Notes under the pieces: generated by a model
What the model saw: the letters and a program-made list of their open reading frames with translations, nothing else
Databases searched by the model: none
Told to the model about the DNA's origin: nothing
Program-made: the position numbers and the translations under genes
Shown: positions 1 to 64,000 of the stretch, piece by piece
How the letters are laid out: each line of letters begins with the position of its first letter
Position numbering within the stretch: position 1 is the first letter of the stretch
Assembly: GCF_012927355.1 (NCBI RefSeq)
Contig: NZ_JABBGK010000001.1
Location: 310,001 to 374,000 of the forward strand
Source: Rhizobium terricola
GTDB taxonomy: Bacteria > Pseudomonadota > Alphaproteobacteria > Rhizobiales > Rhizobiaceae
Length of the DNA: 64,000 nucleotides
Direction: 5' to 3'

Positions 1-1
1 C

Positions 2-574
2 TGCGGCAGCCCGCAGGCACGCACCGGCACGGTGACCTTCGACGGCACCGACATCACCAAGATGCCGACGCACCTGATCGCCCGTCGCCGTATCGCCCAG
101 TCGCCGGAAGGTCGCCGTATCTTCCCGCGCATGACCGTCATGGAAAACCTCCAGATGGGCGCCGGGCTCGACAACCTGAAATACTTCCATGAGGACGTCG
201 AGAAGATCTTCGCGCTCTTCCCGCGCCTCAAGGAACGCCAGAGCCAGCGCGGCGGTACGCTGTCGGGTGGCGAGCAGCAGATGCTTTCCATTGGCCGCGC
301 GCTGATGGCACGTCCGAAGCTGCTGCTTCTCGACGAGCCGTCGCTCGGCCTTGCGCCGCTGATCGTCAAGGGCATCTTCGAGGCGATCAAGAAGCTCAAC
401 AAGGAAGAGGGGCTCACCGTGTTCCTCGTCGAGCAGAACGCCTTCGCGGCGCTCAAGCTCTCCGACCGTGGCTATGTCATGGTCAACGGGAAGGTCACCA
501 TGAGCGGAACCGGCAAGGAATTGCTCGCCGATCCTTCCGTTCGGGCGGCCTATCTCGAAGGCGGCCACCACTGA
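2..574 (+). CDS. livF: Branched-chain amino acid ABC transporter ATPase LivF (5' end outside window)
   Basis: Cytoplasmic ATPase subunit of a high-affinity branched-chain amino acid (HAAT family) importer. The frame is already open at base 2, so the gene starts upstream and the Walker A motif lies outside the window; the GTG at 32 is internal. Visible are the family segment SPEGRRIFPRMTVMENL, the ABC signature LSGGEQQML, and Walker B LLLLDEP followed by SLGLAP, ending with the H-loop region and a C-terminus typical of LivF. It is followed 21 bp later by a small membrane protein and then livK on the same strand, so the missing liv permeases and LivG are expected just upstream. Confidence 0.93.
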   Translation, partial: CGSPQARTGTVTFDGTDITKMPTHLIARRRIAQSPEGRRIFPRMTVMENLQMGAGLDNLKYFHEDVEKIFALFPRLKERQSQRGGTLSGGEQQMLSIGRALMARPKLLLLDEPSLGLAPLIVKGIFEAIKKLNKEEGLTVFLVEQNAFAALKLSDRGYVMVNGKVTMSGTGKELLADPSVRAAYLEGGHH

Positions 575-595
575 GCGCGCGAGGGGATTAAGAAT

Positions 596-949
596 ATGCA
601 AGGCTTGTTTTTCGAAACCGACACCGGCGTCCGCTACGTCCTGCGCTTCCTCGTCCTGCTGCTCGGTTTCTGGACCGCGTGGCGTACCGGCAAGGCAGTG
701 GCGGAGGGCTGGCACGGCTTTCCGACCGTTGTGATCTACACGCTGCTGCTCGGCGTCGTGTTGCGTTTCCTGCACTTCGCGCTGTTCCAGGGGCCGATGA
801 TCAGCCCGCTGCTCTACGGCATCGACGTGTTGATTTTGCTCGTGTTTTCGACTGCCGGCTTCCGGACTCGGCGCACGGCCCAGATGGTCAATAACTACTA
901 TTGGCTTTACGAGAAGACCTCGGCCTTCTCGTGGAAGAAGAAAGATTGA
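596..949 (+). CDS. Small membrane protein between livF and livK (DUF6867-like)
   Basis: A 117-residue protein with three predicted membrane segments (about residues 14-30, 42-62 and 68-86) and a basic C-terminus ending in KKKD. The start ATG at 596 lies 21 bp after livF, with a purine-rich GAGGGG ribosome site in front. From memory, short membrane proteins of this size sit next to livF in many rhizobia and are filed under DUF6867; I could not confirm the family here. Function is unknown. Its position suggests an accessory role in, or cotranscription with, the branched-chain amino acid transporter. Confidence 0.75.
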   Translation: MQGLFFETDTGVRYVLRFLVLLLGFWTAWRTGKAVAEGWHGFPTVVIYTLLLGVVLRFLHFALFQGPMISPLLYGIDVLILLVFSTAGFRTRRTAQMVNNYYWLYEKTSAFSWKKKD

Positions 950-1089
950 CAGCCGCGTTTTTCTTGTCGCAGATTGGCGTCAAGAGCGTGAGCTTTCAAA
1001 AGAGTGGAACAGCTTTTCCGGCGCAGTCATGGTGGGTATTGCGCAGGGTTTTCGAAACCTAACCCACTTAAAAAATTGGGAGTAACAAT

Positions 1090-2208
1090 ATGAAGAAGTC
1101 TCTTCTTTCGGCCGTGGCGCTGACGGCAATGGTTGCCTTCAGCGGCACCGCTTGGGCTGACCTGCTGGTCGGCGTCGGCGGCCCGATGACCGGCCCGAAC
1201 GCCGCTTTCGGCGCGCAGCTCCAGAAGGGTGCTGAACAGGCTGCTGCCGACATCAACGCAGCTGGCGGCATCAACGGCGAACAGGTCAAGATCGTCCTCG
1301 GCGACGACGTTTCCGACGCCAAGCAGGGCGTTTCGGTTGCCAACAAGTTCGCTGCTGACGGCGTCAAGTTCGTCGTCGGTCACTTCAACTCGGGCGTTTC
1401 GATCCCGGCTTCGGAAATCTATGCCGAAAACGGCATCCTCGAAGTCACCCCGGCCGCTACCAACCCGACCTTCACCGAGCGCGGCATGTGGAACACCTTC
1501 CGCGTCTGCGGTCGTGACGACCAGCAGGGCGAAGTTGCCGGCAAGTACATCTCCGACAACTTCAAGGACGGCAAGGTTGCTGTCGTTCACGACAAGACCC
1601 CCTATGGTCAGGGTCTCGCCGACGAAACCAAGAAGGCTATGAACGCCCTCGGCGTAACCGAAGTCATGTACGAAGGCATCACCGCCGGCGACAAGGACTA
1701 CTCGGCTCTGATCGCCAAGATGAAGGAAGCCGGCGTTACGCTCGTTTACTTCGGCGGTCTGCACACCGAAGCTGGCCTGATCATGCGTCAGATGGCCGAC
1801 CAGGGCCTGAAGGCTGTCATGATGTCGGGCGACGGCATCACCTCGAACGAACTTGCTTCGATCGCTGGCGACGCAGTCAACGGCACGCTCATGACCTTCC
1901 CGCCGGATCCGCGCCTGAACCCGAACGCTGCTGATGCCGTCAAGAAGTTCCGCGACGCTGGCTTCGAGCCGGAAGCCTACACGCTGTACTCCTACGCTGC
2001 CCTCCAGGTCATCGCCGACGCCGCCAAGAAGGCCGGCTCGAACGATCCGGAAGCCGTTGCTGCCGCTCTCAAGGAAAAGGGTCCGTACACGACCGTTATC
2101 GGCGAGCTGAGCTTCAACGAAAAGGGCGACATCACCCGTCCGGACTATGTCATGTACACCTGGCAGAAGGGTGCCGACGGCAAGTACACCTACCTGCAGA
2201 ACAAGTAA
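1090..2208 (+). CDS. livK: Branched-chain amino acid ABC transporter substrate-binding protein
   Basis: Periplasmic binding protein of the LivK/LivJ type, 372 residues, the usual length. A clear signal peptide spans residues 1-23 (positive MKKS start, hydrophobic core, cleavage after AWA) and is followed by the family opening [17 protein letters not shown] ribosome site (GGGAG) lies about 8 bp before ATG 1090. It follows livF and the small membrane gene after a 140-bp gap, which may hold its own promoter, as is common for highly expressed binding proteins. Codon choice is strongly biased, consistent with high expression. Ligand specificity (Leu/Ile/Val or another amino acid) cannot be read from sequence. 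Confidence 0.93.
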
Positions 2209-2251
2209 TCGTCTCGGCCGTTCATCGGCCGGAATGCAGACTTGCATCGGA

Positions 2252-2288
2252 TGGCCCGGCTCTCAGCCGGGCCATCTGCGTTTTGGGG
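2252..2288 (+). terminator. Intrinsic terminator after livK
   Basis: A perfect 9-bp stem (TGGCCCGGC at 2252-2260 and GCCGGGCCA at 2266-2274) with a 5-nt loop, followed by a short T-run (GTTTTGGGG). It lies 44 bp after the livK stop. Confidence 0.8.
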
Positions 2289-2400
2289 TCTTTCCCAAGC
2301 CGTCTTCGTCCTTCGTCGCATGCACGGCAATTTGCGATTGCGATGCGGATGGTTTCGGTAATACTGCCTCCCGCTTTACGAACTGGGAGGATCGATCATC

Positions 2401-4047
2401 ATGCAAGGTTTCGTCACTGCGGCCGGCGAGGGCATTTACGACCGCGAACTCGACAAGAACACCGCGAACTATTCCCAGATGACGCCGCTCAGCTTCATCG
2501 AGCGGGCCGCGTTCGTCTATCCGGGGCGCACCGCCGTGGTCTACGGCGAGGTCCGGCGCAACTGGGCGCAGACCTATGATCGTGTTCGAAGGCTAGCCAG
2601 CGCTCTGTCCGCCCGTGGCATCGGCAAGGGCGATACCGTCGCCGTCATCGCGGCCAACATCCCGGAAATGTTCGAGCTGCATTTTGCGGTTCCGATGGTC
2701 GGCGCGGTGCTCAATGCGATCAACACCCGCCTCGATGCCGAGGCGATCGGCTTCATCCTGAACCATGGCGAAGCCCGTATGCTGATCGTCGATCCGGAAT
2801 TTTCCGACGTCGCGGAGCGGGCCGTGCATATCGCCGGGCGCCCGATCGAGATGATCGACATCCTCGACCCCGAATTCGAAGGTGGTCACCGCGTGGGCGC
2901 GTCCACCTATGACGACCTTTTGGAGGAGGGCACGCCCGATTTCCGCTGGGAACGGCCGGCCGACGAATGGGACGCGATCAGCCTCAACTATACCTCCGGC
3001 ACCACCGGCGACCCGAAGGGTGTCGTCTACCATCACCGCGGCGCCTATCTCAACGCGATCGGCAACATCCTGACGTGGAACATGGCGAACCACCCGGTCT
3101 ATCTCTGGACCCTGCCGATGTTCCATTGCAACGGCTGGTGCTTCCCCTGGACGATCGCGGCGGCCGCCGGCATCTCCGTTTGTCTGCGCGCCGTGCGCGT
3201 CGAGCCGATCTATGACCTGATCAAGCGCGAGAAGGTCACGCATTTCTGCGGCGCGCCGATCGTGCTCAACCTGCTTGCCCATGCGCCGGACGACGTCAAG
3301 GCCGGGATCGAGCACAAGGTGAGCGTCATGACCGCGGGTGCGGCCCCGCCGGCGGCCGTCATCGAATCGATGGAGGCGATGGGTTTCGACGTGACACACG
3401 CCTACGGCCTCACCGAAACCTACGGGCCGGCGGTTGTTTGTGCCTGGCATGACGAGTGGAACGATCTCGACATTTCCGAGAAGGCGCGCCTCAAGGCCCG
3501 CCAGGGCGTACGTTATTCGGTGCTCGACGGCCTGATGGTCGCCGATCCGGAGACGCTGGAGCCGGTTCCGAGCGACGGGGAGACGATGGGGGAGATTTTC
3601 TTCCGCGGCAACAACGTCATGCGCGGCTATCTCAAGAACCCGTCCTCCTCGGCCAAGGCCTTTGCCGGCGGCTGGTTCCATTCCGGTGACCTCGCCGTCT
3701 GCCATGCCGACGGCTATATCGAGATCAAGGACCGGTCGAAGGACATCATCATCTCCGGCGGCGAGAACATCTCGTCGATCGAGGTCGAGGGTGTTCTCTA
3801 TCGCCACCCGGCCGTGATGGAAGCGGCGATCGTGGCGCGGCCCGACGAGAAATGGGGCGAGACACCCTGTGCCTTCGTCGGGCTGAAGCCGGGATCAACG
3901 GTGACCGAGCAGGAGTTGATCACATTTTGCCGCGCCAACATGGCGCATTTCAAGGCACCGAAGACGGTGGTGTTCGGCCCGCTGCCTAAGACCTCGACCG
4001 GCAAGATCCAGAAATACGTACTGCGCGAGAAGGCCAAGGCGCTCTAG
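2401..4047 (+). CDS. AMP-forming acyl-CoA synthetase
   Basis: Member of the ANL superfamily of adenylate-forming enzymes, 548 residues, expected to activate a carboxylic acid with ATP and CoA. The P-loop-like A3 motif YTSGTTGDPKG is at about residues 197-207, followed by the HHRGAY segment. Later come AYGLTETYGP (A5), WFHSGDLA (A7), the hinge IKDRSKDIIISGGENISS (A8), and KTSTGKIQKY with the catalytic lysine near the C-terminus (A10). A GGGAGG ribosome site lies about 10 bp upstream of ATG 2401. By overall pattern it resembles the medium/short-chain fatty acyl (AcsA/DmdB-like) group, but the substrate is not determinable. It is monocistronic. Confidence 0.92.
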   Translation: MQGFVTAAGEGIYDRELDKNTANYSQMTPLSFIERAAFVYPGRTAVVYGEVRRNWAQTYDRVRRLASALSARGIGKGDTVAVIAANIPEMFELHFAVPMVGAVLNAINTRLDAEAIGFILNHGEARMLIVDPEFSDVAERAVHIAGRPIEMIDILDPEFEGGHRVGASTYDDLLEEGTPDFRWERPADEWDAISLNYTSGTTGDPKGVVYHHRGAYLNAIGNILTWNMANHPVYLWTLPMFHCNGWCFPWTIAAAAGISVCLRAVRVEPIYDLIKREKVTHFCGAPIVLNLLAHAPDDVKAGIEHKVSVMTAGAAPPAAVIESMEAMGFDVTHAYGLTETYGPAVVCAWHDEWNDLDISEKARLKARQGVRYSVLDGLMVADPETLEPVPSDGETMGEIFFRGNNVMRGYLKNPSSSAKAFAGGWFHSGDLAVCHADGYIEIKDRSKDIIISGGENISSIEVEGVLYRHPAVMEAAIVARPDEKWGETPCAFVGLKPGSTVTEQELITFCRANMAHFKAPKTVVFGPLPKTSTGKIQKYVLREKAKAL

Positions 4048-4091
4048 GCCGAGAGCGCCAGTGCTTCAGCGCGGGGGCGGAACGTCAGACG

Positions 4092-4206
4092 TGCCCCTCA
4101 TCCGCCTGCCGGCACCTTCTCCCCGTTGAACGGGGAGAAGGGCCAAGCGGCACCGCGTCGGCCCGCCCTCTCCCCGCGTGCGGGGAGAGGGTTGGGGTGA
4201 GGGGCA
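4092..4206. repeat. RIME-type intergenic mosaic element, copy 1
   Basis: A 115-bp palindromic element beginning TGCCCCTCATCCGCCTGCC and ending GGGTGAGGGGCA, so its ends are inverted repeats. It carries two internal hairpins (TTCTCCCCG...CGGGGAGAA and CTCTCCCCGC...GCGGGGAGAG). A second copy with the same ends and a more degenerate first hairpin is at 34689-34805. Layout and size match rhizobial RIME elements. It sits between two convergent genes (acyl-CoA synthetase and response regulator) and may act as a bidirectional terminator. Confidence 0.8.
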
Positions 4207-4222
4207 AATCCGTGCTCGACGC

Positions 4223-5146
4223 TCAATCCACATGAAGCACATTCGCCGCCATGACCGCGGCGGAGGCGCGGTTTTCGACGCCGAGCTTTACGTAGATCTG
4301 TTCCAGGTGCTTGTTCACCGTGCGCGCCGACAGGCCGAGAATGTCGGCGATGTCGCGATTGGCCTTGCCCTTGGCGATCCACAGCAGAACCTCGGCCTCG
4401 CGCTGGGTGAGCCCGAAATGGCCGCGCAGTGCCTCGTCTGCACTGCGGCGGTCGGCCACCGTCAGGCGGAACAGGAACTCGTCCGGCCCGATCGTGCCGA
4501 GAAAGGCGAGATGCAGCTCCGCACCGCCTGCATGGGTGAAGGAGAACCCGGCGTCGGTTGCCCCAGCGATCGTGTCGCGCCGGGCAAGCCACGCGCCGAC
4601 TTCGCCGGCAACGAGGTCGAGGCCCTCGAAGGTGCCGGTGGCGCTGTCGGCGAGGCGCACGGCCTGGGGCGTCGACCAGTGGATCGCCCCGTCGCCCCGG
4701 ACGGCCAACAGATGGCGGCCTGCGGCATCGAGCGCAACGCGGGCGCTCTGGGCGGAACGCGCATTCGACAGATGCACGCGGATGCGGGCGCGCAGTTCGT
4801 CGATGTTGATCGGCTTGGTCAGGTAGTCGACGCCGCCCGAATCGAGCGCATGAACGACGTGCTCGGTCTCGGTCAGTCCCGTCATGAAGATGACCGGGAC
4901 CTGGGCGACGGCGGGGTTGGCCTTCAGCCGGCGGCAGGTCTCGAAGCCATCCATGCCAGGCATCACCGCGTCGAGCAGGATGAGGTCCGGGCTGACGCGA
5001 TCGACGATCGACAGCGCGACCTGGCCTGAGGTGGCGATCAGCACCGAGAGGCCGGACTGCTCGAGCGCATCGGTCAGGAAGCCGAGCGTCTCGGGACTGT
5101 CGTCGACGAGCAGCACGATGTCGCGCGGGCGGTTGGCGTCAGCCAC
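4223..5146 (-). CDS. Response regulator, receiver plus LuxR-type HTH
   Basis: A 307-residue transcriptional regulator. The N-terminal receiver domain (about 10-125) has the acidic pair VDD, the phospho-acceptor Asp59 in LILLDAVMPGMDGF, a Thr in FMTG, and Lys in the TKPI motif. After a middle region of about 110 residues with no recognisable domain comes a NarL/LuxR HTH (FGLTQREAEVLLWIAKGKAN, then LGLSARTVNKHLEQIYVKLG). Its start overlaps the end of the upstream sensor kinase gene by 8 bp, so the two are translationally coupled and almost certainly form one two-component system. Target genes are unknown; terC, urt and ure lie just beyond the kinase. Confidence 0.92.
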   Translation of the reverse strand: MADANRPRDIVLLVDDSPETLGFLTDALEQSGLSVLIATSGQVALSIVDRVSPDLILLDAVMPGMDGFETCRRLKANPAVAQVPVIFMTGLTETEHVVHALDSGGVDYLTKPINIDELRARIRVHLSNARSAQSARVALDAAGRHLLAVRGDGAIHWSTPQAVRLADSATGTFEGLDLVAGEVGAWLARRDTIAGATDAGFSFTHAGGAELHLAFLGTIGPDEFLFRLTVADRRSADEALRGHFGLTQREAEVLLWIAKGKANRDIADILGLSARTVNKHLEQIYVKLGVENRASAAVMAANVLHVD

Positions 5147-8100
5147 GGCTCTCTTCCCCCAAGGTATCGAACTCTTTCAAGAAGGCCGCAAAGCCGGTCA
5201 TGTCGAAGGCCTGGACATAGCCGCGCGAGGTTTCGACGAAGGCGCTGTTCTCCCCCTGTCTCTCAAGATCGGCAAGCTTGGCCTCGATGCCGCGCACATA
5301 GCCGATTTCGCTCAGCCGCGATAGCTCGGCGACATGCGTGGCACCGGGCGAGGCCGGAGCCTCCCGGCGCGACGGGGAGGGCGGGGCCGCGGTTATCTGC
5401 TCGTCGGCATAGACCCAGTCGAGGCCGAGATACATGGCGAGCTTGTCGCGCAGCCGCTTGACGTTGACCGGCTTGGCGATCGCGTCGTCGTGACCTTCCC
5501 CACCCGGGCCGGGTGCGTCGCCGATATTGGCCGAGAGCATGATGATCGGCGCTGTCTGGCCCGCGTCGCGCAGCTTCTCCACCAGTTGCCAGCCGTTCAT
5601 TCCGGGCATGGAAATATCGACGAGGAAGAGGTCCGGTCGCACGCCCTCGATGAGCGTCAGGCATTCCGGCCCGCCGGCGGCGGTCAGCACGACGAAATCG
5701 AGTGGCGCCAGCACCTCGCGCATCAGGTCGCGGTGATCCTCGTTGTCGTCGACGACGACGATGGTCCGGCGCGGCCCGGTGTAAGAGACGATCCGCCGTT
5801 CGGCCGCGGGTGCCGTGTTCGGCCGGTCGATTGCCGACAGCATCAGCCGGACCTTGAAGGTCGAGCCCCGGTCGCGTTCGCTCGTCACGGAGATTTCGCC
5901 GCCGAGCGTGTTGGTGAGCAGCTTGGTGATCGTGAGCCCGAGGCCGAGGCCCGGGCGAGGGCGGATATTGTCGGCCTCTCCGCGCTGGAAGGGTTCATAG
6001 ATGCGCTTCAGGTCCTTTTCCGCGATGCCGGCTCCCGTGTCTGAAACGGTAAAGGTCGCCACCTGGCTGCGATAGCCGACATCGAAGCGAACGGTGCCTT
6101 CCTCGGTGAACTTCACGGCATTGGACAGCAGGTTGACGAGGATCTGTCGCAGGCGCTTTTCGTCGGTGCGGACATATTGCGGCAGGCTGCGCGACCGGTC
6201 GTGCTCGAAGGTAAGCCCTTTGGCGGCCGCCTGGGGGGTGAACATGTCGATAAGCTGGTCGAGAAAGTCCTGGATGTTCAGCTCGTTGGAGAAGACCTGA
6301 AGACGGCCTGCCTCGATTTTCGAGATGTCGAGCAGCCCGTCGATCAGGCCGGACAGATGGTCGGCCGAACGGCGGATCACCTTGATCGCCGACTGACGCT
6401 GGGGCGGGATCGTCTCGTCGCGCTCGAGGATCTGCGCATAGCCGAGCACGGCGTTGAGCGGGGTGCGCAGTTCGTGGGAGAGGCCGACGACATAGCGGCT
6501 CTTGGCCCGGTTGGCGGCCTCCGCCGTCTCCTTGGCCGTCTGCAGGGCCGCGTCGGTCTTGCGGTGGGCGGCGATCTCCTTGAGCAGCAGCGTGTTCTGG
6601 CGGGAGGATTCCTCCTCCGCCACGACGCGGCTGTCATGGGCAAGCACGTAGAACCAGCTTGCGACGCCCGAGATCACCGAGAAGACGAAGAAGACGATCA
6701 GCACGGTGCGGTTCACCACTTCCGCCGTTTCCGGCGAGGCGGTCGCGACCTGGTGGGCGATGAGCGCGAGGATCGCCCCGATCAGCGAGACGGCGACGAC
6801 TGCCGTGATCGCATAGCGGCCAAGGCGGGTGGAGAGCCAGGCCAGCGCGGGTTCGGGCAGGAAGCGGGCGGCGACGAAGGTCGCCTGGGCGTTGAGCTTG
6901 GCGTGCGGCTTGCACATGTCGTGGCAGCGGCTGTCGAGCGAGCAGCAAAGCGAGCAGATCGGCGCGGCATAGGCGGGGCACCAGGCCATGTCTTCCGGCT
7001 CGAACGGATGTTCGCAGATCGAGCAGGTGATCGCGGTGAGGTTCTTCCAGCTGTGGCGCGGCTTGCGGGCGAGATAGTATTTGCCCTTCGTGCCCCAGGC
7101 GATCAGCGGCGAGATCACGAAGGCGATCAGCGTCACATAGGTGGCGAGCGAGGCCATCAGCGGCCCGAACAGGCCGAAATGGGCGGCAAGCGCGATGCCG
7201 GCCGACAGCACCAGCGTGCCGCAGCCCACCGGGTTGATGTCGTAAAGATGGGCGCGCTTGAACTCTATGCCGGGCGGCGCAAGGCCGAGCGTCTTGTTGA
7301 CGAAGAGGTCCGCCGAAATGGTGCAAAGCCAGGCCATGGCGATGATCGAGAAGATGCCGAGCGTCTCCTCGAGAAGTCGGTAGATGCCGAGCTCCATCAG
7401 CAAAAGGGCGATCGCCACGTTGAAGACCAGCCAGACGACGCGGCCCGGATGGCTGTGGGTGAGGCGCGAGAAGAAGTTCGACCAGGCGAGCGATCCCGCA
7501 TAGGCGTTCATCACGTTGATCTTGAGCTGCGAGATGACGACGAAGCACGCCATCAGCAGCATGGCCGCCGTCTCGTTCGGGATCATGTAGCCGAAGGCGG
7601 CGAGATACATGTGGGCGGGATCGGCCGCCTCGCGGGCGGGCACGCCGGTCGACAGCGTCAGCACGGCAAGGAAGGAGCCGGCCAGCAGTTTCGGCACGCC
7701 GAGCACCACCCAGCCGGAGCCGGCGAGGAAGACCGCGAGGCGATGGCGCAGCTTGCGCCCGCCTTCCGGCGGCAGGAAGCGCAGGAAGTCGACCTGTTCG
7801 CCGATCTGCGGCATCAGGGCAAGGATGACGGCGGACGCCGCGCCGAACTCGATGAGGTCGAAGGGGGCGGCACCGCCCGGGACTGCATTGGAGTGGTTGA
7901 TGCCGGCAAAGGCGCGCCACAGGTCGATCTTTTCCCAGTCGAGCATCGCGATGAAGACGAAGGGCAGGATGTTGAGCACGATCCAGAAGGGCTGGGTCAG
8001 CAGCTGGAATTTCGAGATCAGTCGGACACCGTAGGTGACCAGCGGGATCACCACCAGGGCGGAGATGATGTAGCCGATCCACAGCGGAATGCCGAAGGCG

Positions 8101-8528
8101 AGTTCCAGCGCGCCGGTCATGATCGAGGCCTCGATCGCGAACAGCATGAAGGTGAAACTCGCATAGATCAGCGAGGTGATGGTGGAGCCGATATAGCCGA
8201 AGCCGGCGCCGCGGGTCAGCAGGTCGATGTCGACGCCGTGGCGGATGGCATAGCGGCTGATCGGCAGGCCGACCAGCAGCATCAGGACGGCCGCGGCGAC
8301 AATGGCGAAGAAGGCATTGGTCGTGCCGTAGGAGAGCGTGATCGTGCCGCCGATCGCCTCCAGCGCGAGAAAGGAGATGGCGCCGATCGCCGTCTGCGAG
8401 ATGCGGCTCGACGAGAACTGGCGGGCGCCCTTGGCGGTGAAGCGGAGCGCGTAGTCCTCGAGCGTCTGGTTGGCGACCCAGCGATTGTATTCGCGCCGAA
8501 CCGGGATGATGCGTTGCCGTGCGGCCAT
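5139..8528 (-). CDS. NCS1-type permease fused to hybrid histidine kinase
   Basis: An 1129-residue inner-membrane sensor with an unusual order of parts. (1) A permease-like domain of about 12 membrane segments (about residues 35-490), with the N-terminal NRWVANQTLEDYALRF and SYGTTNAFFAI segments seen in nucleobase:cation symporter-1 proteins. (2) A Cys-rich segment at about 498-545 with CSIC, CSLCC and further Cys/His residues, suggesting a zinc site. (3) Two more membrane segments (about 570-640) and a coiled linker. (4) A HisKA domain with His685 in SHELRTPLNAVLGY, and a HATPase domain with NLLSNAVKF (about 800), DTGAGI and GLGLGLTI. (5) A receiver with Asp971 in LVDISMPGMNGW. (6) A helical tail of about 90 residues with no HPt histidine. 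Analogous transporter-kinase fusions (CbrA-type) are known. The ligand is not known; a nucleobase or related nitrogen compound is my inference. Confidence 0.9.
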   Translation of the reverse strand: MAARQRIIPVRREYNRWVANQTLEDYALRFTAKGARQFSSSRISQTAIGAISFLALEAIGGTITLSYGTTNAFFAIVAAAVLMLLVGLPISRYAIRHGVDIDLLTRGAGFGYIGSTITSLIYASFTFMLFAIEASIMTGALELAFGIPLWIGYIISALVVIPLVTYGVRLISKFQLLTQPFWIVLNILPFVFIAMLDWEKIDLWRAFAGINHSNAVPGGAAPFDLIEFGAASAVILALMPQIGEQVDFLRFLPPEGGRKLRHRLAVFLAGSGWVVLGVPKLLAGSFLAVLTLSTGVPAREAADPAHMYLAAFGYMIPNETAAMLLMACFVVISQLKINVMNAYAGSLAWSNFFSRLTHSHPGRVVWLVFNVAIALLLMELGIYRLLEETLGIFSIIAMAWLCTISADLFVNKTLGLAPPGIEFKRAHLYDINPVGCGTLVLSAGIALAAHFGLFGPLMASLATYVTLIAFVISPLIAWGTKGKYYLARKPRHSWKNLTAITCSICEHPFEPEDMAWCPAYAAPICSLCCSLDSRCHDMCKPHAKLNAQATFVAARFLPEPALAWLSTRLGRYAITAVVAVSLIGAILALIAHQVATASPETAEVVNRTVLIVFFVFSVISGVASWFYVLAHDSRVVAEEESSRQNTLLLKEIAAHRKTDAALQTAKETAEAANRAKSRYVVGLSHELRTPLNAVLGYAQILERDETIPPQRQSAIKVIRRSADHLSGLIDGLLDISKIEAGRLQVFSNELNIQDFLDQLIDMFTPQAAAKGLTFEHDRSRSLPQYVRTDEKRLRQILVNLLSNAVKFTEEGTVRFDVGYRSQVATFTVSDTGAGIAEKDLKRIYEPFQRGEADNIRPRPGLGLGLTITKLLTNTLGGEISVTSERDRGSTFKVRLMLSAIDRPNTAPAAERRIVSYTGPRRTIVVVDDNEDHRDLMREVLAPLDFVVLTAAGGPECLTLIEGVRPDLFLVDISMPGMNGWQLVEKLRDAGQTAPIIMLSANIGDAPGPGGEGHDDAIAKPVNVKRLRDKLAMYLGLDWVYADEQITAAPPSPSRREAPASPGATHVAELSRLSEIGYVRGIEAKLADLERQGENSAFVETSRGYVQAFDMTGFAAFLKEFDTLGEESRG

Positions 8529-8799
8529 GCCTAATTTCTAGCACCCTGGACAAAGTGATTGCAGAATAGGCATCTTCGCGGGAATGGCGGGAAATGCAAG
8601 GGGGCGTGTGGTTTTCGAAGATCGTGCCGCAAAGTCGCATTCAGGTCTTTCGGCCAATCCGCGAAGGCCGAAACTTCATTTCCTCCGCGAGGAAAATGCG
8701 GAAAGGAACCTACTCGCCACGTTTTTCCTTTTGCGTCCGGGCACCCAGACTGTAACGAGTGACCCTATTCTGTTGAAACGTGGGGACGGACCAACTGTC

Positions 8800-9435
8800 A
8801 TGATGGAAATCTTTACCGCCGCGGGCCTCGTGGCGCTCTTTCAGGTGATCGCGATCGATCTGGTTCTTGCCGGCGACAATGCGATCGTCATCGGCATGGC
8901 GGCTGCCGGTCTGCCGGACGCCCAGCGCCGCAAGGCCATCCTGGTCGGCATCCTGGCCGCGACCGTTCTGCGCATCGGCTTTGCCACGATCACGGCCTAT
9001 CTTTTGAACATGGTGGGGCTGCAGCTGCTCGGCGGCCTGCTGCTTGCCTGGGTGTGCTGGAAGATGTGGAGCGAACTGCGCGTCGTCGCCCACGAGCCGC
9101 ACAAGCAGGGCGAGACCGACGACACCGAATTCACCGTGAAGGAAAAGACCTTCGTGCAGGCCGCGATCCAGATCGTGGTGGCGGACGTGTCGATGTCGCT
9201 CGACAACGTGCTGGCCGTTGCCGGTGCGGCCAAGGAACACACGAGCATCCTCGCCGTTGGCCTCGTCCTGTCGATCGCGCTGATGGGCCTCGCTGCGAAC
9301 CTCGTCGCCCGGTTGCTCCATCGTCACCGCTGGATCGCCTATGTCGGCCTCGGTGTCATCGCCTATGTGACGGTCATGATGATCTATCACGGCTTCGTCG
9401 AGGTCTGGCCGCATCTTCTCGGCATTGCTGCCTGA
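8800..9435 (+). CDS. TerC family integral membrane protein
   Basis: A 211-residue membrane protein of the TerC/YjbE/YkoY family with the two conserved acidic motifs, DLVLAGDNAIVIG near the start and DVSMSLDNVLAVAGA in the second half, and about seven membrane segments. The family includes manganese exporters and tellurite-resistance proteins. An in-frame opening extends upstream to 8584, but that N-terminus is not family-like, and a GGGGACGG ribosome site precedes ATG 8800/8803, so I start here. I looked for the manganese (yybP-ykoY) riboswitch often found upstream of such genes and did not see its conserved core. It is transcribed divergently from the kinase gene. Confidence 0.88.
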   Translation: MMEIFTAAGLVALFQVIAIDLVLAGDNAIVIGMAAAGLPDAQRRKAILVGILAATVLRIGFATITAYLLNMVGLQLLGGLLLAWVCWKMWSELRVVAHEPHKQGETDDTEFTVKEKTFVQAAIQIVVADVSMSLDNVLAVAGAAKEHTSILAVGLVLSIALMGLAANLVARLLHRHRWIAYVGLGVIAYVTVMMIYHGFVEVWPHLLGIAA

Positions 9436-9699
9436 ACCGGCCGATTGAGCCGGCAGCGCAGAACCTCCGACACCTGAACATCCTGAAACGCCGGACTTCC
9501 CGCCGAAATCCGACGTTTTTTTCATGGGAAGGACCGGCGGCCAGGCGCCCGCCTTGTGTGCCTTTCGCCCTTTTGACCCCCGGGACTACGTTAAACGACG
9601 TATACGGTTTTGCGCCGCAGCATCGGATAGTCCCTCCCAGCAACGGTTAAAGTTTTCTTTACCCACCGGTTGCGGGAACAAGAAGAGGGGTTCAACCAG
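9436..9699 (+). promoter_or_regulatory. terC-urtA intergenic: probable terminator and urtA promoter region
   Basis: A 264-bp gap. A hairpin at 9489-9515 (CGCCGGA pairing with TCCGACG, one mismatch) followed by seven T residues to 9522 is a likely terminator for terC. Further down lies an inverted repeat TACGT-N6-ACGTA at 9587-9602, which could be a regulator site for the urea operon. No convincing sigma-54 (GG-N10-GC) element was seen. The urtA ribosome site GAAGAGGGG is at 9682-9690. Confidence 0.5.
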
Positions 9700-10989
9700 A
9701 TGACAATGAAGGCAAAACTCACCGGCGCGCTGCTCGGCGCCATGCTGTCCACGACGGCATTCAGCGGCGCGTTTGCCGCCGACGACACGATCAAGATCGG
9801 CGTGCTCCATTCGCTGTCCGGCACCATGGCGATCTCGGAAACGACGCTCAAGGACGCCATGCTGATGCTCGTCGAGGAGCAGAACAAGAAGGGTGGCGTT
9901 CTCGGCAAGAAGCTCGAGGCGGTCGTCGTCGACCCGGCCTCCGACTGGCCGCTGTTCGCCGAAAAGGCCCGCCAGCTGATTTCCCAGGACAAGGTCGCTG
10001 CCGTGTTCGGCTGCTGGACGTCCTCGTCGCGCAAGTCGGTCCTGCCGGTGTTCGAAGAGCTCAATTCGATCCTCTTCTACCCGGTCCAGTACGAGGGTGA
10101 GGAATCCTCGCGCAACATCTTCTACACCGGTGCCGCGCCGAACCAGCAGGCGATCCCGGCCGTCGACTATCTCGCCGCCGAGGAAGGCGTCGAGCGTTGG
10201 GTGCTTGCCGGCACCGACTACGTCTATCCGCAGACGACCAACAAGATCCTGAAGGCCTACCTGATGTCCAAGGGCGTCAAGGAAGAGGACATCATGATCA
10301 ACTACACGCCGTTCGGTCATTCCGACTGGCAGACGATCGTCTCCGACATCAAGAAGTTCGGCTCGGCCGGCAAGAAGACCGCCGTCGTCTCGACCATCAA
10401 CGGTGACGCCAACGTTCCCTTCTACAAGGAACTCGGCAACCAGGGCATCAAGGCCGAAGACATTCCGGTCGTCGCCTTCTCCGTGGGTGAAGAAGAACTC
10501 GCCGGTCTCGACACCGCGCCGCTGGTCGGCCATCTCGCCGCCTGGAATTACTTCCAGTCCGTCGACGCCGACGTCAATGCCGAGTTCATCAAGACCTGGC
10601 ACGGCTTCACCAAGAACGACAAGCGCGTGACCAACGACCCGATGGAAGCCGCCTATATCGGCTTCAACGCCTGGGTAAAGGCCGTCGAGGCCGCCGGCAC
10701 CACCGACACCGATGCAGTCCTCGATAGCATCATCGGCGTTGCCGTTCCGAACCTGTCGGGCGGCACCTCGACCGTCATGCCGAACCACCACATCACCAAG
10801 CCGGTGCTGATCGGTGAAATCCAGGCCGACGGCCAGTTCGAGATCGTCCAGGAAACGCCGGCCGTCGTCGGCGACGAATGGTCCGACTACCTGCCGGATT
10901 CGAAGGACCTGATCTCCGATTGGCGCAAGCCGATGGAATGCGGCAACTTCAACGTCGCCACCGGCAAGTGCGGCGGCAAGGGCAGCTGA
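9700..10989 (+). CDS. urtA: Urea ABC transporter substrate-binding protein UrtA
   Basis: Periplasmic urea-binding protein, 429 residues. The signal peptide is at residues 1-26 (MTMKAKLTGALLGAM then a core ending AFA), followed by DDTIKIGVLHSLSGTMAISE, the hallmark opening of UrtA/FmdD-type binding proteins. The reading frame is open from a TTG at 9670, but ATG 9700 has a strong GAGGGG ribosome site at 9 bp and a proper signal peptide, so I start there. It is followed by urtBCDE in the order known from cyanobacteria and rhizobia, and by a complete urease cluster, which supports urea as ligand. Confidence 0.94.
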   Translation: MTMKAKLTGALLGAMLSTTAFSGAFAADDTIKIGVLHSLSGTMAISETTLKDAMLMLVEEQNKKGGVLGKKLEAVVVDPASDWPLFAEKARQLISQDKVAAVFGCWTSSSRKSVLPVFEELNSILFYPVQYEGEESSRNIFYTGAAPNQQAIPAVDYLAAEEGVERWVLAGTDYVYPQTTNKILKAYLMSKGVKEEDIMINYTPFGHSDWQTIVSDIKKFGSAGKKTAVVSTINGDANVPFYKELGNQGIKAEDIPVVAFSVGEEELAGLDTAPLVGHLAAWNYFQSVDADVNAEFIKTWHGFTKNDKRVTNDPMEAAYIGFNAWVKAVEAAGTTDTDAVLDSIIGVAVPNLSGGTSTVMPNHHITKPVLIGEIQADGQFEIVQETPAVVGDEWSDYLPDSKDLISDWRKPMECGNFNVATGKCGGKGS

Positions 10990-11255
10990 TCATCCCCTCT
11001 CCCTTCGGGGAGAAGGTGGTCCGAAGGACCGGATGAGGGGGAGCCTTCCCCCTCACCAACAAAATCTGCGACTTAGCGAACGCTAAGATCGCGATTTTGT
11101 ATCCTCTCCCACAAGGGGGAGAGGCGGGGCGCCGCGTCTGCCGCTTTCACCTCTCCCCTTGTGGGAGAGGAAGCGATTTCAACATCTTGGCGTAGCTAAG
11201 TGTTAGAAATTGCAGGTGAGGGGGTAGACGGCGACGCGCACGAACGAGGGGCTGC
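10990..11255. repeat. Cluster of palindromic repeats between urtA and urtB
   Basis: A 266-bp stretch packed with inverted repeats. One RIME-like unit is at about 10993-11041 (CCTCTCCC...GGGGAG and GGTCC...GGACC hairpins). A large hairpin at about 11061-11099 has arms CAAAATC and GATTTTG around TTAGCG...CGCTAA. Two copies of a CCTCTCCC/GGGAGAGG hairpin containing CCCACAAGGGG follow at about 11102-11123 and 11150-11171. No gene is seen in it. Placed within the operon it may stabilise or terminate the urtA transcript, so that the binding protein is made in excess over the membrane subunits. Confidence 0.75.
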
Positions 11256-12872
11256 GTGACGACGATGCGATTTTTTCTAAAACTCATGTTGATGGTGTTG
11301 GTAACAGCTTTCGCCGCGCCCTCCCTGGCGCAGAGCGATCCGAAGGACCTCATCAACGCGCTGGGCAAGGCCAATTTCAAGCAGGCCGAGGAACTGCTGA
11401 CGCAGATCGCGGCGACCGGTGATGCTCGTGTCGTTCCGGCGCTCGAGGCCTTCGCCGAGGGCGATCTCTATGTTCGCAAGTCCGATGGCGCGGTCGTCAT
11501 CACCAAGGCCGCCGGTTCCAATCTGGTCGCCATCGATCCGCTTTCCGGCGAGACCCTCGGCGAGGCGCCGAAGGCTGCCTTCACGAAGATCAAGGTCAAC
11601 AACAATCTGCGTCGCGCCATCCGCTCGGCGCTGGGCGGGCTGACGCTCATGAGCCCCGACAGGGCGGTGCGCCTGCAGGCGGCGCAACAGGTGCTGCAAT
11701 CGCCGAGCGCGGAAAATCTCGATCTCGTCGAGGCGGCGCTCGCCAAGGAAGCCGACAGCGAGGTCAAGGCCCGCATGGAAGAGGCGCGCGCCGTGTCGCT
11801 GCTGGCCTCCGACCGTTCCGTCGAGGAAAAGCGCGCCGCGATCGACAGGGTCGCCTCGCTCGGCGGGCGCGAGGCGATCGGCATCCTGATGACCGTGTCC
11901 TCGACGATCGACGAAAGCCTGAAACCCGATCTCGACAAGGCGATCGCCGGCATCGAGGGTGATCTGGCGCTGTGGGATGCGGGCCAGAACGTCTGGTACG
12001 GCATTTCGCTCGGCTCGGTGCTGCTGCTGGCCGCCATCGGCCTTGCCATCACCTTCGGCGTCATGGGCATCATCAACATGGCGCATGGCGAGATGGTGAT
12101 GATCGGCGCCTATTCCACCTTCATGGTCCAGCAGGTGATCCGCACCTCCTATCCGGGGCTGTTCGACTGGTCGCTGGCCATCGCCCTGCCTGTGGCCTTC
12201 CTCGTCACCGCCGTGATCGGCCTCGTCATCGAGCGCGGCGTCATCCGTTTTCTCTATGGCCGGCCGCTCGAGACGCTGCTCGCCACCTGGGGCATTTCGC
12301 TGATCCTGCAGCAGTTGATCCGCACGATCTTCGGCCCGACCAATCAGGAGGTCGGCAATCCGTCGTGGATGTCCGGCTCGTTCGCGCTGGGTGGGCTGAC
12401 GATCACCTGGAACCGGTTGTGGATCGTGCTCTTTTCGCTGACCATCTTCTTTGCCCTGCTTGCACTGATGAAACGGTCCGCCTTCGGGTTGCAGATGCGC
12501 GCCGTCACGCAGAACCGCCGCATGGCGTCGTCGATGGGCATTCGCACCCCGTGGGTCGACGCCTTCACCTTCGCGCTCGGCTCCGGCATCGCCGGTATCG
12601 CCGGTGTGGCCCTTTCCCAGATTGACAACGTTTCGCCCAACCTCGGCCAAGCCTACATCATCGACAGTTTCATGGTCGTGGTGTTCGGCGGGGTCGGCAA
12701 TCTCTGGGGCACGTTTGTCGGCGCGCTGTTGCTTGGCGTGCTCAACAAGTTCCTCGAACCCTCGGTCGGCGCGGTCCTCGGCAAGATCCTCGTGCTCGTG
12801 CTGATCATCCTCTTCATCCAGAAACGACCGCGCGGCCTCTTCGCGCTCAAGGGAAGGGCGGTGGAAGCATGA
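11256..12872 (+). CDS. urtB: Urea ABC transporter permease UrtB
   Basis: Membrane subunit, 538 residues, the long form typical of UrtB. A signal peptide (MRFFLKLMLMVLVTAFAAPSLA) is followed by about 210 residues of extracytoplasmic sequence, then a LivH-like permease domain beginning near WYGISLGSVLLLAAIG, with MGIINMAHGEMVMIGAY typical of the family. The GTG at 11256 and the ATG at 11265 are both possible starts; the difference is three residues. The gene ends with an ATGA overlap into urtC, so the two are translationally coupled. Confidence 0.93.
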   Translation: MTTMRFFLKLMLMVLVTAFAAPSLAQSDPKDLINALGKANFKQAEELLTQIAATGDARVVPALEAFAEGDLYVRKSDGAVVITKAAGSNLVAIDPLSGETLGEAPKAAFTKIKVNNNLRRAIRSALGGLTLMSPDRAVRLQAAQQVLQSPSAENLDLVEAALAKEADSEVKARMEEARAVSLLASDRSVEEKRAAIDRVASLGGREAIGILMTVSSTIDESLKPDLDKAIAGIEGDLALWDAGQNVWYGISLGSVLLLAAIGLAITFGVMGIINMAHGEMVMIGAYSTFMVQQVIRTSYPGLFDWSLAIALPVAFLVTAVIGLVIERGVIRFLYGRPLETLLATWGISLILQQLIRTIFGPTNQEVGNPSWMSGSFALGGLTITWNRLWIVLFSLTIFFALLALMKRSAFGLQMRAVTQNRRMASSMGIRTPWVDAFTFALGSGIAGIAGVALSQIDNVSPNLGQAYIIDSFMVVVFGGVGNLWGTFVGALLLGVLNKFLEPSVGAVLGKILVLVLIILFIQKRPRGLFALKGRAVEA

Positions 12873-14041
12873 TCACCGGTTTCATCTTCAGGGCACTCGA
12901 AGGCAGGATCGTCATTGCCGTCGGCGTTCTTCTCGGCGTGGCGCTCATCGTCCCGGCGCTCAATCTGCTCACCCCGGTGGACAGCTTTCTTCATATCCCG
13001 ACCTATGCCGTGTCGCTGATGGGCAAATATCTCTGCTATGCGCTGCTGGCGCTGGCACTCGACCTGGTCTGGGGCTATTGCGGCATCCTGTCTCTCGGTC
13101 ACGGCGCCTTCTTCGCGCTCGGCGGCTATGCCATGGGCATGTATCTGATGCGCCAGATCGGCAGCCGCGGCGTCTACGGCAATCCGATCCTGCCCGACTT
13201 CATGGTCTTCCTCAACTGGAAGGAACTGCCGTGGTTCTGGCACGGCATGGACATGTTCTGGTTCGCCATGCTGATGGTGCTCGTCGTGCCGGGGCTGCTC
13301 GCTTTCGTCTTTGGCTGGTTCGCCTTCCGCTCCAGAGTGAACGGCGTCTATCTGTCGATCATCACCCAGGCGATGACCTATGCGCTGCTCTTGGCCTTCT
13401 TCCGCAACGACATGGGTTTCGGCGGCAATAACGGCCTTACCGACTTCAAGGAAATCATCGGCTTCAACGTGCAGGCGGACGGCACGCGCGCGGTGCTGTT
13501 CGCGCTCTCGGCGCTCATGCTGTCGCTCTGCCTGGTGATATCCTCGGCGATCGTGCGTTCCAAGTTCGGAAAGGTGCTGGTCGGCGTGCGCGATGCCGAA
13601 AGCCGCGTGCGCTTCCTCGGCTACCGGGTGGAAAACATCAAGCTGTTCACCTTTGTGGTTTCGGCGATGATGGCGGGGATCGCAGGCGCCCTGTTCGTGC
13701 CGCAGGTCGGCATCATCAATCCGGGCGAGTTCGCGCCGGCAAACTCCATCGAGGTGGTGGTCTGGACCGCGGTCGGCGGGCGCGGCACGCTGATCGGGCC
13801 GATCATCGGCGCGCTGATGGTCAATGCGGGCAAGAGCTATTTCACCGGCGCATTCCCGGAACTCTGGCTGTTCGCGCTGGGCGGGCTCTTCATCGGCGTG
13901 ACGCTGTTTCTGCCCAAGGGCGTGGTCGGCACGATCCAGCAGCGGCTGGCGACGCGGCGCGAGCGCGAGGCGGCGGGCGACGCCGCCAACACTGACACGG
14001 TAACCGACGCGGCGCTGCCGGTCGGCCAGGCGGCGGAGTAA
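12869..14041 (+). CDS. urtC: Urea ABC transporter permease UrtC
   Basis: A 390-residue LivM-like membrane permease with about ten membrane segments and the conserved stretch LDLVWGYCGILSLGHGAFFALGG divided over the third and fourth segments. NGVYLSIITQAMTYALLLAF and the EAA-like region VGVRDAESRVRFLGY are also visible. The last 35 residues form a charged Ala-rich tail. It starts inside the urtB stop (ATGA overlap) and is followed 5 bp later by urtD. Confidence 0.94.
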   Translation: MITGFIFRALEGRIVIAVGVLLGVALIVPALNLLTPVDSFLHIPTYAVSLMGKYLCYALLALALDLVWGYCGILSLGHGAFFALGGYAMGMYLMRQIGSRGVYGNPILPDFMVFLNWKELPWFWHGMDMFWFAMLMVLVVPGLLAFVFGWFAFRSRVNGVYLSIITQAMTYALLLAFFRNDMGFGGNNGLTDFKEIIGFNVQADGTRAVLFALSALMLSLCLVISSAIVRSKFGKVLVGVRDAESRVRFLGYRVENIKLFTFVVSAMMAGIAGALFVPQVGIINPGEFAPANSIEVVVWTAVGGRGTLIGPIIGALMVNAGKSYFTGAFPELWLFALGGLFIGVTLFLPKGVVGTIQQRLATRREREAAGDAANTDTVTDAALPVGQAAE

Positions 14042-14046
14042 GCGTC

Positions 14047-14799
14047 ATGAACGACAAGAAGCCCACGAGCATCCTCTATCTCGACGGCGTGTCCGTCTCC
14101 TTCGACGGCTTCAAGGCGCTGAACTCGCTGTCCTTCGTCGTCGAGCCGGGCGAGCTTCGCGCGATCATCGGCCCGAACGGTGCCGGAAAGACGACGATGA
14201 TGGACATCATTACGGGCAAGACCCGGCCTGACGAAGGCGAGGTTTTCTTCAACGGTGACGTCGACCTGACGAAGAGGGACGAGGCCGAGATCGCCCAGCT
14301 CGGCATCGGCCGCAAGTTCCAGAAGCCGACCGTGTTCGAGAGCCATACCGTCTGGGACAATCTCGAACTCGCACTCAACCGTGACCGCGGCGTGTTCGGC
14401 ACGTTGTTCTATCGCCTTTCGGCGGAAGACAAGGCGCGCATCGAGGAGATCCTCGAGACGGTGCGGCTGACCGCTCGCGCCCAGGACCTCGCCGCCAATC
14501 TCAGCCATGGCCAGAAGCAATGGCTGGAGATCGGCATGCTGCTCGCGCAGGAACCCAAGCTGCTTCTGGTCGACGAGCCGGTGGCCGGCATGACCGACGC
14601 GGAGACGGCGGAGACGGCGATCCTGCTCAAGGAAATCGCCCGGACCCGTTCGGTGGTCGTCGTCGAACACGACATGGGCTTCATCCGCGATCTCGGGGTC
14701 AAGGTCACGTGTCTCGCCGAAGGCTCGGTACTGGCCGAGGGCTCGATCGATTTCGTCTCGGCCGATCCCAAGGTGATCGAGAACTATCTGGGGCGGTGA
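14047..14799 (+). CDS. urtD: Urea ABC transporter ATPase UrtD
   Basis: A 250-residue LivG-like ATPase. Walker A is GPNGAGKTTMMD, the signature LSHGQKQWLEIGM carries the histidine variant seen in UrtD rather than LSGGQ, and Walker B is LLLVDEPVAGM. The specificity-type element GIGRKFQKPTVFESHTVWDN follows Walker A. It is the fourth gene of the urt operon; a 261-bp repeat-filled gap separates it from urtE. Confidence 0.94.
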   Translation: MNDKKPTSILYLDGVSVSFDGFKALNSLSFVVEPGELRAIIGPNGAGKTTMMDIITGKTRPDEGEVFFNGDVDLTKRDEAEIAQLGIGRKFQKPTVFESHTVWDNLELALNRDRGVFGTLFYRLSAEDKARIEEILETVRLTARAQDLAANLSHGQKQWLEIGMLLAQEPKLLLVDEPVAGMTDAETAETAILLKEIARTRSVVVVEHDMGFIRDLGVKVTCLAEGSVLAEGSIDFVSADPKVIENYLGR

Positions 14800-14830
14800 T
14801 CAGATGATGTCGGACGCTGCGGCGCGCATA

Positions 14831-15024
14831 CCCCCCTCTGCCCTGCCGGGCATCTTCCCCTCAAGGGGGGAGATCGGATCTTGGCAATCCGCCGGCCCAA
14901 TATCCAAGCGAAGGTTCGGGGGGTACGGGCGGTATCGTCCCGCGAGGATAGTTTGCAGGCGAGAGGCCGGCTCCGCGCCGATCTCCCCCCTTGAGGGGAA
15001 GATGCCCGGCAGGGCAGAGGGGGG
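14831..15024. repeat. 194-bp element bounded by 47-bp perfect inverted repeats, between urtD and urtE
   Basis: The left arm 14831-14877 (begins CCCCCCTCTGCCCTGCCGGG) and right arm 14978-15024 are exact reverse complements over 47 bp, enclosing a 100-bp centre. A related element with the same left arm is at 34499-34658 in another transporter operon. Size, palindromic ends and intergenic position fit a rhizobial mosaic repeat or a non-autonomous miniature element. No gene lies in it; any transcript through it should fold into a very stable hairpin. Confidence 0.85.
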
Positions 15025-15060
15025 TGTCGTACCCCGTAAACATTTCGGGGAACACGCATC

Positions 15061-15756
15061 ATGCTGACAGTCGACAACATCAACCTTCACTACGGCGCCG
15101 CCCAGGCCCTGCGCGGGGTCTCGATCAAGGCCGAGATGGGCAAGATCACCTGTGTGCTCGGTCGAAACGGGGTCGGCAAGTCGTCGCTGCTACGGGCCGT
15201 CACCGGCCAGCACGGCGTTTCCTCCGGCACGATCGCTTTTTCGGGCACGACGCTTGACGGGATGGCGCCGTTCAACCGGGCCAAGCTCGGCCTCGGCTAT
15301 GTGCCGCAGGGGCGGGAAATCTTCCCGCTTCTGACCGTCCGGGAAAACCTCGAGACCGGTTATGCGCCGCTGCCGCGCAAGGACCGTTTCATTCCCGACG
15401 AGATCTTCAGCCTGTTTCCGGTTCTGGAAAGCATGCTGGGGCGACGCGGCGGCGATCTCTCGGGTGGTCAGCAGCAGCAGCTGGCGATCGGCCGGGCCAT
15501 GGTGACGCGGCCGAAGATCCTCGTGCTCGACGAACCGACGGAGGGCATCCAGCCGTCGATCATCAAGGATATCGGCCGGGCGATCAAATATCTGCGCGAT
15601 TCTACCGGCATGGCGATCCTGCTGGTCGAGCAGTATCTCGATTTCTGCCGCGAGCTTGCCGACCAAGTCTACATCATGGATCGCGGCGAGATCGTCCATG
15701 AAGGCAGGGCGGAAACGCTCGACACGCCCGAGGCGCGGCGGCATCTGACGGTCTGA
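15061..15756 (+). CDS. urtE: Urea ABC transporter ATPase UrtE
   Basis: A 231-residue LivF-like ATPase: Walker A GRNGVGKSSLL, the family segment YVPQGREIFPLLTVRENL, signature LSGGQQQQLAIGR, Walker B ILVLDEPTEGIQPS, and the switch-His analogue region LLVEQYLDF. It is separated from urtD by the 194-bp inverted-repeat element but is still in the same direction and completes a full UrtABCDE transporter. Confidence 0.94.
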   Translation: MLTVDNINLHYGAAQALRGVSIKAEMGKITCVLGRNGVGKSSLLRAVTGQHGVSSGTIAFSGTTLDGMAPFNRAKLGLGYVPQGREIFPLLTVRENLETGYAPLPRKDRFIPDEIFSLFPVLESMLGRRGGDLSGGQQQQLAIGRAMVTRPKILVLDEPTEGIQPSIIKDIGRAIKYLRDSTGMAILLVEQYLDFCRELADQVYIMDRGEIVHEGRAETLDTPEARRHLTV

Positions 15757-15852
15757 TCTTGTCTCACATGGTTGATGATTTATTAGTGATCTATGCTTGA
15801 AGCTGAGGGGACGCGTGGTATCAACGCGCATCTGCTAACAGAAGGCACAGCC

Positions 15853-17007
15853 ATGACATCCAGCACGGTTCGAAACCGGTTGCGGGCGCGCGACCTCGTT
15901 GGTCTTCTCGCGACGGGCTATCTTTTCTTCGGGGCCACGACCGGTGATGCAGCGGCAGCCACGGGCTGCGGCATGCCGATGGACCCCGGCCGGCACGACA
16001 TGGTGATCCGCTCCGAGGGCGAGGAGCGCAGTGCGGTCTACTACATCCCGTCGGGCTATACCGGCGGCCGCAAGGTTCCGCTGGTCTTCGACTTCCACGG
16101 TTCCAACAGCCATCCTCGCGGCCAGCTTAACCGCAGCCATTGGGATCAGGTTGCGGAGCAGGAAGGATTCATCGTGATGGCGCTGGAAGGCAGCCTCGAC
16201 GGTGCGTTGCCCGGAACCCATGCGTGGAACGTGCCGGGCGTCAACCCGCTGCCCGGGGTCAGCCGCGAGGGACGTCTCGACGAGGGCAAGTTCATCCGCG
16301 ACGCGGTGGCTGCGGCGAAGGAGACGTTCTGCGTCGACCCCGCCCGCATCTATGCGTCGGGCTATTCGGGCGGCGGACGCATGCTGTCGCAATATGTCTG
16401 CGACGGGCATGGCGACTTTGCCGCCGCCGGTTTCGTCATGGGCCTGCGCGCCGGCTATCCCGAGCAGGAGGACGGTGTGTGGCGCCCGCGCAAGGAAAGC
16501 TGCAACCCGGCGCGTCCGATCTCGATCATCGCGTTTTCCGGCCTCAAGGATCACGTCAACCCGTTTGCCGGTGGCGGAAAGCCCTACTGGCAGTATGGCG
16601 GCGAGGTGGCGGTCAAGCGCTGGGCGGAGCTTAACGGCTGCGAGGAGCGGGCGCTCACCGACAAGGGCGACACGGTGACCGTCACGACCTATCCCGGCTG
16701 CCGGGGCGGGACGAGCGTGATGTCGCATGTGATTGCCGATGCCGATCACGACTGGCCGTCGCAGGCCATCCGCTTCCGGCTTGCCGCCGCCAGTGGGGAC
16801 GACACAATCCGGGAGGTTGATGCGACGGGAAGAATGTGGGAGTTTTTCCGCACTGCGGGAGGCGAGCTGATGGCCGGAACGGCGACCACGGCTGCCTGCG
16901 CCGACGACAAGACAACCGCCAAGACGAAAAAAGGCGGTCAGGGGATCAAGTGCAGCCAGCAAGTGACATCAGACCTCAGCGCGCCCGGGGCGTCGGAAGG
17001 CTTGTGA
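15853..17007 (+). CDS. Secreted PHB-depolymerase/feruloyl-esterase-like hydrolase
   Basis: A 384-residue alpha/beta-hydrolase of the LpqC/PHB-depolymerase type. The N-terminus (about 1-35) is a long signal peptide with a hydrophobic core ending near AAAA. Seen are the oxyanion segment [16 protein letters not shown], the nucleophile elbow GYSGGGR with Ser172, and a late His in [11 protein letters not shown] 15853 is chosen because AGAAGG lies 8 bp upstream. The 3' end overlaps the start of ureD by 58 bp in another frame, so it is likely cotranscribed with urease genes. The natural substrate is unknown; no polyhydroxyalkanoate genes are nearby. Confidence 0.82.
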
Positions 17008-17765
17008 CGAAGCCGTTCGGCGGCCGGACCCGGATCGCCGAGCTCTATCAGGAAGGCGCGGCGAAGATCCGTCTTCCGGAGACCTTCACTTCCGAGATGG
17101 AGGCGGTGATCATCAATACCGCCGGCGGGCTCACGGGAGGCGACCGGATGGACTGGTCGTTTTCCGCAGGACCCGACACCTTCGTCACGGCGACGACGCA
17201 GGCCTGCGAAAAGATTTACAAGGCTTCGGCCGGTACGGCCGAGGTGGTGACGTCGATCGATGTGGCGGCGGGCGCCCGGCTTCACTGGTTGCCGCAGGAG
17301 AGCATCCTTTTCGATAACGCCTCGCTGACGCGCCGGCTCGAGGTCGATCTCGACGAGACCGCCGAATTTGTCGCTGTGGAGGCGATCCTGCTCGGCCGCA
17401 AGGCAATGGGCGAGGCGATGGCGCAGGGCATGGTACGCGACCGCTGGCGCATCCGTCGGGCGGGCCGGCTGATCCATGCGGAAGAGTTGATGATGCGGGG
17501 CGACATCGCCACGCTGACGCAAGAGGCCCCGGTGCTCGGCGGCAAGGTGGCCTTCGCCACGGTCCTCTATACGGGGCCAAGCTGTGAGGCCCTGCTGCCG
17601 AAGGTGCGCGGGGTGCTCGGCCCATGGGGTGGTGCAAGCCACTGGAAGGACAAGCTTGTGGTGCGGCTATCGGCCGAAGATGGGTTCATCTTGAGAAAAT
17701 CCCTGATCCCGGTGATTTCCATCTTGCGTGGCGGTGCGTCAGTGCCGAAAGTCTGGAATCTATGA
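16950..17765 (+). CDS. ureD: Urease accessory protein UreD
   Basis: A 271-residue UreD/UreH family protein, part of the UreD-F-G complex that loads nickel into apo-urease. Conserved stretches: [12 protein letters not shown] near the N-terminus, [41 protein letters not shown] and LLGRKAMGE. The open frame extends to 16836, but the family match begins at about residue 10 from the GTG at 16950, which has an AGGGG ribosome site 5 bp upstream, so I start there. The first 58 bp lie inside the preceding esterase gene. Confidence 0.92.
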
Positions 17766-17790
17766 CAGTGATCAAGAACGTGGAGCGGTC

Positions 17791-18093
17791 ATGAACCTGA
17801 GCCCGAGGGAAAAAGACAAACTGCTGATCGCCATGGCGGCCATGGTCGCGCGCCGGCGGCTGGAGCGGGGTGTCAAGCTCAACTATCCGGAAGCGATCGC
17901 CTTGATCACCGACTTCGTCGTCGAGGGCGCCCGTGACGGCCGCCCGGTCGCCGAGCTCATGGAGGCGGGTGCCCATGTGGTTACCCGCGGCCAGGTCATG
18001 GAGGGCATCGCCGAGATGATCCATGACGTGCAGGTCGAAGCGACCTTCCCGGACGGAACCAAGCTGGTGACCGTTCACGAACCGATCCGCTGA
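17791..18093 (+). CDS. ureA: Urease gamma subunit UreA
   Basis: A 100-residue structural subunit, full family length, opening [20 protein letters not shown] with [20 protein letters not shown] and ending TVHEPI. ATG 17791 is supported by GGAGCGG just upstream. It lies 25 bp after ureD and 10 bp before the DUF1272 gene. Together with UreB and UreC it forms the (abc)3 urease that hydrolyses urea to ammonia and carbamate. Confidence 0.96.
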
Positions 18094-18103
18094 GGGTGCT
18101 TTC

Positions 18104-18361
18104 ATGGCGCTGGAGCTTCGACCGAATTGCGAGTGCTGCGACCGCGACCTGCCGCCCGAGAGCCGGGATGCGCTGATCTGCAGTTTCGAATGCACGTTCT
18201 GCAGTGACTGCGCGAGCGCCGTGCTTGGCGGCGTCTGCCCCAATTGTGGTGGCGAACTGGTGCGCCGACCGATCCGGCCGGCTGCGCGACTCGTAAACAA
18301 TCCTGCGTCTGACAAACGCGTCCTCAAGGCCGAGGGCTGCAAGCCGGTCAAGGCCGCCTGA
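18104..18361 (+). CDS. DUF1272 small zinc-ribbon-like protein within the urease operon
   Basis: An 85-residue protein with paired cysteines in a treble or ribbon-like pattern ([19 protein letters not shown]), the pattern of DUF1272, so it probably binds zinc. The tail after residue 55 is basic and variable. It lies 10 bp after ureA and 20 bp before ureB. Its role is unknown; small non-urease ORFs inside rhizobial urease operons are a recurring feature. Confidence 0.85.
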
Positions 18362-18381
18362 ACAACGGAGAGGGACTGTCC

Positions 18382-18687
18382 ATGATCCCGGGTGAAATCA
18401 TTGCCGCAAGCGGCGACATCGAACTCAATGCCGGTCAACCGACCGTGACGATCGAGGTGTCGAATACCGGCGATCGGCCGGTGCAGGTCGGCAGCCACTA
18501 CCATTTCTTCGAGGCCAATGCCGGGCTTTCCTTCGACCGGGAAAAGGTTCGCGGCATGCGTCTCGACATTCCGGCAGGAACGGCAGTGCGGTTCGAGCCG
18601 GGACAGACGCGGCAGGTGACGCTGATCCCGCTTTCGGGCAAGCGCGCGGTCTACGGTTTCCGCCAACAGGTGATGGGGGCGCTCTGA
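18382..18687 (+). CDS. ureB: Urease beta subunit UreB
   Basis: A 101-residue structural subunit beginning [18 protein letters not shown], with [21 protein letters not shown] (short core GSHYHFFE) and the closing [18 protein letters not shown]. An AGAGGGAC ribosome site precedes the start. Its stop codon shares one base with the start of the following GFA-type gene (TGATG). Confidence 0.96.
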
Positions 18688-19043
18688 TGGCCGTCCAGCA
18701 TTATCACGGCAGCTGCCAGTGCGGCGCAGTCGACTTCGACGTCGACCTCGACCTCTCGCATACGGCGACCTGCAATTGCTCGCGCTGCCGCCGGCTTGGC
18801 TCCGTGCTGGCGTTTGCGGCCCGGGAAGCCTTCACGCTGAATTCCGGCAGCGAGAACCTCACCGAATACCAGTTCAACAAGCACCTGATCCATCACCAGT
18901 TCTGCAAGACCTGCGGTATGCAGGGCTTTTCCTACGGCGCGACGCCGGACGGGCGCCAGATGGTCGCCGTCAATGTCAATTGCCTCGACGGGGTGGACGC
19001 ACGTTCGCTGCCCTCCGAGGCGTTCGACGGCGCGGCCCTTTAA
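18687..19043 (+). CDS. GFA-type zinc-binding protein
   Basis: A 118-residue member of the glutathione-dependent formaldehyde-activating (GFA, CENP-V-like) fold family. All zinc ligand motifs are present: CQCGAV, CNCSRC and FCKTCG. It overlaps ureB by one base, so is translationally coupled. Most family members of this size have no proven enzymatic activity; a role in urease maturation or small-thiol chemistry is only suggested by location. Confidence 0.85.
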   Translation: MAVQHYHGSCQCGAVDFDVDLDLSHTATCNCSRCRRLGSVLAFAAREAFTLNSGSENLTEYQFNKHLIHHQFCKTCGMQGFSYGATPDGRQMVAVNVNCLDGVDARSLPSEAFDGAAL

Positions 19044-19069
19044 CGAATCTCATACAGGAACCAACAGCC

Positions 19070-19495
19070 ATGCGCCTGCCCGCCACGTCCATTGCCGCCA
19101 TCGCCTTTCTTACCCTTGTCGCCGTGCCGCCGGCCTTCGCCGAGGATGAGCCCGATGTCGACTGCAAGAACCCGATGACGCAGTACGACATGAATGTCTG
19201 CTCCGACCGCGACTACAAGGAGGCGGACAAGGCGCTCAATGCGCAATGGGCCGCGCTGAAGCCGATCGTCAAGGAATGGGACGAGAGCCTGAAGTCGCTC
19301 GGCATGATTGCCTCGGCGGAAGCCTCGCTCTTGAAGTCGCAGCGCGCTTGGATCGACTATCGTGACGGCCAGTGCGACACCGAGGAAGCATCGGTGCAGG
19401 GCGGGACCATGGCGCCGACGATCTACTCGTCCTGCATGGCGGAGCTGACGCGCAAGCGCACGGAAGAGCTGAAATCGCTCGCCGAAGGTTTCTGA
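19070..19495 (+). CDS. Periplasmic DUF1311 / LprI-like protein
   Basis: A 141-residue exported protein with a signal peptide (residues 1-24, cleaved after AFA). The mature part has the DUF1311 pattern DCKNPMTQYDMNVCSDRDY and W-x-DYRDGQC, with four cysteines likely in two disulfides. LprI of mycobacteria inhibits lysozyme and shares this domain. ATG 19070 lies 26 bp after the GFA gene, with CAGGAA in front. It belongs to the urease operon by spacing and strand. Confidence 0.82.
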   Translation: MRLPATSIAAIAFLTLVAVPPAFAEDEPDVDCKNPMTQYDMNVCSDRDYKEADKALNAQWAALKPIVKEWDESLKSLGMIASAEASLLKSQRAWIDYRDGQCDTEEASVQGGTMAPTIYSSCMAELTRKRTEELKSLAEGF

Positions 19496-19512
19496 GGAAG
19501 GCACCAGAGCGG

Positions 19513-20157
19513 ATGGGACGACGCATCATGATCGTGGGAAACGGACCGGTGGAGGAAGGGGCTGGCGACAGGATCGACCAGTCCGACCTCGTCATCCGTT
19601 TCAACGCGGTGCGCAATTTCCCTTCCGCCGGACGCCGCACCGACGTGGTGGCGGTGTGCAATACCGGCCGTCCGGCCCAGGCCATGCTCGGTTCCGAGGA
19701 TTGGCTGAACGGGTCGGCGGTGGCGGCCTGCCGGGAAATCTGGTCGGTGCGCGACCCGGAGAAGTTTCTTGACCTGCGCCCGCGGCTCGCCCTGTCGCAT
19801 CCCGAACTCGACGATTTCTGCGATGACCGCACCGAGGACTTCGCCGCCTTCGCCGCCAGCCGGGCCAAGCGCCATCGCGTGATCGCGCGGTCCGTGCACG
19901 AGGGGGTGGACGAGGCCCTGGCAGCCTATCGTCCCGAGCCCTATGTCGTGCCGAGCAGCGGCCTGATCGTGGTGGTCCATGTGCTGTCCAGCGAGGCGCG
20001 GTCGGACGACGAGGTCGTCGTCGCCGGCTTCACCCATCAGGGGTGGGCTGGGCATCCGTTCTCCGCCGAAAAACGCCTCATCGATGACTTCGTCGCCGCC
20101 GGCCGGCTGTCGCGTCTGTCGTCCGATCCCTCGTCCTCCCCCTCCCAAGGAGTCTGA
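19513..20157 (+). CDS. GT29 (sialyltransferase)-like protein in the urease operon
   Basis: A 214-residue protein opening [19 protein letters not shown] then [13 protein letters not shown], which is the L-sialyl motif-like pattern of GT29 glycosyltransferases (VGNGP, then D-x-VIRFN). A later [14 protein letters not shown] and [11 protein letters not shown] resemble the second conserved part. From memory, homologues in rhizobia are labelled urease operon accessory protein. The longer open frame reaches 19372, but ATG 19513 follows the preceding gene and fits the family start. It ends 4 bp before ureC. Its acceptor and any link to urease are unknown. Confidence 0.75.
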
Positions 20158-20161
20158 AACC

Positions 20162-21874
20162 ATGCCCTACAAGATGTCCCGCAAGGCCTATGCCTCGATG
20201 TTCGGACCGACCACCGGCGACAAGGTCAGGCTCGCTGACACCGAGCTCTTCATCGAGGTCGAGAAGGACTACACGACCTATGGCGATGAGGTGAAGTTCG
20301 GCGGCGGCAAGGTCATCCGCGACGGCATGGGGCAGAGCCAGGTGCGCCGCGCCGACGGGGCCGTCGATACGGTCATCACCAATGCGCTGATCCTCGACCA
20401 CTGGGGGATCGTCAAGGCCGATATCGGCCTGAAGGACGGGCGGATCGTGGCGATCGGCAAGGCCGGCAATCCCGATACCCAACCGGGCGTCGACATCATC
20501 GTCGGTCCGGGCACCGAGGCGATCGCCGGGGAGGGCAAGATCGTCACCGCCGGCGGCATGGACAGCCACATCCACTTCATCTGCCCGCAGCAGATCGAAG
20601 AAGCGCTGATGAGCGGCCTCACCACCATGCTCGGCGGCGGCACGGGGCCCGCACACGGGACGCTGGCCACCACCTGCACGCCCGGTCCCTGGCACCTTGC
20701 CCGCATGATCGAGGCGGCGGACGCCTTTCCGATGAACCTTGCCTTTGCGGGCAAGGGCAATGCCTCGCTGCCCGGCGCGCTCGAGGAAATGGTGCTGGCC
20801 GGCGCCACCTCGCTGAAGCTGCACGAGGACTGGGGCACGACGCCCGGCGCCATCGACTGCTGCCTCACGGTGGCCGACCAGTATGACGTTCAGGTGATGA
20901 TCCATACCGACACGCTGAACGAGTCGGGTTTCGTCGAGGATTCGATCGGTGCCATCAAGGGGCGCACCATCCATGCTTTCCACACGGAAGGGGCCGGCGG
21001 CGGTCATGCGCCCGACATCATCAAGATCTGCGGTCAGATGAACGTGATCCCGTCGTCGACCAATCCGACGCGGCCCTACACGGTCAACACGATCGCCGAG
21101 CATCTCGACATGCTGATGGTCTGCCATCATCTGTCCTCGTCGATCCCGGAGGACATCGCGTTTGCCGAAAGCCGCATCCGCAAGGAGACGATCGCGGCCG
21201 AAGATATCCTCCACGATATCGGCGCCTTTTCGATCATCTCGTCGGACAGCCAGGCCATGGGCCGCGTCGGCGAGGTGGCGATCCGCACCTGGCAGACCGC
21301 CGACAAGATGAAGCGCCAGCGCGGGCGCCTTGCCCAGGAAACCGGTGACAACGACAATTTCCGCGTTCGCCGCTACATCGCCAAATACACGATCAACCCG
21401 GCGATCGCCCACGGGCTCAGCCACGAGATCGGCTCGGTCGAGGTCGGCAAGCGTGCGGATCTCGTCATTTGGAACCCGGCCTTCTTTGGGGTGAAGCCGG
21501 ACATGGTGTTGCTCGGCGGCATGATCGCGGCGGCGCCGATGGGCGATCCGAACGCCTCGATCCCGACGCCGCAGCCGGTGCACTACCGACCGATGTTCGG
21601 CGCCTTCGGCAAGGCCCGCACCAATTCCTCCGTTACCTTCGTGTCCCAGGCCTCGCTCGACGCCGGTCTCGCAAGCCGGCTCGGTGTCGCCAAGCAGCTG
21701 GTGGCGGTGAAGAACACCCGCGGCGGGATTTCCAAGAAGTCGATGATCCTCAACGATCTGACGCCGCATGTGGAGGTCGATCCGGAGACCTATGAGGTGC
21801 GCGCCGACGGCGAACTGCTCACCTGCGAGCCGGCCAAGGTTCTGCCAATGGCGCAGCGCTACTTCCTCTTCTGA
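20162..21874 (+). CDS. ureC: Urease alpha subunit UreC
   Basis: Catalytic subunit, 570 residues, full length. Active-site residues are intact: His136 and His138 (MDSHIHF), carbamylated Lys219 ([12 protein letters not shown]), His248 ([11 protein letters not shown]), the [12 protein letters not shown] loop, the mobile-flap Cys321/His322 (MVCHHLS), and the nickel-ligand Asp in [14 protein letters not shown] 20162 is preceded by CCAAGGAG at a good distance; the open frame further upstream is overlap with the GT29-like gene. No frameshift or substitution suggests loss of activity. Confidence 0.97.
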
Positions 21875-22041
21875 TCGGGCGAAAGTCTTCGCCGGTCATG
21901 CGCGTAGCGCAATGCAGCTATGCGGCCGCTTCGCGGCGGTTTAATGCTGCACTGCACTCCGTTTTGGGTTAGTTCTAATTCTTAGAAAGCCGGTCCTGTT
22001 GCGAAAGGAGCGGCACGTTTTTTCATTCCAAGGAGATTTCC

Positions 22042-22581
22042 ATGCTGATCGGCAGAAAAGTACCTGACGTGACCTTCCGCACGCGCGTTCGCGACGAATC
22101 CGTCGGAGGTCCGAACCCCTTCCGTTGGCAGGACATGACCTCCGACGACTACTTCAAGGGCAAGCGCGTCATCCTCTTCTCGCTGCCGGGCGCATTCACC
22201 CCGACCTGCTCGACCTACCAGCTGCCGGACTTCGAGAAGATGTATCCGGAATTCCAGGCCGAGGGCATCGACGAGATCTACTGCATGTCGGTCAACGACG
22301 CCTTCGTCATGAACGCCTGGGCCAAGGGCCAGAACCTGCAGAACGTCAAGGTGATCCCGGACGGTTCCGGCGAGTTCACCCGCAAGATGGGCATGCTGGT
22401 CGCCAAGGACAACCTCGGTTTCGGCATGCGTTCGTGGCGTTATGCCGCGATCATCAATGACGGCGTCGTCGAGCAGTGGTTCGAGGAAGAAGGTTATTCC
22501 GACAACTGCGAGAGCGATCCCTACGGTGTATCATCGCCGCAGAACATCATGGAAAAGCTGAAGGAAAAGAAGGCCGCCTGA
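22042..22581 (+). CDS. Peroxiredoxin, Prx5/AHP1 type
   Basis: A 179-residue thiol peroxidase with the active-site signature SLPGAFTPTCSTYQLP (peroxidatic Cys in PTCS) and the Prx5-type IYCMSVNDAFVMNAW. It lacks a fused glutaredoxin domain. A CAAGGAG ribosome site is 9 bp before ATG 22042. It sits in its own unit 167 bp after ureC, with its own terminator, and splits the urease cluster. Highly biased codons suggest strong expression. It probably reduces H2O2 or alkyl peroxides in the cytoplasm. Confidence 0.93.
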   Translation: MLIGRKVPDVTFRTRVRDESVGGPNPFRWQDMTSDDYFKGKRVILFSLPGAFTPTCSTYQLPDFEKMYPEFQAEGIDEIYCMSVNDAFVMNAWAKGQNLQNVKVIPDGSGEFTRKMGMLVAKDNLGFGMRSWRYAAIINDGVVEQWFEEEGYSDNCESDPYGVSSPQNIMEKLKEKKAA

Positions 22582-22610
22582 CGGTCTTTCCGACGGTTCG
22601 GAACAAGAAG

Positions 22611-22640
22611 AGGGCCCGGCAAACGCCGGGCCCTTTGTCG
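22611..22640 (+). terminator. Intrinsic terminator after the peroxiredoxin gene
   Basis: A perfect 10-bp stem (AGGGCCCGGC at 22611-22620 and GCCGGGCCCT at 22625-22634) with a 4-nt loop, followed by TTGTCG. It lies 30 bp after the stop codon. Confidence 0.8.
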
Positions 22641-22667
22641 TTAACGGCTTTACTTTAGGAATCGCAC

Positions 22668-22805
22668 ATGGAGGGTTGGAAAAAGTTAACGCGCTGCGGA
22701 CGTTTTTCCGGAGCCGACCGGGTGTTCCATTTCGAGCCGAAGCTGCGGCAGACGAAGAAGGCGCTTGCGGATTTTCTAAAGAAACCCGCGCTTTTCTCGC
22801 AATAA
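22668..22805 (+). CDS. Putative 45-aa basic small protein
   Basis: An ORF beginning MEGWKKLTRCGRFSGADRVF, rich in Lys and Arg, ending in KKPALFSQ. Support: an AGGA ribosome site at 22657-22660 with 7-bp spacing to the ATG, and a terminator-like hairpin that starts within the stop codon region. There is no homology I recognise. The stretch from the peroxiredoxin terminator (22640) to the cyclase start (22994) holds only this and the hairpin; the last 170 bp are AT-rich. Confidence 0.45.
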   Translation: MEGWKKLTRCGRFSGADRVFHFEPKLRQTKKALADFLKKPALFSQ

Positions 22806-22827
22806 ACGCTGGAAACAGGCGTTTTTT
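22804..22827 (+). terminator. Hairpin plus T-run directly after the 45-aa ORF
   Basis: Stem AAACGC (22804-22809) with GCGTTT (22819-22824), a 9-nt loop, and three further T residues, giving six T in a row in total. It is placed exactly at the end of the small ORF. Confidence 0.55.
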
Positions 22828-22993
22828 CGTTCAGGCGAATATTGAATTTAGTGCAATCTAAAGTTATGAGGGATTTCCTGTGGATCAATGTAAATCTATT
22901 TTCGTAATAACTCGGATTTTAGTCATCGAATTAGGAATTGGCCAATAAAAGCCTCCTATTCCGGTCAGTGCTGCAATAAAGGGGAGCGGCGCG

Positions 22994-23860
22994 ATGGAAG
23001 CACTTAGACGATGGATGTCGCTTCAGGTCGATCTCGGCAATTTCGATAGTCGGGAGGCCGTCTATGGATTTGCGTTGAAAATGGCGTTTCGCGCCGTTAT
23101 TCTCGCGTTCTTGTTCAATATTGCCGTTCTTCCCATCTGCTATGCTTTGGGCATCATGCCGCTTGAGGTTGCAGATGCCATAAAGCTTTCGGTTGCTTTC
23201 TCGTGGCTGTTTGGCGGGGCGGTATCGGGGGCGCTGGCGATCGTCACCGGCCATGTGATCCACGAACTGACCGTTTCGCGCGCCGAGTTCGAGCGCCTCA
23301 GCCGCACCGACATGCTGTCTGGCCTGCTCAACCGACGTGCCTTCAATGCCGCTCTCGCCGAGACGGGCCCGGGGTCGTCGCTGGCAATCCTCGACCTCGA
23401 CCGTTTCAAGTCCATCAATGACGGTCACGGCCATTGCGCCGGCGACGAGGTGATCAAGGCGGTGGCCGACATCCTTCGGGAGGTTTTTGGCGAGCAGCAT
23501 CTGATGGCCCGCCTCGGGGGCGAGGAATTCGGCGTCATCATCCGCGGCGGCGGCATCGGGCAGCGTATGGGGCTGGTCGAGCGTGCGCGGGGGCTGATCG
23601 AAGCGCGCGCCGTCGTCTGCGAAAACACGGCGATCAGCACGACGGTGTCGGCCGGCATGGCCGAGTTCGAGGCCGGACGTCGTCCGGAAAGCGTCTATTC
23701 CGCGGCGGATCGCGCGCTCTACTGCGCGAAGGCAAATGGCCGTAACCGGGTTGTGCATGAGGGTGAGGAGGCCGTTTTGCGCTTCGCGCCGGGGGGAGAC
23801 ATCCCGCCTGCAACCCGGCCGCTCGGGCTCGGGGATGAACCTGCGCCGCTTGTCGGTTGA
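22994..23860 (+). CDS. Membrane diguanylate cyclase (GGDEF)
   Basis: A 288-residue protein with two membrane segments (about residues 34-56 and 63-92) and a C-terminal GGDEF domain that opens [17 protein letters not shown]. The catalytic motif is GGEEF at 175-179, an active variant, and the substrate/metal site [14 protein letters not shown] is present. The RxxD inhibitory site expected five residues before GGEEF is absent (EQHLMAR instead), so product inhibition by c-di-GMP is unlikely. A GGGGAG ribosome site precedes ATG 22994. It ends 65 bp before ureE and may be cotranscribed with ureEFG. Confidence 0.92.
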
Positions 23861-23925
23861 AACTTCCGCCTTGCCGGCTGCCTCATATTTTTGCATGGTT
23901 GAAAAGTAACCAGTTCGGAAAAGCC

Positions 23926-24411
23926 ATGCGCCGCGCTACGTCCTATCTCGCCGCCGGAACGTCGGATGAAACCGTCGTCGGTTCTGTCACGCTTGCCCAT
24001 GATGCGCGCCATCTCAGGCGCAAGTTGCTGCATCTCGAAGACGGCGACATGGTGATGCTCGACCTCAAGGAGCCGGTGCTTTTCGCCGACGGCGACCTCC
24101 TCCTGCTTGACGATGGGAACGCCGTCGAGATCAGGGCGGCGGAAGAGCGCCTCTTCGCCGTTACGCCCCGCGACGCACGGCATCTCGTCGAACTCGCCTG
24201 GCATCTCGGCAATCGGCATCTGGCGGCACAGTTCGAGGCGGATCGCATTCTGATCCTGCGCGATCATGTCATCCGCGACATGCTTGTCGGGCTTGGTGCG
24301 ACGGTTACCGAGGTGATCGAACCCTTCCAGCCCCTGCGGGGCGCCTATCACGGTCATGGCGGGCACGGCCACGGCGGCCACGCGCATGGCGGCCATGATG
24401 ATCATGCCTGA
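23926..24411 (+). CDS. ureE: Urease accessory protein UreE (nickel chaperone)
   Basis: A 161-residue metallochaperone that delivers Ni to the urease activation complex. The N-terminal domain contains [20 protein letters not shown]; the C-terminal domain contains [10 protein letters not shown] with the conserved His pair and ends in a His/Gly-rich nickel-binding tail (about 12 His in the last 20 residues). The frame extends upstream to 23857, but ATG 23926 matches the family start, although only a weak GGAA ribosome site is present. It overlaps ureF. Confidence 0.94.
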
Positions 24412-25087
24412 GGCAAGCGCGACGGCGGGCGGGCAGCAGAGCCTGCTCCGCCTGATGACCTGGCTTTCGCCAGCCTTCCCTGTCGGCGGCTTCGTCTATT
24501 CCGGCGGGCTGGAGGCGGCGGTCGAGGGTGGTCACCTGGCCGACGGGAACGCGCTTGCGCCCTGGCTCTCGACGCTTCTGTCTTCCGGATCCCTGCGCAA
24601 TGATGCCATCCTGCTTGGCGAGGCCCATCGGGTCTTCGACGATCCTGAGCGGCTCCTGGGCGTGGCCGAACTCGCTGCGGCGCTTGCCGGTTCGGCGGAA
24701 CGCTACAGCGAGTCGGTCCGGCAGGGCGACGCATTCCTCGCGGCTGCTTCGGCCTGGCCGCATGCGGTTCTCGACGTCTTTTCCGGCGGCACCGCCTACA
24801 GCGTCGCCGTCGGCGCGGTCGCGGCCGCGCATGGCGTGACAGTCTGCGACACGCTCGCGGCCTATCTGCACGCGCAGTGCGCGCAGCTCGTCTCGGCGGC
24901 GATCCGTCTCGGCCTGATCGGGCAGCGGCAGGGCGTGGCAGTGCTGGCCGGGCTGGAGCCGCTGATCCTGCGCCAGTCGGAGGCGGTTGCCGGATTGACG
25001 CTCGACGACCTCGGTTCCGCGACGGTGATCGCCGACATGCTGTCGATGCGGCACGAGACCCAGTATTCGCGGCTCTTCCAGTCCTGA
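24395..25087 (+). CDS. ureF: Urease accessory protein UreF
   Basis: A 230-residue UreF with the family opening [21 protein letters not shown] and the late [24 protein letters not shown]. It gates the GTPase of UreG in the activation complex. The start lies within the His-rich end of ureE; ATG codons at 24395, 24398 and 24404 are all in frame, and 24404 would overlap the ureE stop by 8 bp. An even longer frame to 24356 is only the antiphase of the His-rich tail. Confidence 0.93.
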
Positions 25088-25129
25088 CGAGCCGCCTCCA
25101 ACCCTTAAGACGAAGACAGGAAAAGCGGC

Positions 25130-25741
25130 ATGAAATCCTTGAATGGTCCCTTGCGGGTCGGTATCGGCGGGCCGGTCGGTTCGGGCAAGACGGCGCTGAC
25201 GGAGAAGCTCTGCAAGGCGATGCGCGACGACTATTCGGTCGCGGTCGTCACCAACGATATCTATACGCGCGAAGATGCCGATGCACTGATCCGCATGCAG
25301 GCGCTCTCGTCCGACCGCGTGGTCGGCGTCGAAACCGGTGGCTGTCCACACACGGCGATCCGCGAGGATGCCTCGATCAACCTTCAGGCGATCGCTGATC
25401 TCAACGCCCGCATTCCCGACCTCGACGTGGTCTTCATCGAATCGGGGGGCGACAATCTGGCGGCGACCTTCTCGCCGGATCTCGCCGACGTGACGATCTA
25501 CGTGATCTCAGTCTGTCAGGGAGAGGAAATCCCGCGTAAGGGCGGCCCGGGCATCACGCGCTCGGATCTGCTCGTCATCAACAAGAAGGACCTGGCGCCT
25601 TATGTCGGCGTCGATCTCGACGTGATGAACGGCGATGCGGATCGCATGCGCGCCTCGCGGCCCTTCGTCTTTTCCGACATGAAGCGCGGCGAGGGGGTCG
25701 ACGAGGTTGTCCGATTCCTCAAGGAAACGGGCGGGCTCTGA
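25130..25741 (+). CDS. ureG: Urease accessory GTPase UreG
   Basis: A 203-residue SIMIBI-class GTPase providing energy for nickel insertion. P-loop [17 protein letters not shown] is at about residues 8-24. The metal-binding Cys-Pro-His motif is in [16 protein letters not shown], and the guanine specificity motif NKKD is in [14 protein letters not shown]. An AGGAAAAG ribosome site precedes ATG 25130. The stop codon forms the loop of a perfect 12-bp palindrome, which probably ends transcription. Confidence 0.96.
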
Positions 25742-25753
25742 GAGCCCGCCCGT
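25727..25753. terminator. Bidirectional hairpin with the ureG stop codon in its loop
   Basis: A perfect 12-bp stem (ACGGGCGGGCTC at 25727-25738 and GAGCCCGCCCGT at 25742-25753) whose 3-nt loop TGA is the ureG stop codon. It lies between convergent ureG and the Crp/Fnr gene. No long T-run follows on either strand, so termination is likely but not assured. Confidence 0.65.
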
Positions 25754-25780
25754 CGACAAGTTTCAGTAAACGGATCGTGG

Positions 25781-26473
25781 TCAGATCTGTTTCAGCGCGC
25801 TGATGTCGGCGATCTGGATGATGCGGCCACGCACCGTCACGCCGGCGCGGCGGAGCGAGGAGAAGGCGCGGGAAAGCGCCTCGGGTGCCAGACCCAGCTT
25901 GCCGGCCAGAAGGCTCTTCTGGAAGGGCAGGCGGATCGAGGCGGAGCTGCCGTCCTGCGGGCAGTTGTCCAGGAGATAGTGCGCGACGCGCTGGGGCGCC
26001 GTCTGCAGGCGGTCGTTGGCGATGCAGTCCATGGTGTTGCGCAGGTGGCTCGACAGGCACTGGATCACGGCCTTCGCCACGTCCTTTTCCTGTTCGGCAA
26101 GCGCTCGCACCTTGGCGAGTTCGAACCGCGCGACGGTCACGTTCTCGGCGGCCTGCGAATTGTAGAGATAGTGGTCGCCCATGGAGAGCAGGCATTCGGC
26201 GAAGGTGTCGCCGGGGCCACAGATGCGGATGTCGGCTTCACGGCCGTCCTTGTTCAGCCGGAAAAGGCGAACATAGCCGCTGAGGACACAGTAGAAATAC
26301 TCTGCGCCCTCGCCCTCGCGGAACAGGAGATCGCGCGCCTCATAGTTCATCACGGTGGCGATCTCGAGCATGCGAGAAAGCGCTGTCGCACCGAGAGAAG
26401 CCATGAAGGGCGTCTTGAGCAGGGTGTTCTTGTCGCGTGTGTTCAATTTCAAAATCTTGTTCACGGTTTTCAC
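25781..26473 (-). CDS. Crp/Fnr family transcriptional regulator
   Basis: A 230-residue regulator with an N-terminal cyclic-nucleotide-binding-like beta-barrel (about 20-145, with FREGEGAEYFYCVLSGYVRLFR) and a C-terminal winged HTH (LAGKLGLAPEALSRAFSSLR). It lacks the N-terminal Cys cluster of oxygen-sensing Fnr and the full cAMP-binding residues of Crp, so it resembles the DNR/NnrR-like group in which a haem or redox signal is often used; this grouping is tentative. A TTGAT-N4-ATCAA box lies 274 bp upstream. It is convergent with ureG. Confidence 0.88.
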   Translation of the reverse strand: MKTVNKILKLNTRDKNTLLKTPFMASLGATALSRMLEIATVMNYEARDLLFREGEGAEYFYCVLSGYVRLFRLNKDGREADIRICGPGDTFAECLLSMGDHYLYNSQAAENVTVARFELAKVRALAEQEKDVAKAVIQCLSSHLRNTMDCIANDRLQTAPQRVAHYLLDNCPQDGSSASIRLPFQKSLLAGKLGLAPEALSRAFSSLRRAGVTVRGRIIQIADISALKQI

Positions 26474-26746
26474 GGCTCCGGATTGCGTTCCGGATGGAGC
26501 GCGGTGGCCAGTCTCTTCGAAGATCGGTTATGTGTGGCCCGGCAAGGCAGCCTCCGGAACCAATATCCCGCCATCGGTCATCCCGATTGCATGACATTCG
26601 ACCCGTCACCCAACCCCGGTGCTCCGTGGCCTGAAAGGTGGGACTACGCTGCCGTCTTCCCGTCTCGCTCCCTGACCAAGAAACAGCCCTCACACGTCAC
26701 TCGTTCCTCAGCGAGTAAAGGATAGGCAAGGGCGAAGTGAGGTGAA

Positions 26747-26760
26747 TTGATTTCGATCAA
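26747..26760. promoter_or_regulatory. FNR/FixK-type box
   Basis: TTGATTTCGATCAA, a perfect match to the TTGAT-N4-ATCAA consensus of FNR/FixK-class activators. The nearest gene it could serve is the Crp/Fnr regulator (start 26473, minus strand), which may therefore be regulated by oxygen or by itself; the 274-bp leader this implies is long. Confidence 0.6.
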
Positions 26761-26810
26761 TCACTTTGCGCAGATCATGATTTTTTGGGGGAAATATCGT
26801 TGCAGGCAAA

Positions 26811-26838
26811 GAAAAAGCCGGGCAGAGCGCCCGGCTTT
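26811..26838 (-). terminator. Terminator of the RND efflux operon
   Basis: A 9-bp perfect stem (AAGCCGGGC at 26815-26823, GCCCGGCTT at 26829-26837), followed on the minus strand by TTTTTC. It lies 20 bp after the pump gene's stop. Confidence 0.8.
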
Positions 26839-26857
26839 ACATGGATGAACGATCCGC

Positions 26858-29800
26858 TCATTCCGCCGCGAGCGGCGGCAGCGGGATGACCTTGCCACCT
26901 TCGCCGGTCTTGCGCTGCTGGTCGGGCAGGCGCTTCTCCACGGCGGCCAGGCGTTCCTCGAGCGTCGAGATCGTGTCCTTGTTGTGCTGGGCGATCTCGG
27001 TGAGCAATTCGGGCGACAGGGCCAGCTGTTCCTTTTCCTTCTTGCCGACCATGCGACTGAAGAGCCAGCCGAGCAGGCGCGACAGGTCGTCCATGATCAG
27101 GAAGAAGGCCGGCACGACCAGCAGGCTGAGCACCGTCGAGACGATGATGCCGCCGATCACGGCGATCGCCATCGGCGCGCGGAAGGATCCGCCTTCGCCG
27201 ACCCCGAGCGCCGAGGGCAGCATACCGGCCGACATGGCGATCGAGGTCATGATGATCGGGCGGGCGCGCTTGCGCCCGGCCTCGACCATGGCTTCGACCC
27301 GCGCCATGCCCTGGTGGCGCATCTCGATCGCGAAGTCGACAAGCAGGATGGCGTTCTTCGTCACGATGCCCATCAGCATCAGGATACCGATCAGCACGGG
27401 CATGGAGAGCGGGTTGTTGGTGATCAAGAGGGCCACCGCGACGCCGCCGATGGCGAGCGGGAGAGACAGCAAGATGGTGAAGGGCTGGATCACGTCCTTG
27501 AAGAGCAGGATCAGCACGGTCAGCACCAGCATCAGGCCAAGCAGCATCGCATTGACGAAGCTTTGCTGCATTTCCTTCTGCACCTTGGTGTCGCCGCTTT
27601 CCACCAGCTTGACAGAGGCCGGTATCTTGGCCGCATCCACCGCCGCGCGGAAGTCTGCGGATGCTGTGTCGAGCGCCACTCCCTGCGGGAGGTCGGCGCC
27701 GATCGACACGACGCGATTGCGGTTGTTGCGGCTGATCGAGGAAACACCTTCCGAATAGTCGATGTCGGCGACGCTCGACAGCGGAACCGTCGCACCGGAG
27801 GCTGTCTGGATCTTCAGGGCGCGGATCGCCGCAAGGTCGCTACGCAGGTCGAGCGAGGCCTGGACGCGGATCGGGATCTGCCGGTTGTCGAGCGAGATCT
27901 TGGTGAGCGCCGCGTCGACATCGCCGATGGTGGCGACACGCACGGTTTCGGCGATCTGCTGCGGGGTGATGCCGAGCCGGGCAGCCTCGTCCTTGCGCGG
28001 ACGGATCTGCAGTTCGGGACGGGGCAGGGCGCCGTCTGCGCTGACGTTCGCGAGCGTCGGCACGGTCCGCAGCTTGGCTTCCAGGATGGCGGCCGCCTCG
28101 TTCAGGTCGTCCTCGTTCTTGGAGAGGAAGTTGAACGACAGGTCGCGCTCGCCGCGGTCGTTGAGCTTGAGCACGCGGATGTCGGCGATCGGCTTGAGCT
28201 TGGCGAAGACTTCCTGCTCGATCTCCCATTGCGGGCGGGTACGACCCTCGACCGGCAGCTTGGGCAGGAACTGGCCGATGAGCGGCACGCCACCGATGCC
28301 CTTGTTGACCACGGTCTTCAGCAGCGAATGCTCGATGTTGACGAGGTTGAGGGTCACGCTCGCGCGGCGAAGCTCCATGTCGCCCTTGGGCGAGGCCCCG
28401 CCGAGCACGAAGACGCTCTCGACGCCGTCGAGATCCTTGACGGCGGCGTAGATGGCGTCGGTCTTGCGTTCGGTCTCATCGAGCGTCGCATTCGGCGGAA
28501 GCTCGATCGACAGCGTGATGCGGCCGGCGTCTTCCGGCGGCAGGAAGCTGCCTGGAACCTGCGACAGCAGGGCGAGGGAAGCCGCCAGGAAGACGAAGGC
28601 GCCGACGAGCGTGGCGTAGCGGGCCGCCCAGTGGGTGGTCGTGGTGCGCACCAGGCGCGTGTAGCCCTTCATGAAGGCGCTGTCGTTGTCGTGATGGTCG
28701 TCCATGCCGTCTTCGGCACGCATCAGGTAGGCGGCCATCAGCGGTGTGATGAAGCGTGCGACCATCAGCGAGAAGAAGACCGAGAAGGCAACCGTCAGGC
28801 CGAACTGGATGAAGTACTGGCCCGGAATGCCCGGCATGAAGGAGACCGGCACGAAAACCGCGATGATGGTGAAGGTCGTCGCGATAACGGCGAGACCGAT
28901 TTCATCGGCTGCCTCGATCGCCGCGCGGTAGGGCGACTTGCCCATCTTGATGTGGCGGGCGATGTTCTCGATCTCGACGATCGCGTCATCGACCAGAATG
29001 CCGGTCGCCAGCGTCAGCGCCAGGAAACTGACGAGGTTCAGCGAGAAGCCCATCATATCCATGATCCAGAAGGTCGGGATCGCGGAAAGCGGAAGGGCGA
29101 TGGCGGAGATCAGCGTGGCGCGCCAGTTGCGCAGGAACAGGAAGACCACGATGACCGCGAGGATGGCGCCTTCGAGCAGCGTGTGCATCGCCGCTTCGTA
29201 GTTGCCATAGGTGAAGTAGACGGCATCGTTGATCAGCTTGATCGACACGTGGGGGTTCTCGGCGCGCACCTGGTCCAGGCTGTGGGCGACGGTTTCCGCG
29301 ACGGTCACTTCGCTCGCACCCTTGGCGCGATAGACGGCGAAGGTGACGACCGGTTCGCCGTCGTAGCGCGAGAAGGACTTCTGCTCCTCGTAGGTATCCT
29401 TGACGGTGCCGAGGTCGCCAAGCTTGACGAAGCGGTTGCCCGGAAGCGCGATGGTGGTGTTGGCGAGGCTCTCGACGTCGCGGGCATCGCCGAGCGTGCG
29501 GATCGCCTGTTCGGCGCCGGCCACCTGGCCGCGGCCCGAACCGAGGTCGAGGTTGGTGCCGCGCAGCTGACGGTTCAGGTCGGCGGCGGTGATGCCGTAG
29601 GCATCGAGGCGGTTGGTGTCGAGTTCGACACGGATCTCGCGCTCGGCGCCGCCGTAACGGTCGATGCGGCCGATGCCGGCCTGGCCCTGAAGGGCGCGCT
29701 TGATCGTGTCGTCGACGAACCAGGAAAGCTCCTCGATGTTCATGTTGGGGGCGGTGACCGCGAAGGTCTGGATGGCGGCCCCCTCGACGTCGATCTTCGA

Positions 29801-30184
29801 GACGATCGGCTCCTCGACGGAGGCAGGAAGGTCGCCGCGGATGCGGTCGATCGCGTCCTTGACGTCCTGGACCGCCTCGTCGGTCGAAACCTCCATGCGG
29901 AACATCACGACCGTTTGCGACTGGCCGTCGGTCACGGTCGAGGAGAGTTCGTCCACGCCGGTGATGCTGGCGACCGCGTCCTCGATCTCCTTGGTGACCT
30001 GGGTCTCGAGCTCGGAAGGCGATGCGCCGCTCTGGCTGACGGTGATGGCGACCAGCGGCACGTCGATGTTGGGGAAACGGGTGATCGGCAGCGCGAAGAA
30101 AGACTGCAGGCCGACCACCATCAGGAGGAAGAAGGCCAGGATCGGGGCAACCGGATTGCGGATGGACCAGGCGGAGAAATTCAT
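26858..30184 (-). CDS. RND family multidrug efflux transporter (HAE1/AcrB-like)
   Basis: A 1108-residue inner-membrane proton-driven pump with the usual 12-segment, two-large-loop architecture. It opens NFSAWSIRNPVAPILAFFLL and PITRFPNIDVPLVAIT. The proton-relay aspartates Asp399-Asp400 (TGILVDDAIVEIENI) are intact, as is the second-half LMLMGIVTKNAILLVDFAIE. The last 60 residues are charged and cytoplasmic, longer than in AcrB. The frame extends to 30262, but ATG 30184 has a GAGGGGG ribosome site and the family start. It lies 13 bp after the adaptor gene. No outer-membrane channel is encoded nearby. Substrates are unknown. Confidence 0.93.
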   Translation of the reverse strand: MNFSAWSIRNPVAPILAFFLLMVVGLQSFFALPITRFPNIDVPLVAITVSQSGASPSELETQVTKEIEDAVASITGVDELSSTVTDGQSQTVVMFRMEVSTDEAVQDVKDAIDRIRGDLPASVEEPIVSKIDVEGAAIQTFAVTAPNMNIEELSWFVDDTIKRALQGQAGIGRIDRYGGAEREIRVELDTNRLDAYGITAADLNRQLRGTNLDLGSGRGQVAGAEQAIRTLGDARDVESLANTTIALPGNRFVKLGDLGTVKDTYEEQKSFSRYDGEPVVTFAVYRAKGASEVTVAETVAHSLDQVRAENPHVSIKLINDAVYFTYGNYEAAMHTLLEGAILAVIVVFLFLRNWRATLISAIALPLSAIPTFWIMDMMGFSLNLVSFLALTLATGILVDDAIVEIENIARHIKMGKSPYRAAIEAADEIGLAVIATTFTIIAVFVPVSFMPGIPGQYFIQFGLTVAFSVFFSLMVARFITPLMAAYLMRAEDGMDDHHDNDSAFMKGYTRLVRTTTTHWAARYATLVGAFVFLAASLALLSQVPGSFLPPEDAGRITLSIELPPNATLDETERKTDAIYAAVKDLDGVESVFVLGGASPKGDMELRRASVTLNLVNIEHSLLKTVVNKGIGGVPLIGQFLPKLPVEGRTRPQWEIEQEVFAKLKPIADIRVLKLNDRGERDLSFNFLSKNEDDLNEAAAILEAKLRTVPTLANVSADGALPRPELQIRPRKDEAARLGITPQQIAETVRVATIGDVDAALTKISLDNRQIPIRVQASLDLRSDLAAIRALKIQTASGATVPLSSVADIDYSEGVSSISRNNRNRVVSIGADLPQGVALDTASADFRAAVDAAKIPASVKLVESGDTKVQKEMQQSFVNAMLLGLMLVLTVLILLFKDVIQPFTILLSLPLAIGGVAVALLITNNPLSMPVLIGILMLMGIVTKNAILLVDFAIEMRHQGMARVEAMVEAGRKRARPIIMTSIAMSAGMLPSALGVGEGGSFRAPMAIAVIGGIIVSTVLSLLVVPAFFLIMDDLSRLLGWLFSRMVGKKEKEQLALSPELLTEIAQHNKDTISTLEERLAAVEKRLPDQQRKTGEGGKVIPLPPLAAE

Positions 30185-30197
30185 GACGTCATCCCCC

Positions 30198-31385
30198 TCA
30201 GTTCGACGCTGCCGTCTCGTCGCGGACCGGGTTGATCCGGTCGCCGTCGCGCACGAAGGCACCGGCCTTGGCGACTACGACATCGCCGGACTTCAGGCCG
30301 CTCTTCACCTCGATGAAGGCGCCGTCCTGGATGCCGGTCTCGATGGCGACCTGCTTCACGACGTTGCCTTCGACCAGACGCGTCGTCGTGCCGTGCTTGT
30401 CGGTCGTGATCGCCGACAGGGGCAAGGCGACGCCTTCGGTCTCGGTCACGATGATCTCGGCATTGGCATACATGCCGACGCGCGCACCTTCGTCATCGTC
30501 GATCGCGATATGCACGGCGCCGAGGCGCGTCTGTGGATCGATCACCGGGGAAATGAGGCGGACGGAGCCGGTGAGCGGAGCTGCGCCGCCGGCAACCGTG
30601 ATCCGGGCCTTCTGGCCATTTCGCATCTTGAGAATGTCCGTCTCGGACACATCGGCGACGAGTTCGAGCTCGCCGTCGCGGATGACGGTGAACATCGGCT
30701 CGCCCGCGCCGGTGGCAATTGCGCCGACCTTGGCGTTGCGGGCGGCGACCACTCCGGCGACCGGGCTCTTCACGTCGGTGCGGGCAAGTTTCAGGTCGAT
30801 TTCGGCCAGCTGGCTCTCGACGACCTTGATGTCGGCCTCGGCGATGGCGATTGCCTGCACGGTGCTCTCGACCTTGGCATTGGCGCTGGTCGCTGCGGTC
30901 TCGGCCTGGTCGGCGGAGGCCGTCGACAGCGTGCCGTTCTTGGCAAGCGTTTCGGCCCGCTTGAACTGGCGATCGGCCTCACCGGCGCCCGCCTTGGCGT
31001 CCTCAAGCTGGACCTTGTATTGCGCAAGGCCGGCCTCCGCCTTGGCCTTTGTGGCATCGAGCTGGCCCTTCTGCAAAAGCAGGGTGTCGACGTTCAGGCG
31101 TGCAACCACGGCCTCGGCACCGATGCGATCGCCGACATCGGCCTGAAGCGAGCTGATCGACAGGCCCTCGACCTGCGGCTGGACATAGATTTCCTCGACG
31201 GCCTTGATCGTGCCGGTGGCGACGATCCTGTCCACCAGGGGGCGCATGGTTGCTTCGGTCACCACAATGGCAGGCAGGGCCGGCTTTTCCGGTGTCGCCG
31301 GCGCATCCTCTGCGGCTGCGGCGAAGGCAACGATCGAAACGGACAATGCGAGCAATGCGGCAGTAATGTTCGTAGCGCGAACCAT
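30198..31385 (-). CDS. RND periplasmic adaptor (membrane fusion protein)
   Basis: A 395-residue HlyD/AcrA-type adaptor. A signal peptide is at residues 1-25 (MVRATNITAALLALSVSIVA then AFAAAA). It is followed by the split lipoyl domain (TGTIKAVEEIYVQPQVEG and later TDVKSPVAGVVAARNAKVG), a coiled-coil hairpin of about 100 residues between them, and beta-barrel and membrane-proximal domains. A GGAAGGGAC ribosome site supports ATG 31385 over an upstream in-frame codon at 31418. It is the first gene of the two-gene pump operon. Confidence 0.92.
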   Translation of the reverse strand: MVRATNITAALLALSVSIVAFAAAAEDAPATPEKPALPAIVVTEATMRPLVDRIVATGTIKAVEEIYVQPQVEGLSISSLQADVGDRIGAEAVVARLNVDTLLLQKGQLDATKAKAEAGLAQYKVQLEDAKAGAGEADRQFKRAETLAKNGTLSTASADQAETAATSANAKVESTVQAIAIAEADIKVVESQLAEIDLKLARTDVKSPVAGVVAARNAKVGAIATGAGEPMFTVIRDGELELVADVSETDILKMRNGQKARITVAGGAAPLTGSVRLISPVIDPQTRLGAVHIAIDDDEGARVGMYANAEIIVTETEGVALPLSAITTDKHGTTTRLVEGNVVKQVAIETGIQDGAFIEVKSGLKSGDVVVAKAGAFVRDGDRINPVRDETAASN

Positions 31386-31507
31386 GTGTCCCTTCCGAGC
31401 TTCTGGACAGAATATCAATTACAATAATAACAGGTGTCGCCGGACGGAAGGGCCTCCTGCATACCGGTAGGTCGCAGAAGCCACTTTGGGTCGAACGACG
31501 AATTCCA

Positions 31508-31524
31508 TCGACCAGTCTGGTCGA
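31508..31524. promoter_or_regulatory. Perfect palindrome upstream of the efflux operon
   Basis: TCGACCAG-T-CTGGTCGA, an 8-1-8 perfect inverted repeat 123 bp upstream of the adaptor start; a likely operator for a TetR- or MarR-type repressor, which is not encoded next to it. A second perfect palindrome, GCAACAATTGTTGC, is at 31627-31640. No other feature is seen between the adaptor and the 31659 hairpin. Confidence 0.45.
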
Positions 31525-31654
31525 AACTTAGTTGGTATCGCCGTCGCCGCTTGCAAGTCCCAAGGGCGATTTAAGCACCTTCGCCCTTTTAAGCTGCTGC
31601 GATGCACAAGGCAATGCGTCATTCCTGCAACAATTGTTGCCGTTTGTTGCAAAT

Positions 31655-31694
31655 GCAAAGACGCCCGGAGTTTAGGTCCGGGCGTCTCTTTTTT
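31655..31694. terminator. Terminator between the pyrimidine transporter operon and the efflux operon
   Basis: A 10-bp stem AGACGCCCGG (31659-31668) with CCGGGCGTCT (31678-31687), and C followed by six T on the plus strand. It lies 25 bp beyond the stop of the minus-strand binding-protein gene. The minus-strand tail is only weakly T-rich, so it may work better for plus-strand transcripts. Confidence 0.65.
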
Positions 31695-31711
31695 GATCCG
31701 ACGAACGGCTC

Positions 31712-32704
31712 TTACTTGAGCGCTTCGTTGGTGATGTCGAGCGTGTAGGCGCCTTCCGGCTCCTTGGTGATGACCGGGTCCGAACCGCCGCCCAGCAGGG
31801 TTGCGACGGTGCGCTTGTAGTCGGCCTCGTCGAGCGCGCCCTTGGAACCGGCGGTCAGCTTGGCGACTTCGCCCATCATGCGCTTCTGGTGCACTTCGGT
31901 CTGGGCGCCCGATGCGTCGTTTTCGAGAACGATGCCGGCGGCGTCATCCGGGTTTTCCTCGGCCCACTTCCAGCCCTTCATCGAAGCGCGGACGAACTTG
32001 ACCATCTTTTCCTTGAAGGCCGGGTCCTTGAGCTTGTCTTCGAGGACATAGAGGCCATCCTCGAGGGTGGCCACGCCTTCCTTCTCGTACTGGAAGGTGA
32101 TGAGGTCGTCGGCCTTGATGCCGGCGTCGATGACCTGCCAGTATTCGTTGTAGGTCATGGTCGAGATGCAGGCGGCCTGCTTCTGCAGGAGCGGGTCGAC
32201 GTTGAAGCCCTGCTTGAGAACGGTCACGCCGTCGGCGCCGCCGGTGGTCGGGATCTTCAGGTGGGCCATCCAGGACAGGAACGGATATTCGTTGCCGAAG
32301 AACCAGACGCCCAGCGTCTTGCCCTTGAAGTCTTCCGGCTTGGTGATGCCGGTTTCCTTGAGGCAGGTCAGCATCATGCCCGACGACTTGAAGGGCTGGG
32401 CGATGTTGACCAGCGGAACGCCCTTTTCGCGGGTCGCGAGAGCCGACGGCATCCAGTCGACGATGACGTCGGCGCCACCGCCTGCGAGAACCTGCGGCGG
32501 AGCGATATCCGGGCCGCCCGGCTTGATTTCGACGTCAAGGCCTTCTTCCTCGTAGAAGCCCTTGTCCTTGGCGACGTAGTAGCCGGCGAACTGGGCCTGG
32601 GTGACCCATTTCAGCTGCAGCGTCACCTTTTCGGCAGCGGCCGCCTGCATGGCCGTCAGCGACACGGCGCCGGCGAGGAGCAGGGATGCGAGTTTCAGTT
32701 TCAT
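31712..32704 (-). CDS. NMT1/THI5-type ABC transporter substrate-binding protein (probable pyrimidine ligand)
   Basis: A 330-residue periplasmic protein with a signal peptide at residues 1-23 (cleavage after AAAA) and the NMT1 family opening LQLKWVTQAQFAGYYVAKDK followed by GFYEEEGLDVEI. It lacks the CCCFC motif of THI5. The family binds hydroxymethylpyrimidine, riboflavin-like and pyrimidine compounds. Being in a cluster with dihydropyrimidinase, carbamoyl-beta-alanine hydrolase and RutR suggests uracil/thymine or a derivative (inference). ATG 32704 is used because it starts a proper signal peptide; the open frame to 32851 overlaps the permease gene. Confidence 0.88.
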   Translation of the reverse strand: MKLKLASLLLAGAVSLTAMQAAAAEKVTLQLKWVTQAQFAGYYVAKDKGFYEEEGLDVEIKPGGPDIAPPQVLAGGGADVIVDWMPSALATREKGVPLVNIAQPFKSSGMMLTCLKETGITKPEDFKGKTLGVWFFGNEYPFLSWMAHLKIPTTGGADGVTVLKQGFNVDPLLQKQAACISTMTYNEYWQVIDAGIKADDLITFQYEKEGVATLEDGLYVLEDKLKDPAFKEKMVKFVRASMKGWKWAEENPDDAAGIVLENDASGAQTEVHQKRMMGEVAKLTAGSKGALDEADYKRTVATLLGGGSDPVITKEPEGAYTLDITNEALK

Positions 32705-32723
32705 TTGGTTCCCTCTTTCTTTT

Positions 32724-33590
32724 TTAAGCCTGTCCACCACGGACAGACGGATGCCAGAAGGTGACGGCGCGCTCAGCGAGCGCCACCACCCCATAAAAGA
32801 CCGAGCCCGCGACCGCGGCAACCGCAATCTCGGCCCAGACCATGTCGACATTGCTTCGCCCCACTTCCGTGGAAATCCGGAACCCCATGCCGACGATCGG
32901 GGTGCCGAAGAACTCCGCCACGATGGCGCCGATCAGGGCCAGCGTGGAATTGATCTTGAGCGCATTGAAGATGAACGGCCAGGCGGCCGGCAGGCGCAGC
33001 TTGGTGAGCGTCTGCCACCACGAGGCCGCGTAGGTGCGCATCAGGTCGCGTTCCATGTGGCTTGCAGCAGACAGGCCCTGCACGGTGTTCACCAGCATGG
33101 GGAAGAAGGTCATGATGACGACGACGGCGACCTTGGACTGCCAGTCGAAGCCGAACCACATGACCATGATCGGCGCGACGCCGACCATCGGCAGGGCGGA
33201 CACGAAATTGCCGATCGGCAGCAGCCCCTTCTGCAGGAAGGGTGAGCGGTCGACGAGGATCGCCACCACGAAGCCGAGGCCGCAGCCGGCGACGTAGCCG
33301 GTCAGCACCGACTTCATGAAGGTCTGCTGGAAGTCGGCCCACAGCGTCGGCACCGAGCTTGTCAGCCTGGCCCAGATCATCGAGGGGGCCGGCAGCAGGA
33401 TCGAGGGAATGGCGAAGCCGTGCACCACGCATTCCCAGATCACCAGAAGCGTGACGCCAAAAATGAGCGGCACGGCGATGTTGGCGAGCCGGCGCAGCGT
33501 CGGGTCGGCAAAACGGCGGCGCACCAGCCACTCGTTGAAGGCCCAGGCCGCGAGCCAGAAGACGAGGGCGAAGACGAGATAGCCGTTCAT
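32724..33590 (-). CDS. ABC transporter permease (NitT/TauT-like), pyrimidine transporter
   Basis: A 288-residue permease with about six membrane segments and the EAA loop region around AASWWQTLTKLRLPAAWPFI. It overlaps the other permease gene by 4 bp at its start, showing translational coupling, and precedes the binding-protein gene by 19 bp. Together the two permeases form a heterodimeric channel. Confidence 0.9.
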   Translation of the reverse strand: MNGYLVFALVFWLAAWAFNEWLVRRRFADPTLRRLANIAVPLIFGVTLLVIWECVVHGFAIPSILLPAPSMIWARLTSSVPTLWADFQQTFMKSVLTGYVAGCGLGFVVAILVDRSPFLQKGLLPIGNFVSALPMVGVAPIMVMWFGFDWQSKVAVVVIMTFFPMLVNTVQGLSAASHMERDLMRTYAASWWQTLTKLRLPAAWPFIFNALKINSTLALIGAIVAEFFGTPIVGMGFRISTEVGRSNVDMVWAEIAVAAVAGSVFYGVVALAERAVTFWHPSVRGGQA

Positions 33591-34471
33591 GGTTTGACCC
33601 CCATGCGCTGCAGAACCTTGACGTGGGCGATCCCGACCAGCGTGACCAGCACGGCAGCCAGCGCCGCCGCCATGAAGAGGGCTGCCCAGATCTGGATCGT
33701 CTGGCCGTAATAGGAGCCGGACAGCAGGCGCGCGCCGAGGCCAGCGACCGCGCCGGTCGGCAGTTCGGCGACGATGGCGCCGAGCAGCGAGATGGCGATC
33801 GCCACCTTCAGCGAGGTGAACAGATAGGGCATCGAGGCCGGCCAGCGCAGTTTCCAGAAGGTCTGGCCGGGGCTGGCATTATAGGTGTGCATCAGGTCGA
33901 GCAGGATGGTGTCCGGGCTTCTCAGACCCTTCACCATGCCGACGACGATCGGGAAGAAGGAGAGATAGGTCGAGATCAGCGCCTTGGGCAGGATGCCAGA
34001 GATACCGACCGAATTCAGAACGACGATGATCATCGGCGCGATGGCGAGGATCGGGATCGTCTGGCTGGCGATCACCCAGGGCATCAGCGAGCGATCCATG
34101 GCCCGGTTATGGACGATGCCGATGGCAAGAAGAATGCCGAGCGCCGTGCCGATCGCGAAGCCGAGCAGCGTCGCCGAGAGCGTGACGCCGGCGTGATAGA
34201 CGAGGCTGCGCTTGGATGTGATGGCCTTGTTGACGGTCGTGTCCCACAATTCGGCGATGACCTGATGGGGCGCCGGCAGAACCGGCCGTTCCTGGGCAAA
34301 GGTGCGCTCGACCAGCTGGCCGAAGGATACCGTCTCATTGGCACGCGCCGCCTGGTCGCGCACGAAGGGCGCGTTCAGGTAGACGACGAAGACGTGCCAG
34401 ACGACGAGGATGGCGAAGACGACGGTCAGGACGGGCAGCACGCGATCCCGGAAGAGGGAAGGGGCGGTCAT
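33587..34471 (-). CDS. ABC transporter permease (NitT/TauT-like), second subunit
   Basis: A 294-residue permease. A first membrane segment (about 14-33) is followed by an extracytoplasmic stretch to about residue 80, then the BPD_transp_1 core with EAA loop MHTYNASPGQTFWKLRWPAS. ATG 34471 begins MTAPSLFRDRVLPVLTVVFA. A 390-bp gap filled with repeats separates it from the ATPase gene upstream. Confidence 0.9.
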   Translation of the reverse strand: MTAPSLFRDRVLPVLTVVFAILVVWHVFVVYLNAPFVRDQAARANETVSFGQLVERTFAQERPVLPAPHQVIAELWDTTVNKAITSKRSLVYHAGVTLSATLLGFAIGTALGILLAIGIVHNRAMDRSLMPWVIASQTIPILAIAPMIIVVLNSVGISGILPKALISTYLSFFPIVVGMVKGLRSPDTILLDLMHTYNASPGQTFWKLRWPASMPYLFTSLKVAIAISLLGAIVAELPTGAVAGLGARLLSGSYYGQTIQIWAALFMAAALAAVLVTLVGIAHVKVLQRMGVKP

Positions 34472-34861
34472 GGGCGGCCTCCCATCTCGAGGTTTGCACC
34501 CCTCTCTGCCCTGCCGGGCATCTCCCCCTCAAGGGGGGAGATCGGCAGGCGGAGGACGCTCGCCTTTCCTCTGGCGTGGTTGATGATGGTCGAACGGAAA
34601 CGGTCCGCTCCCGATCTCCCCCCTTGAGGGGGAGATGTCACGAAGTGACAGAGGGGGGTAACCCTCTCACTGACGCGACAGTTTCCATTGCCCCTCATCC
34701 GCCTGCCGGCACCTTCTCCCCGTTCTGACGCAGAGAAGGGACGAGTGGCTCCGCCGTGGCCGTCCCCTCGCCCCGCGTGCGGGGAGAGGGTCAGGGTGAG
34801 GGGCATTTCATTTGCGGCGTGCACGGCGACGGACAGTGGCAGCGGCCGAGGCATGATCGCA
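34472..34861. repeat. 390-bp gap within the transporter operon holding two mosaic repeat elements
   Basis: Element A, 34499-34658, has a left arm (CCTCTCTGCCCTGCCGGGCA onwards) like that of the 194-bp element at 14831-15024. Its right arm pairs with it over the inner 27 bp, while its outer part carries a different small hairpin (TGTCACGAAGTGACA), so it is a mosaic. Element B, 34689-34805, is a copy of the RIME-type element at 4092-4206. No gene is seen. Confidence 0.8.
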
Positions 34862-35650
34862 CTATTCCTCATAGCTGTGCCCCGCCTTCAGGCCCTCGCG
34901 GACGCGGTGGGCGATTTCGAGGAATTCCGCGGACTCGCGAATTTCCAGCGGACGTTCCCTCGGAAGCGTCGATTCGATGATGTCGGTGACGCGGCCCGGC
35001 CGCGGGCTCATCACGACGATCTTGGTGGACAGGTAAACGGCTTCCGGTATCGAATGGGTGACGAAGCAGATCGTCTTGTTGGTGCGGTCCCAGAGCTTCA
35101 AGAGTTCGGAGTTCAGGTGGTCGCGGACGATCTCGTCCAGTGCGCCGAAGGGCTCGTCCATGAGGAGCAGGTCGGCGTCGAAGGCGAGCGCGCGGGCGAT
35201 AGAGGCGCGCTGCTGCATGCCGCCCGACAGCTGCCAGGGAAACTTCTTGCCGAAGCCCGTCAGGTTGACGAGTTCGAGCGTCTGGTCGATCCGCTTGCGC
35301 TGTTCCTCCTTCGAGAAGCCCATGATCTCCAGCGGGAGTGCGATGTTCTTCTCGATGGTGCGCCAGGGATAGAGTGCCGCAGCCTGGAAGACATAACCGT
35401 ATGAGCGATCCCGCCTGGCGTTTTCCGGCGACATGCCGTTGACGGTGATCTCGCCCGCGGTGTGTTTCTCCAGATCGGCGATGACGCGCAGGAAGGTTGT
35501 CTTGCCGCAGCCGGAGGGGCCGATGAAGGAGACGAAGTCACCCTTCTTCACCTCCAGGTTGACGTTGGACAGAGCGTGGACCGGCCCGTCTCCCGTCTGG
35601 AAGGTGAGACAGAGATCCTTGGCGGAGACGACGGAGAAAGGAGCGGTCAT
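34862..35650 (-). CDS. ABC transporter ATPase (NitT/TauT-like), pyrimidine transporter
   Basis: A 262-residue ATPase: Walker A GPSGCGKTTFLRV, Q-loop VFQAAALYPWRTIEKN, signature LSGGMQQRASIARALAF, Walker B LLLMDEPFGALDE, H-loop FVTHSIPEAV. It is the first gene of the four-gene import operon, divergent from the cupin gene. I searched the 124-bp divergent region for the operator seen at 39517 and 47015 and did not find it. Confidence 0.92.
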   Translation of the reverse strand: MTAPFSVVSAKDLCLTFQTGDGPVHALSNVNLEVKKGDFVSFIGPSGCGKTTFLRVIADLEKHTAGEITVNGMSPENARRDRSYGYVFQAAALYPWRTIEKNIALPLEIMGFSKEEQRKRIDQTLELVNLTGFGKKFPWQLSGGMQQRASIARALAFDADLLLMDEPFGALDEIVRDHLNSELLKLWDRTNKTICFVTHSIPEAVYLSTKIVVMSPRPGRVTDIIESTLPRERPLEIRESAEFLEIAHRVREGLKAGHSYEE

Positions 35651-35774
35651 CAGATTGAACCCATGGGCTTTCTTGCAAAGGCATCAAGCCTCTTGCATGC
35701 TATCATTACATGGCGGGCCGGAGCTGGCCTACCAGACTTTGCGGGCATGTCGAATGTTGCGGAGGCGTGTGAAA

Positions 35775-36188
35775 ATGGATGCTTCATCAAAACCCACTTG
35801 CCGGATCGTCCGGCCCGAAAACACCTATGACGGGAAGCAGGGGCTGAGCTACTTCACCGGCATCGCCGCGGAAACGGTCGGCGCGAAGGGCATCTGCATG
35901 CATCTGCTCACCATGCCGCCTGGCGCAAGGGCCAAGGCCCATCTGCACGAGAACCACGAAACGGCGATCTACGTGCTGTCGGGTTCGGCGCATACCTGGT
36001 ACGGCGACCGGCTGGAGAACCACGTGGTGCTGCATGCCGGGGAGCTGATGTACATCCCGGCCGGCGTGCCGCATCTGCCGGCCAATCTCTCCAATGCGCC
36101 GTGCACGGCGGTCATTGCGCGGACAGATCCGAACGAGCAGGAGAGCGTCGTTCTGCTGCCCGAACTGGATGCGCTGGTGGAGGTCTGA
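35775..36188 (+). CDS. Single-domain cupin protein
   Basis: A 137-residue cupin with both motifs: GARAKAHLHENHETAIYVLSG (motif 1 with His, His and Glu) and GELMYIPAGVPHLPAN (motif 2 with His), so it likely binds a metal. A GGAGGCG ribosome site precedes ATG 35775; the longer frame upstream is the antisense of the ATPase gene. Function unknown. Its place among pyrimidine genes could mean a role in handling an intermediate such as an aminoacrylate-type compound, but nothing in the sequence shows this. Confidence 0.82.
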   Translation: MDASSKPTCRIVRPENTYDGKQGLSYFTGIAAETVGAKGICMHLLTMPPGARAKAHLHENHETAIYVLSGSAHTWYGDRLENHVVLHAGELMYIPAGVPHLPANLSNAPCTAVIARTDPNEQESVVLLPELDALVEV

Positions 36189-36190
36189 GC

Positions 36191-36571
36191 CTAGTTGCAT
36201 TCGGCCAATGGCCCCCATTTCATGTCCGGGTTGTCGGGGAAGCTGATGGTATAGCCCTCCGCGCCGAGGACAATGTCCGCTTCGAGAGACGTGGCGTTTT
36301 CCTCGCCCTCGGCCTCGCATTTCAGCTGGGCCATATACGACCTGTCTTTGGTCTCCTGGATGCGCCCAAACACGCAATAGGAGGCTGCGGTGGTGACAGC
36401 CTCCCGCGTCAGCAGGAAGAAGTTGTCGGAACCGGTCGATTCTCCCGTCTTGGCATAGGAACAGCCATCGAGGTTGCCGTAGCTCTTGTCGATCGGCAGC
36501 GTTTCGGCCGATGCGGCGTTGCCGACCATGAAGAGCAGAAGCGTGAAGATGACCCGGCCGGCAAGCGCCAT
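36191..36571 (-). CDS. Exported protein of unknown function
   Basis: A 126-residue protein with a signal peptide at 1-22 (cleaved after ASA). The mature part has four Cys (SYAK preceded by GCS; ASYCVFG; LKCEAEG; AECN at the end), possibly two disulfides. I recognise no family. It starts 1 bp after the dihydropyrimidinase stop and is convergent with the cupin gene, so it is probably cotranscribed with the pyrimidine genes. Confidence 0.75.
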   Translation of the reverse strand: MALAGRVIFTLLLFMVGNAASAETLPIDKSYGNLDGCSYAKTGESTGSDNFFLLTREAVTTAASYCVFGRIQETKDRSYMAQLKCEAEGEENATSLEADIVLGAEGYTISFPDNPDMKWGPLAECN

Positions 36572-36572
36572 C

Positions 36573-38030
36573 TCACACTCCCGTCGCCGGAATGCCTGAC
36601 CGTTCGACCTTGCGCGGCGCGACCAGTTCCTTCCAGGTGGAGAGCGCCTTGTTGACGGCGGTGAACGGCTCTCGGCTGACGAACTGGCCGTGGCCTTCCT
36701 CGGTCTTCACGGTGGTTTCCTCGATCACGACCTTGCCACGCGACAGCGTGAAGCGCGGCAGGCCGGTCACCTGCTTGCCTTCGAACACGTTGTAGTCGAT
36801 TGCCGACTGCTGGCTCTTGGCGGAGATGGTCTTGGAACGCTTCGGATCCCAGACCACGAGGTCGGCGTCGGCGCCGACCAGGACCGCGCCCTTCTTCGGA
36901 TACATGTTGAGGATCTTGGCGATGTTGGTCGAGGTGACGGCGACGAACTCGTTTATCGTCAGGCGGCCAGTCGCGACACCATAGGTCCACAGCATCGGCA
37001 TGCGGTCTTCCAAGCCGCCGGTGCCGTTCGGGATTTTTGCGAAGTTGCCGACTCCGTAGCGCTTCTGCTCGGTGGTGAAGGCGCAATGGTCGGTCGCCAC
37101 ACAGGAGAGCGAACCCGACTGCAGGCCGGCCCAGAGACTGTCCTGATGCTGCTTGTTGCGGAAGGGGGGTGACATGACGCGGCGGGCGGCGTGGTCCCAG
37201 TCCTTGTTGAAATATTCGCTCTCATCGAGCGTCAGGTGCTGGATCAGCGGCTCGCCATAGACGCGCATGCCCTTCTGGCGGGCGCGGCGGATCGCCTCAT
37301 GCGCCTGTTCGCAGGAGGTGTGCACGACATAGAGCGGAACGCCGGCCATGTCGGCCAGCATGATGGCGCGGTTGGTCGCCTCGCCCTCGACTTCCGGCGG
37401 GCGCGAATAGGCGTGGCCTTCCGGCCCGTCATTGCCCTCGGCGAGCAGCTTGGCGGTCATCGAGGCGACGACGTCGCCGTTTTCGGCATGGACGAGCGGC
37501 AGCGCGCCGAGTTCGGCGCAGCGCTGGAAGGAGGCGAACATTTCGTCGTCGTTCACCATCAAGGCACCCTTGTAGGCCATGAAGTGCTTGAAGGTGTTGA
37601 TGCCCTTGTCCTCAACGATCGCCTTCATCTCGTCGAAGATGCGTTCGTTCCAGCCGGTGATGGCCATGTGGAAGGAGTAGTCGGCGTTGGCGCGGCTGGT
37701 CTTGTTGTGCCACATCTGCAGCGCGTCGAGCAGCGACTGATCCGGCGCCGGAAGGCAGAAATCGACCACCATCGTGGTACCGCCGGCAAGGCCGGCGCGC
37801 GTGCCGCTTTCGAAGTCGTCGGCGGAATAGGTGCCCATGAACGGCATTTCGAGGTGGACATGCGGGTCGATACCGCCCGGCATGACATAGCAGCCTGTCG
37901 CATCGAGGACCATGTCGCCCTTGAGGTCAGGCCCGATCTCGACGATCACGCCGCCGTCGACCTTGACGTCCGCCTTGTAGGTGAGATCGGCGGTGACGAT
38001 GGTGCCGCCCTTGATGACTGTGCTGCTCAT
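36573..38030 (-). CDS. pydB: Dihydropyrimidinase (hydantoinase)
   Basis: A 485-residue zinc amidohydrolase that opens 5,6-dihydrouracil to N-carbamoyl-beta-alanine, the second step of reductive pyrimidine degradation. Metal ligands: His57 and His59 (DPHVHLEMP), carboxylated Lys154 (FKHFMAYKGALM), His181 (LVHAENGD), a further His in VVHTSCEQAHE, and Asp in ATDHCAFTTEQK. ATG 38030 has a GGGGAGAG ribosome site and gives the family start MSSTVIKGGTIVTAD. It is followed by the exported protein gene and preceded 91 bp upstream by the amidohydrolase gene. Confidence 0.94.
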   Translation of the reverse strand: MSSTVIKGGTIVTADLTYKADVKVDGGVIVEIGPDLKGDMVLDATGCYVMPGGIDPHVHLEMPFMGTYSADDFESGTRAGLAGGTTMVVDFCLPAPDQSLLDALQMWHNKTSRANADYSFHMAITGWNERIFDEMKAIVEDKGINTFKHFMAYKGALMVNDDEMFASFQRCAELGALPLVHAENGDVVASMTAKLLAEGNDGPEGHAYSRPPEVEGEATNRAIMLADMAGVPLYVVHTSCEQAHEAIRRARQKGMRVYGEPLIQHLTLDESEYFNKDWDHAARRVMSPPFRNKQHQDSLWAGLQSGSLSCVATDHCAFTTEQKRYGVGNFAKIPNGTGGLEDRMPMLWTYGVATGRLTINEFVAVTSTNIAKILNMYPKKGAVLVGADADLVVWDPKRSKTISAKSQQSAIDYNVFEGKQVTGLPRFTLSRGKVVIEETTVKTEEGHGQFVSREPFTAVNKALSTWKELVAPRKVERSGIPATGV

Positions 38031-38121
38031 ATGGTCTCTCCCCGTGTTTTGGTCACGTTTGTCTGTTCCCCGGGCCGCGCAGTGCGACTGGCTTGGCAGG
38101 GGCTGCGGAGCGCGGGCGTGC

Positions 38122-39384
38122 TCACGCCACAATCTCCGCGGTCTCGAGCACGGCCTGCAGCAGGACATCGCAGCCGGCGGCTGCCCAGTCCTTGGAGATA
38201 TCTTCCGCCTCGTTGTGCGAAAGGCCGCCGACGCAGGGGCACATGATCATCGTGGCGGGTGCGACCTTGGCCGCCCAGCAGGCGTCGTGGCCGGCGCCGG
38301 AGATGATGTTCATGTGGCTGTAGCCGAGGCGCTCGGCGGCATTGCGGACACTTGCCACCAGCTTCGGGTCGAAGGTCACCGGGTCGAAGTGGCCGACCGC
38401 CTCGACGGAACAGCCGACACCGAGCGCTTCGCAGATCTTCGCGGCCTCGGCTTCGATTTTCGCGCGCATGCGGTCGAGCTTGGCTTGGTCGGGGGTGCGG
38501 ATGTCGACGGTGAAGATAACCGTTCCCGGCAGCACGTTGCGGGAATTGGGCGAGAACTTCACCTGGCCGACGCCACCCACGGCGCCCGGCTGGTTCTCCA
38601 TGGCAACCGCCTGGACCATCTCCATGATGCGGGCCATGGCAAGACCGGCATTGACGCGCAGGTTCATCGGCGTAGAGCCGGTATGGGCTTCGCGTCCGGT
38701 CAGCGTGAATTCGAGCCACCACAGGCCCTGACAGTGGGTGACCACGCCGATCTGCTTTTCTTCGGCTTCGAGGATCGGACCCTGCTCGATGTGGTATTCG
38801 TAGTAGGCGTGCATCTTGCGGGCGCCGACCTCTTCGTTGCCCAACCAGCCGATGCGCTTCAGCTCGTCGCCATAGGTCTTGCCGTCGAGGTCCTGGCGGC
38901 CATAGGCATAGTCCAGCGAATGGACGCCGGCAAAGACGCCGGAGGCGAGCATGGCGGGCGCGAAGCGTGCGCCTTCCTCGTTGGCCCAGTTGGTGACGAC
39001 GATCGGATGCTTCGTCCTGATGCCGAGATCGTTCATCGAGCGGACGATTTCGAGCGCGGCGAGAACGCCGAGGACGCCGTCATACTTGCCGCCGGTCGGC
39101 TGGGTGTCGAGGTGGGAGCCGACATAGACCGGCAGCGCGTCCGGATCGGTGCCGGGCCGGGTCATGAACATGGTGCCCATCTTGTCGACGCCCATGGTCA
39201 TGCCGGCGTCTTCGCACCACTTCTGGAAGAGGGCGCGGCCCTCGGCGTCCGCATCGGTCAGCGTCTGGCGATTGTTGCCGCCGGCAATGCCGGGGCCGAT
39301 CTTGGCCATGTCCATCAGCGAATCCCAAAGGCGATCGCCGTTCACGCGCAAGTTCACGCCGGTTTGAACCGTCATTGCAGTCAT
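38122..39384 (-). CDS. pydC: N-carbamoyl-beta-alanine amidohydrolase (Zn-dependent, allantoate amidohydrolase family)
   Basis: A 420-residue M20/HyuC-type enzyme expected to split N-carbamoyl-beta-alanine into beta-alanine, CO2 and ammonia, the third step of the pathway. Metal ligands are present: His91 (YVGSHLDTQPTGGKYDG), Asp102, Glu136-Glu137 (NWANEEGARF), His in EYHIEQGPILEAE, and a late His in SGAGHDACWAA. Its sequence alone cannot exclude allantoate as substrate; the neighbouring dihydropyrimidinase and dehydrogenase favour the pyrimidine role. Starts at 39384 and 39375 are both possible. A probable RutR-type operator lies 133 bp upstream. Confidence 0.9.
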   Translation of the reverse strand: MTAMTVQTGVNLRVNGDRLWDSLMDMAKIGPGIAGGNNRQTLTDADAEGRALFQKWCEDAGMTMGVDKMGTMFMTRPGTDPDALPVYVGSHLDTQPTGGKYDGVLGVLAALEIVRSMNDLGIRTKHPIVVTNWANEEGARFAPAMLASGVFAGVHSLDYAYGRQDLDGKTYGDELKRIGWLGNEEVGARKMHAYYEYHIEQGPILEAEEKQIGVVTHCQGLWWLEFTLTGREAHTGSTPMNLRVNAGLAMARIMEMVQAVAMENQPGAVGGVGQVKFSPNSRNVLPGTVIFTVDIRTPDQAKLDRMRAKIEAEAAKICEALGVGCSVEAVGHFDPVTFDPKLVASVRNAAERLGYSHMNIISGAGHDACWAAKVAPATMIMCPCVGGLSHNEAEDISKDWAAAGCDVLLQAVLETAEIVA

Positions 39385-39516
39385 CCTCACCTGTTCTTCG
39401 AGGGGTCATGCAAGTCACATGCCCCGTTATTCCCCTGGTCATCGACAGCCAATATTCTTTTGTTTGTTTGGCTGGCGAAAAGGCCGGTTGCCTTTGTCTG
39501 GCAACTGTCCAATAAT

Positions 39517-39532
39517 TTGACCGACTGGTAAA
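39517..39532. promoter_or_regulatory. Probable RutR-type operator in front of pydC/rutR
   Basis: TTGACC-GACT-GGTAAA. It matches 12 of 14 defined positions of the enterobacterial RutR site as I remember it (TTGACCA-N2-TGGTCAA), and shares its GGTAAA half and N4 spacing with the site at 47015-47030 in front of preT. A TetR protein of the RutR type is encoded next to it. Confidence 0.65.
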
Positions 39533-39625
39533 CATTACAACTTCCATCGCGGCACTCAAGACGGAAAACGCGAAAAATCACGACAAAATAGCGGGCAATT
39601 GCCCGAAAAAAGTGCACGAATAAAG

Positions 39626-39639
39626 TTGATGAAGATCAA
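39626..39639. promoter_or_regulatory. FNR/FixK-type box upstream of the TetR gene
   Basis: TTGATGAAGATCAA, a perfect TTGAT-N4-ATCAA site centred about 46 bp upstream of the TetR start codon at 39679. Confidence 0.55.
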
Positions 39640-39678
39640 GCCTTTAGGCTTGGGACAGAAGGCAGGAACGGGCGGCTG

Positions 39679-40329
39679 ATGGCGATACCGAGGGCGGCGA
39701 AAACACAAAGGCGGACGCGCATCCAGGAGGAAAAGGAAGAGATCATTCTCGGGGCGGCGCTCGACGTGTTCTCGCTTCGAGGGTTCAGGGGCTCGACCAT
39801 CGACCAGATCGCCGAAGTGGCCGGCATGTCCAAGCCCAACCTTCTCTACTATTTCCGTACCAAGGAGGCCATGCACCGGGCACTGATCGACCGGGTGCTG
39901 GAGAACTGGCTGGAGCCGCTCAAGGCCTTCGATGCCGAAGGTGATCCGGAAGAGGAAGTGCGCTCCTATATTCGCCGCAAGCTGGAAATGGCGCGCGATT
40001 TTCCGCGCGAGAGCCGGCTCTTCGCCAACGAGATCCTGCAGGGCGCGCCGCATATCGAGGATGTCCTCAAAGGGCCGCTCAAGGCGCTCGTGGACGAGAA
40101 GGCCGACGTGATCCGCTCCTGGATCAAGGCCGGCAAGGTGCGCGACTGCGATCCCTATCACCTGATCTTCTCGATCTGGTCGACGACGCAGCATTATGCG
40201 GATTTCGACGTGCAGGTGCGCGCCGTACTCGGCGAGGGGCCGCGAAGCGACAGCCGTTTCGAGGATGCCGCCCGCTTTCTCGAGGCGATGTTCGTGCGCG
40301 GCCTGAAACCCGAGCCGCGTCCGACCTGA
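39679..40329 (+). CDS. rutR: TetR family regulator, RutR-like
   Basis: A 216-residue repressor. The N-terminal TetR HTH runs through IILGAALDVFSLRGFRGSTI and QIAEVAGMSKPNLLYYFRTK. The C-terminal domain (LFANEILQGAPHIEDVL, then DPYHLIFSIWSTTQHYADF) is like that of E. coli RutR (YcdC), which binds uracil and thymine. It is encoded divergently from pydC, so it very likely controls pyrimidine catabolism here. Ribosome site is weak (GGGCGGC). It ends directly against the convergent DMT gene, with no gap between stop codons. Confidence 0.85.
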   Translation: MAIPRAAKTQRRTRIQEEKEEIILGAALDVFSLRGFRGSTIDQIAEVAGMSKPNLLYYFRTKEAMHRALIDRVLENWLEPLKAFDAEGDPEEEVRSYIRRKLEMARDFPRESRLFANEILQGAPHIEDVLKGPLKALVDEKADVIRSWIKAGKVRDCDPYHLIFSIWSTTQHYADFDVQVRAVLGEGPRSDSRFEDAARFLEAMFVRGLKPEPRPT

Positions 40330-41310
40330 TCAATCCGGCAGGAAGGCCATGACCAGCAGGCCGCAGGCGGTGACCAGCGCGCCGAGGAAGATCGGGGCGG
40401 GTGCCCAGCCGTGGCCGAGCAAGCCTTCCATGACGATGATGAAGGTCGGCGTCAGATAGCCATAGGCCAGCACTTTCGGCGCCGGCAGCCGCATCGAGGC
40501 ATATTGCAGCAGGAAGAAGGTCACCGCCGTGGTCATGATCGCGAGATAGAAGACGGCAAACCAGACAACCGGCGGAATGGCGAGATAGTCCACCTCGACG
40601 AGGCGCGGCGCTGCGGGTACGAGAATGAAGACGAGGGTGGCGAGGGCTGCCCACAGGACGAAGATCAGCGGCGCTTCCTTGCGGTTAAAGAGCCTCAGCA
40701 GCGGCACATAGATCGCGTGGCAGACGACGCCGACGAAATAGATCATCTCGCCGCGGCCGACGTCGAAGCGGGCCAAGGCGGCAAGATCGCCGCGGAAGAT
40801 CACCCAGATCGCACCGCTCGCGGCAATCAGGAGGCTGGCGAAGACGCCGGGGCGTGTGCGCTGGCGCATCAGCAGCCAGGCAAAGCCCGCGCTCATCAAG
40901 GGCATCAGGGTGAAGACAGCCCCCGTCGCCACGGGCTGGGTGAACTCGAGCGCGATGAACATGGTCGTCATGTAGACGGCCATCAGCAACCCGAGCACGG
41001 CGAAACGCCAAGGTTCACGCGGCAGTCTCAGCGACAGGCCGGCCTTCAGGCAGAGAAGCGCGAGGACCGCGACGGTGACGATGTAGCGCAGGCCCTGGAG
41101 TGCGATCGGGTCGATCCGGCGGGCGGCCAGCCCGCCGAAGGAGAAGGAGCCGGCGATCAGCATCGAGAAGAGCAGAACCGCGAGATGCGCCTTCAGCTTT
41201 TCCGTTCCCTGGGCATGGGTATTGTGTCGGCTCCTCGCCGTCTGGGAATCTGTCACTGGGCACTTCGTCGGATTGTGTTGGGCGGCAAATCGATGCCACG
41301 TGCCTAGCAT
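40330..41310 (-). CDS. DMT superfamily transporter (two EamA domains)
   Basis: A 326-residue membrane protein with about ten membrane segments in two EamA repeats, the second starting near GEMIYFVGVVCHAIYVPLL. Such proteins export amino acids or other small metabolites; the substrate is unknown. The N-terminal 40 residues before KLKAHLAVLLFSMLIAGS are hydrophilic and may not be real; a GTG at 41256 is an alternative start. It is convergent and abutting with the RutR-like gene. Confidence 0.85.
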   Translation of the reverse strand: MLGTWHRFAAQHNPTKCPVTDSQTARSRHNTHAQGTEKLKAHLAVLLFSMLIAGSFSFGGLAARRIDPIALQGLRYIVTVAVLALLCLKAGLSLRLPREPWRFAVLGLLMAVYMTTMFIALEFTQPVATGAVFTLMPLMSAGFAWLLMRQRTRPGVFASLLIAASGAIWVIFRGDLAALARFDVGRGEMIYFVGVVCHAIYVPLLRLFNRKEAPLIFVLWAALATLVFILVPAAPRLVEVDYLAIPPVVWFAVFYLAIMTTAVTFFLLQYASMRLPAPKVLAYGYLTPTFIIVMEGLLGHGWAPAPIFLGALVTACGLLVMAFLPD

Positions 41311-41358
41311 GCTGGTGCAGGCAATGGAAAGGTCGCGAGAGCTTGCGGGAAGCTCCGG

Positions 41359-44043
41359 TCAGACCGCCTCGGCGGCGTCCGCCGGGAACCAGGCGCGGTT
41401 GCGGGCGAAGTCGAGGAAGGCGTTGGCATCCATCGGACGGGCCAGTGCATAGCCCTGGAGGGTCTGGCAGCCGAGGTCGCGCAGAATTGCGGCATGCTGC
41501 ATGGTTTCGACCCCTTCGGCGACGATCTCGATGCCGAGCGAGCGGCCGATGTCAACGATCGAACTGATCAGCCGCCGCTGGGCAGACGAGACGATGATCG
41601 GGGCGGTGAGCTGGCGGTCGATCTTGAGACGGCGCGGCGAGAGCTTCAAAAGGCTGAGGATCGAAGCGTAGCCGGTGCCGAAATCGTCGATCTCGATGTC
41701 GATGCCATGGGCCTTGATGCGCTCGATGCTTCTGGTGACGGCCGCCCCCTTGTCGTCGAACGAGATCGATTCCAGAAGCTCGAAGGAGAGACTGCCGGGC
41801 ACCAGGTCGAGGGTCTCCAGACGCTGGACAAGGCTCTCGTCGAACAGCCGCTGGGCGGAGATATTGACCGACACCTTGTTGATTGGCAGATCGTTGGCGA
41901 GCCAACGGGCGCGCTGCAGCAGGGCCTGGTCGAGGATGGCCGCATCGATCTGCGAGACGACATTCAAGCTTTCGGCGATCTTCAGGAAGGTGTCCGGTCC
42001 GAGAATGCCGCGTTCCGGATGGTCCCAGCGGGCCAGGGCCTCGACGCCGGTGATTTCCAGCGTGTGGGCGTCGAACTGTGGCTGGAAGAACGCGATGAAG
42101 TCGTTCTGCTCCAGCGACCGGAGAATGGCGTCGGCCGTCTTCTTGGTGTTTACCGTCAGCGAGCGCAACCGGTCGGTATAGCGCTCGACGCGGTTGCGGC
42201 CGTGGCGCTTGGCCTCGTAGAGGGCGATGTCGGCATTGACCAGCAGTTGCTCCGCCTGGACGTCGGCGGTGTCGCGGGTGGCAATGCCAACCGAGGCGCC
42301 GACGCGGCATTCGTGTCCTGCATAGGTGATCGGCGTGGAAACCGCGTCGATCAGGCGGCGGGCGAGATCGCTGTAGTCATTGTCGTCCGGCTTGTTGCCG
42401 CAGACGACGACGAATTCATCGCCTCCGATGCGGGCGACGAAATCGTCGTTGCGGGTGTTTTCCTTGAGCTTCTGCGCAACGTGCCTGAGAATAGCATCGC
42501 CGGCGCCATGGCCGAGCGTGTCGTTGATGTCCTTGAAGCGGTCGAGGTCGATATGCAGGACCGTCGCACTGCCGTTGTCGCCAAGCCCGGTATTCAGTGT
42601 CATCAGGTACTGGTCGAGATAGCGGCGGTTCGGAAGGTTGGTCAGAGCGTCATGGAGCGAGTTGTGCTCCATGTGCTGGCGTGCCTGCTCCAGTTCCCGA
42701 TTCTGCAGTTCGGCATGCTGCTTGGCCTCGCGCAGTTCCTGCTGCAGGCGAAGGTCGGCGGTGACATTCCAGTTGACGCCGACCAGTTTCTTGCGGAAGC
42801 GGGAGTCGCGATAGGTCGTGCCGAAGGCGCGGATGTGGCGTATCTCGCCTGTGCCCGTGATGATGCGGAATTCCGTCACATAGTCCTTGCCGCTTTCCAG
42901 CGCGACCCGGAACACCCGTTCCGCTTCCTCGATGTCGTCCGGGTGGAGGGCGTTGCGCCAGGTGGTGTAAGTGTTGTCCGGCGGAACCTCGAGGCCGTAG
43001 AGCTGCGCCATACGGGCGTCCCAGTGCAGCCGGCCGCTGCCGATGTCGAGTTCCCAAACACCGATGCGCGAAGCTTCCAGGGCGATCTCGAGGCGGTGCG
43101 AAATGGCGCGCAGTTCTTCCTCGCGCTGGCGTAGCGCCGCGATGTTGGCCTGGCGCTCGCGCAACAGCCGGGCGACCCAGAGAACCGGTGCGACGATCAT
43201 CGAGCCGACCAGCAGCATCAGCGCGCGTGTCATCCAGAGGTCGGGCGCCGGCTGGTTCCAGCCGCCCTTGGGGGTTGCGACGATCACCCAGCTCTCGCTG
43301 CCGAAGCTGATCGGCATGGCGACGGGGCTGGCGGCAAAGATGGCCGGATCGCCGAAGAATACCTTATCGTGGCTCCCGTCGGCGGTCTTGCTGGCGATCG
43401 CGACGTCGATGCCCAGTTTCCCGGAGGTAAGTCCGCCATAGGCATAGAGCTTGTCGATGTCGATGACGGCGGACATCAGCCCCCAGAAGGTCCGTCCGCC
43501 ATGGCCGTTACCGACGACGACCGGGTAGCGCACGATCAGGCCGCGGCCGCCCTGAACAAGGTCGACAGGTCCGGTGATGACGTATTTGCCGGTCTCCTGT
43601 GCCCGAAGGGCCGCGTCGCGTTGCACCTCGTTCTTGCGGTAGTCGAAGCCGAGGATGCGCTCGTTGCCGACCGTTGGATATACGTGTTTGACGACGAGGC
43701 CGGGAGCGAGCGCTATGTTGCGCAACTGATGCGGCGCATCAAAGATTCGTCCTGCGAGACCGGCGAAGCGGTCCCGGCTCATGTCCGGCTCCGTCTCGAT
43801 GACGGCCACCAGCCCCTGCACGAGCTGGATGTTGGCGTTGATCCCGCCTTCCAAACGCGCACGCACGAGGCCGAGTTCTTCGGCCGCGCGATTTCGGAGG
43901 TTGTCCTGATAGATGCGCTGTTTTTGCTGATCTGCGTAGAAGAGCGCGATGGAGACGGCCGCCACGACGACGAGGGCAGGGAGATAGTATTGGAGCGTGG
44001 CGCCTAAGGCCCCCCAACCATTCCTCCTGATCCGTTTGCCCAT
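41359..44043 (-). CDS. CHASE-PAS-GGDEF-EAL c-di-GMP turnover protein
   Basis: An 894-residue membrane protein: a membrane segment (about 17-40), a periplasmic CHASE sensor domain (to about 275), a second segment, a coiled linker, a PAS domain with PAC (about 325-450), then GGDEF and EAL. IGGDEF is intact at about 540-544, preceded by an intact RxxD inhibitory site (RNDD). The EAL domain has EAL at 668-670 (GVEALARWDHPE) and the late EGVET and DDFGTGYAS motifs. Both synthesis and hydrolysis of c-di-GMP are possible. ATG 44043 has an AGGGGAG ribosome site. The signal is unknown. Confidence 0.93.
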   Translation of the reverse strand: MGKRIRRNGWGALGATLQYYLPALVVVAAVSIALFYADQQKQRIYQDNLRNRAAEELGLVRARLEGGINANIQLVQGLVAVIETEPDMSRDRFAGLAGRIFDAPHQLRNIALAPGLVVKHVYPTVGNERILGFDYRKNEVQRDAALRAQETGKYVITGPVDLVQGGRGLIVRYPVVVGNGHGGRTFWGLMSAVIDIDKLYAYGGLTSGKLGIDVAIASKTADGSHDKVFFGDPAIFAASPVAMPISFGSESWVIVATPKGGWNQPAPDLWMTRALMLLVGSMIVAPVLWVARLLRERQANIAALRQREEELRAISHRLEIALEASRIGVWELDIGSGRLHWDARMAQLYGLEVPPDNTYTTWRNALHPDDIEEAERVFRVALESGKDYVTEFRIITGTGEIRHIRAFGTTYRDSRFRKKLVGVNWNVTADLRLQQELREAKQHAELQNRELEQARQHMEHNSLHDALTNLPNRRYLDQYLMTLNTGLGDNGSATVLHIDLDRFKDINDTLGHGAGDAILRHVAQKLKENTRNDDFVARIGGDEFVVVCGNKPDDNDYSDLARRLIDAVSTPITYAGHECRVGASVGIATRDTADVQAEQLLVNADIALYEAKRHGRNRVERYTDRLRSLTVNTKKTADAILRSLEQNDFIAFFQPQFDAHTLEITGVEALARWDHPERGILGPDTFLKIAESLNVVSQIDAAILDQALLQRARWLANDLPINKVSVNISAQRLFDESLVQRLETLDLVPGSLSFELLESISFDDKGAAVTRSIERIKAHGIDIEIDDFGTGYASILSLLKLSPRRLKIDRQLTAPIIVSSAQRRLISSIVDIGRSLGIEIVAEGVETMQHAAILRDLGCQTLQGYALARPMDANAFLDFARNRAWFPADAAEAV

Positions 44044-44202
44044 GCCCCGGTAGCTCCCCTTTGACGGACCTGGCAACCAAGGGGCGTGCTTCGGTCCGTG
44101 CTAAAAAAGCACATTTTCACGAAACCCTTGAAGATGTGTTGAATTGAAAGCGTAAAATGTCGCCGCAATTGGCGGTTGGGCCTGTCTCGTCCGCCACAGA
44201 CG

Positions 44203-44230
44203 AAAAGAGCTCCCCGTTGCCGGGGAGCTC
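44203..44230 (-). terminator. Terminator of the preT-preA operon
   Basis: A 10-bp perfect stem (GAGCTCCCCG at 44207-44216, CGGGGAGCTC at 44221-44230) with a 4-nt loop and TTTTCG following on the minus strand. It lies 25 bp after the preA stop. Confidence 0.85.
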
Positions 44231-44255
44231 GATAGCGAAAGCAGGGTCCGAGCCG

Positions 44256-45569
44256 TTACTCGGCAGCCTGGACGGCCGTCGGATTGTTCGGGTGCGTGGT
44301 CCAGTTTGCGTAGTTCGGGTCGACCGGCTTTCCGGTGCGCTGGTCCAGCGTTCCCGGTTCGAGGCCGACCATGGTGATGCAGTTCTCGACCGGGCAGACG
44401 TTGACGCAGAGATTGCAGCCGACGCATTCCTCTTCCTTGACCTCGAAATGGCGCACACCGTCGACCATCGCGGTGATCGCCTGGTGCGAGGTGTCCTCGC
44501 AGGCGATGTGGCAGCGGCCGCATTTGATGCAGGCGTCCTGGTCGATATGCGCCTTGGCGATGTAGTTGAGGTTGAGATACTTCCAGTCGGTGACGTTCGG
44601 CACGGCGCGGCCGGTGATGTCGTCGAGGTTGCGATGGCCCTTGGCATCCATCCAGTCGGACAGGCCGGAGATCATTTCCTCGACGATCTTGAAACCGTAG
44701 GTCATGGCCGCCGTGCAGACCTGCACGTTGCCTGCCCCAAGGACCAGGAATTCGGCCGCGTCGCGCCAGGTGGTGACGCCGCCGATACCGGAGATCGGCA
44801 GGCCGTAGGTTTCCGGGTCACGGGCGATTTCGGCGACCATGTTGAGCGCGATCGGCTTGACCGCCGGGCCGCAATAGCCGCCATGGGTGCCCTTGCCACC
44901 GACCGTCGGGTTCGGGGCAAAGTTGTCGAGGTCGACCGAGACGATGGAATTGATCGTGTTGATCAGCGAGACGGCGTCCGTGCCGCCAGCTTTCGCCGCG
45001 CGGGCCGGCTTGCGAATGTCGGCGATGTTGGGCGTCAGCTTGGTGATGACAGGCATGCGGGAATACTGCTTGCACCAGCGCACGACCATTTCGATATATT
45101 CCGGCACCTGTCCGACGGCGGCACCCATGCCGCGTTCGGACATGCCGTGGGGACAGCCGAAGTTCAGTTCGATACCGTCGGCGCCGGTTTCCTCGACGAG
45201 CGGGAGGATGGCCTTCCACTCTTCCTCGACGCAAGGAACCATGATCGAGGCAATGAGCGCCCGGTCCGGCCAGTTCTTCTTCACCATCTTCATTTCCTGC
45301 AGGTTGATCTGCAGGGGGCGGTCGGTGATGAGTTCGATATTGTTCAAGCCGAGAAGACGGCGGTCGGCGCCCCAGATCGCGCCGTAGCGCGGGCCGTTGA
45401 CGTTGACGACTGGCGGGCCTTCCGAGCCGAGGGTCTTCCAGACTACGCCGCCCCAGCCGGCCTTGAAGGCACGTTCGACGTTGTAGGCCTTGTCGGTCGG
45501 CGGTGCAGACGCGAGCCAGAAGGGGTTCGGCGATTTGATGCCGACGAAATTGTTGCGGAGATCAGCCAT
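44256..45569 (-). CDS. preA: NAD-dependent dihydropyrimidine dehydrogenase subunit PreA
   Basis: A 437-residue subunit that reduces uracil or thymine to the 5,6-dihydro form, first step of the reductive pathway. The N-terminal FMN-binding TIM barrel is like dihydroorotate dehydrogenase (GVVWKTLGSEGPPVVNVNGP; ELNFGCPHGM; the catalytic Cys loop near GYCGPAVKPIALNMV). The C-terminal ferredoxin domain has two 4Fe-4S motifs, CIKCGRCHIAC and CVGCNLCVNVCP, both complete. It lies 27 bp after preT. Confidence 0.95.
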   Translation of the reverse strand: MADLRNNFVGIKSPNPFWLASAPPTDKAYNVERAFKAGWGGVVWKTLGSEGPPVVNVNGPRYGAIWGADRRLLGLNNIELITDRPLQINLQEMKMVKKNWPDRALIASIMVPCVEEEWKAILPLVEETGADGIELNFGCPHGMSERGMGAAVGQVPEYIEMVVRWCKQYSRMPVITKLTPNIADIRKPARAAKAGGTDAVSLINTINSIVSVDLDNFAPNPTVGGKGTHGGYCGPAVKPIALNMVAEIARDPETYGLPISGIGGVTTWRDAAEFLVLGAGNVQVCTAAMTYGFKIVEEMISGLSDWMDAKGHRNLDDITGRAVPNVTDWKYLNLNYIAKAHIDQDACIKCGRCHIACEDTSHQAITAMVDGVRHFEVKEEECVGCNLCVNVCPVENCITMVGLEPGTLDQRTGKPVDPNYANWTTHPNNPTAVQAAE

Positions 45570-45596
45570 TGTTCGTTCCTCTCAATGTTCTTCGGA

Positions 45597-46958
45597 TCAA
45601 GCGACAGCACTTGCTCCCGCCGAGGAGACGGCGAGAGAACGATTGATGGATTCGGCCGCGTCGCGGCCCATGGCGACGGCGGAAACCGTCAGGTCCTGGC
45701 CACCGAAGGCGCAGTCACCGCCGGCCCAGACGCCGGGGATGGAGGTGCGGCCTTCCGCGTCGATGGCGATCTTGCCGCCTTCGATCTTCAGGTTGTCCAG
45801 GCCGAGAGCATCGAGCTTCTGGCCGATCGCGACGAGGATCTGGTCCGCCTTGATCTCGACCGTGTGGCCGGTGCCCTTCATCAGCCCGCTTTCGACGTGG
45901 GTGTATTCCAGCGTGATGGCCGAGACATGGCCATGATGATGGGCCACGTCCTTCGGCTGCAGCCAGTGGCGGATGTGGACACCCTTCGAGGCGGCGAGAT
46001 CCTGCTCGAATTCGGAGGCGTTCATGTGTTCCTTGCCGCGGCGATAGCAGATCGTCACGTTTTCGGCGCCCAGTAGCTTCGCCTGCACGGCGGCGTCGAT
46101 GGCGGTCATGCCGCCGCCGATGACGACGACATCGCGGCCGACCGGAACGTCACCCTTGCTCGTCGCTTCGCGCAGGTTGGCGATGAACTCGACGGCATCC
46201 GTGACGCCGTTGATATGGGCGCCTGGAATGTTGAGTGCGTTGACGTTGCCGAGGCCGGCTCCGAGGAAGACCGCGTCGAACTTCGACTGCAGGTCGGCCA
46301 GCGTGAAGTCGCGGCCGATCATCTCGCCGTTGACGACGTCTATGTTGCCGATCGACAGGACGTAGTCGACTTCCCTCTGGGCGAAGTCGTTGGTCGTCTT
46401 GTAGGCGGCGATGCCGTATTCGTTGAGGCCGCCGGCCTTCTCCTTGTGATCGTAGATCGTCACGTAGTGGCCGTTCATCGCCAGGCGGTGGGCGCAGGCG
46501 AGACCTGCCGGGCCGGCGCCGACAACGGCGACCTTCTTCCCGCTTGCCGCGGCCGGCGTGTAGAACTGCCGGCCTTCATCGATCGCGACATCGGTCGCGT
46601 AGCGCTGCAGGCGGCCGATCTCGACTGGACGCTCCTCGGCGGTGTTGCGGACGCAGGCTTCCTCGCACAGCGTCTCGGTGGGACAGACGCGGGCGCACAT
46701 GCCGCCGAGAATGTTCTGGTCGAAGATGGTCTTGGCCGAGCCCATCGGATTGCCGGTGGCGATCTGGCGAATGAACAGCGGGATGTCGATCGACGTCGGA
46801 CAGGCCGTCATGCAGGGAGCGTCATGACAGAAGTAGCAACGGTCGGAGGCAACCAGCGCCTCATGATCGCCGAGGCGCGGGTGGAGGTCGGAAAAATTCT
46901 TCGCATAATCGGCAGCATCAAGCCGCCCGGCCTTCAGGCCCGGTTCCAGTCGTCGCAT
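45597..46958 (-). CDS. preT: NAD-dependent dihydropyrimidine dehydrogenase subunit PreT
   Basis: A 453-residue FAD/NAD(P)H oxidoreductase subunit, GltD-like. The N-terminal helical domain has cysteines for Fe-S clusters (CYFCHDAPCMTACPTSIDIP, then MCARVCPTETLCEEAC), followed by FAD-binding VVGAGPAGLACAHRLAMNGH and NAD-binding VVIGGGMTAIDAAVQAKL, ending with VWAGGDCAFGG. It passes electrons from NAD(P)H to PreA. It is the first gene of the preTA operon, with a probable operator 57 bp upstream. Confidence 0.95.
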   Translation of the reverse strand: MRRLEPGLKAGRLDAADYAKNFSDLHPRLGDHEALVASDRCYFCHDAPCMTACPTSIDIPLFIRQIATGNPMGSAKTIFDQNILGGMCARVCPTETLCEEACVRNTAEERPVEIGRLQRYATDVAIDEGRQFYTPAAASGKKVAVVGAGPAGLACAHRLAMNGHYVTIYDHKEKAGGLNEYGIAAYKTTNDFAQREVDYVLSIGNIDVVNGEMIGRDFTLADLQSKFDAVFLGAGLGNVNALNIPGAHINGVTDAVEFIANLREATSKGDVPVGRDVVVIGGGMTAIDAAVQAKLLGAENVTICYRRGKEHMNASEFEQDLAASKGVHIRHWLQPKDVAHHHGHVSAITLEYTHVESGLMKGTGHTVEIKADQILVAIGQKLDALGLDNLKIEGGKIAIDAEGRTSIPGVWAGGDCAFGGQDLTVSAVAMGRDAAESINRSLAVSSAGASAVA

Positions 46959-47014
46959 CGAAGTTCCCTCTTTTTTATGGTGCGATTGCAGACAGGCTAA
47001 CTCAGGAAAAAAAA

Positions 47015-47030
47015 TTTATCAAACGGTAAA
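47015..47030. promoter_or_regulatory. Probable RutR-type operator in front of preTA
   Basis: TTTATC-AAAC-GGTAAA, an inverted repeat (5 of 6 pairs) with the same half-site and spacing as the site at 39517-39532. It lies 57 bp before the preT start codon, a place where a bound repressor would block RNA polymerase. Confidence 0.6.
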
Positions 47031-47040
47031 AGTTTCAAAT

Positions 47041-47054
47041 TTGAGCACGGTCAA
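47041..47054. promoter_or_regulatory. FNR/CRP-type half-site pair upstream of preT
   Basis: TTGAGCACGGTCAA fits TTGA-N6-TCAA, weaker than the two perfect boxes at 26747 and 39626 because the inner positions are G and G. Confidence 0.35.
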
Positions 47055-47253
47055 AGCCATGTGGGGCAGGGGATCTCGTCCCATCCTGCGCGTGCGGTCC
47101 GGCGGCTTTCCTCCCGCCGACCATTCGAGCGGATATCATCATTGGCGATAAATATGAGGAAAATTATCAAGTATATACTTTACTCGTTTTGTCATGTTTT
47201 GTAGGGTCCGACTCCAAGGCTGCCGGTAGGACGGCGAAAGGAGCATTTCGGGC

Positions 47254-47649
47254 ATGGCAAAGAAGAAGAAGCGTGACGAACAGAAGGGTGGAGCAAGGCC
47301 GGCGGCGGGCTCGGCAGACGGTCGGCAGGGCGTCGACGTCAGGAGCTTCCTCTATGTCGGCGGACGCGACTGCCAGGTCGCCCATCTGCGCCAGATCGCC
47401 AGCAATTTCGGGGCCGAACTCATCCATCACGACGGTGGCCTGAGGGAGGCCGTGTCGCGCATCGACACTGTCCTTCCCTCCGTCGACTGCGTCTTCTGCC
47501 CCATCGACTGTATCAGCCACGATGCGTGTCTGCGGGTGAAGAGCGGCTGCAAGAAATTCGGCAAGACCTTCATCCCGTTGCGCAACGGTTCGAAATCCAG
47601 TCTCGAGCGGGCGCTGCAGACGCTGAATGAAAGGAATGACAATCCATGA
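47254..47649 (+). CDS. DUF2325 domain protein
   Basis: A 131-residue protein with a Lys-rich N-terminus (MAKKKKRDEQKGG), then the DUF2325 core: SFLYVGGRDCQVAHLRQIA, HHDGGLREAVSRIDTVLP and the Cys motif CVFCPIDCISHDAC, followed by FGKTFIPLR. A GAAAGGAG ribosome site is at a suitable distance. The fold probably resembles a Rossmann-type receiver with a metal or redox Cys pair. Function unknown. It is divergent from preT and overlaps the next ORF by 4 bp. Confidence 0.82.
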   Translation: MAKKKKRDEQKGGARPAAGSADGRQGVDVRSFLYVGGRDCQVAHLRQIASNFGAELIHHDGGLREAVSRIDTVLPSVDCVFCPIDCISHDACLRVKSGCKKFGKTFIPLRNGSKSSLERALQTLNERNDNP

Positions 47650-47912
47650 TTGACGACGACATTGATCCGGCACTGCTGGTCGGCCTGCACAAACTCGCCC
47701 AGCAGAACGGCGACGGGCTGATCCCGGCGCTTCACGAACGTTTGAACGATGTTGCGGCGGTTCGCGCAAAGAGTGCCGAAATCATCCGCCTGCCGGGCTT
47801 GCACGAACGTCACAATCGCCCCATTTACGCCGGGGCCTCGCGATGCGATGCTAAAATAATCGATTTCCCTTTGCCGCGGTGGCAGCGGAACGCATCGCGT
47901 CAGCGCGGTTGA
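47646..47912 (+). CDS. Hypothetical 88-aa protein coupled to the DUF2325 gene
   Basis: Starts within the DUF2325 stop codon (ATGA overlap), which argues for a real, translationally coupled gene. The first 55 residues look helical (ALLVGLHKLAQQNGDGLIPA), while the last 25 are basic and irregular. I recognise no family. Confidence 0.5.
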   Translation: MIDDDIDPALLVGLHKLAQQNGDGLIPALHERLNDVAAVRAKSAEIIRLPGLHERHNRPIYAGASRCDAKIIDFPLPRWQRNASRQRG

Positions 47913-47960
47913 GTCTCCGTAACCTGCCCCGGCGGCAGGAAGCGGAGAGGAGAGCGCGGG

Positions 47961-48341
47961 ATGAATGTGGAGAGCGGGGTCGACATAGGACGTGTCGAAG
48001 TGCTGCCAATATTGCCGTCACTCGATTTCCAGCAGACGCGCGACTTCTATGCCGGACGGCTGGGATTCGAGGTCAGCGACAAGGGCGGCGAATATCTCGT
48101 TGTTCGTCGTGGACGGCTCGAACTGCATTTCTGGCAGTGCGAGGATCCGACTCTCTGCGAGAACAGTTCCGTCTTCTTCCGCCTCGATGCCTTCCACGCT
48201 CTCTTCGATGATTTCCGTCGCCGCGGCGTCGAGCCTGTCAGTGGCTTCGACGCGGACGAGGACGACGTTACGCGCTTTCATATCCGTGACCCGCACGGCA
48301 ATGTTCTGCTCTTCGGCCGCAGGCTGCGCCCGCTCGCTTGA
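47961..48341 (+). CDS. VOC family (bleomycin-resistance/glyoxalase-like) protein
   Basis: A 126-residue vicinal-oxygen-chelate fold protein: ILPSLDFQQTRDFYAGRLGF, LELHFWQC typical of bleomycin-binding relatives, and the closing HIRDPHGNVLLFGR. A GGAGAGGAG ribosome site precedes ATG 47961. It could bind a glycopeptide drug or be an unrelated small-molecule enzyme; no other resistance gene is nearby. Confidence 0.85.
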   Translation: MNVESGVDIGRVEVLPILPSLDFQQTRDFYAGRLGFEVSDKGGEYLVVRRGRLELHFWQCEDPTLCENSSVFFRLDAFHALFDDFRRRGVEPVSGFDADEDDVTRFHIRDPHGNVLLFGRRLRPLA

Positions 48342-48359
48342 GCCGCTGAGGAACGTGGG

Positions 48360-48728
48360 TCAGGCCCGAACGGGAAGAAATGCGCCGAGGGCCACGATGA
48401 TCCATCCGCCGATCATCAGCATGCCGCCGCTTGGTGCCGCCATTGGAAAGAGGCTCGCGCCGAGAAACTGGCGGGATGCGAGATCGCCGGCGAAGAGCAC
48501 GGTGCCGAGCGCCATGGTCAGCGCCGCGAGGCTTGCCGTGCGAACCTTGTCATTGGCCAGATAGAGCGCCAGGATCGCCGGCGCATGGGCCAGGCACATG
48601 GCCGAGGCGGGGCCGAGAAAACTCTCCGCGCCGAGATGGGTGGAGGCGGCAGTGAGCGCCACGCCGGCCGCGCCGATCAATCCCGCCAGCAAAAGGAGCA
48701 GCGGCCGAGCCCGGTCGAAGAAAGCCAT
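48360..48728 (-). CDS. DUF423 family membrane protein
   Basis: A 122-residue protein with four membrane segments and the DUF423/YgdD pattern (LLLLAGLIGAAGVALTAASTH, then GTVLFAGDLASRQFLG and MAPSGG-like MAAPSGGMLMIGGW). It starts 5 bp after the globin gene, so the two form an operon. Function unknown. Confidence 0.85.
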   Translation of the reverse strand: MAFFDRARPLLLLLAGLIGAAGVALTAASTHLGAESFLGPASAMCLAHAPAILALYLANDKVRTASLAALTMALGTVLFAGDLASRQFLGASLFPMAAPSGGMLMIGGWIIVALGAFLPVRA

Positions 48729-48733
48729 CGGGG

Positions 48734-49123
48734 CTATTCCTTGTTCTGCATGTGGTGGGCCAGCTTTTCGACCGGATCCCAGATGATGGCGCGCAGTTTC
48801 TCGTGTTCGACGGTTTCGTCCAGTGCGCGGCGGAAGCAGAGCAGCCATTCATCGCGCTCCTCCGGACCGATCTCGGCGACGAAATGGCGACGGCGCAGCA
48901 TCGGATGCCCACGCTTTTCGATATAGAGCTGGGGGCCCCCGAGGTAACCCGTCAGATATTCGTAGAGCTTTTCCTCGCTGCCGGTCAGGTCCGGCGGATG
49001 GATGGCGCGGCAGCGCTGCGCTTCCGGCAGCGTATCCATGAGTTCGTAGAAGCGCCGGCACAGCGCGCGAACGGTCGCGTCGCCGCCGATGGCCTCGTAG
49101 AGGGTGATCGTTTCTTCCGTCAC
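48734..49123 (-). CDS. Group II truncated haemoglobin
   Basis: A 129-residue 2-on-2 globin. Proximal His80 (LRRRHFVAEIG), Tyr26 at B10 (RRFYELMD), Trp93 at G8 (RDEWLLCF) and the CRAIHPPDL CD region mark group II (TrHbO type). It starts with GTG at 49123 with AGGACG upstream; the frame further up to 49171 shows no family sequence. Such proteins bind O2 or react with peroxide or NO. Confidence 0.88.
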   Translation of the reverse strand: MTEETITLYEAIGGDATVRALCRRFYELMDTLPEAQRCRAIHPPDLTGSEEKLYEYLTGYLGGPQLYIEKRGHPMLRRRHFVAEIGPEERDEWLLCFRRALDETVEHEKLRAIIWDPVEKLAHHMQNKE

Positions 49124-49262
49124 GGGTTCGTCCTGAAATCGTTCAGGACGTCTTAGCCGCAACCGCGTCACCGGCGCAACCGCGGAGCGGCCGCTGCGGC
49201 AATCGGCGCACCGGCCCGGCCGCCGTAGTCGGTTGGATGCGACGATCCGGAACCTTGCCGGA

Positions 49263-50903
49263 TCAGTTGGTCAGGCGGGTGCTCAGCAGCCGCGTCTTGA
49301 TCTGGGCGAAGGCCTGCTGCAGTCCGGAGCGGTCCGGGACATTGATGAAGTATTCCGGTTTGGAGGCGCATTGCTGGAGCAGGGTGCTCGTGGTCGCGTT
49401 GTTCTCCTCGAGCAGGATCGTGTAGATCACCACGCCGGTGCTCTTGGCATTGGTGCAGGCCGCGAGCGTCATCGCGTTCATCTTCGGCGTCGCCGTCGCC
49501 TCGCTGCCGGAGGTCATGCCGTCGAGACGTCCGTCGACCAGATAACCGAAACTCGAATAGCTCGAGTTCAGCTTGTTGTTCAGGACGCCGAAGAAGTTCG
49601 TTCCGTCAGTCAGCAGGACGAGAATCTTCGTGAGGTTCGGATCGCTTTCCGGGCCGCCCTCGGCGAAGGGAAGGCCGGACGACAGAACGCGCCAGCCCCA
49701 GGCCACGCCTTCCAGAATATTGGTGTTGCCGGCAGCGACGAGGCTGTCCACCGCAGCCTTGGCCTTGACGTAATCAGAGGTCAGCGGCATCAGCGGCTGT
49801 GTCTCGCAGAGGAAGTTCGGCCCCTTGTGGGCTTTGTAGTTCGAATAGAGCGTGGTCGAGCTGTTGTCCTGCGTCGGCTTGGTCCAGGTGGGGAAGCCCT
49901 TCTTCCACTGCGTGACCTGGTTGGTCGTGTTGTCGACCGGCACGCCGTAACGAACGCGACGCTCGGTCCAGGTGTGGGTGCGGATCGCGGCGCCGCCGTC
50001 GCTGATATAGTCGTTGCCATGCAGGTCCCAGGAGGAGCCGTTCCAGGCGAACGGCGGCTCGTCCTGGGCAAAGGCCGGAACAAAGAGTGTCGCCGGTATG
50101 TTGGGATCCGGCGCCGTGTCCAGCACACCGTAGTTCTTGCCGCCATAGGTCGGCCGGGTCTCGACGCAGCCTTTCCAGCTGTGGCCGAGATGGGTGTAGA
50201 GCATGAAACGGCTGACGTTCGGGCCGAAGTCCGACTGCGATATGGGCGAGGCGCCGTAGGTGTCGAGCCAGGAGGTGCCGGCGGAGAAGGAAACATTCGG
50301 TACGACCTGCGGGCCGTAGCTCGGGCCGACATTGACAAAGGTGCTGAACGGCACGAGCGCGAATTTGAGGTTTTCCGGCTTTGTGACCTGCGCATCGAGT
50401 TCGTCGATCAGCGTCGTCGCCGCAGCCTTCATCGCACTCAGCTTTCCCCCTTCCATCGAGCCGGTGGTGTCGAGGGCGAGCGCAACCTCGTATTTCGTTT
50501 CGGCGATGCCGGCGGTCGCTTCGCGAACGAGGTTCATTTCCTTCACGCCGACGATCTGCATGAAGGTGGTCGGCAGGGCGCTGTTGGCGACGACACGAGT
50601 CGTCTGATTGGTGCCGCGCTGGATCTCGACCTTGAGCACGAGTTCCTTGAAGTTGGCCTTGATCATGTTCTCGGCGAAGGTCTTTGCGTCCGCGTCGGAA
50701 AGATCCGGCTGCGCAGCGAGCGCCAGTGCAGCGGCATCGATCGATTGTTGGAGATGAATGGCCCGCAGCTGCAGCTGGGTCACGTCGAGCGCCATGCCGG
50801 CCGCGAGGGTCAGGGGAACGGCAAGAAGCGCCGTCATGATGCCGAAGTTTCCATTCTTCGAGCGAACGAGGTGGCAGACGGTGCTTATCATGGGGAAGGG
50901 CAT
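49263..50903 (-). CDS. TadE/TadG-like protein with von Willebrand A domain
   Basis: A 546-residue protein that opens with a Tad-type prepilin-like hydrophobic helix (NGNFGIMTALLAVPLTLAAG, with LDVTQLQLRA after it), then a vWA domain starting at VALALDTTGSMEGGKLSAM (MIDAS DxTGS) and continuing, with a long insertion, to the second half LVLLTDGTNFFGV. TadG-like proteins help assemble or anchor Flp pili, or act at the cell surface. No other tad genes are visible, so this is an orphan copy. Starts at 50903 and 50891 are possible. Confidence 0.87.
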   Translation of the reverse strand: MPFPMISTVCHLVRSKNGNFGIMTALLAVPLTLAAGMALDVTQLQLRAIHLQQSIDAAALALAAQPDLSDADAKTFAENMIKANFKELVLKVEIQRGTNQTTRVVANSALPTTFMQIVGVKEMNLVREATAGIAETKYEVALALDTTGSMEGGKLSAMKAAATTLIDELDAQVTKPENLKFALVPFSTFVNVGPSYGPQVVPNVSFSAGTSWLDTYGASPISQSDFGPNVSRFMLYTHLGHSWKGCVETRPTYGGKNYGVLDTAPDPNIPATLFVPAFAQDEPPFAWNGSSWDLHGNDYISDGGAAIRTHTWTERRVRYGVPVDNTTNQVTQWKKGFPTWTKPTQDNSSTTLYSNYKAHKGPNFLCETQPLMPLTSDYVKAKAAVDSLVAAGNTNILEGVAWGWRVLSSGLPFAEGGPESDPNLTKILVLLTDGTNFFGVLNNKLNSSYSSFGYLVDGRLDGMTSGSEATATPKMNAMTLAACTNAKSTGVVIYTILLEENNATTSTLLQQCASKPEYFINVPDRSGLQQAFAQIKTRLLSTRLTN

Positions 50904-51151
50904 TTCCGAATTGTATTACATATGTAAATCCGAATATGCGCAAATTCCTAAGTGACATTTAAGGAGCACAGGATTACTGCCCGCAATTTGGGCTTTTGCC
51001 CGAATATGTCGCAGGTATGCGTCACTTGTCCCGGGACAATAAAATACCGCTCTGTGTCCTGGCCCCGTGTCACTCGCCAGATTCAGTCTCAGTCAAGGCG
51101 AGGGGGAGGGCTCTCCTTCAACTTCGAGCACGAGTCGGCTATGGCTGATCC
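50904..51151. promoter_or_regulatory. Divergent promoter region between the TadG-like and polymerase-like genes
   Basis: 248 bp. The first 60 bp are AT-rich (ATTACATATGTAAAT), which may hold the TadG-like gene's promoter. No operator was recognised. Confidence 0.4.
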
Positions 51152-52405
51152 ATGGACGCCGGCGCATGGAAAACTACTGAGCCCCATGGCCTTGCCCGAA
51201 CCGCCGGGCGGGAAGGCTTTCTGGTGCGTGGCGTCGTGCCGGCGGCAGCCCTCTATAACGGTCTGCTCGCGATCATCAACGCGCATGTCATGCCACTCGG
51301 CTTTGCCCATGTGGCGCTGGCCGAAATCGGCCTGCTCGGCATTTCGCTGCTCTACCTGCTCTATCGCGGTTTCACCCAGCAGGCTCTGTCGATCGTCTTC
51401 CTGGTCGGCTTCTTCAGCATCGTCACCGTCTATATGTCGGTGGCGAACGGCATGCTGTTCGTCGATTTCCTGCGCAACGTGCTGATCATCGCGGTCTTCT
51501 GCCAACTCGGACGCATGACCGACGAGGCGACGGTCGCCTTTGTCTTCCGCTTCGTCTGCTTGGTCGTGCTTGCCGTTCTGGTCGTCGAGATCTTCTTCAC
51601 CAAGATCTACGAGGACCTGTTTTATCCGGCACTTTATTTTTCCAACACGCGTGGCCTGGAGCAGATCTCGTTCGGCGGATCGAAGATCTTCCAGAACGCG
51701 GTCAAGATTCCGGGGCGTTTCTCGTTCGGTCTCAGCGATCACCGCACGGCTTCTGTCTTTCTCGAGCAGGTGTCGCTCGCCAATTTTTCCGGCGTCCTCG
51801 ACATCTATCTGGTCAGCCGGTTCAAGCAGCTTCGCCGATCCGACATCGTCCTGATGCTCTCGACCATCGTGCTGATCCTGCTCACCAACGATTCGCGGAG
51901 CATGCTGTTTTTCTCGCTGCTCTGCCTTGCCGGTTTCTTCGTCTTCCCGAAGCTCAGCAACCTATTTCGCCCGCTGATCATGCCGGCTGTGATCCTGGCC
52001 GGAGCGCTCGTCTATTTCCTCAGGCCGGATGCCTCCGGTGACACGCTCGACGGGCGTATCGTCCTGACGATGAAGGGTTTTTTCGAACTCGACTTCGTTT
52101 CGCTTCTCGCGCTTCAGGTGCGCGAGGTCGGCAGCTTCGCCGATAGCGGTTATATCTACATCATCAATGCCAGCACGGTTTTCGGCCTCGTCGTGTTCTG
52201 GGCCTTCGTGACATTCTACCCGGCGGGCTTGACCGACGACCAGAAGCGCTGCGCCTATGCGGTCGCCATCTTCATCTTCATGAACATGATGATCGGCGGA
52301 AACGCGATTTTCTCCATCAAGGTCGGCGCCCTGCTGTGGCTTCTCGTCGGCTTCATGAAGTCGTCGGAGGGTGAGACTAAATTAACTCCGCCCGGCGATC
52401 ATTGA
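51152..52405 (+). CDS. Polytopic membrane protein, probable polysaccharide polymerase (Wzy/O-antigen ligase-like)
   Basis: A 417-residue protein with about ten membrane segments and one larger loop (about 160-215), the layout of Wzy-type polymerases. A typical sentence of the family is LLTNDSRSMLFFSLLCLAGF. The first 30 residues are not hydrophobic, and the start at 51152 lacks a clear ribosome site, so it may begin further in. Neighbours (acyltransferase, Wzz-like, galE, glf) support a surface-glycan role. The name is based on topology and context, not on a catalytic motif. Confidence 0.72.
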   Translation: MDAGAWKTTEPHGLARTAGREGFLVRGVVPAAALYNGLLAIINAHVMPLGFAHVALAEIGLLGISLLYLLYRGFTQQALSIVFLVGFFSIVTVYMSVANGMLFVDFLRNVLIIAVFCQLGRMTDEATVAFVFRFVCLVVLAVLVVEIFFTKIYEDLFYPALYFSNTRGLEQISFGGSKIFQNAVKIPGRFSFGLSDHRTASVFLEQVSLANFSGVLDIYLVSRFKQLRRSDIVLMLSTIVLILLTNDSRSMLFFSLLCLAGFFVFPKLSNLFRPLIMPAVILAGALVYFLRPDASGDTLDGRIVLTMKGFFELDFVSLLALQVREVGSFADSGYIYIINASTVFGLVVFWAFVTFYPAGLTDDQKRCAYAVAIFIFMNMMIGGNAIFSIKVGALLWLLVGFMKSSEGETKLTPPGDH

Positions 52406-52481
52406 AGACCTCGCTGCGGGTGTCGGACTATTGTCCGCCAAAGACCCGGCGCCTCGTAGATCTTACGGTCAGACGATCCAT

Positions 52482-53537
52482 ATGCTTGTTCAACTGCAAT
52501 ATACCAGGGCGATCGCCGCCCTTCTCGTCGTCTATTTCCATGCGATCCTGCAGCTCCAGAAGCTTGCGCCGGACGCGTGGCTGAACGACTATCTGTTCGG
52601 CAAGAGCGGGGTCGACTTGTTCTTCGTGCTCTCCGGCTTCGTCATGTGGATCACCACCTGCGACAAGCCGATGAGCGTCGGGGACTTCTGGTGGCGCCGC
52701 ATCCGGCGCATCGTGCCGCTCTACTGGGCGATGACGCTGTTTGCCGCGACGGTCGCCTTCGTCATGCCGCAGATCCTGAAGTCGACCCAGTTCGACGTGC
52801 CGCATATCCTCGCCTCGCTCTTCTTCCTGCCGTGGATCAACCCCGCCGATCCCGAAGGCCGGATGATCGCGCCGGTCATCGTTCCGGGCTGGACGCTGAA
52901 TTTCGAGATGTTCTTCTACCTGCTGTTCGGCTTCTGCCTTCTGCTGCCGCGACAGCTCCGGCTTGCCGGCCTGGTTGCGCTGATCGCCACGATCTTTCTC
53001 GTCTGCACGCTGGTCCTGCCGGATCTGACGGTCGGCCGGTTCTACGGCGATTCGGTCATCTTCGAATTCGTCGCAGGCGCCGTCCTCGGCCATCTCTACA
53101 AGGCCGGACATCGTCTGCCGATCACGGTGGCCGGCGCCATGGCGCTTCTTGGTTTCGCTGCGCTGCTCTATCTCGATTTTCTCGAGGTCGACCTTCCGCG
53201 GTTCTTCACCATCGGTATACCCTCGATCCTGATCGTCTATGCGGCCACCTCGGTCGAGGTCCGCGATCACCGGTCGCTCCACTGGCTGCAGGTGCTGGGT
53301 GATGCTTCCTATTCGATTTACCTCACCCACGCCTTCACGCTGGCCGGCATGCGGATGATCTATCCGCTGGTGATGCCCATTCTGCAGAGCGACGTGCTCT
53401 TCGTCGTCGCGATGATGGTCGCGTCCTCGCTGATCGGGCTTGCGAGCTATTATCTGTTCGAGCTTCCGGTCGGCAGGCTGCTCGCTTCGGTCCGCTTCAG
53501 CCGCGGCACCCGCCCGGTGCCGGCGCGGTCCGTCTGA
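52482..53537 (+). CDS. Acyltransferase 3 family membrane protein
   Basis: A 351-residue OafA/ExoZ-type O-acyltransferase with about ten membrane segments. It opens LQYTRAIAALLVVYFHA with the catalytic His, followed by GVDLFFVLSGFVMW and RRIRRIVPLYW. It likely acetylates or succinylates a surface sugar. The frame is open from a TTG at 52431; ATG 52482 gives the usual family start. It ends 13 bp before the GH5 gene. Confidence 0.88.
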   Translation: MLVQLQYTRAIAALLVVYFHAILQLQKLAPDAWLNDYLFGKSGVDLFFVLSGFVMWITTCDKPMSVGDFWWRRIRRIVPLYWAMTLFAATVAFVMPQILKSTQFDVPHILASLFFLPWINPADPEGRMIAPVIVPGWTLNFEMFFYLLFGFCLLLPRQLRLAGLVALIATIFLVCTLVLPDLTVGRFYGDSVIFEFVAGAVLGHLYKAGHRLPITVAGAMALLGFAALLYLDFLEVDLPRFFTIGIPSILIVYAATSVEVRDHRSLHWLQVLGDASYSIYLTHAFTLAGMRMIYPLVMPILQSDVLFVVAMMVASSLIGLASYYLFELPVGRLLASVRFSRGTRPVPARSV

Positions 53538-53550
53538 CGGGACGATCGCG

Positions 53551-54627
53551 ATGAACCGGACCCTGAAGCCTTCACTCCAAAGCGCCGGTGCCATCGCCGT
53601 GATGCTTGGCCTCGGATTTGGCGCTGCGGCCCAGGCCGGAAGCGGCGACCTCTGTTTTCGCGGGGTGAACCTTTCCGGGGCCGAATACGGCGATGCCAAC
53701 GGGCAGGAGGGGGTGAACTTCACCTATCCCTCCGAGCGCACTCGCGGTTATTTCGCGGCCAAGGGGTTCGATACGGTCCGGCTTCCGTTCCGCTGGGAGC
53801 GGTTGCAGCCCAGCCTTGGCCAGCCGTTCGACGCAATCGAACTCGAGCGGCTGAAGGCAAGCGTGGCGAGCTTTCGCGGGCTCGGCCAGACGGTGATCCT
53901 CGATCCGCACAATTTCGGCTATTATGGCGACCTCAAGGTGGGGTCGACGGACCTGCCCCCCCGGCTGTTTGCCGATTTCTGGATCCGGCTTGCGGCAGAG
54001 TTCGCCAACGAGGAGGGCATCGTCTTCGGCCTGATGAACGAGCCCCACGACATCGCCCCGCGCGACTGGCTTGAGGCCGCCAATCTGGCGATCGCCGGCA
54101 TCCGGGCGGTGAAGGCGGGCAATCTCGTCCTCGTTCCGGGCACCTACTGGAGTGGTGTGGCGAGCTGGCAGTCGGATCTCGGCCAGGGCGCGAACAGCGA
54201 GGTCATGCTCGGCGTCAAGGATCCGGGCGGCAACTTTGCCTTCGAGGTCCATCAGTACATGGACGCCGATTTCTCCGGTACGCACGAGGCCTGCGTCAAC
54301 GCCGACAAGGCGGTCGCGGCCATCGGCGACCTTTCCGCCTGGCTGCGCAAACACGGGAAGAAGGCTTTCCTCGGCGAGTTTGGCGGTTCGTCGGAGGCTG
54401 CCTGCCTCGCCGGAATCGAGAAGATGGCGGATCAGGTCGGTGCGGATTCCGACGTCTGGCTCGGCTGGACCTACTGGGCGGGCGGCGACTGGTGGCCGCC
54501 GACCGAGGGTAACAACATCCAGCCGACTGCCAAGGGCGACCGCAAGCAGCTCTCGGCGCTCAAGCCGGCGCTCTCGGCAAAGGGGTCCGGGGCAGGGGCC
54601 TGCGCGGTCATTCCGGGTCCGGGCTAA
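53551..54627 (+). CDS. Secreted glycoside hydrolase family 5 (cellulase-like)
   Basis: A 358-residue enzyme with a signal peptide (residues 1-29, ending AAAQAG). GH5 features: FRGVNLSGAEYG near the N-terminus, DPHNFGYY, acid/base Glu164 in GLMNEPHD, and nucleophile Glu276 in FLGEFGGS. It probably cuts beta-1,4-glucan or a related polymer. Hydrolases encoded in bacterial polysaccharide loci often trim or release the nascent polymer, as BcsZ does in cellulose synthesis; that role is inferred. Confidence 0.9.
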   Translation: MNRTLKPSLQSAGAIAVMLGLGFGAAAQAGSGDLCFRGVNLSGAEYGDANGQEGVNFTYPSERTRGYFAAKGFDTVRLPFRWERLQPSLGQPFDAIELERLKASVASFRGLGQTVILDPHNFGYYGDLKVGSTDLPPRLFADFWIRLAAEFANEEGIVFGLMNEPHDIAPRDWLEAANLAIAGIRAVKAGNLVLVPGTYWSGVASWQSDLGQGANSEVMLGVKDPGGNFAFEVHQYMDADFSGTHEACVNADKAVAAIGDLSAWLRKHGKKAFLGEFGGSSEAACLAGIEKMADQVGADSDVWLGWTYWAGGDWWPPTEGNNIQPTAKGDRKQLSALKPALSAKGSGAGACAVIPGPG

Positions 54628-54790
54628 GACTTCATTAACGATAAAGTTTCAAGGTTTGTTCAGGAGCCGATCTCTCGCGATCGATTCGGCGAAGTGCCGT
54701 GCCATGTCGTCATGGGGCTGCGGTTGCCGAAGGAGCGGGAGCTGACGACCAACTCGGCCGGATATCGGCCAGACATCGGATTGTAGACGC

Positions 54791-56326
54791 GTGGGCGATT
54801 ATTTCTCAGAGCCGGAGGACAGGAAGAACTGCGGTGTGCGTCGCTATCTCGGCGCGCCCAGGGATGACGCTGCCGCACAGCGTGCTTCTTCCGCGCCTTC
54901 GGGAACCGGGTCGTCGGGCGACCCGTCGCGACCGTCTGAACGATGCCATCCAGAGGGGCCGGTCGACTGCCCGCCGCCTGGCGCCGCCAATACCATCCGC
55001 CGTGAAGAACCTTTCGTCTTCGACCTCGCCTTCGTGCTTTCGTCCGCCTGGCGCTACCGGACGCCCGTTCTTGCCGGTGCGGTGGTCTTCGCGCTGGTCG
55101 GCGGCGCGCTGAACTCGCTGCTGCCCAAGGTCTACAGTGCCGCCGCGACGCTCTACTTCGATCCGCAGAAGTTCGCGGTCGACGTCGTCAGCGAGGAGAA
55201 GGTGATCTCGTCGGAGGTGTTCAATGCGACCATCGACAGCCAGACACGCATCATCACCTCCTATTCGGTGCTGGAGGACGTTGCCAAGAACCTGAAGCTC
55301 GGGACCGATCCGGAATTCCTCGGAAAGCTCTCCGGAGATCCGGCCGTCGACTTCAACACGGTGCTCGCAACGCTGGTGAAGCGTATCGAGGTGAGCCGTC
55401 AGGACGGCACCTTCATCTTCCAGATCAAGGTGAAGGCCGGCGAGCCGCACAAGGCGGCCGATATCGCCAATGCGCTGGTGGCGGCCTATCTCAAGGACGC
55501 CCGCTTCAACGCCGAAAGCAGCTACGAGACGGCCAATGAAGGGCTGACGCAGCGGCTCGGCGCGCTTCGGCAGGCGGTCATCGATGCGGAAGCCGCTGCC
55601 CGCGACTATCGCGCCAAGAACGATCTCTATTCGGTGGGCGGCGACATGATCGCCGACACGCGCCTCCAGTCGCTCGACGAGTTGCTCGTCGCGGCGCAAC
55701 ACAAGACGATTGCGGCCAAGGCCCAGCTCGACACCGTATCCAAGCTCGACATCGGTAACGTGCTGGTCGCCGATCCGAGCAACGTCAATGCCTCGCGCAC
55801 ACTGGCCGATCTCAGGAACCAGTATGCCACCCAGTCTGCCAATGTGAGCAGCCTCACCCAGCGTCTCGGATCGCGTCATCCGCAGCTCCAGGCCGCCCAG
55901 GCCTCGCTCGGCGACATCAAGAACCAGATCAGTGGGGAGCTCGGCCGCATGGTGGCCGCCTCCCGCAGCGCCTATCAGGCGGCGCAGAGGGAAGAGGCGG
56001 ACCTCCTGAAGCAGATCAATATCCAGAAGGCGAGCCAGGCGACGAGTTCGAGCAGCCTGATCGAGCTCAGCGAACTGGAACGCAAGGCCAAGGCGGCGCG
56101 CGATATTTACGAGGCCGTGCTGAAGCGGACGGAAGAGACAGCGGCGCAGAAGAACCTTTACGAGAGCAACGTCCGGATCGTCTCGCAGGCAGTCCCCGCC
56201 CAGGCGCCGGACGGTCCGAGCCGCAAGATCCTGTTCCTGGCCGGCGTCTTCGGCGGTGCCGTGTTCGGCTTCGGCCTTGCGGTGCTCGCTGCGGTCGGAC
56301 GGGCACTCTATCTGCGGACGCGGTGA
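54791..56326 (+). CDS. Wzz/GumC-like polysaccharide chain-length/export protein
   Basis: A 511-residue polysaccharide copolymerase: an N-terminal membrane segment (AGAVVFALVGGALNSLLP), a Wzz domain (YSAAATLYFDPQKF onwards), a long coiled-coil periplasmic region (about 230-450), and a C-terminal membrane segment (ILFLAGVFGGAVFGFGLAV). No Walker motifs follow, so no BY-kinase is fused. The first 70 residues are Pro/Arg-rich and unlike the family; the GTG at 54791 has no good ribosome site, so the true start may be later. Confidence 0.85.
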   Translation: MGDYFSEPEDRKNCGVRRYLGAPRDDAAAQRASSAPSGTGSSGDPSRPSERCHPEGPVDCPPPGAANTIRREEPFVFDLAFVLSSAWRYRTPVLAGAVVFALVGGALNSLLPKVYSAAATLYFDPQKFAVDVVSEEKVISSEVFNATIDSQTRIITSYSVLEDVAKNLKLGTDPEFLGKLSGDPAVDFNTVLATLVKRIEVSRQDGTFIFQIKVKAGEPHKAADIANALVAAYLKDARFNAESSYETANEGLTQRLGALRQAVIDAEAAARDYRAKNDLYSVGGDMIADTRLQSLDELLVAAQHKTIAAKAQLDTVSKLDIGNVLVADPSNVNASRTLADLRNQYATQSANVSSLTQRLGSRHPQLQAAQASLGDIKNQISGELGRMVAASRSAYQAAQREEADLLKQINIQKASQATSSSSLIELSELERKAKAARDIYEAVLKRTEETAAQKNLYESNVRIVSQAVPAQAPDGPSRKILFLAGVFGGAVFGFGLAVLAAVGRALYLRTR

Positions 56327-56399
56327 TGGTTTCCGCCTGACGGCGCGGAAGATCGCACGATCCGGGTCTTGTCTGGGACCGTGCTTATCGCGACGGTCG

Positions 56400-57386
56400 T
56401 CACGCGTGTCCGTTGAAACGTGAATGCCAGTTCCAGGCAGAACGGATGATGTCGTCGATGCCGTGTTTCGGCTCCCAGCCCAGAACGCTGCGCGCCTTCT
56501 CGTTGTTGGCGACCAGCATCGGCGGATCGCCCGGGCGACGTTCTGTCCGCGCGACTGGTAGCGGGCGGCCGGAGACGTTTTCAATCGCCCCGATCAGCTC
56601 GTTGACGCTGGTGCCTGTCCCTGTGCCGAGATTGATCGCGACGGTCTCGCCGCCATCCATCAGGTATTCGAGAGCGCGGACATGGGCGTCGGCGAGATCG
56701 TTGACGTGAATGTAGTCGCGGATGCAGGTACCGTCACGGGTGTCGTAGTCCTCGCCGAACACCGAGAAGACCGCGCGGCGGCCGAGTGCCGCGTCGATGG
56801 CCAGCGGGATCGCGTGCGTCTCGGGCGTGTGCCATTCACCGATCCGCCCTTCGAAATCGGCCCCGGCGGCGTTGAAGTAGCGCAGCATGACGGAGCGCAT
56901 CCGGCCGCAGAGGTCGAAATCGTGGAGGGCCTGCTCGACGATGTGCTTGGTGCGTCCGTAGGGATTGATCGGGCTCTGCGGGTGGCGCTCGTCGAGCGGC
57001 AGGTATTCGGGCTTGCCGTAGGTGGCGCAGGTCGAGGAGAAGACGAAGGACCGGATGTCGGCTTCCATCAGGGCCTGCAGAAGGGTCAGCGAGCCGCCGA
57101 CATTGGCGTCGTAGAAGGCTTCCGGCTCCTTGAAAGACTGGCCGACCTCGATCAGGCCGGCGAAATGCAGGGCGGCAACCGGCTTGTGCTTCGCCAGTAC
57201 CTCGCGCAGCCGTTCGCGGTCGCGGATGTCGCCGTCCTCGGACGGCCCCCATTTGACGAATTCGCGGTGGCCGCTGGAGAAGTTGTCGTAGACGAGCGGC
57301 TGATAGCCTTTATCGGCGAGCGCGAGGCAGGTGTGGGAGCCGATATAGCCGGCACCGCCGACGACAAGGATGGTCTCATTGCTCAT
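56400..57386 (-). CDS. galE: UDP-glucose 4-epimerase
   Basis: A 328-residue short-chain dehydrogenase of the extended type: NAD motif VGGAGYIGSHTCLALADKG, catalytic Ser/Thr in FSSTCATYG and YxxxK in YGRTKHIVEQ, and substrate region MLRYFNAAGAD. It interconverts UDP-glucose and UDP-galactose, providing the substrate for the adjacent UDP-galactopyranose mutase. It runs opposite to wzz and in the same direction as glf, 95 bp downstream of it. Confidence 0.95.
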   Translation of the reverse strand: MSNETILVVGGAGYIGSHTCLALADKGYQPLVYDNFSSGHREFVKWGPSEDGDIRDRERLREVLAKHKPVAALHFAGLIEVGQSFKEPEAFYDANVGGSLTLLQALMEADIRSFVFSSTCATYGKPEYLPLDERHPQSPINPYGRTKHIVEQALHDFDLCGRMRSVMLRYFNAAGADFEGRIGEWHTPETHAIPLAIDAALGRRAVFSVFGEDYDTRDGTCIRDYIHVNDLADAHVRALEYLMDGGETVAINLGTGTGTSVNELIGAIENVSGRPLPVARTERRPGDPPMLVANNEKARSVLGWEPKHGIDDIIRSAWNWHSRFNGHA

Positions 57387-57481
57387 GGGTCACCTTGGGC
57401 GAGCGTTGGTCGGGCAGGGCCGGCACCGGCGGAAGACGAGCCTCAAGGGTCGAATCGTCCGTCCGGGCGGCCATGGTTGCC

Positions 57482-58669
<1,188 letters not shown>

Positions 58670-58676
58670 TCATTTC

Positions 58677-58713
58677 CCGAAAGACCGGCCTGCGGCGCAT
58701 GCCGGCCTTTCGG
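58677..58713. terminator. Stem-loop between the GT41 and glf genes
   Basis: CCGAAAGACCGGC pairs with GCCGGCCTTTCGG (one A-C mismatch) around an 11-nt loop. It lies 17 bp beyond the GT41 stop on the minus strand. There is no T-run, so it may be a processing or attenuating hairpin rather than a full terminator. Confidence 0.4.
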
Positions 58714-58729
58714 CTCCCGTCGTCCGGTC

Positions 58730-60781
58730 TCAGGCGCCTTCCTTGGTCCAGAGGCGCTTGTCGAAGGGGAGGGGCGAATGGTCGTTCCACCGGGCAAGCT
58801 TTTCGCGATAGCGACGGCGATAGGTGGCGTCGTCCTCGAACTCCTGATTCTCCAGCATCAGTTCGGCGCCGATCTCGTAATAGACGTCGAGGTTGGTGAG
58901 ATCCGGGACCGGCATCTCGCCGCGCTCGCATTCGCCCTGGATCTGCCAGAACACCTCCTCAAGGCGCCGGACCAGCGCAGGGATGTCACGCAGAACGCTG
59001 GTCTCGCGCTGGCTCTGGAGGCTGGCGCGGACGGCTGCGAGGCTCGGGCGATCCTTGGCGAAGGCGATCGCCTTCTCCCGGTATTCTTCCGGCGTTTCGC
59101 AGATCAGCTCGGGGATTCCGGCTGCGGCCACGATGCTGCTGCAGAAGCGCGAGGCGAAGGTCTTGCCCGGCACGGTCAGGACCGGCAGTCCCATGGTGAT
59201 CGCGTCCGCGGCGGTCGAGTGCGCGCCGTAGGGGAAGGTGTCGAGGAAGAGGTCGGCGAGGCCTATCCGTGCGAGGTGATGGGCGTTTGCGGCCTTGGGC
59301 GCGAAGATCAGGCGCTCGGGCTCGACGCCGTAGCGAGCGGCCGTGTCGCGCAGGCGCTGGTTGACGGCATCGGCGCCGGCGAGCAGCCACAGCACGCTGC
59401 CCGGCGTTGCGGCGAGGATTTCCATCCAGCGGGCGAAGCTGGCGGCGGTCGTCTTCTGCATGCCGTTGAAGCAGGCGAAGACGAAGGCATTCTCCGGCAG
59501 GCCGGCTTCCGTCCGGGACGGCGGGGCGGCGATGACGCGCTTGCGGTCGATCGGCTGGTTGCAGGGGATGCGCAGGACGCGTTCCGAATAGTAGAGCTCG
59601 GTCTCCGGCGGGACGATCTGTTCGTCGGCGATCAGGTACTGGTGGAAGGGGCTGCCCATGGAGCCCGGATAACCGCAGAAGCTGACATTCACCGGCGCCG
59701 GCCGGTAGGCGAAGATCTTGGTGCGGGCGTGCTTGGTGAAGCCGTTGACGTCGACCAGGATATCGATCTCGTCGGCGGCGATCTGTCGGGCTGCGGCAAC
59801 GTCGTCGATCGTCGCGATGTCGCGCCAGCAATCCACGGCCTGCTTGATACGTTCCTGCGTGGCATCGTTCACGCGCGGTTCGCCGCAATAATAGGCGTAG
59901 ATCTCGACGCTTTCCTTGTCATGAAGCTCGAGCACCTCGCGGAGGGCAAAGCCGACGGCATGGTCGCGCAGGTCGGACGAGACATAGCCGATGCGCAGCC
60001 GCTCGCCGGTGCCGGTCTTCTGGCGCGGGGCCTTGCGGGGGAATTCGCTGAGGTCGGGCCGGCCGACCAGGGTCTTGATGTAGCGGCTCGCCTTGGCCAG
60101 CTGGAAGAGCGGGTCGTCCGAGTAGCAGCCGAGGGGCAGCGGAGACATGGCGTCCACCAGTTGCCGGCCGGTTACGTGTTCCGAAGTGACGATGATCGGC
60201 CACTTGCACTGGTGCTGGCGAAGCGACAGCCAATGCTGGCCGGATTCGGGCTTGTCGGGACGCAACTCGATCGCCTGCCAGAGAGCGGTCTCGGCTTCTT
60301 CGAGCAGGCCTGCGCCTTCCATGACGCGGCCGATATGCTGGAGGGTCATCAGACGGTGGCTGGTCCGATCCGGGGTGATGTCGCCGGTTGCATCCACATA
60401 GGTGCGCCACTGCTGGATCGCCTGGAGATTGAGGCCGCAATCCTCGTAGGCGCGGCCGAGATTGATGTGCGCCTGGGCAAAATCGGGATTGAGCTTCAGG
60501 CAGGCGCGCAGCGCGTGGATCGATCCGGGGATGTCGTCCATCTGCCGGAGCGTCACCGAATAGTTGAAGTAGACGATGTGCAGGAAGGGGCTCGCCTCGT
60601 TGAAGGCGATCCAGACCTTGTAGAGCTCGGCCGCAAGCGCCTTCTGGCCTGAGGCGCTTAGCGTCTCGGCAACCTGAAACAGCTCGGTGAGGGGCAATTG
60701 CTGGTTTCGCGCCCTTTCCAGCAGGGAGGCGAACAGCGCAATGCTGTCTGAGGCGAACATATTATTCATGACCAAGGACAT
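58730..60781 (-). CDS. TPR plus SPINDLY/O-GlcNAc-transferase-like glycosyltransferase (GT41)
   Basis: A 683-residue soluble protein. Residues about 40-190 hold TPR-like helices (e.g. SIHALRACLKLNPDFAQAHI, NLGRAYEDCG). The catalytic part has the OGT/SPINDLY marks RIGYVSSDLRDHAVG, DILVDVNGFTKHART, PVNVSFCGYPGSMG, FNGMQKTT, LDTFPYGAHSTAADAITMGL and TVPGKTFASR. Eukaryotic OGT puts GlcNAc on Ser/Thr, SPINDLY puts O-fucose. The TPR part is suited to hold extended protein substrates. The next gene on the other side of the intergenic region encodes a Ser/Thr-rich repeat protein, an obvious candidate acceptor (inference). Starts at 60781, 60769 and 60760 are possible. Confidence 0.9.
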   Translation of the reverse strand: MSLVMNNMFASDSIALFASLLERARNQQLPLTELFQVAETLSASGQKALAAELYKVWIAFNEASPFLHIVYFNYSVTLRQMDDIPGSIHALRACLKLNPDFAQAHINLGRAYEDCGLNLQAIQQWRTYVDATGDITPDRTSHRLMTLQHIGRVMEGAGLLEEAETALWQAIELRPDKPESGQHWLSLRQHQCKWPIIVTSEHVTGRQLVDAMSPLPLGCYSDDPLFQLAKASRYIKTLVGRPDLSEFPRKAPRQKTGTGERLRIGYVSSDLRDHAVGFALREVLELHDKESVEIYAYYCGEPRVNDATQERIKQAVDCWRDIATIDDVAAARQIAADEIDILVDVNGFTKHARTKIFAYRPAPVNVSFCGYPGSMGSPFHQYLIADEQIVPPETELYYSERVLRIPCNQPIDRKRVIAAPPSRTEAGLPENAFVFACFNGMQKTTAASFARWMEILAATPGSVLWLLAGADAVNQRLRDTAARYGVEPERLIFAPKAANAHHLARIGLADLFLDTFPYGAHSTAADAITMGLPVLTVPGKTFASRFCSSIVAAAGIPELICETPEEYREKAIAFAKDRPSLAAVRASLQSQRETSVLRDIPALVRRLEEVFWQIQGECERGEMPVPDLTNLDVYYEIGAELMLENQEFEDDATYRRRYREKLARWNDHSPLPFDKRLWTKEGA

Positions 60782-61012
60782 TCCACGACTTGGGGCCTGA
60801 CGGCTCGAGTTGAAACGAACGCAACTACGCTATCGCACTCCCTAAAGGTGCTAGCTTGCTTTGGGCTTGCCTCATTGCGCGCATCGGGCTGTTGGTCGCG
60901 AAGCCCGCCGCTGCCCACCGGCCATGGAGCGGGAGGGCGTGGTCGGTGCCGTCCATTCCCTGGGAGGGGCGGGGCTGCTGGCGTCGGATGAAGACGCAAA
61001 ACGTCGCAAACC

Positions 61013-61027
61013 TTAACCTGCGGTTAA
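61013..61027. promoter_or_regulatory. CtrA-type box, perfect
   Basis: TTAACCTGCGGTTAA fits TTAA-N7-TTAA, the binding site of the cell-cycle regulator CtrA of alphaproteobacteria, and is itself a perfect palindrome (TTAACC-TGC-GGTTAA). It is 232 bp from the GT41 start and 545 bp from the repeat-protein start. Confidence 0.6.
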
Positions 61028-61181
61028 TGCGGTTTGGCTGCCTCCCCAGAAATTGTGGGGTTTCTGCTTGGCCTTGCAATGCCTTTACTTTGCCGGGACA
61101 GATTGACTGTGCACCGGTCTTGTCCTCGACGCATAATTCTTGCGATTGCACATCTCAATTTACAACTCTCGGGACCCGCCG

Positions 61182-61196
61182 TTAACCAAAAATTAG
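61182..61196 (+). promoter_or_regulatory. CtrA-type box, one mismatch
   Basis: TTAACCAAAAATTAG: TTAA-N7-TTAG, differing from the consensus in the last base. It lies 376 bp before the repeat-protein start. Confidence 0.4.
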
Positions 61197-61464
61197 AACC
61201 TTCCAGACAAACATCAGCGCAAGTCATCTGCCGAAGTTGCGACATCTGAATGTGTCGGGGCAGATATTGGTGATCACGTCTTGCTGTGGCAGGATATTCA
61301 TCGCCGCAAGCGTAGGAATCAGAGCCTGTTCGCGCTCTGAATGCATGATGCCTTCCCGCGTTCGGCTCTCGCGAGCCATGTTCCACCTCATGTTATTTGT
61401 GTCCGCCAGGACGCCCGAATGGTCGAAGCCAATGATGGCATGTCCGACGGGTAAATACCGCCAG

Positions 61465-61483
61465 CAGGTGCAGGATGCACCTG
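61465..61483. promoter_or_regulatory. 19-bp inverted repeat upstream of the repeat-protein gene
   Basis: CAGGTGCAGGATGCACCTG: perfect 8-bp arms around GGA. It lies 89 bp before the ATG, so it is a candidate operator or 5' leader hairpin. Confidence 0.4.
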
Positions 61484-61571
61484 AGGTCGCGGGGGAAGGC
61501 CCTGGAGCCTTTCGTTTCGCGCCGGCAGGGGAATGACATCTGCAATTCGCAAACGTTAAAGGCGCGCGTTT

Positions 61572-64000
61572 ATGGTCTCGATCATTTCTTCACTGACCGC
61601 CAACCAGGTCAAAGCTCTTTCCACGGCATCCATCGTTGCTCTCGACACCGAAGACATGGCGGCGCTTTCGTCCGACCAGATCAAGGTGCTCTCCTCCACG
61701 CAGGTCGCCGCTCTTGAGACGGTCGATCTCGCTGCGCTCAGCTCCACCCAGTTCAGCGCCGTCTCCGCAAGCGCGGTTGTCGGTCTGAGCGCAACCCAGC
61801 TCGCTGTCCTCGACGCCACCAAGATTGGCGCAATGGGCACCTCGCAGGTCGCAGCCCTCTCGTCTACCCAGATCGGCACCCTGACGACCACGCAGATTGC
61901 AGCCCTCACCACGACCCAGCTCGCCGCTCTCGGCTCCTCGGCCCTCTCGGCCCTCGGCACCGATGATATCGCGACCTTCTCGTCGACGGACCTTGCAGCG
62001 ATCAGCTCGAAGGCCCTTTCCGGCCTTTCGACCGCGAACGTCGCGGCTCTGACCACCGCTCAGCTCGCCGGCCTGACCTCGACGCAGGTCGCCGGCCTCA
62101 CCTCGACCCAGCTTGGCGCCATGACGACCACCCAGGTCGCCGCCCTTTCGACCGCCCAGGTCGCAGCGCTCAGCTCGGCCCAGGTTGCTGGTCTCTCCAC
62201 CGCCAATGTCGCCGTCCTGACGACGGCCCAGATCGGCGCTCTCAGCTCCAAGGCAGTCGCTGCTCTGACGACCGCCCAGATCGGCGCCCTGTCGACGACG
62301 CAGGTTGCCGGGTTCACGACGGCCCAGATCGGCACGCTCGGCTCTGCCGCTATCGGTGCCCTCGGCACGGACGACATCGCCACCTTCGATGCAACCGAGA
62401 TTGCTGCCATCGGCGCGAAGGCTGTTGCTGGTCTCGCAACCGCCACTGTTGCAGCACTCAGCACGGCCCAGGTCGGCGGTCTGACCTCCGCGCAGCTCGG
62501 TGCCCTGACCTCGACGCAGCTCGGCGCCATGACCACGACGCAGGTCGCGGCTCTCAGCACGACCCAGGTCGCTGCTCTCAGCTCCACCCAGGTTGCCGGC
62601 CTCAGCACCGCTGCCGTCGCCGCTCTCACCACCGGTCAGGTTGGTGCACTGAGCTCCAAGGCAGTCGCAGCACTGACCTCCGCCCAGGTCGGCGCACTGT
62701 CGACGACCCAGGTTGCAGCCCTGACCACCGGTCAGCTCGCAACCCTCAGCTCGACTTCGCTCGCTGCTCTCGGCACGGACGATATCGCCACCTTCGATTC
62801 GGCCGATATCGCGGCGATCAATGCCAAGTCGCTTGCCGGTCTCACGACCACTGCCGTTGCCGCCCTCTCCACCGCTCAGCTCGGTGGCCTGAGCTCGGCA
62901 CAGGTCGCGGCTCTCAGCTCTGCGCAGATCGGTGCGCTGACGACCACGCAGGCTGCTGCACTTAGCACCACCCAGGTCGCCGCGCTCAGCTCCACCCAGG
63001 TCGCTGCCATCAGCACGGCCAACGTCGCAGTCCTGACGACTGCCCAGGTTGCCGCTCTCAGCTCCAAGGCTGTCGGCGCCCTGACCACCGCGCAGTTCGG
63101 TGCCCTGACAACGGCCCAGGCCCAGGCTCTGAGCCCGGCCCAAGTCGCAGCACTCGGTTCCGAAGACCTTGCCGCTCTCGGCACGGACGACATCGCCCTC
63201 TTCTCGACGGACGATATCGCCGCGATCAATTCCAAGGCGGTTGCCGGTCTCTCGACCGCAGCCGTGGCAGCTCTAACCACCGCGCAGGTTGCCGTCCTGA
63301 CCACCAGCCAGGTCTCCGCCCTGACGTCGGCCCAGTTCGGAGCCCTGACCTCCACGCAGTTCGCGGCCTTCAGCTCCACACAGATCGGTGCGCTGAGCTC
63401 TGCGGCAATCGCAAGCCTCGGCACGGACGACGTCGCTACGTTGTCGTCGACAGATCTCGCCGCGATCAGCGCCAAGGCAATCGTCGGTCTCTCGACCGCC
63501 AACGTGGCAACGCTGACGTCCACCCAGCTCGCGGGCCTTGGCTCCGCGCAGGTTGCCGCTTTGACCTCCGGCCAGATCCAGGCACTCACCACCACTGCGG
63601 TGGCTGCTCTGACGACCACGCAGGTCGCGGCCCTGACCTCGACCCAGGCTGCTGCGCTCACGACCACGCAGCTCCAGAACATGACGACGACGCAGCTCGG
63701 AAGCCTGACCGCCAAGGCGATCTCCGGTTTCACCTCGACCCAGATCGATACCTTCAATACCGGACAGATCAATGGTTTCGGCACCACGCAGCTCGCCGCA
63801 CTGACCTCCGTTCAGCTCGGCGCCCTGATGGCTGACGATATCGACACGTTCTCGTCGACCGATATCGCCGCCCTCAACGCCAAGGCGATTGCTGGCCTCA
63901 CCACCGCAGCCATCGGTTCCTTCGATGCGACCCAGGTTGCGGCCCTGACTTCGGCACAGGTTGCTGCCCTGACATCGACCCAGGTTGCCGCTCTCACGAC
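61572..64000 (+). CDS. Giant Ser/Thr-rich octapeptide-repeat protein (3' end outside window)
   Basis: Open from ATG 61572 to the window end (809 codons so far), preceded by AAAGG. The whole visible protein is an 8-residue repeat with consensus [S/T]-[S/T]-[T/A]-Q-[V/I/L]-A-A-L, in strict 24-bp register from the first codon; 101 complete octads are visible. Marker octads of the type GTDDIATF occur at 61956, 62364, 62772, 63180, 63420 and 63828, defining superunits of 17 octads (408 bp), one shortened to 10. Ser plus Thr is about 30% (estimate). I see no Cys, Trp, Tyr, Arg or His, and one Pro. There is no N-terminal signal peptide, so secretion, if any, would need a C-terminal (type I) signal or another route. 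The function of the family is not known to me. Confidence 0.9.
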   Translation, partial: MVSIISSLTANQVKALSTASIVALDTEDMAALSSDQIKVLSSTQVAALETVDLAALSSTQFSAVSASAVVGLSATQLAVLDATKIGAMGTSQVAALSSTQIGTLTTTQIAALTTTQLAALGSSALSALGTDDIATFSSTDLAAISSKALSGLSTANVAALTTAQLAGLTSTQVAGLTSTQLGAMTTTQVAALSTAQVAALSSAQVAGLSTANVAVLTTAQIGALSSKAVAALTTAQIGALSTTQVAGFTTAQIGTLGSAAIGALGTDDIATFDATEIAAIGAKAVAGLATATVAALSTAQVGGLTSAQLGALTSTQLGAMTTTQVAALSTTQVAALSSTQVAGLSTAAVAALTTGQVGALSSKAVAALTSAQVGALSTTQVAALTTGQLATLSSTSLAALGTDDIATFDSADIAAINAKSLAGLTTTAVAALSTAQLGGLSSAQVAALSSAQIGALTTTQAAALSTTQVAALSSTQVAAISTANVAVLTTAQVAALSSKAVGALTTAQFGALTTAQAQALSPAQVAALGSEDLAALGTDDIALFSTDDIAAINSKAVAGLSTAAVAALTTAQVAVLTTSQVSALTSAQFGALTSTQFAAFSSTQIGALSSAAIASLGTDDVATLSSTDLAAISAKAIVGLSTANVATLTSTQLAGLGSAQVAALTSGQIQALTTTAVAALTTTQVAALTSTQAAALTTTQLQNMTTTQLGSLTAKAISGFTSTQIDTFNTGQINGFGTTQLAALTSVQLGALMADDIDTFSSTDIAALNAKAIAGLTTAAIGSFDATQVAALTSAQVAALTSTQVAALT

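Follow-up and report, generated by a model that had tools for sequence, protein, structure and literature searches.

Why should a protein built from eight-residue repeats keep a second, longer register, most often of 17 octads? The question is raised by a gene at the end of the window, as we call the stretch of 64,000 nucleotides of Rhizobium terricola DNA analysed here (contig NZ_JABBGK010000001.1, positions 310,001 to 374,000). The window holds the 5' part of this gene (table 1). The whole gene encodes 1439 residues, arranged as 179 complete octads in a single phase with a seven-residue tail, in an open frame without internal stop. On balance we favour the reading that the product is a giant alpha-solenoid, a screw of octads, which would be O-glycosylated by a GT41 enzyme, exported by type I secretion and employed as an extracellular fibre or matrix protein.

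Table 1. Features of the window, in window coordinates.
Feature	Position	Strand	Remarks
Octad-repeat gene, 5' part	61572..64000	+	809 of 1439 aa; gene end at contig position 375891; PF20080
17-octad superunit 1	61956..62363	+	first octad is the marker GTDDIATF
17-octad superunit 2	62364..62771	+	
17-octad superunit 3	62772..63179	+	
10-octad unit	63180..63419	+	three turns on the proposed reading; fits the spacing rule
17-octad superunit	63420..63827	+	
Next superunit, beginning only	63828..64000	+	marker MADDIDTF; interrupted by window end
N-terminal 408 residues (51 octads)	61572..62795	+	one short helix per octad predicted (AlphaFold2)
TPR + Glyco_transf_41 (OGT-like) gene	58730..60781	-	divergent from repeat gene; Pfam, linkage, co-occurrence, PDB relatives
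UDP-galactopyranose mutase (Glf) gene	57482..58639	-	Pfam PF03275, linkage, co-occurrence
NAD-dependent epimerase gene	56400..57386	-	Pfam Epimerase; similar gene in 9 of 76 loci (from best 80 of 214 stretches)
Wzz/GNVR protein gene	54791-56323		exopolysaccharide-type region upstream
GH5 cellulase family gene	53440-54624		exopolysaccharide-type region upstream
Acyltransferase gene	52431-53534		exopolysaccharide-type region upstream

Octads and superunits

How strict are the two registers? Every one of the 101 complete octads in the window ends in L, F, I, M or V. The first-pass annotation had placed six marker octads in the window, and their starts (table 1) are all exact; counted from the ATG at 61572, they are preceded by 16, 33, 50, 67, 77 and 94 octads, so the spacings that it claimed hold. 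Five of the six start with GTDD, the sixth being MADDIDTF. The interruptions that it described at fixed places are equally real: the ten octads with Lys at position 3 all fall at superunit position 3 or 13, and an octad with D or E stands at superunit position 2 after each of the six markers. We also looked for an early stop beyond 64000, on whose absence that proposal had been made to depend; there is none, and the frame stays open to its end. The unit is not always 17, the 10-octad unit occurring twice in the gene. In the whole gene the signal at a lag of 17 octads stands 13.8 SD above shuffled octads. It stands 17.7 SD above them in a second copy in the same genome, a paralogue of 1823 aa on another contig (C14), whose 13 markers are separated in every case by 17 octads. 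Neither a GT41 nor a type I secretion gene adjoins the paralogue.

Could this periodicity be the product of recent slippage? The window gene has eight 17-octad superunits, and to answer this we compared seven of them in pairs (21 pairs; the superunit at octad 156 was left out). The values were 0.44–0.66 for pS, 0.05–0.31 for pN and 0.07–0.41 for simple dN/dS. Such synonymous divergence together with low dN/dS argues that recent slippage is not the cause, and the dN/dS values bear out the earlier suggestion that both levels of periodicity are under selection on protein structure. For dN/dS between species no row was used, those for L063, L066 and L114 appearing out of register. The superunit is conserved in other rhizobia, as had been anticipated; a fixed architecture of 17 octads is not, since other spacings occur, with 24 or 31 octads in distant homologues. 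In some homologues the octad phase slips.

Predicted structure

If each octad is a structural unit, how might it fold? The AlphaFold2 model of residues 1–408 of the window protein, built with 62 aligned sequences, has a mean pLDDT of 95.8 and a pTM of 0.85; for the C-terminal 304 residues of a homologue these values are 96.4 and 0.86. Both models have a helix of about four to six residues in practically every octad, and neither has a strand. The homologue model ends in a 13-residue helix, which bears the AAYQ-type terminus conserved in many homologues. With V and L as core residues, the octad S/T-x-x-Q/D/K would correspond to a short N-capped helix, and the protein is predicted to be an alpha-solenoid with tandem helical units. 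The units may stack in one continuous superhelix; the pTM of the models is 0.85–0.86, and VIA gave matches of ARM type. Several VIA rows imply about 27–30 residues per turn, assuming turn-for-turn matching and an ARM repeat of 42 residues; this estimate is of little weight because the rmsd is about 6–8 Å.

Other folds were suggested by the searches. Leucine-rich-repeat and designed chains are among the 40 PDB matches listed. LRR_EndoS scored 28.8 bits on the window part and 32.1 on the whole protein (cut-off 27.9) and Gp5_trimer_C 43.8 on the whole protein (cut-off 30.9), no single stretch passing in either case. Because both models are all-helical, we ascribe all these matches to composition and leucine spacing. 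A leucine-rich repeat would have a strand in each repeat, and neither model has one.

Why 17 octads?

If the octads form a solenoid, how many of them would complete a turn? To address this question we examined 37 repeat ORFs of this genome and its near relatives. The best octad lag is 17 in 29 of them and 24, 27, 34 or (in two fragments) 1 in the other eight; frequent runners-up are 10, 27, 44, 34, 7 and 24. The mean power spectrum of 28 of the proteins, nine of mixed phase or fragmentary having been left out, has peaks at 7/17, 5/17, 2/17, 3/17 and 8/17. With 5/17 as the fundamental, these are respectively its second, first, third, fourth and fifth harmonics, and the rank order of the peaks follows it with a Spearman coefficient of -0.95 (p 0.0045, allowing for the choice among eight fundamentals).

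Marker spacings were then called with a 24-residue profile trained on the paralogue, which is blind to spacings below four octads, in 90 ORFs of 76 named loci. These loci were kept from the best 80 of 214 contig stretches, and some overlap or end early. All 615 spacings, which come from related genes and are not independent, are sums of 7s and 10s. Below 40 octads only 7, 10, 14, 17, 20, 24, 27 and 34 occur, and at 3.40 octads per turn none of these departs from a whole turn count by more than 0.12 turn. The phase coherence of the spacings is maximal at 3.40 (0.96, or 0.91 without the 17s). In distant homologues the superunits have 24 octads (Niveispirillum and the genomes G330, G478 and G507), 31 or 62 (G262, G757) and 27 or 44 (Pseudomonas).

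Does the same pitch appear elsewhere? A peak at 0.290–0.296 per octad is listed in 22 of 25 further distinct ORFs and is the strongest in 16; none is listed in L161, L162 and L163, three ORFs of family f218. One further ORF, L165, a run of 38 octads, is without a spectrum, and L144, L152, L155 and L166 gave no row under the filters. A blind comb search placed 15 of 26 ORFs at 3.33–3.50 octads per turn. The 11 misses comprise two at half the frequency, two at the second harmonic, two at 0.1665 and five (all f218) at 0.125 or 0.497. From the spacing rule, the harmonics of 5/17 and the peaks at 0.290–0.296 we conclude that 17 octads are probably five turns of the solenoid, at 3.4 octads per turn, a turn number that is well supported by periodicity in the sequence.

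Charged residues are distributed unevenly about the proposed screw. Over the 17 positions the net charge of the paralogue varies smoothly with angle, being acidic between 296 and 106 degrees (by way of 0) and neutral or basic from 127 to 275. Octads with Lys or Arg cluster by angle in both proteins of this genome (p 0.0005), and so, in the window protein, do those with D or E (p 0.001, position 4); Gly at position 7 of the window protein is not clustered.

Might the 7/10/17 register instead be the bookkeeping of recombination? In-register unequal crossing over could have shuffled ancestral blocks of 7 and 10 octads, and the spacings would then add up from blocks already present, no structural rule being needed. 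Superunits of one gene reach 84% DNA identity, and in the window gene one 10-octad unit with its neighbours resembles the other, much as such shuffling would leave them. On the other hand, the order of the peaks follows the harmonics of 5/17, lineages whose superunits have 24 or 31 octads retain a peak near 0.29, and superunit pairs are old, with pS about 0.5 and the low dN/dS given above. We regard recombination without a structural rule as unlikely, and retain the five-turn superunit.

Possible export and location

Where would such a protein reside? Homologues of type I ABC and HlyD proteins occur in nine of the 27 distant records searched, some of them partial, which represent eight distinct loci (L139, L140, L141, the single record L143/L149, L150, L159, L168 and L170). 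Closer to the window's family they are rare: they were found in one of the 76 loci from the best 80 of 214 stretches (L065), but not in the other 75, nor in the window's own locus. Two PrtD-type ATPases over the cut-off are encoded in the R. terricola genome, away from the repeat gene locus. RTX calcium-binding nonapeptides (PF00353) are not among the families found for the 1439-aa protein at E 0.001. In Cereibacter a gene for a Calx-beta/RTX protein (L140:15868-18954) adjoins the repeat gene. The type I genes in the loci of distant homologues suggest that the repeat protein is probably exported by type I secretion.

The protein might alternatively be a cytosolic scaffold, modified inside the cell by GT41 as cytosolic proteins are by the eukaryotic OGT. 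No signal peptide is visible by eye in the N-terminal sequences and no type I genes adjoin the window gene, as would be expected of a scaffold; but type I substrates lack N-terminal signal peptides, type I genes accompany homologues at eight distinct places beyond the window's family, and the two PrtD-type ATPases are encoded elsewhere in the genome. A cytosolic location thus seems to us improbable, and type I export is the reading that we carry forward.

GT41, Glf and epimerase

Which enzymes might act upon the repeat protein? The divergent neighbour of its gene encodes TPRs and a Pfam Glyco_transf_41 domain (245.9 bits against a cut-off of 25). Its closest solved relatives are XcOGT (E 1.6e-75) and human OGT, and its His274 and Lys443 align with a catalytic His and a catalytic Lys of XcOGT. 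Assignment to the NGT/HMW1C enzymes was rejected, NCBIfam NGTferase scoring 28.9 bits against a cut-off of 1000.

Among the 76 loci from the best 80 of 214 stretches, GT41 is present in 48. In 42 it directly adjoins a repeat gene, and all four arrangements are represented (21, 15, 4 and 2). It also occurs in ten of the 27 distant records searched, some partial, corresponding to nine distinct loci: two Pseudomonas plasmids, Cereibacter, Rhodovastum, Niveispirillum (one record, twice), G330, G262, G757 and G774. In a further genome, G045, it adjoins the repeat gene. Of 60 near relatives, 29 of the 30 that carry PF20080 (R. terricola included; the exception is G026) have a GT41 above 600 bits, against none of the 30 non-carriers, a line that was set after a gap between 667 and 348 bits had been seen. 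In the family sample a GT41 orthologue (E 1e-150) was found in 17 of 27 carriers and in none of 172 others, at most five candidates having been scored per genome and ten carriers being without a scored orthologue. Linkage and co-occurrence together suggest that GT41 glycosylates the repeat protein.

Glf tracks the repeat gene less strictly. By clustering it is present in 34, and by tblastn in 38, of the 76 loci from the best 80 of 214 stretches. With a threshold of 550 bits it is found in 24 of the 30 carriers against one of the 30 non-carriers (G047), and weaker matches add three carriers and two non-carriers. The epimerase, which is UDP-glucose 4-epimerase-like, is a possible supplier of UDP-Gal. 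No paper joining GT41 with galactofuranose was found in the open-access literature searched.

Other genes were seen nearby. A 417-aa protein with a PF12248 domain (L065:2178-3428) recurs at 16 other loci, the 17 lying among the 76 from the best 80 of 214 stretches; GT41 and Glf are nearby and it is often between them. The two Pseudomonas loci and that of Cereibacter share a small SAM methyltransferase, 56–88% identical (L139:7876-8478, L140:4870-5463, L141:11413-12018). A 159-aa ORF downstream of the repeat gene (L009:4979-5458) matched no Pfam family, had no counterpart among the other loci and is probably not a gene. PADLOC gave no match.

Could GT41, Glf and the epimerase simply belong to an exopolysaccharide locus that lies beside the repeat gene by chance? 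Exopolysaccharide-type genes do stand upstream in the window (51152-56323), among them those for a Wzz/GNVR protein, an acyltransferase and a GH5 enzyme. However, GT41 accompanies the repeat gene in four arrangements and on replicons of Pseudomonas, Cereibacter and Rhodovastum too, and a GT41 at the scores used above was not found in repeat-free genomes, whether the 30 near relatives or the 172 of the family sample. Chance adjacency is accordingly quite unlikely, and we keep GT41 as the candidate modifier of the repeat protein.

Family and distribution

Is the repeat new? The first-pass annotation knew of no named family with this build. There is one: Pfam PF20080, the ALTTAQ repeat, matches the window part at 544.4 bits (cut-off 26.4) and the whole protein at 940.5, in 55 stretches, and the PDB chain 9zem, HeliScrew4, consists of the same octads. 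The repeat itself is already known to databases and the fold probably is. The PF20080 model has 38 positions, a length that 8 does not divide, and so does not keep to the octad register. NCBIfam gave no family for the repeat protein. The open-access literature searched held no paper on ALTTAQ/PF20080, on an octapeptide repeat with Rhizobium, or on HeliScrew; nor were the length rule or the GT41/Glf/type I module found there.

PF20080 occurs in 30 of 60 near relatives and, among sampled genomes, in 27 of 199 from the family, 6 of 385 from the class and 28 of 398 from the phylum (25 over the cut-off), R. terricola being counted each time; of 14 control genomes only Caulobacter vibrioides has it. 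The 76 loci from the best 80 of 214 stretches are mostly from Rhizobium, Sinorhizobium/Ensifer, Agrobacterium, Ciceribacter and Shinella, with one from Xanthobacter. Plasmid homologues occur also in Cereibacter, Pseudomonas, Rhodovastum, Niveispirillum and Thioclava. Where the 59 plasmid records with a homologue carry an annotation, the product is named as a heme utilization protein, a large exoprotein, an ICE nucleation protein or a hypothetical protein. That it serves in ice nucleation or haem utilisation as an exoprotein, as the Cereibacter and Pseudomonas records would have it, is very improbable indeed, since no such Pfam family was found (window part at E 0.1, whole protein at E 0.001) and the predicted fold is all-helical.

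Several homologues are unusual. On Pseudomonas asturiensis plasmid pCC1524 (L141:12279-19720) the repeat gene is split over three ORFs, as if broken. Family f218, another family of the phylum (L160-L163, L168-L170), has many octad ORFs, the longest reaching several thousand residues, and in some of them even and odd octads alternate. Weak octad-like similarity is seen in Spiroplasma plasmid CP117533.1. A match to Mycobacterium phage Squirty (NC_026588.1; 26% over 14%) looks compositional and was set aside.

Proposed mechanism

How might these observations be joined? Each octad would form a single short N-capped helix (S/T-x-x-Q/D/K) followed by V-A-A-L core residues, and the helices would wind into a screw in which one turn takes about 3.4 octads, or 27 residues. 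As this is not a whole number, the same face of the screw would recur only after nearly whole counts of turns: 7 octads (two turns), 10 (three), 17 (five), 24 (seven), 27 (eight) and 31 (nine). The 17-octad superunit would then be the five-turn repeat by which acidic, basic and Asn positions stay in stripes. In the cytosol the neighbouring GT41 probably O-glycosylates the repeat chain, of which 27.8% (28% in round figures) is Ser and Thr, the donor being perhaps UDP-Galf made by the linked Glf. The chain would probably then be exported unfolded through type I secretion and fold outside into the striped helical screw, which might serve as a matrix protein or a long fibre outside the cell, at the surface or in the matrix. 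We hold export, donor sugar and matrix role less firmly than the turn number, and in that falling order.

What would follow? If true, the commensurability rule would be the principle of the coiled-coil heptad and hendecad one level up: evolution would add or remove only blocks of nearly whole turns (7, 10, 17, 24, 27 or 31 octads), and the charge stripes would stay aligned. A superunit set by the pitch of the screw would account for both levels of the repeat and supply PF20080, which occurs in alpha- and gammaproteobacteria, with a simple rule of length; such a rule could be useful in repeat-protein design. If a bacterial GT41 has a single linked substrate family, the targets of bacterial OGT-like enzymes would become directly testable, and that in harmless soil bacteria. 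The fuller combination, in which the commensurability rule, dedicated cytosolic O-glycosylation by GT41, rhizobial galactofuranose from the linked Glf and type I export all hold, we put forward only tentatively, as the lesser chance; it would amount to a glycosylated, type I-secreted helical fibre system undescribed in the open-access literature searched.

Comparison with known systems

How does the octad screw compare with solenoids already described? None of the matches listed by Foldseek and VIA was convincing over the full length. The part available of a 2024 review distinguishes eight alpha-solenoid subfolds, no octad among them (PMC11514114), and a 2025 paper on solenoid design has, in the portion of its main text seen, neither 'screw' nor '8 residues' (PMC12775518). 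Armadillo and HEAT proteins would share the helical superhelix: VIA gave Z 8.4 with an rmsd of 6.6 over 266 residues for the engineered protein 4rv1 and Z 5–7 for importin alpha and beta-catenin, all within the range of this tool for common arrangements. Their repeat, however, has 30–40 residues and two or three helices, whereas the octad has 8 residues and one helix, and by the ARM/HEAT definition in the available part of PMC10035497 it was rejected as a member of either class. Mesothelin is likewise a solenoid of short helices, with a Foldseek probability of up to 1.00 among the matches listed, a TM-score of at most 0.37 and VIA Z 6.6 over 131 residues. The accessible part of its description gives a right-handed solenoid whose 24 short helices form a coil of nine layers; unlike the octad protein, it is an animal protein that mixes repeats of the ARM and HEAT kinds and has two or three helices in each circle (PMC10035497).

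The best PDB sequence match is 9zem, HeliScrew4 (E 5.8e-29 with the N-terminal profile, over chain residues 2–110 of 120; E 4e-16 with the full repeat protein), which is absent from the 50 Foldseek matches listed. It is a 120-aa chain of the same octads, and from its name we take it to be a designed protein. Its 15 octads are, however, too few for a 17-octad superunit.

And the glycosyltransferase? The literature listed on such enzymes, type I secretion and adhesins comprises OGT and HMW1C-type work. The HMW1/HMW1C system works alike in that a GT41-type enzyme modifies a large exported protein, but, in the part of the account available, it is N-linked and uses two-partner secretion (PMC3012730). 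XcOGT and human OGT are its nearest solved relatives, the partner enzyme aligning with them over both TPR and catalytic parts; unlike them, the GT41 of this locus is linked to, and co-occurs with, one candidate substrate gene family.
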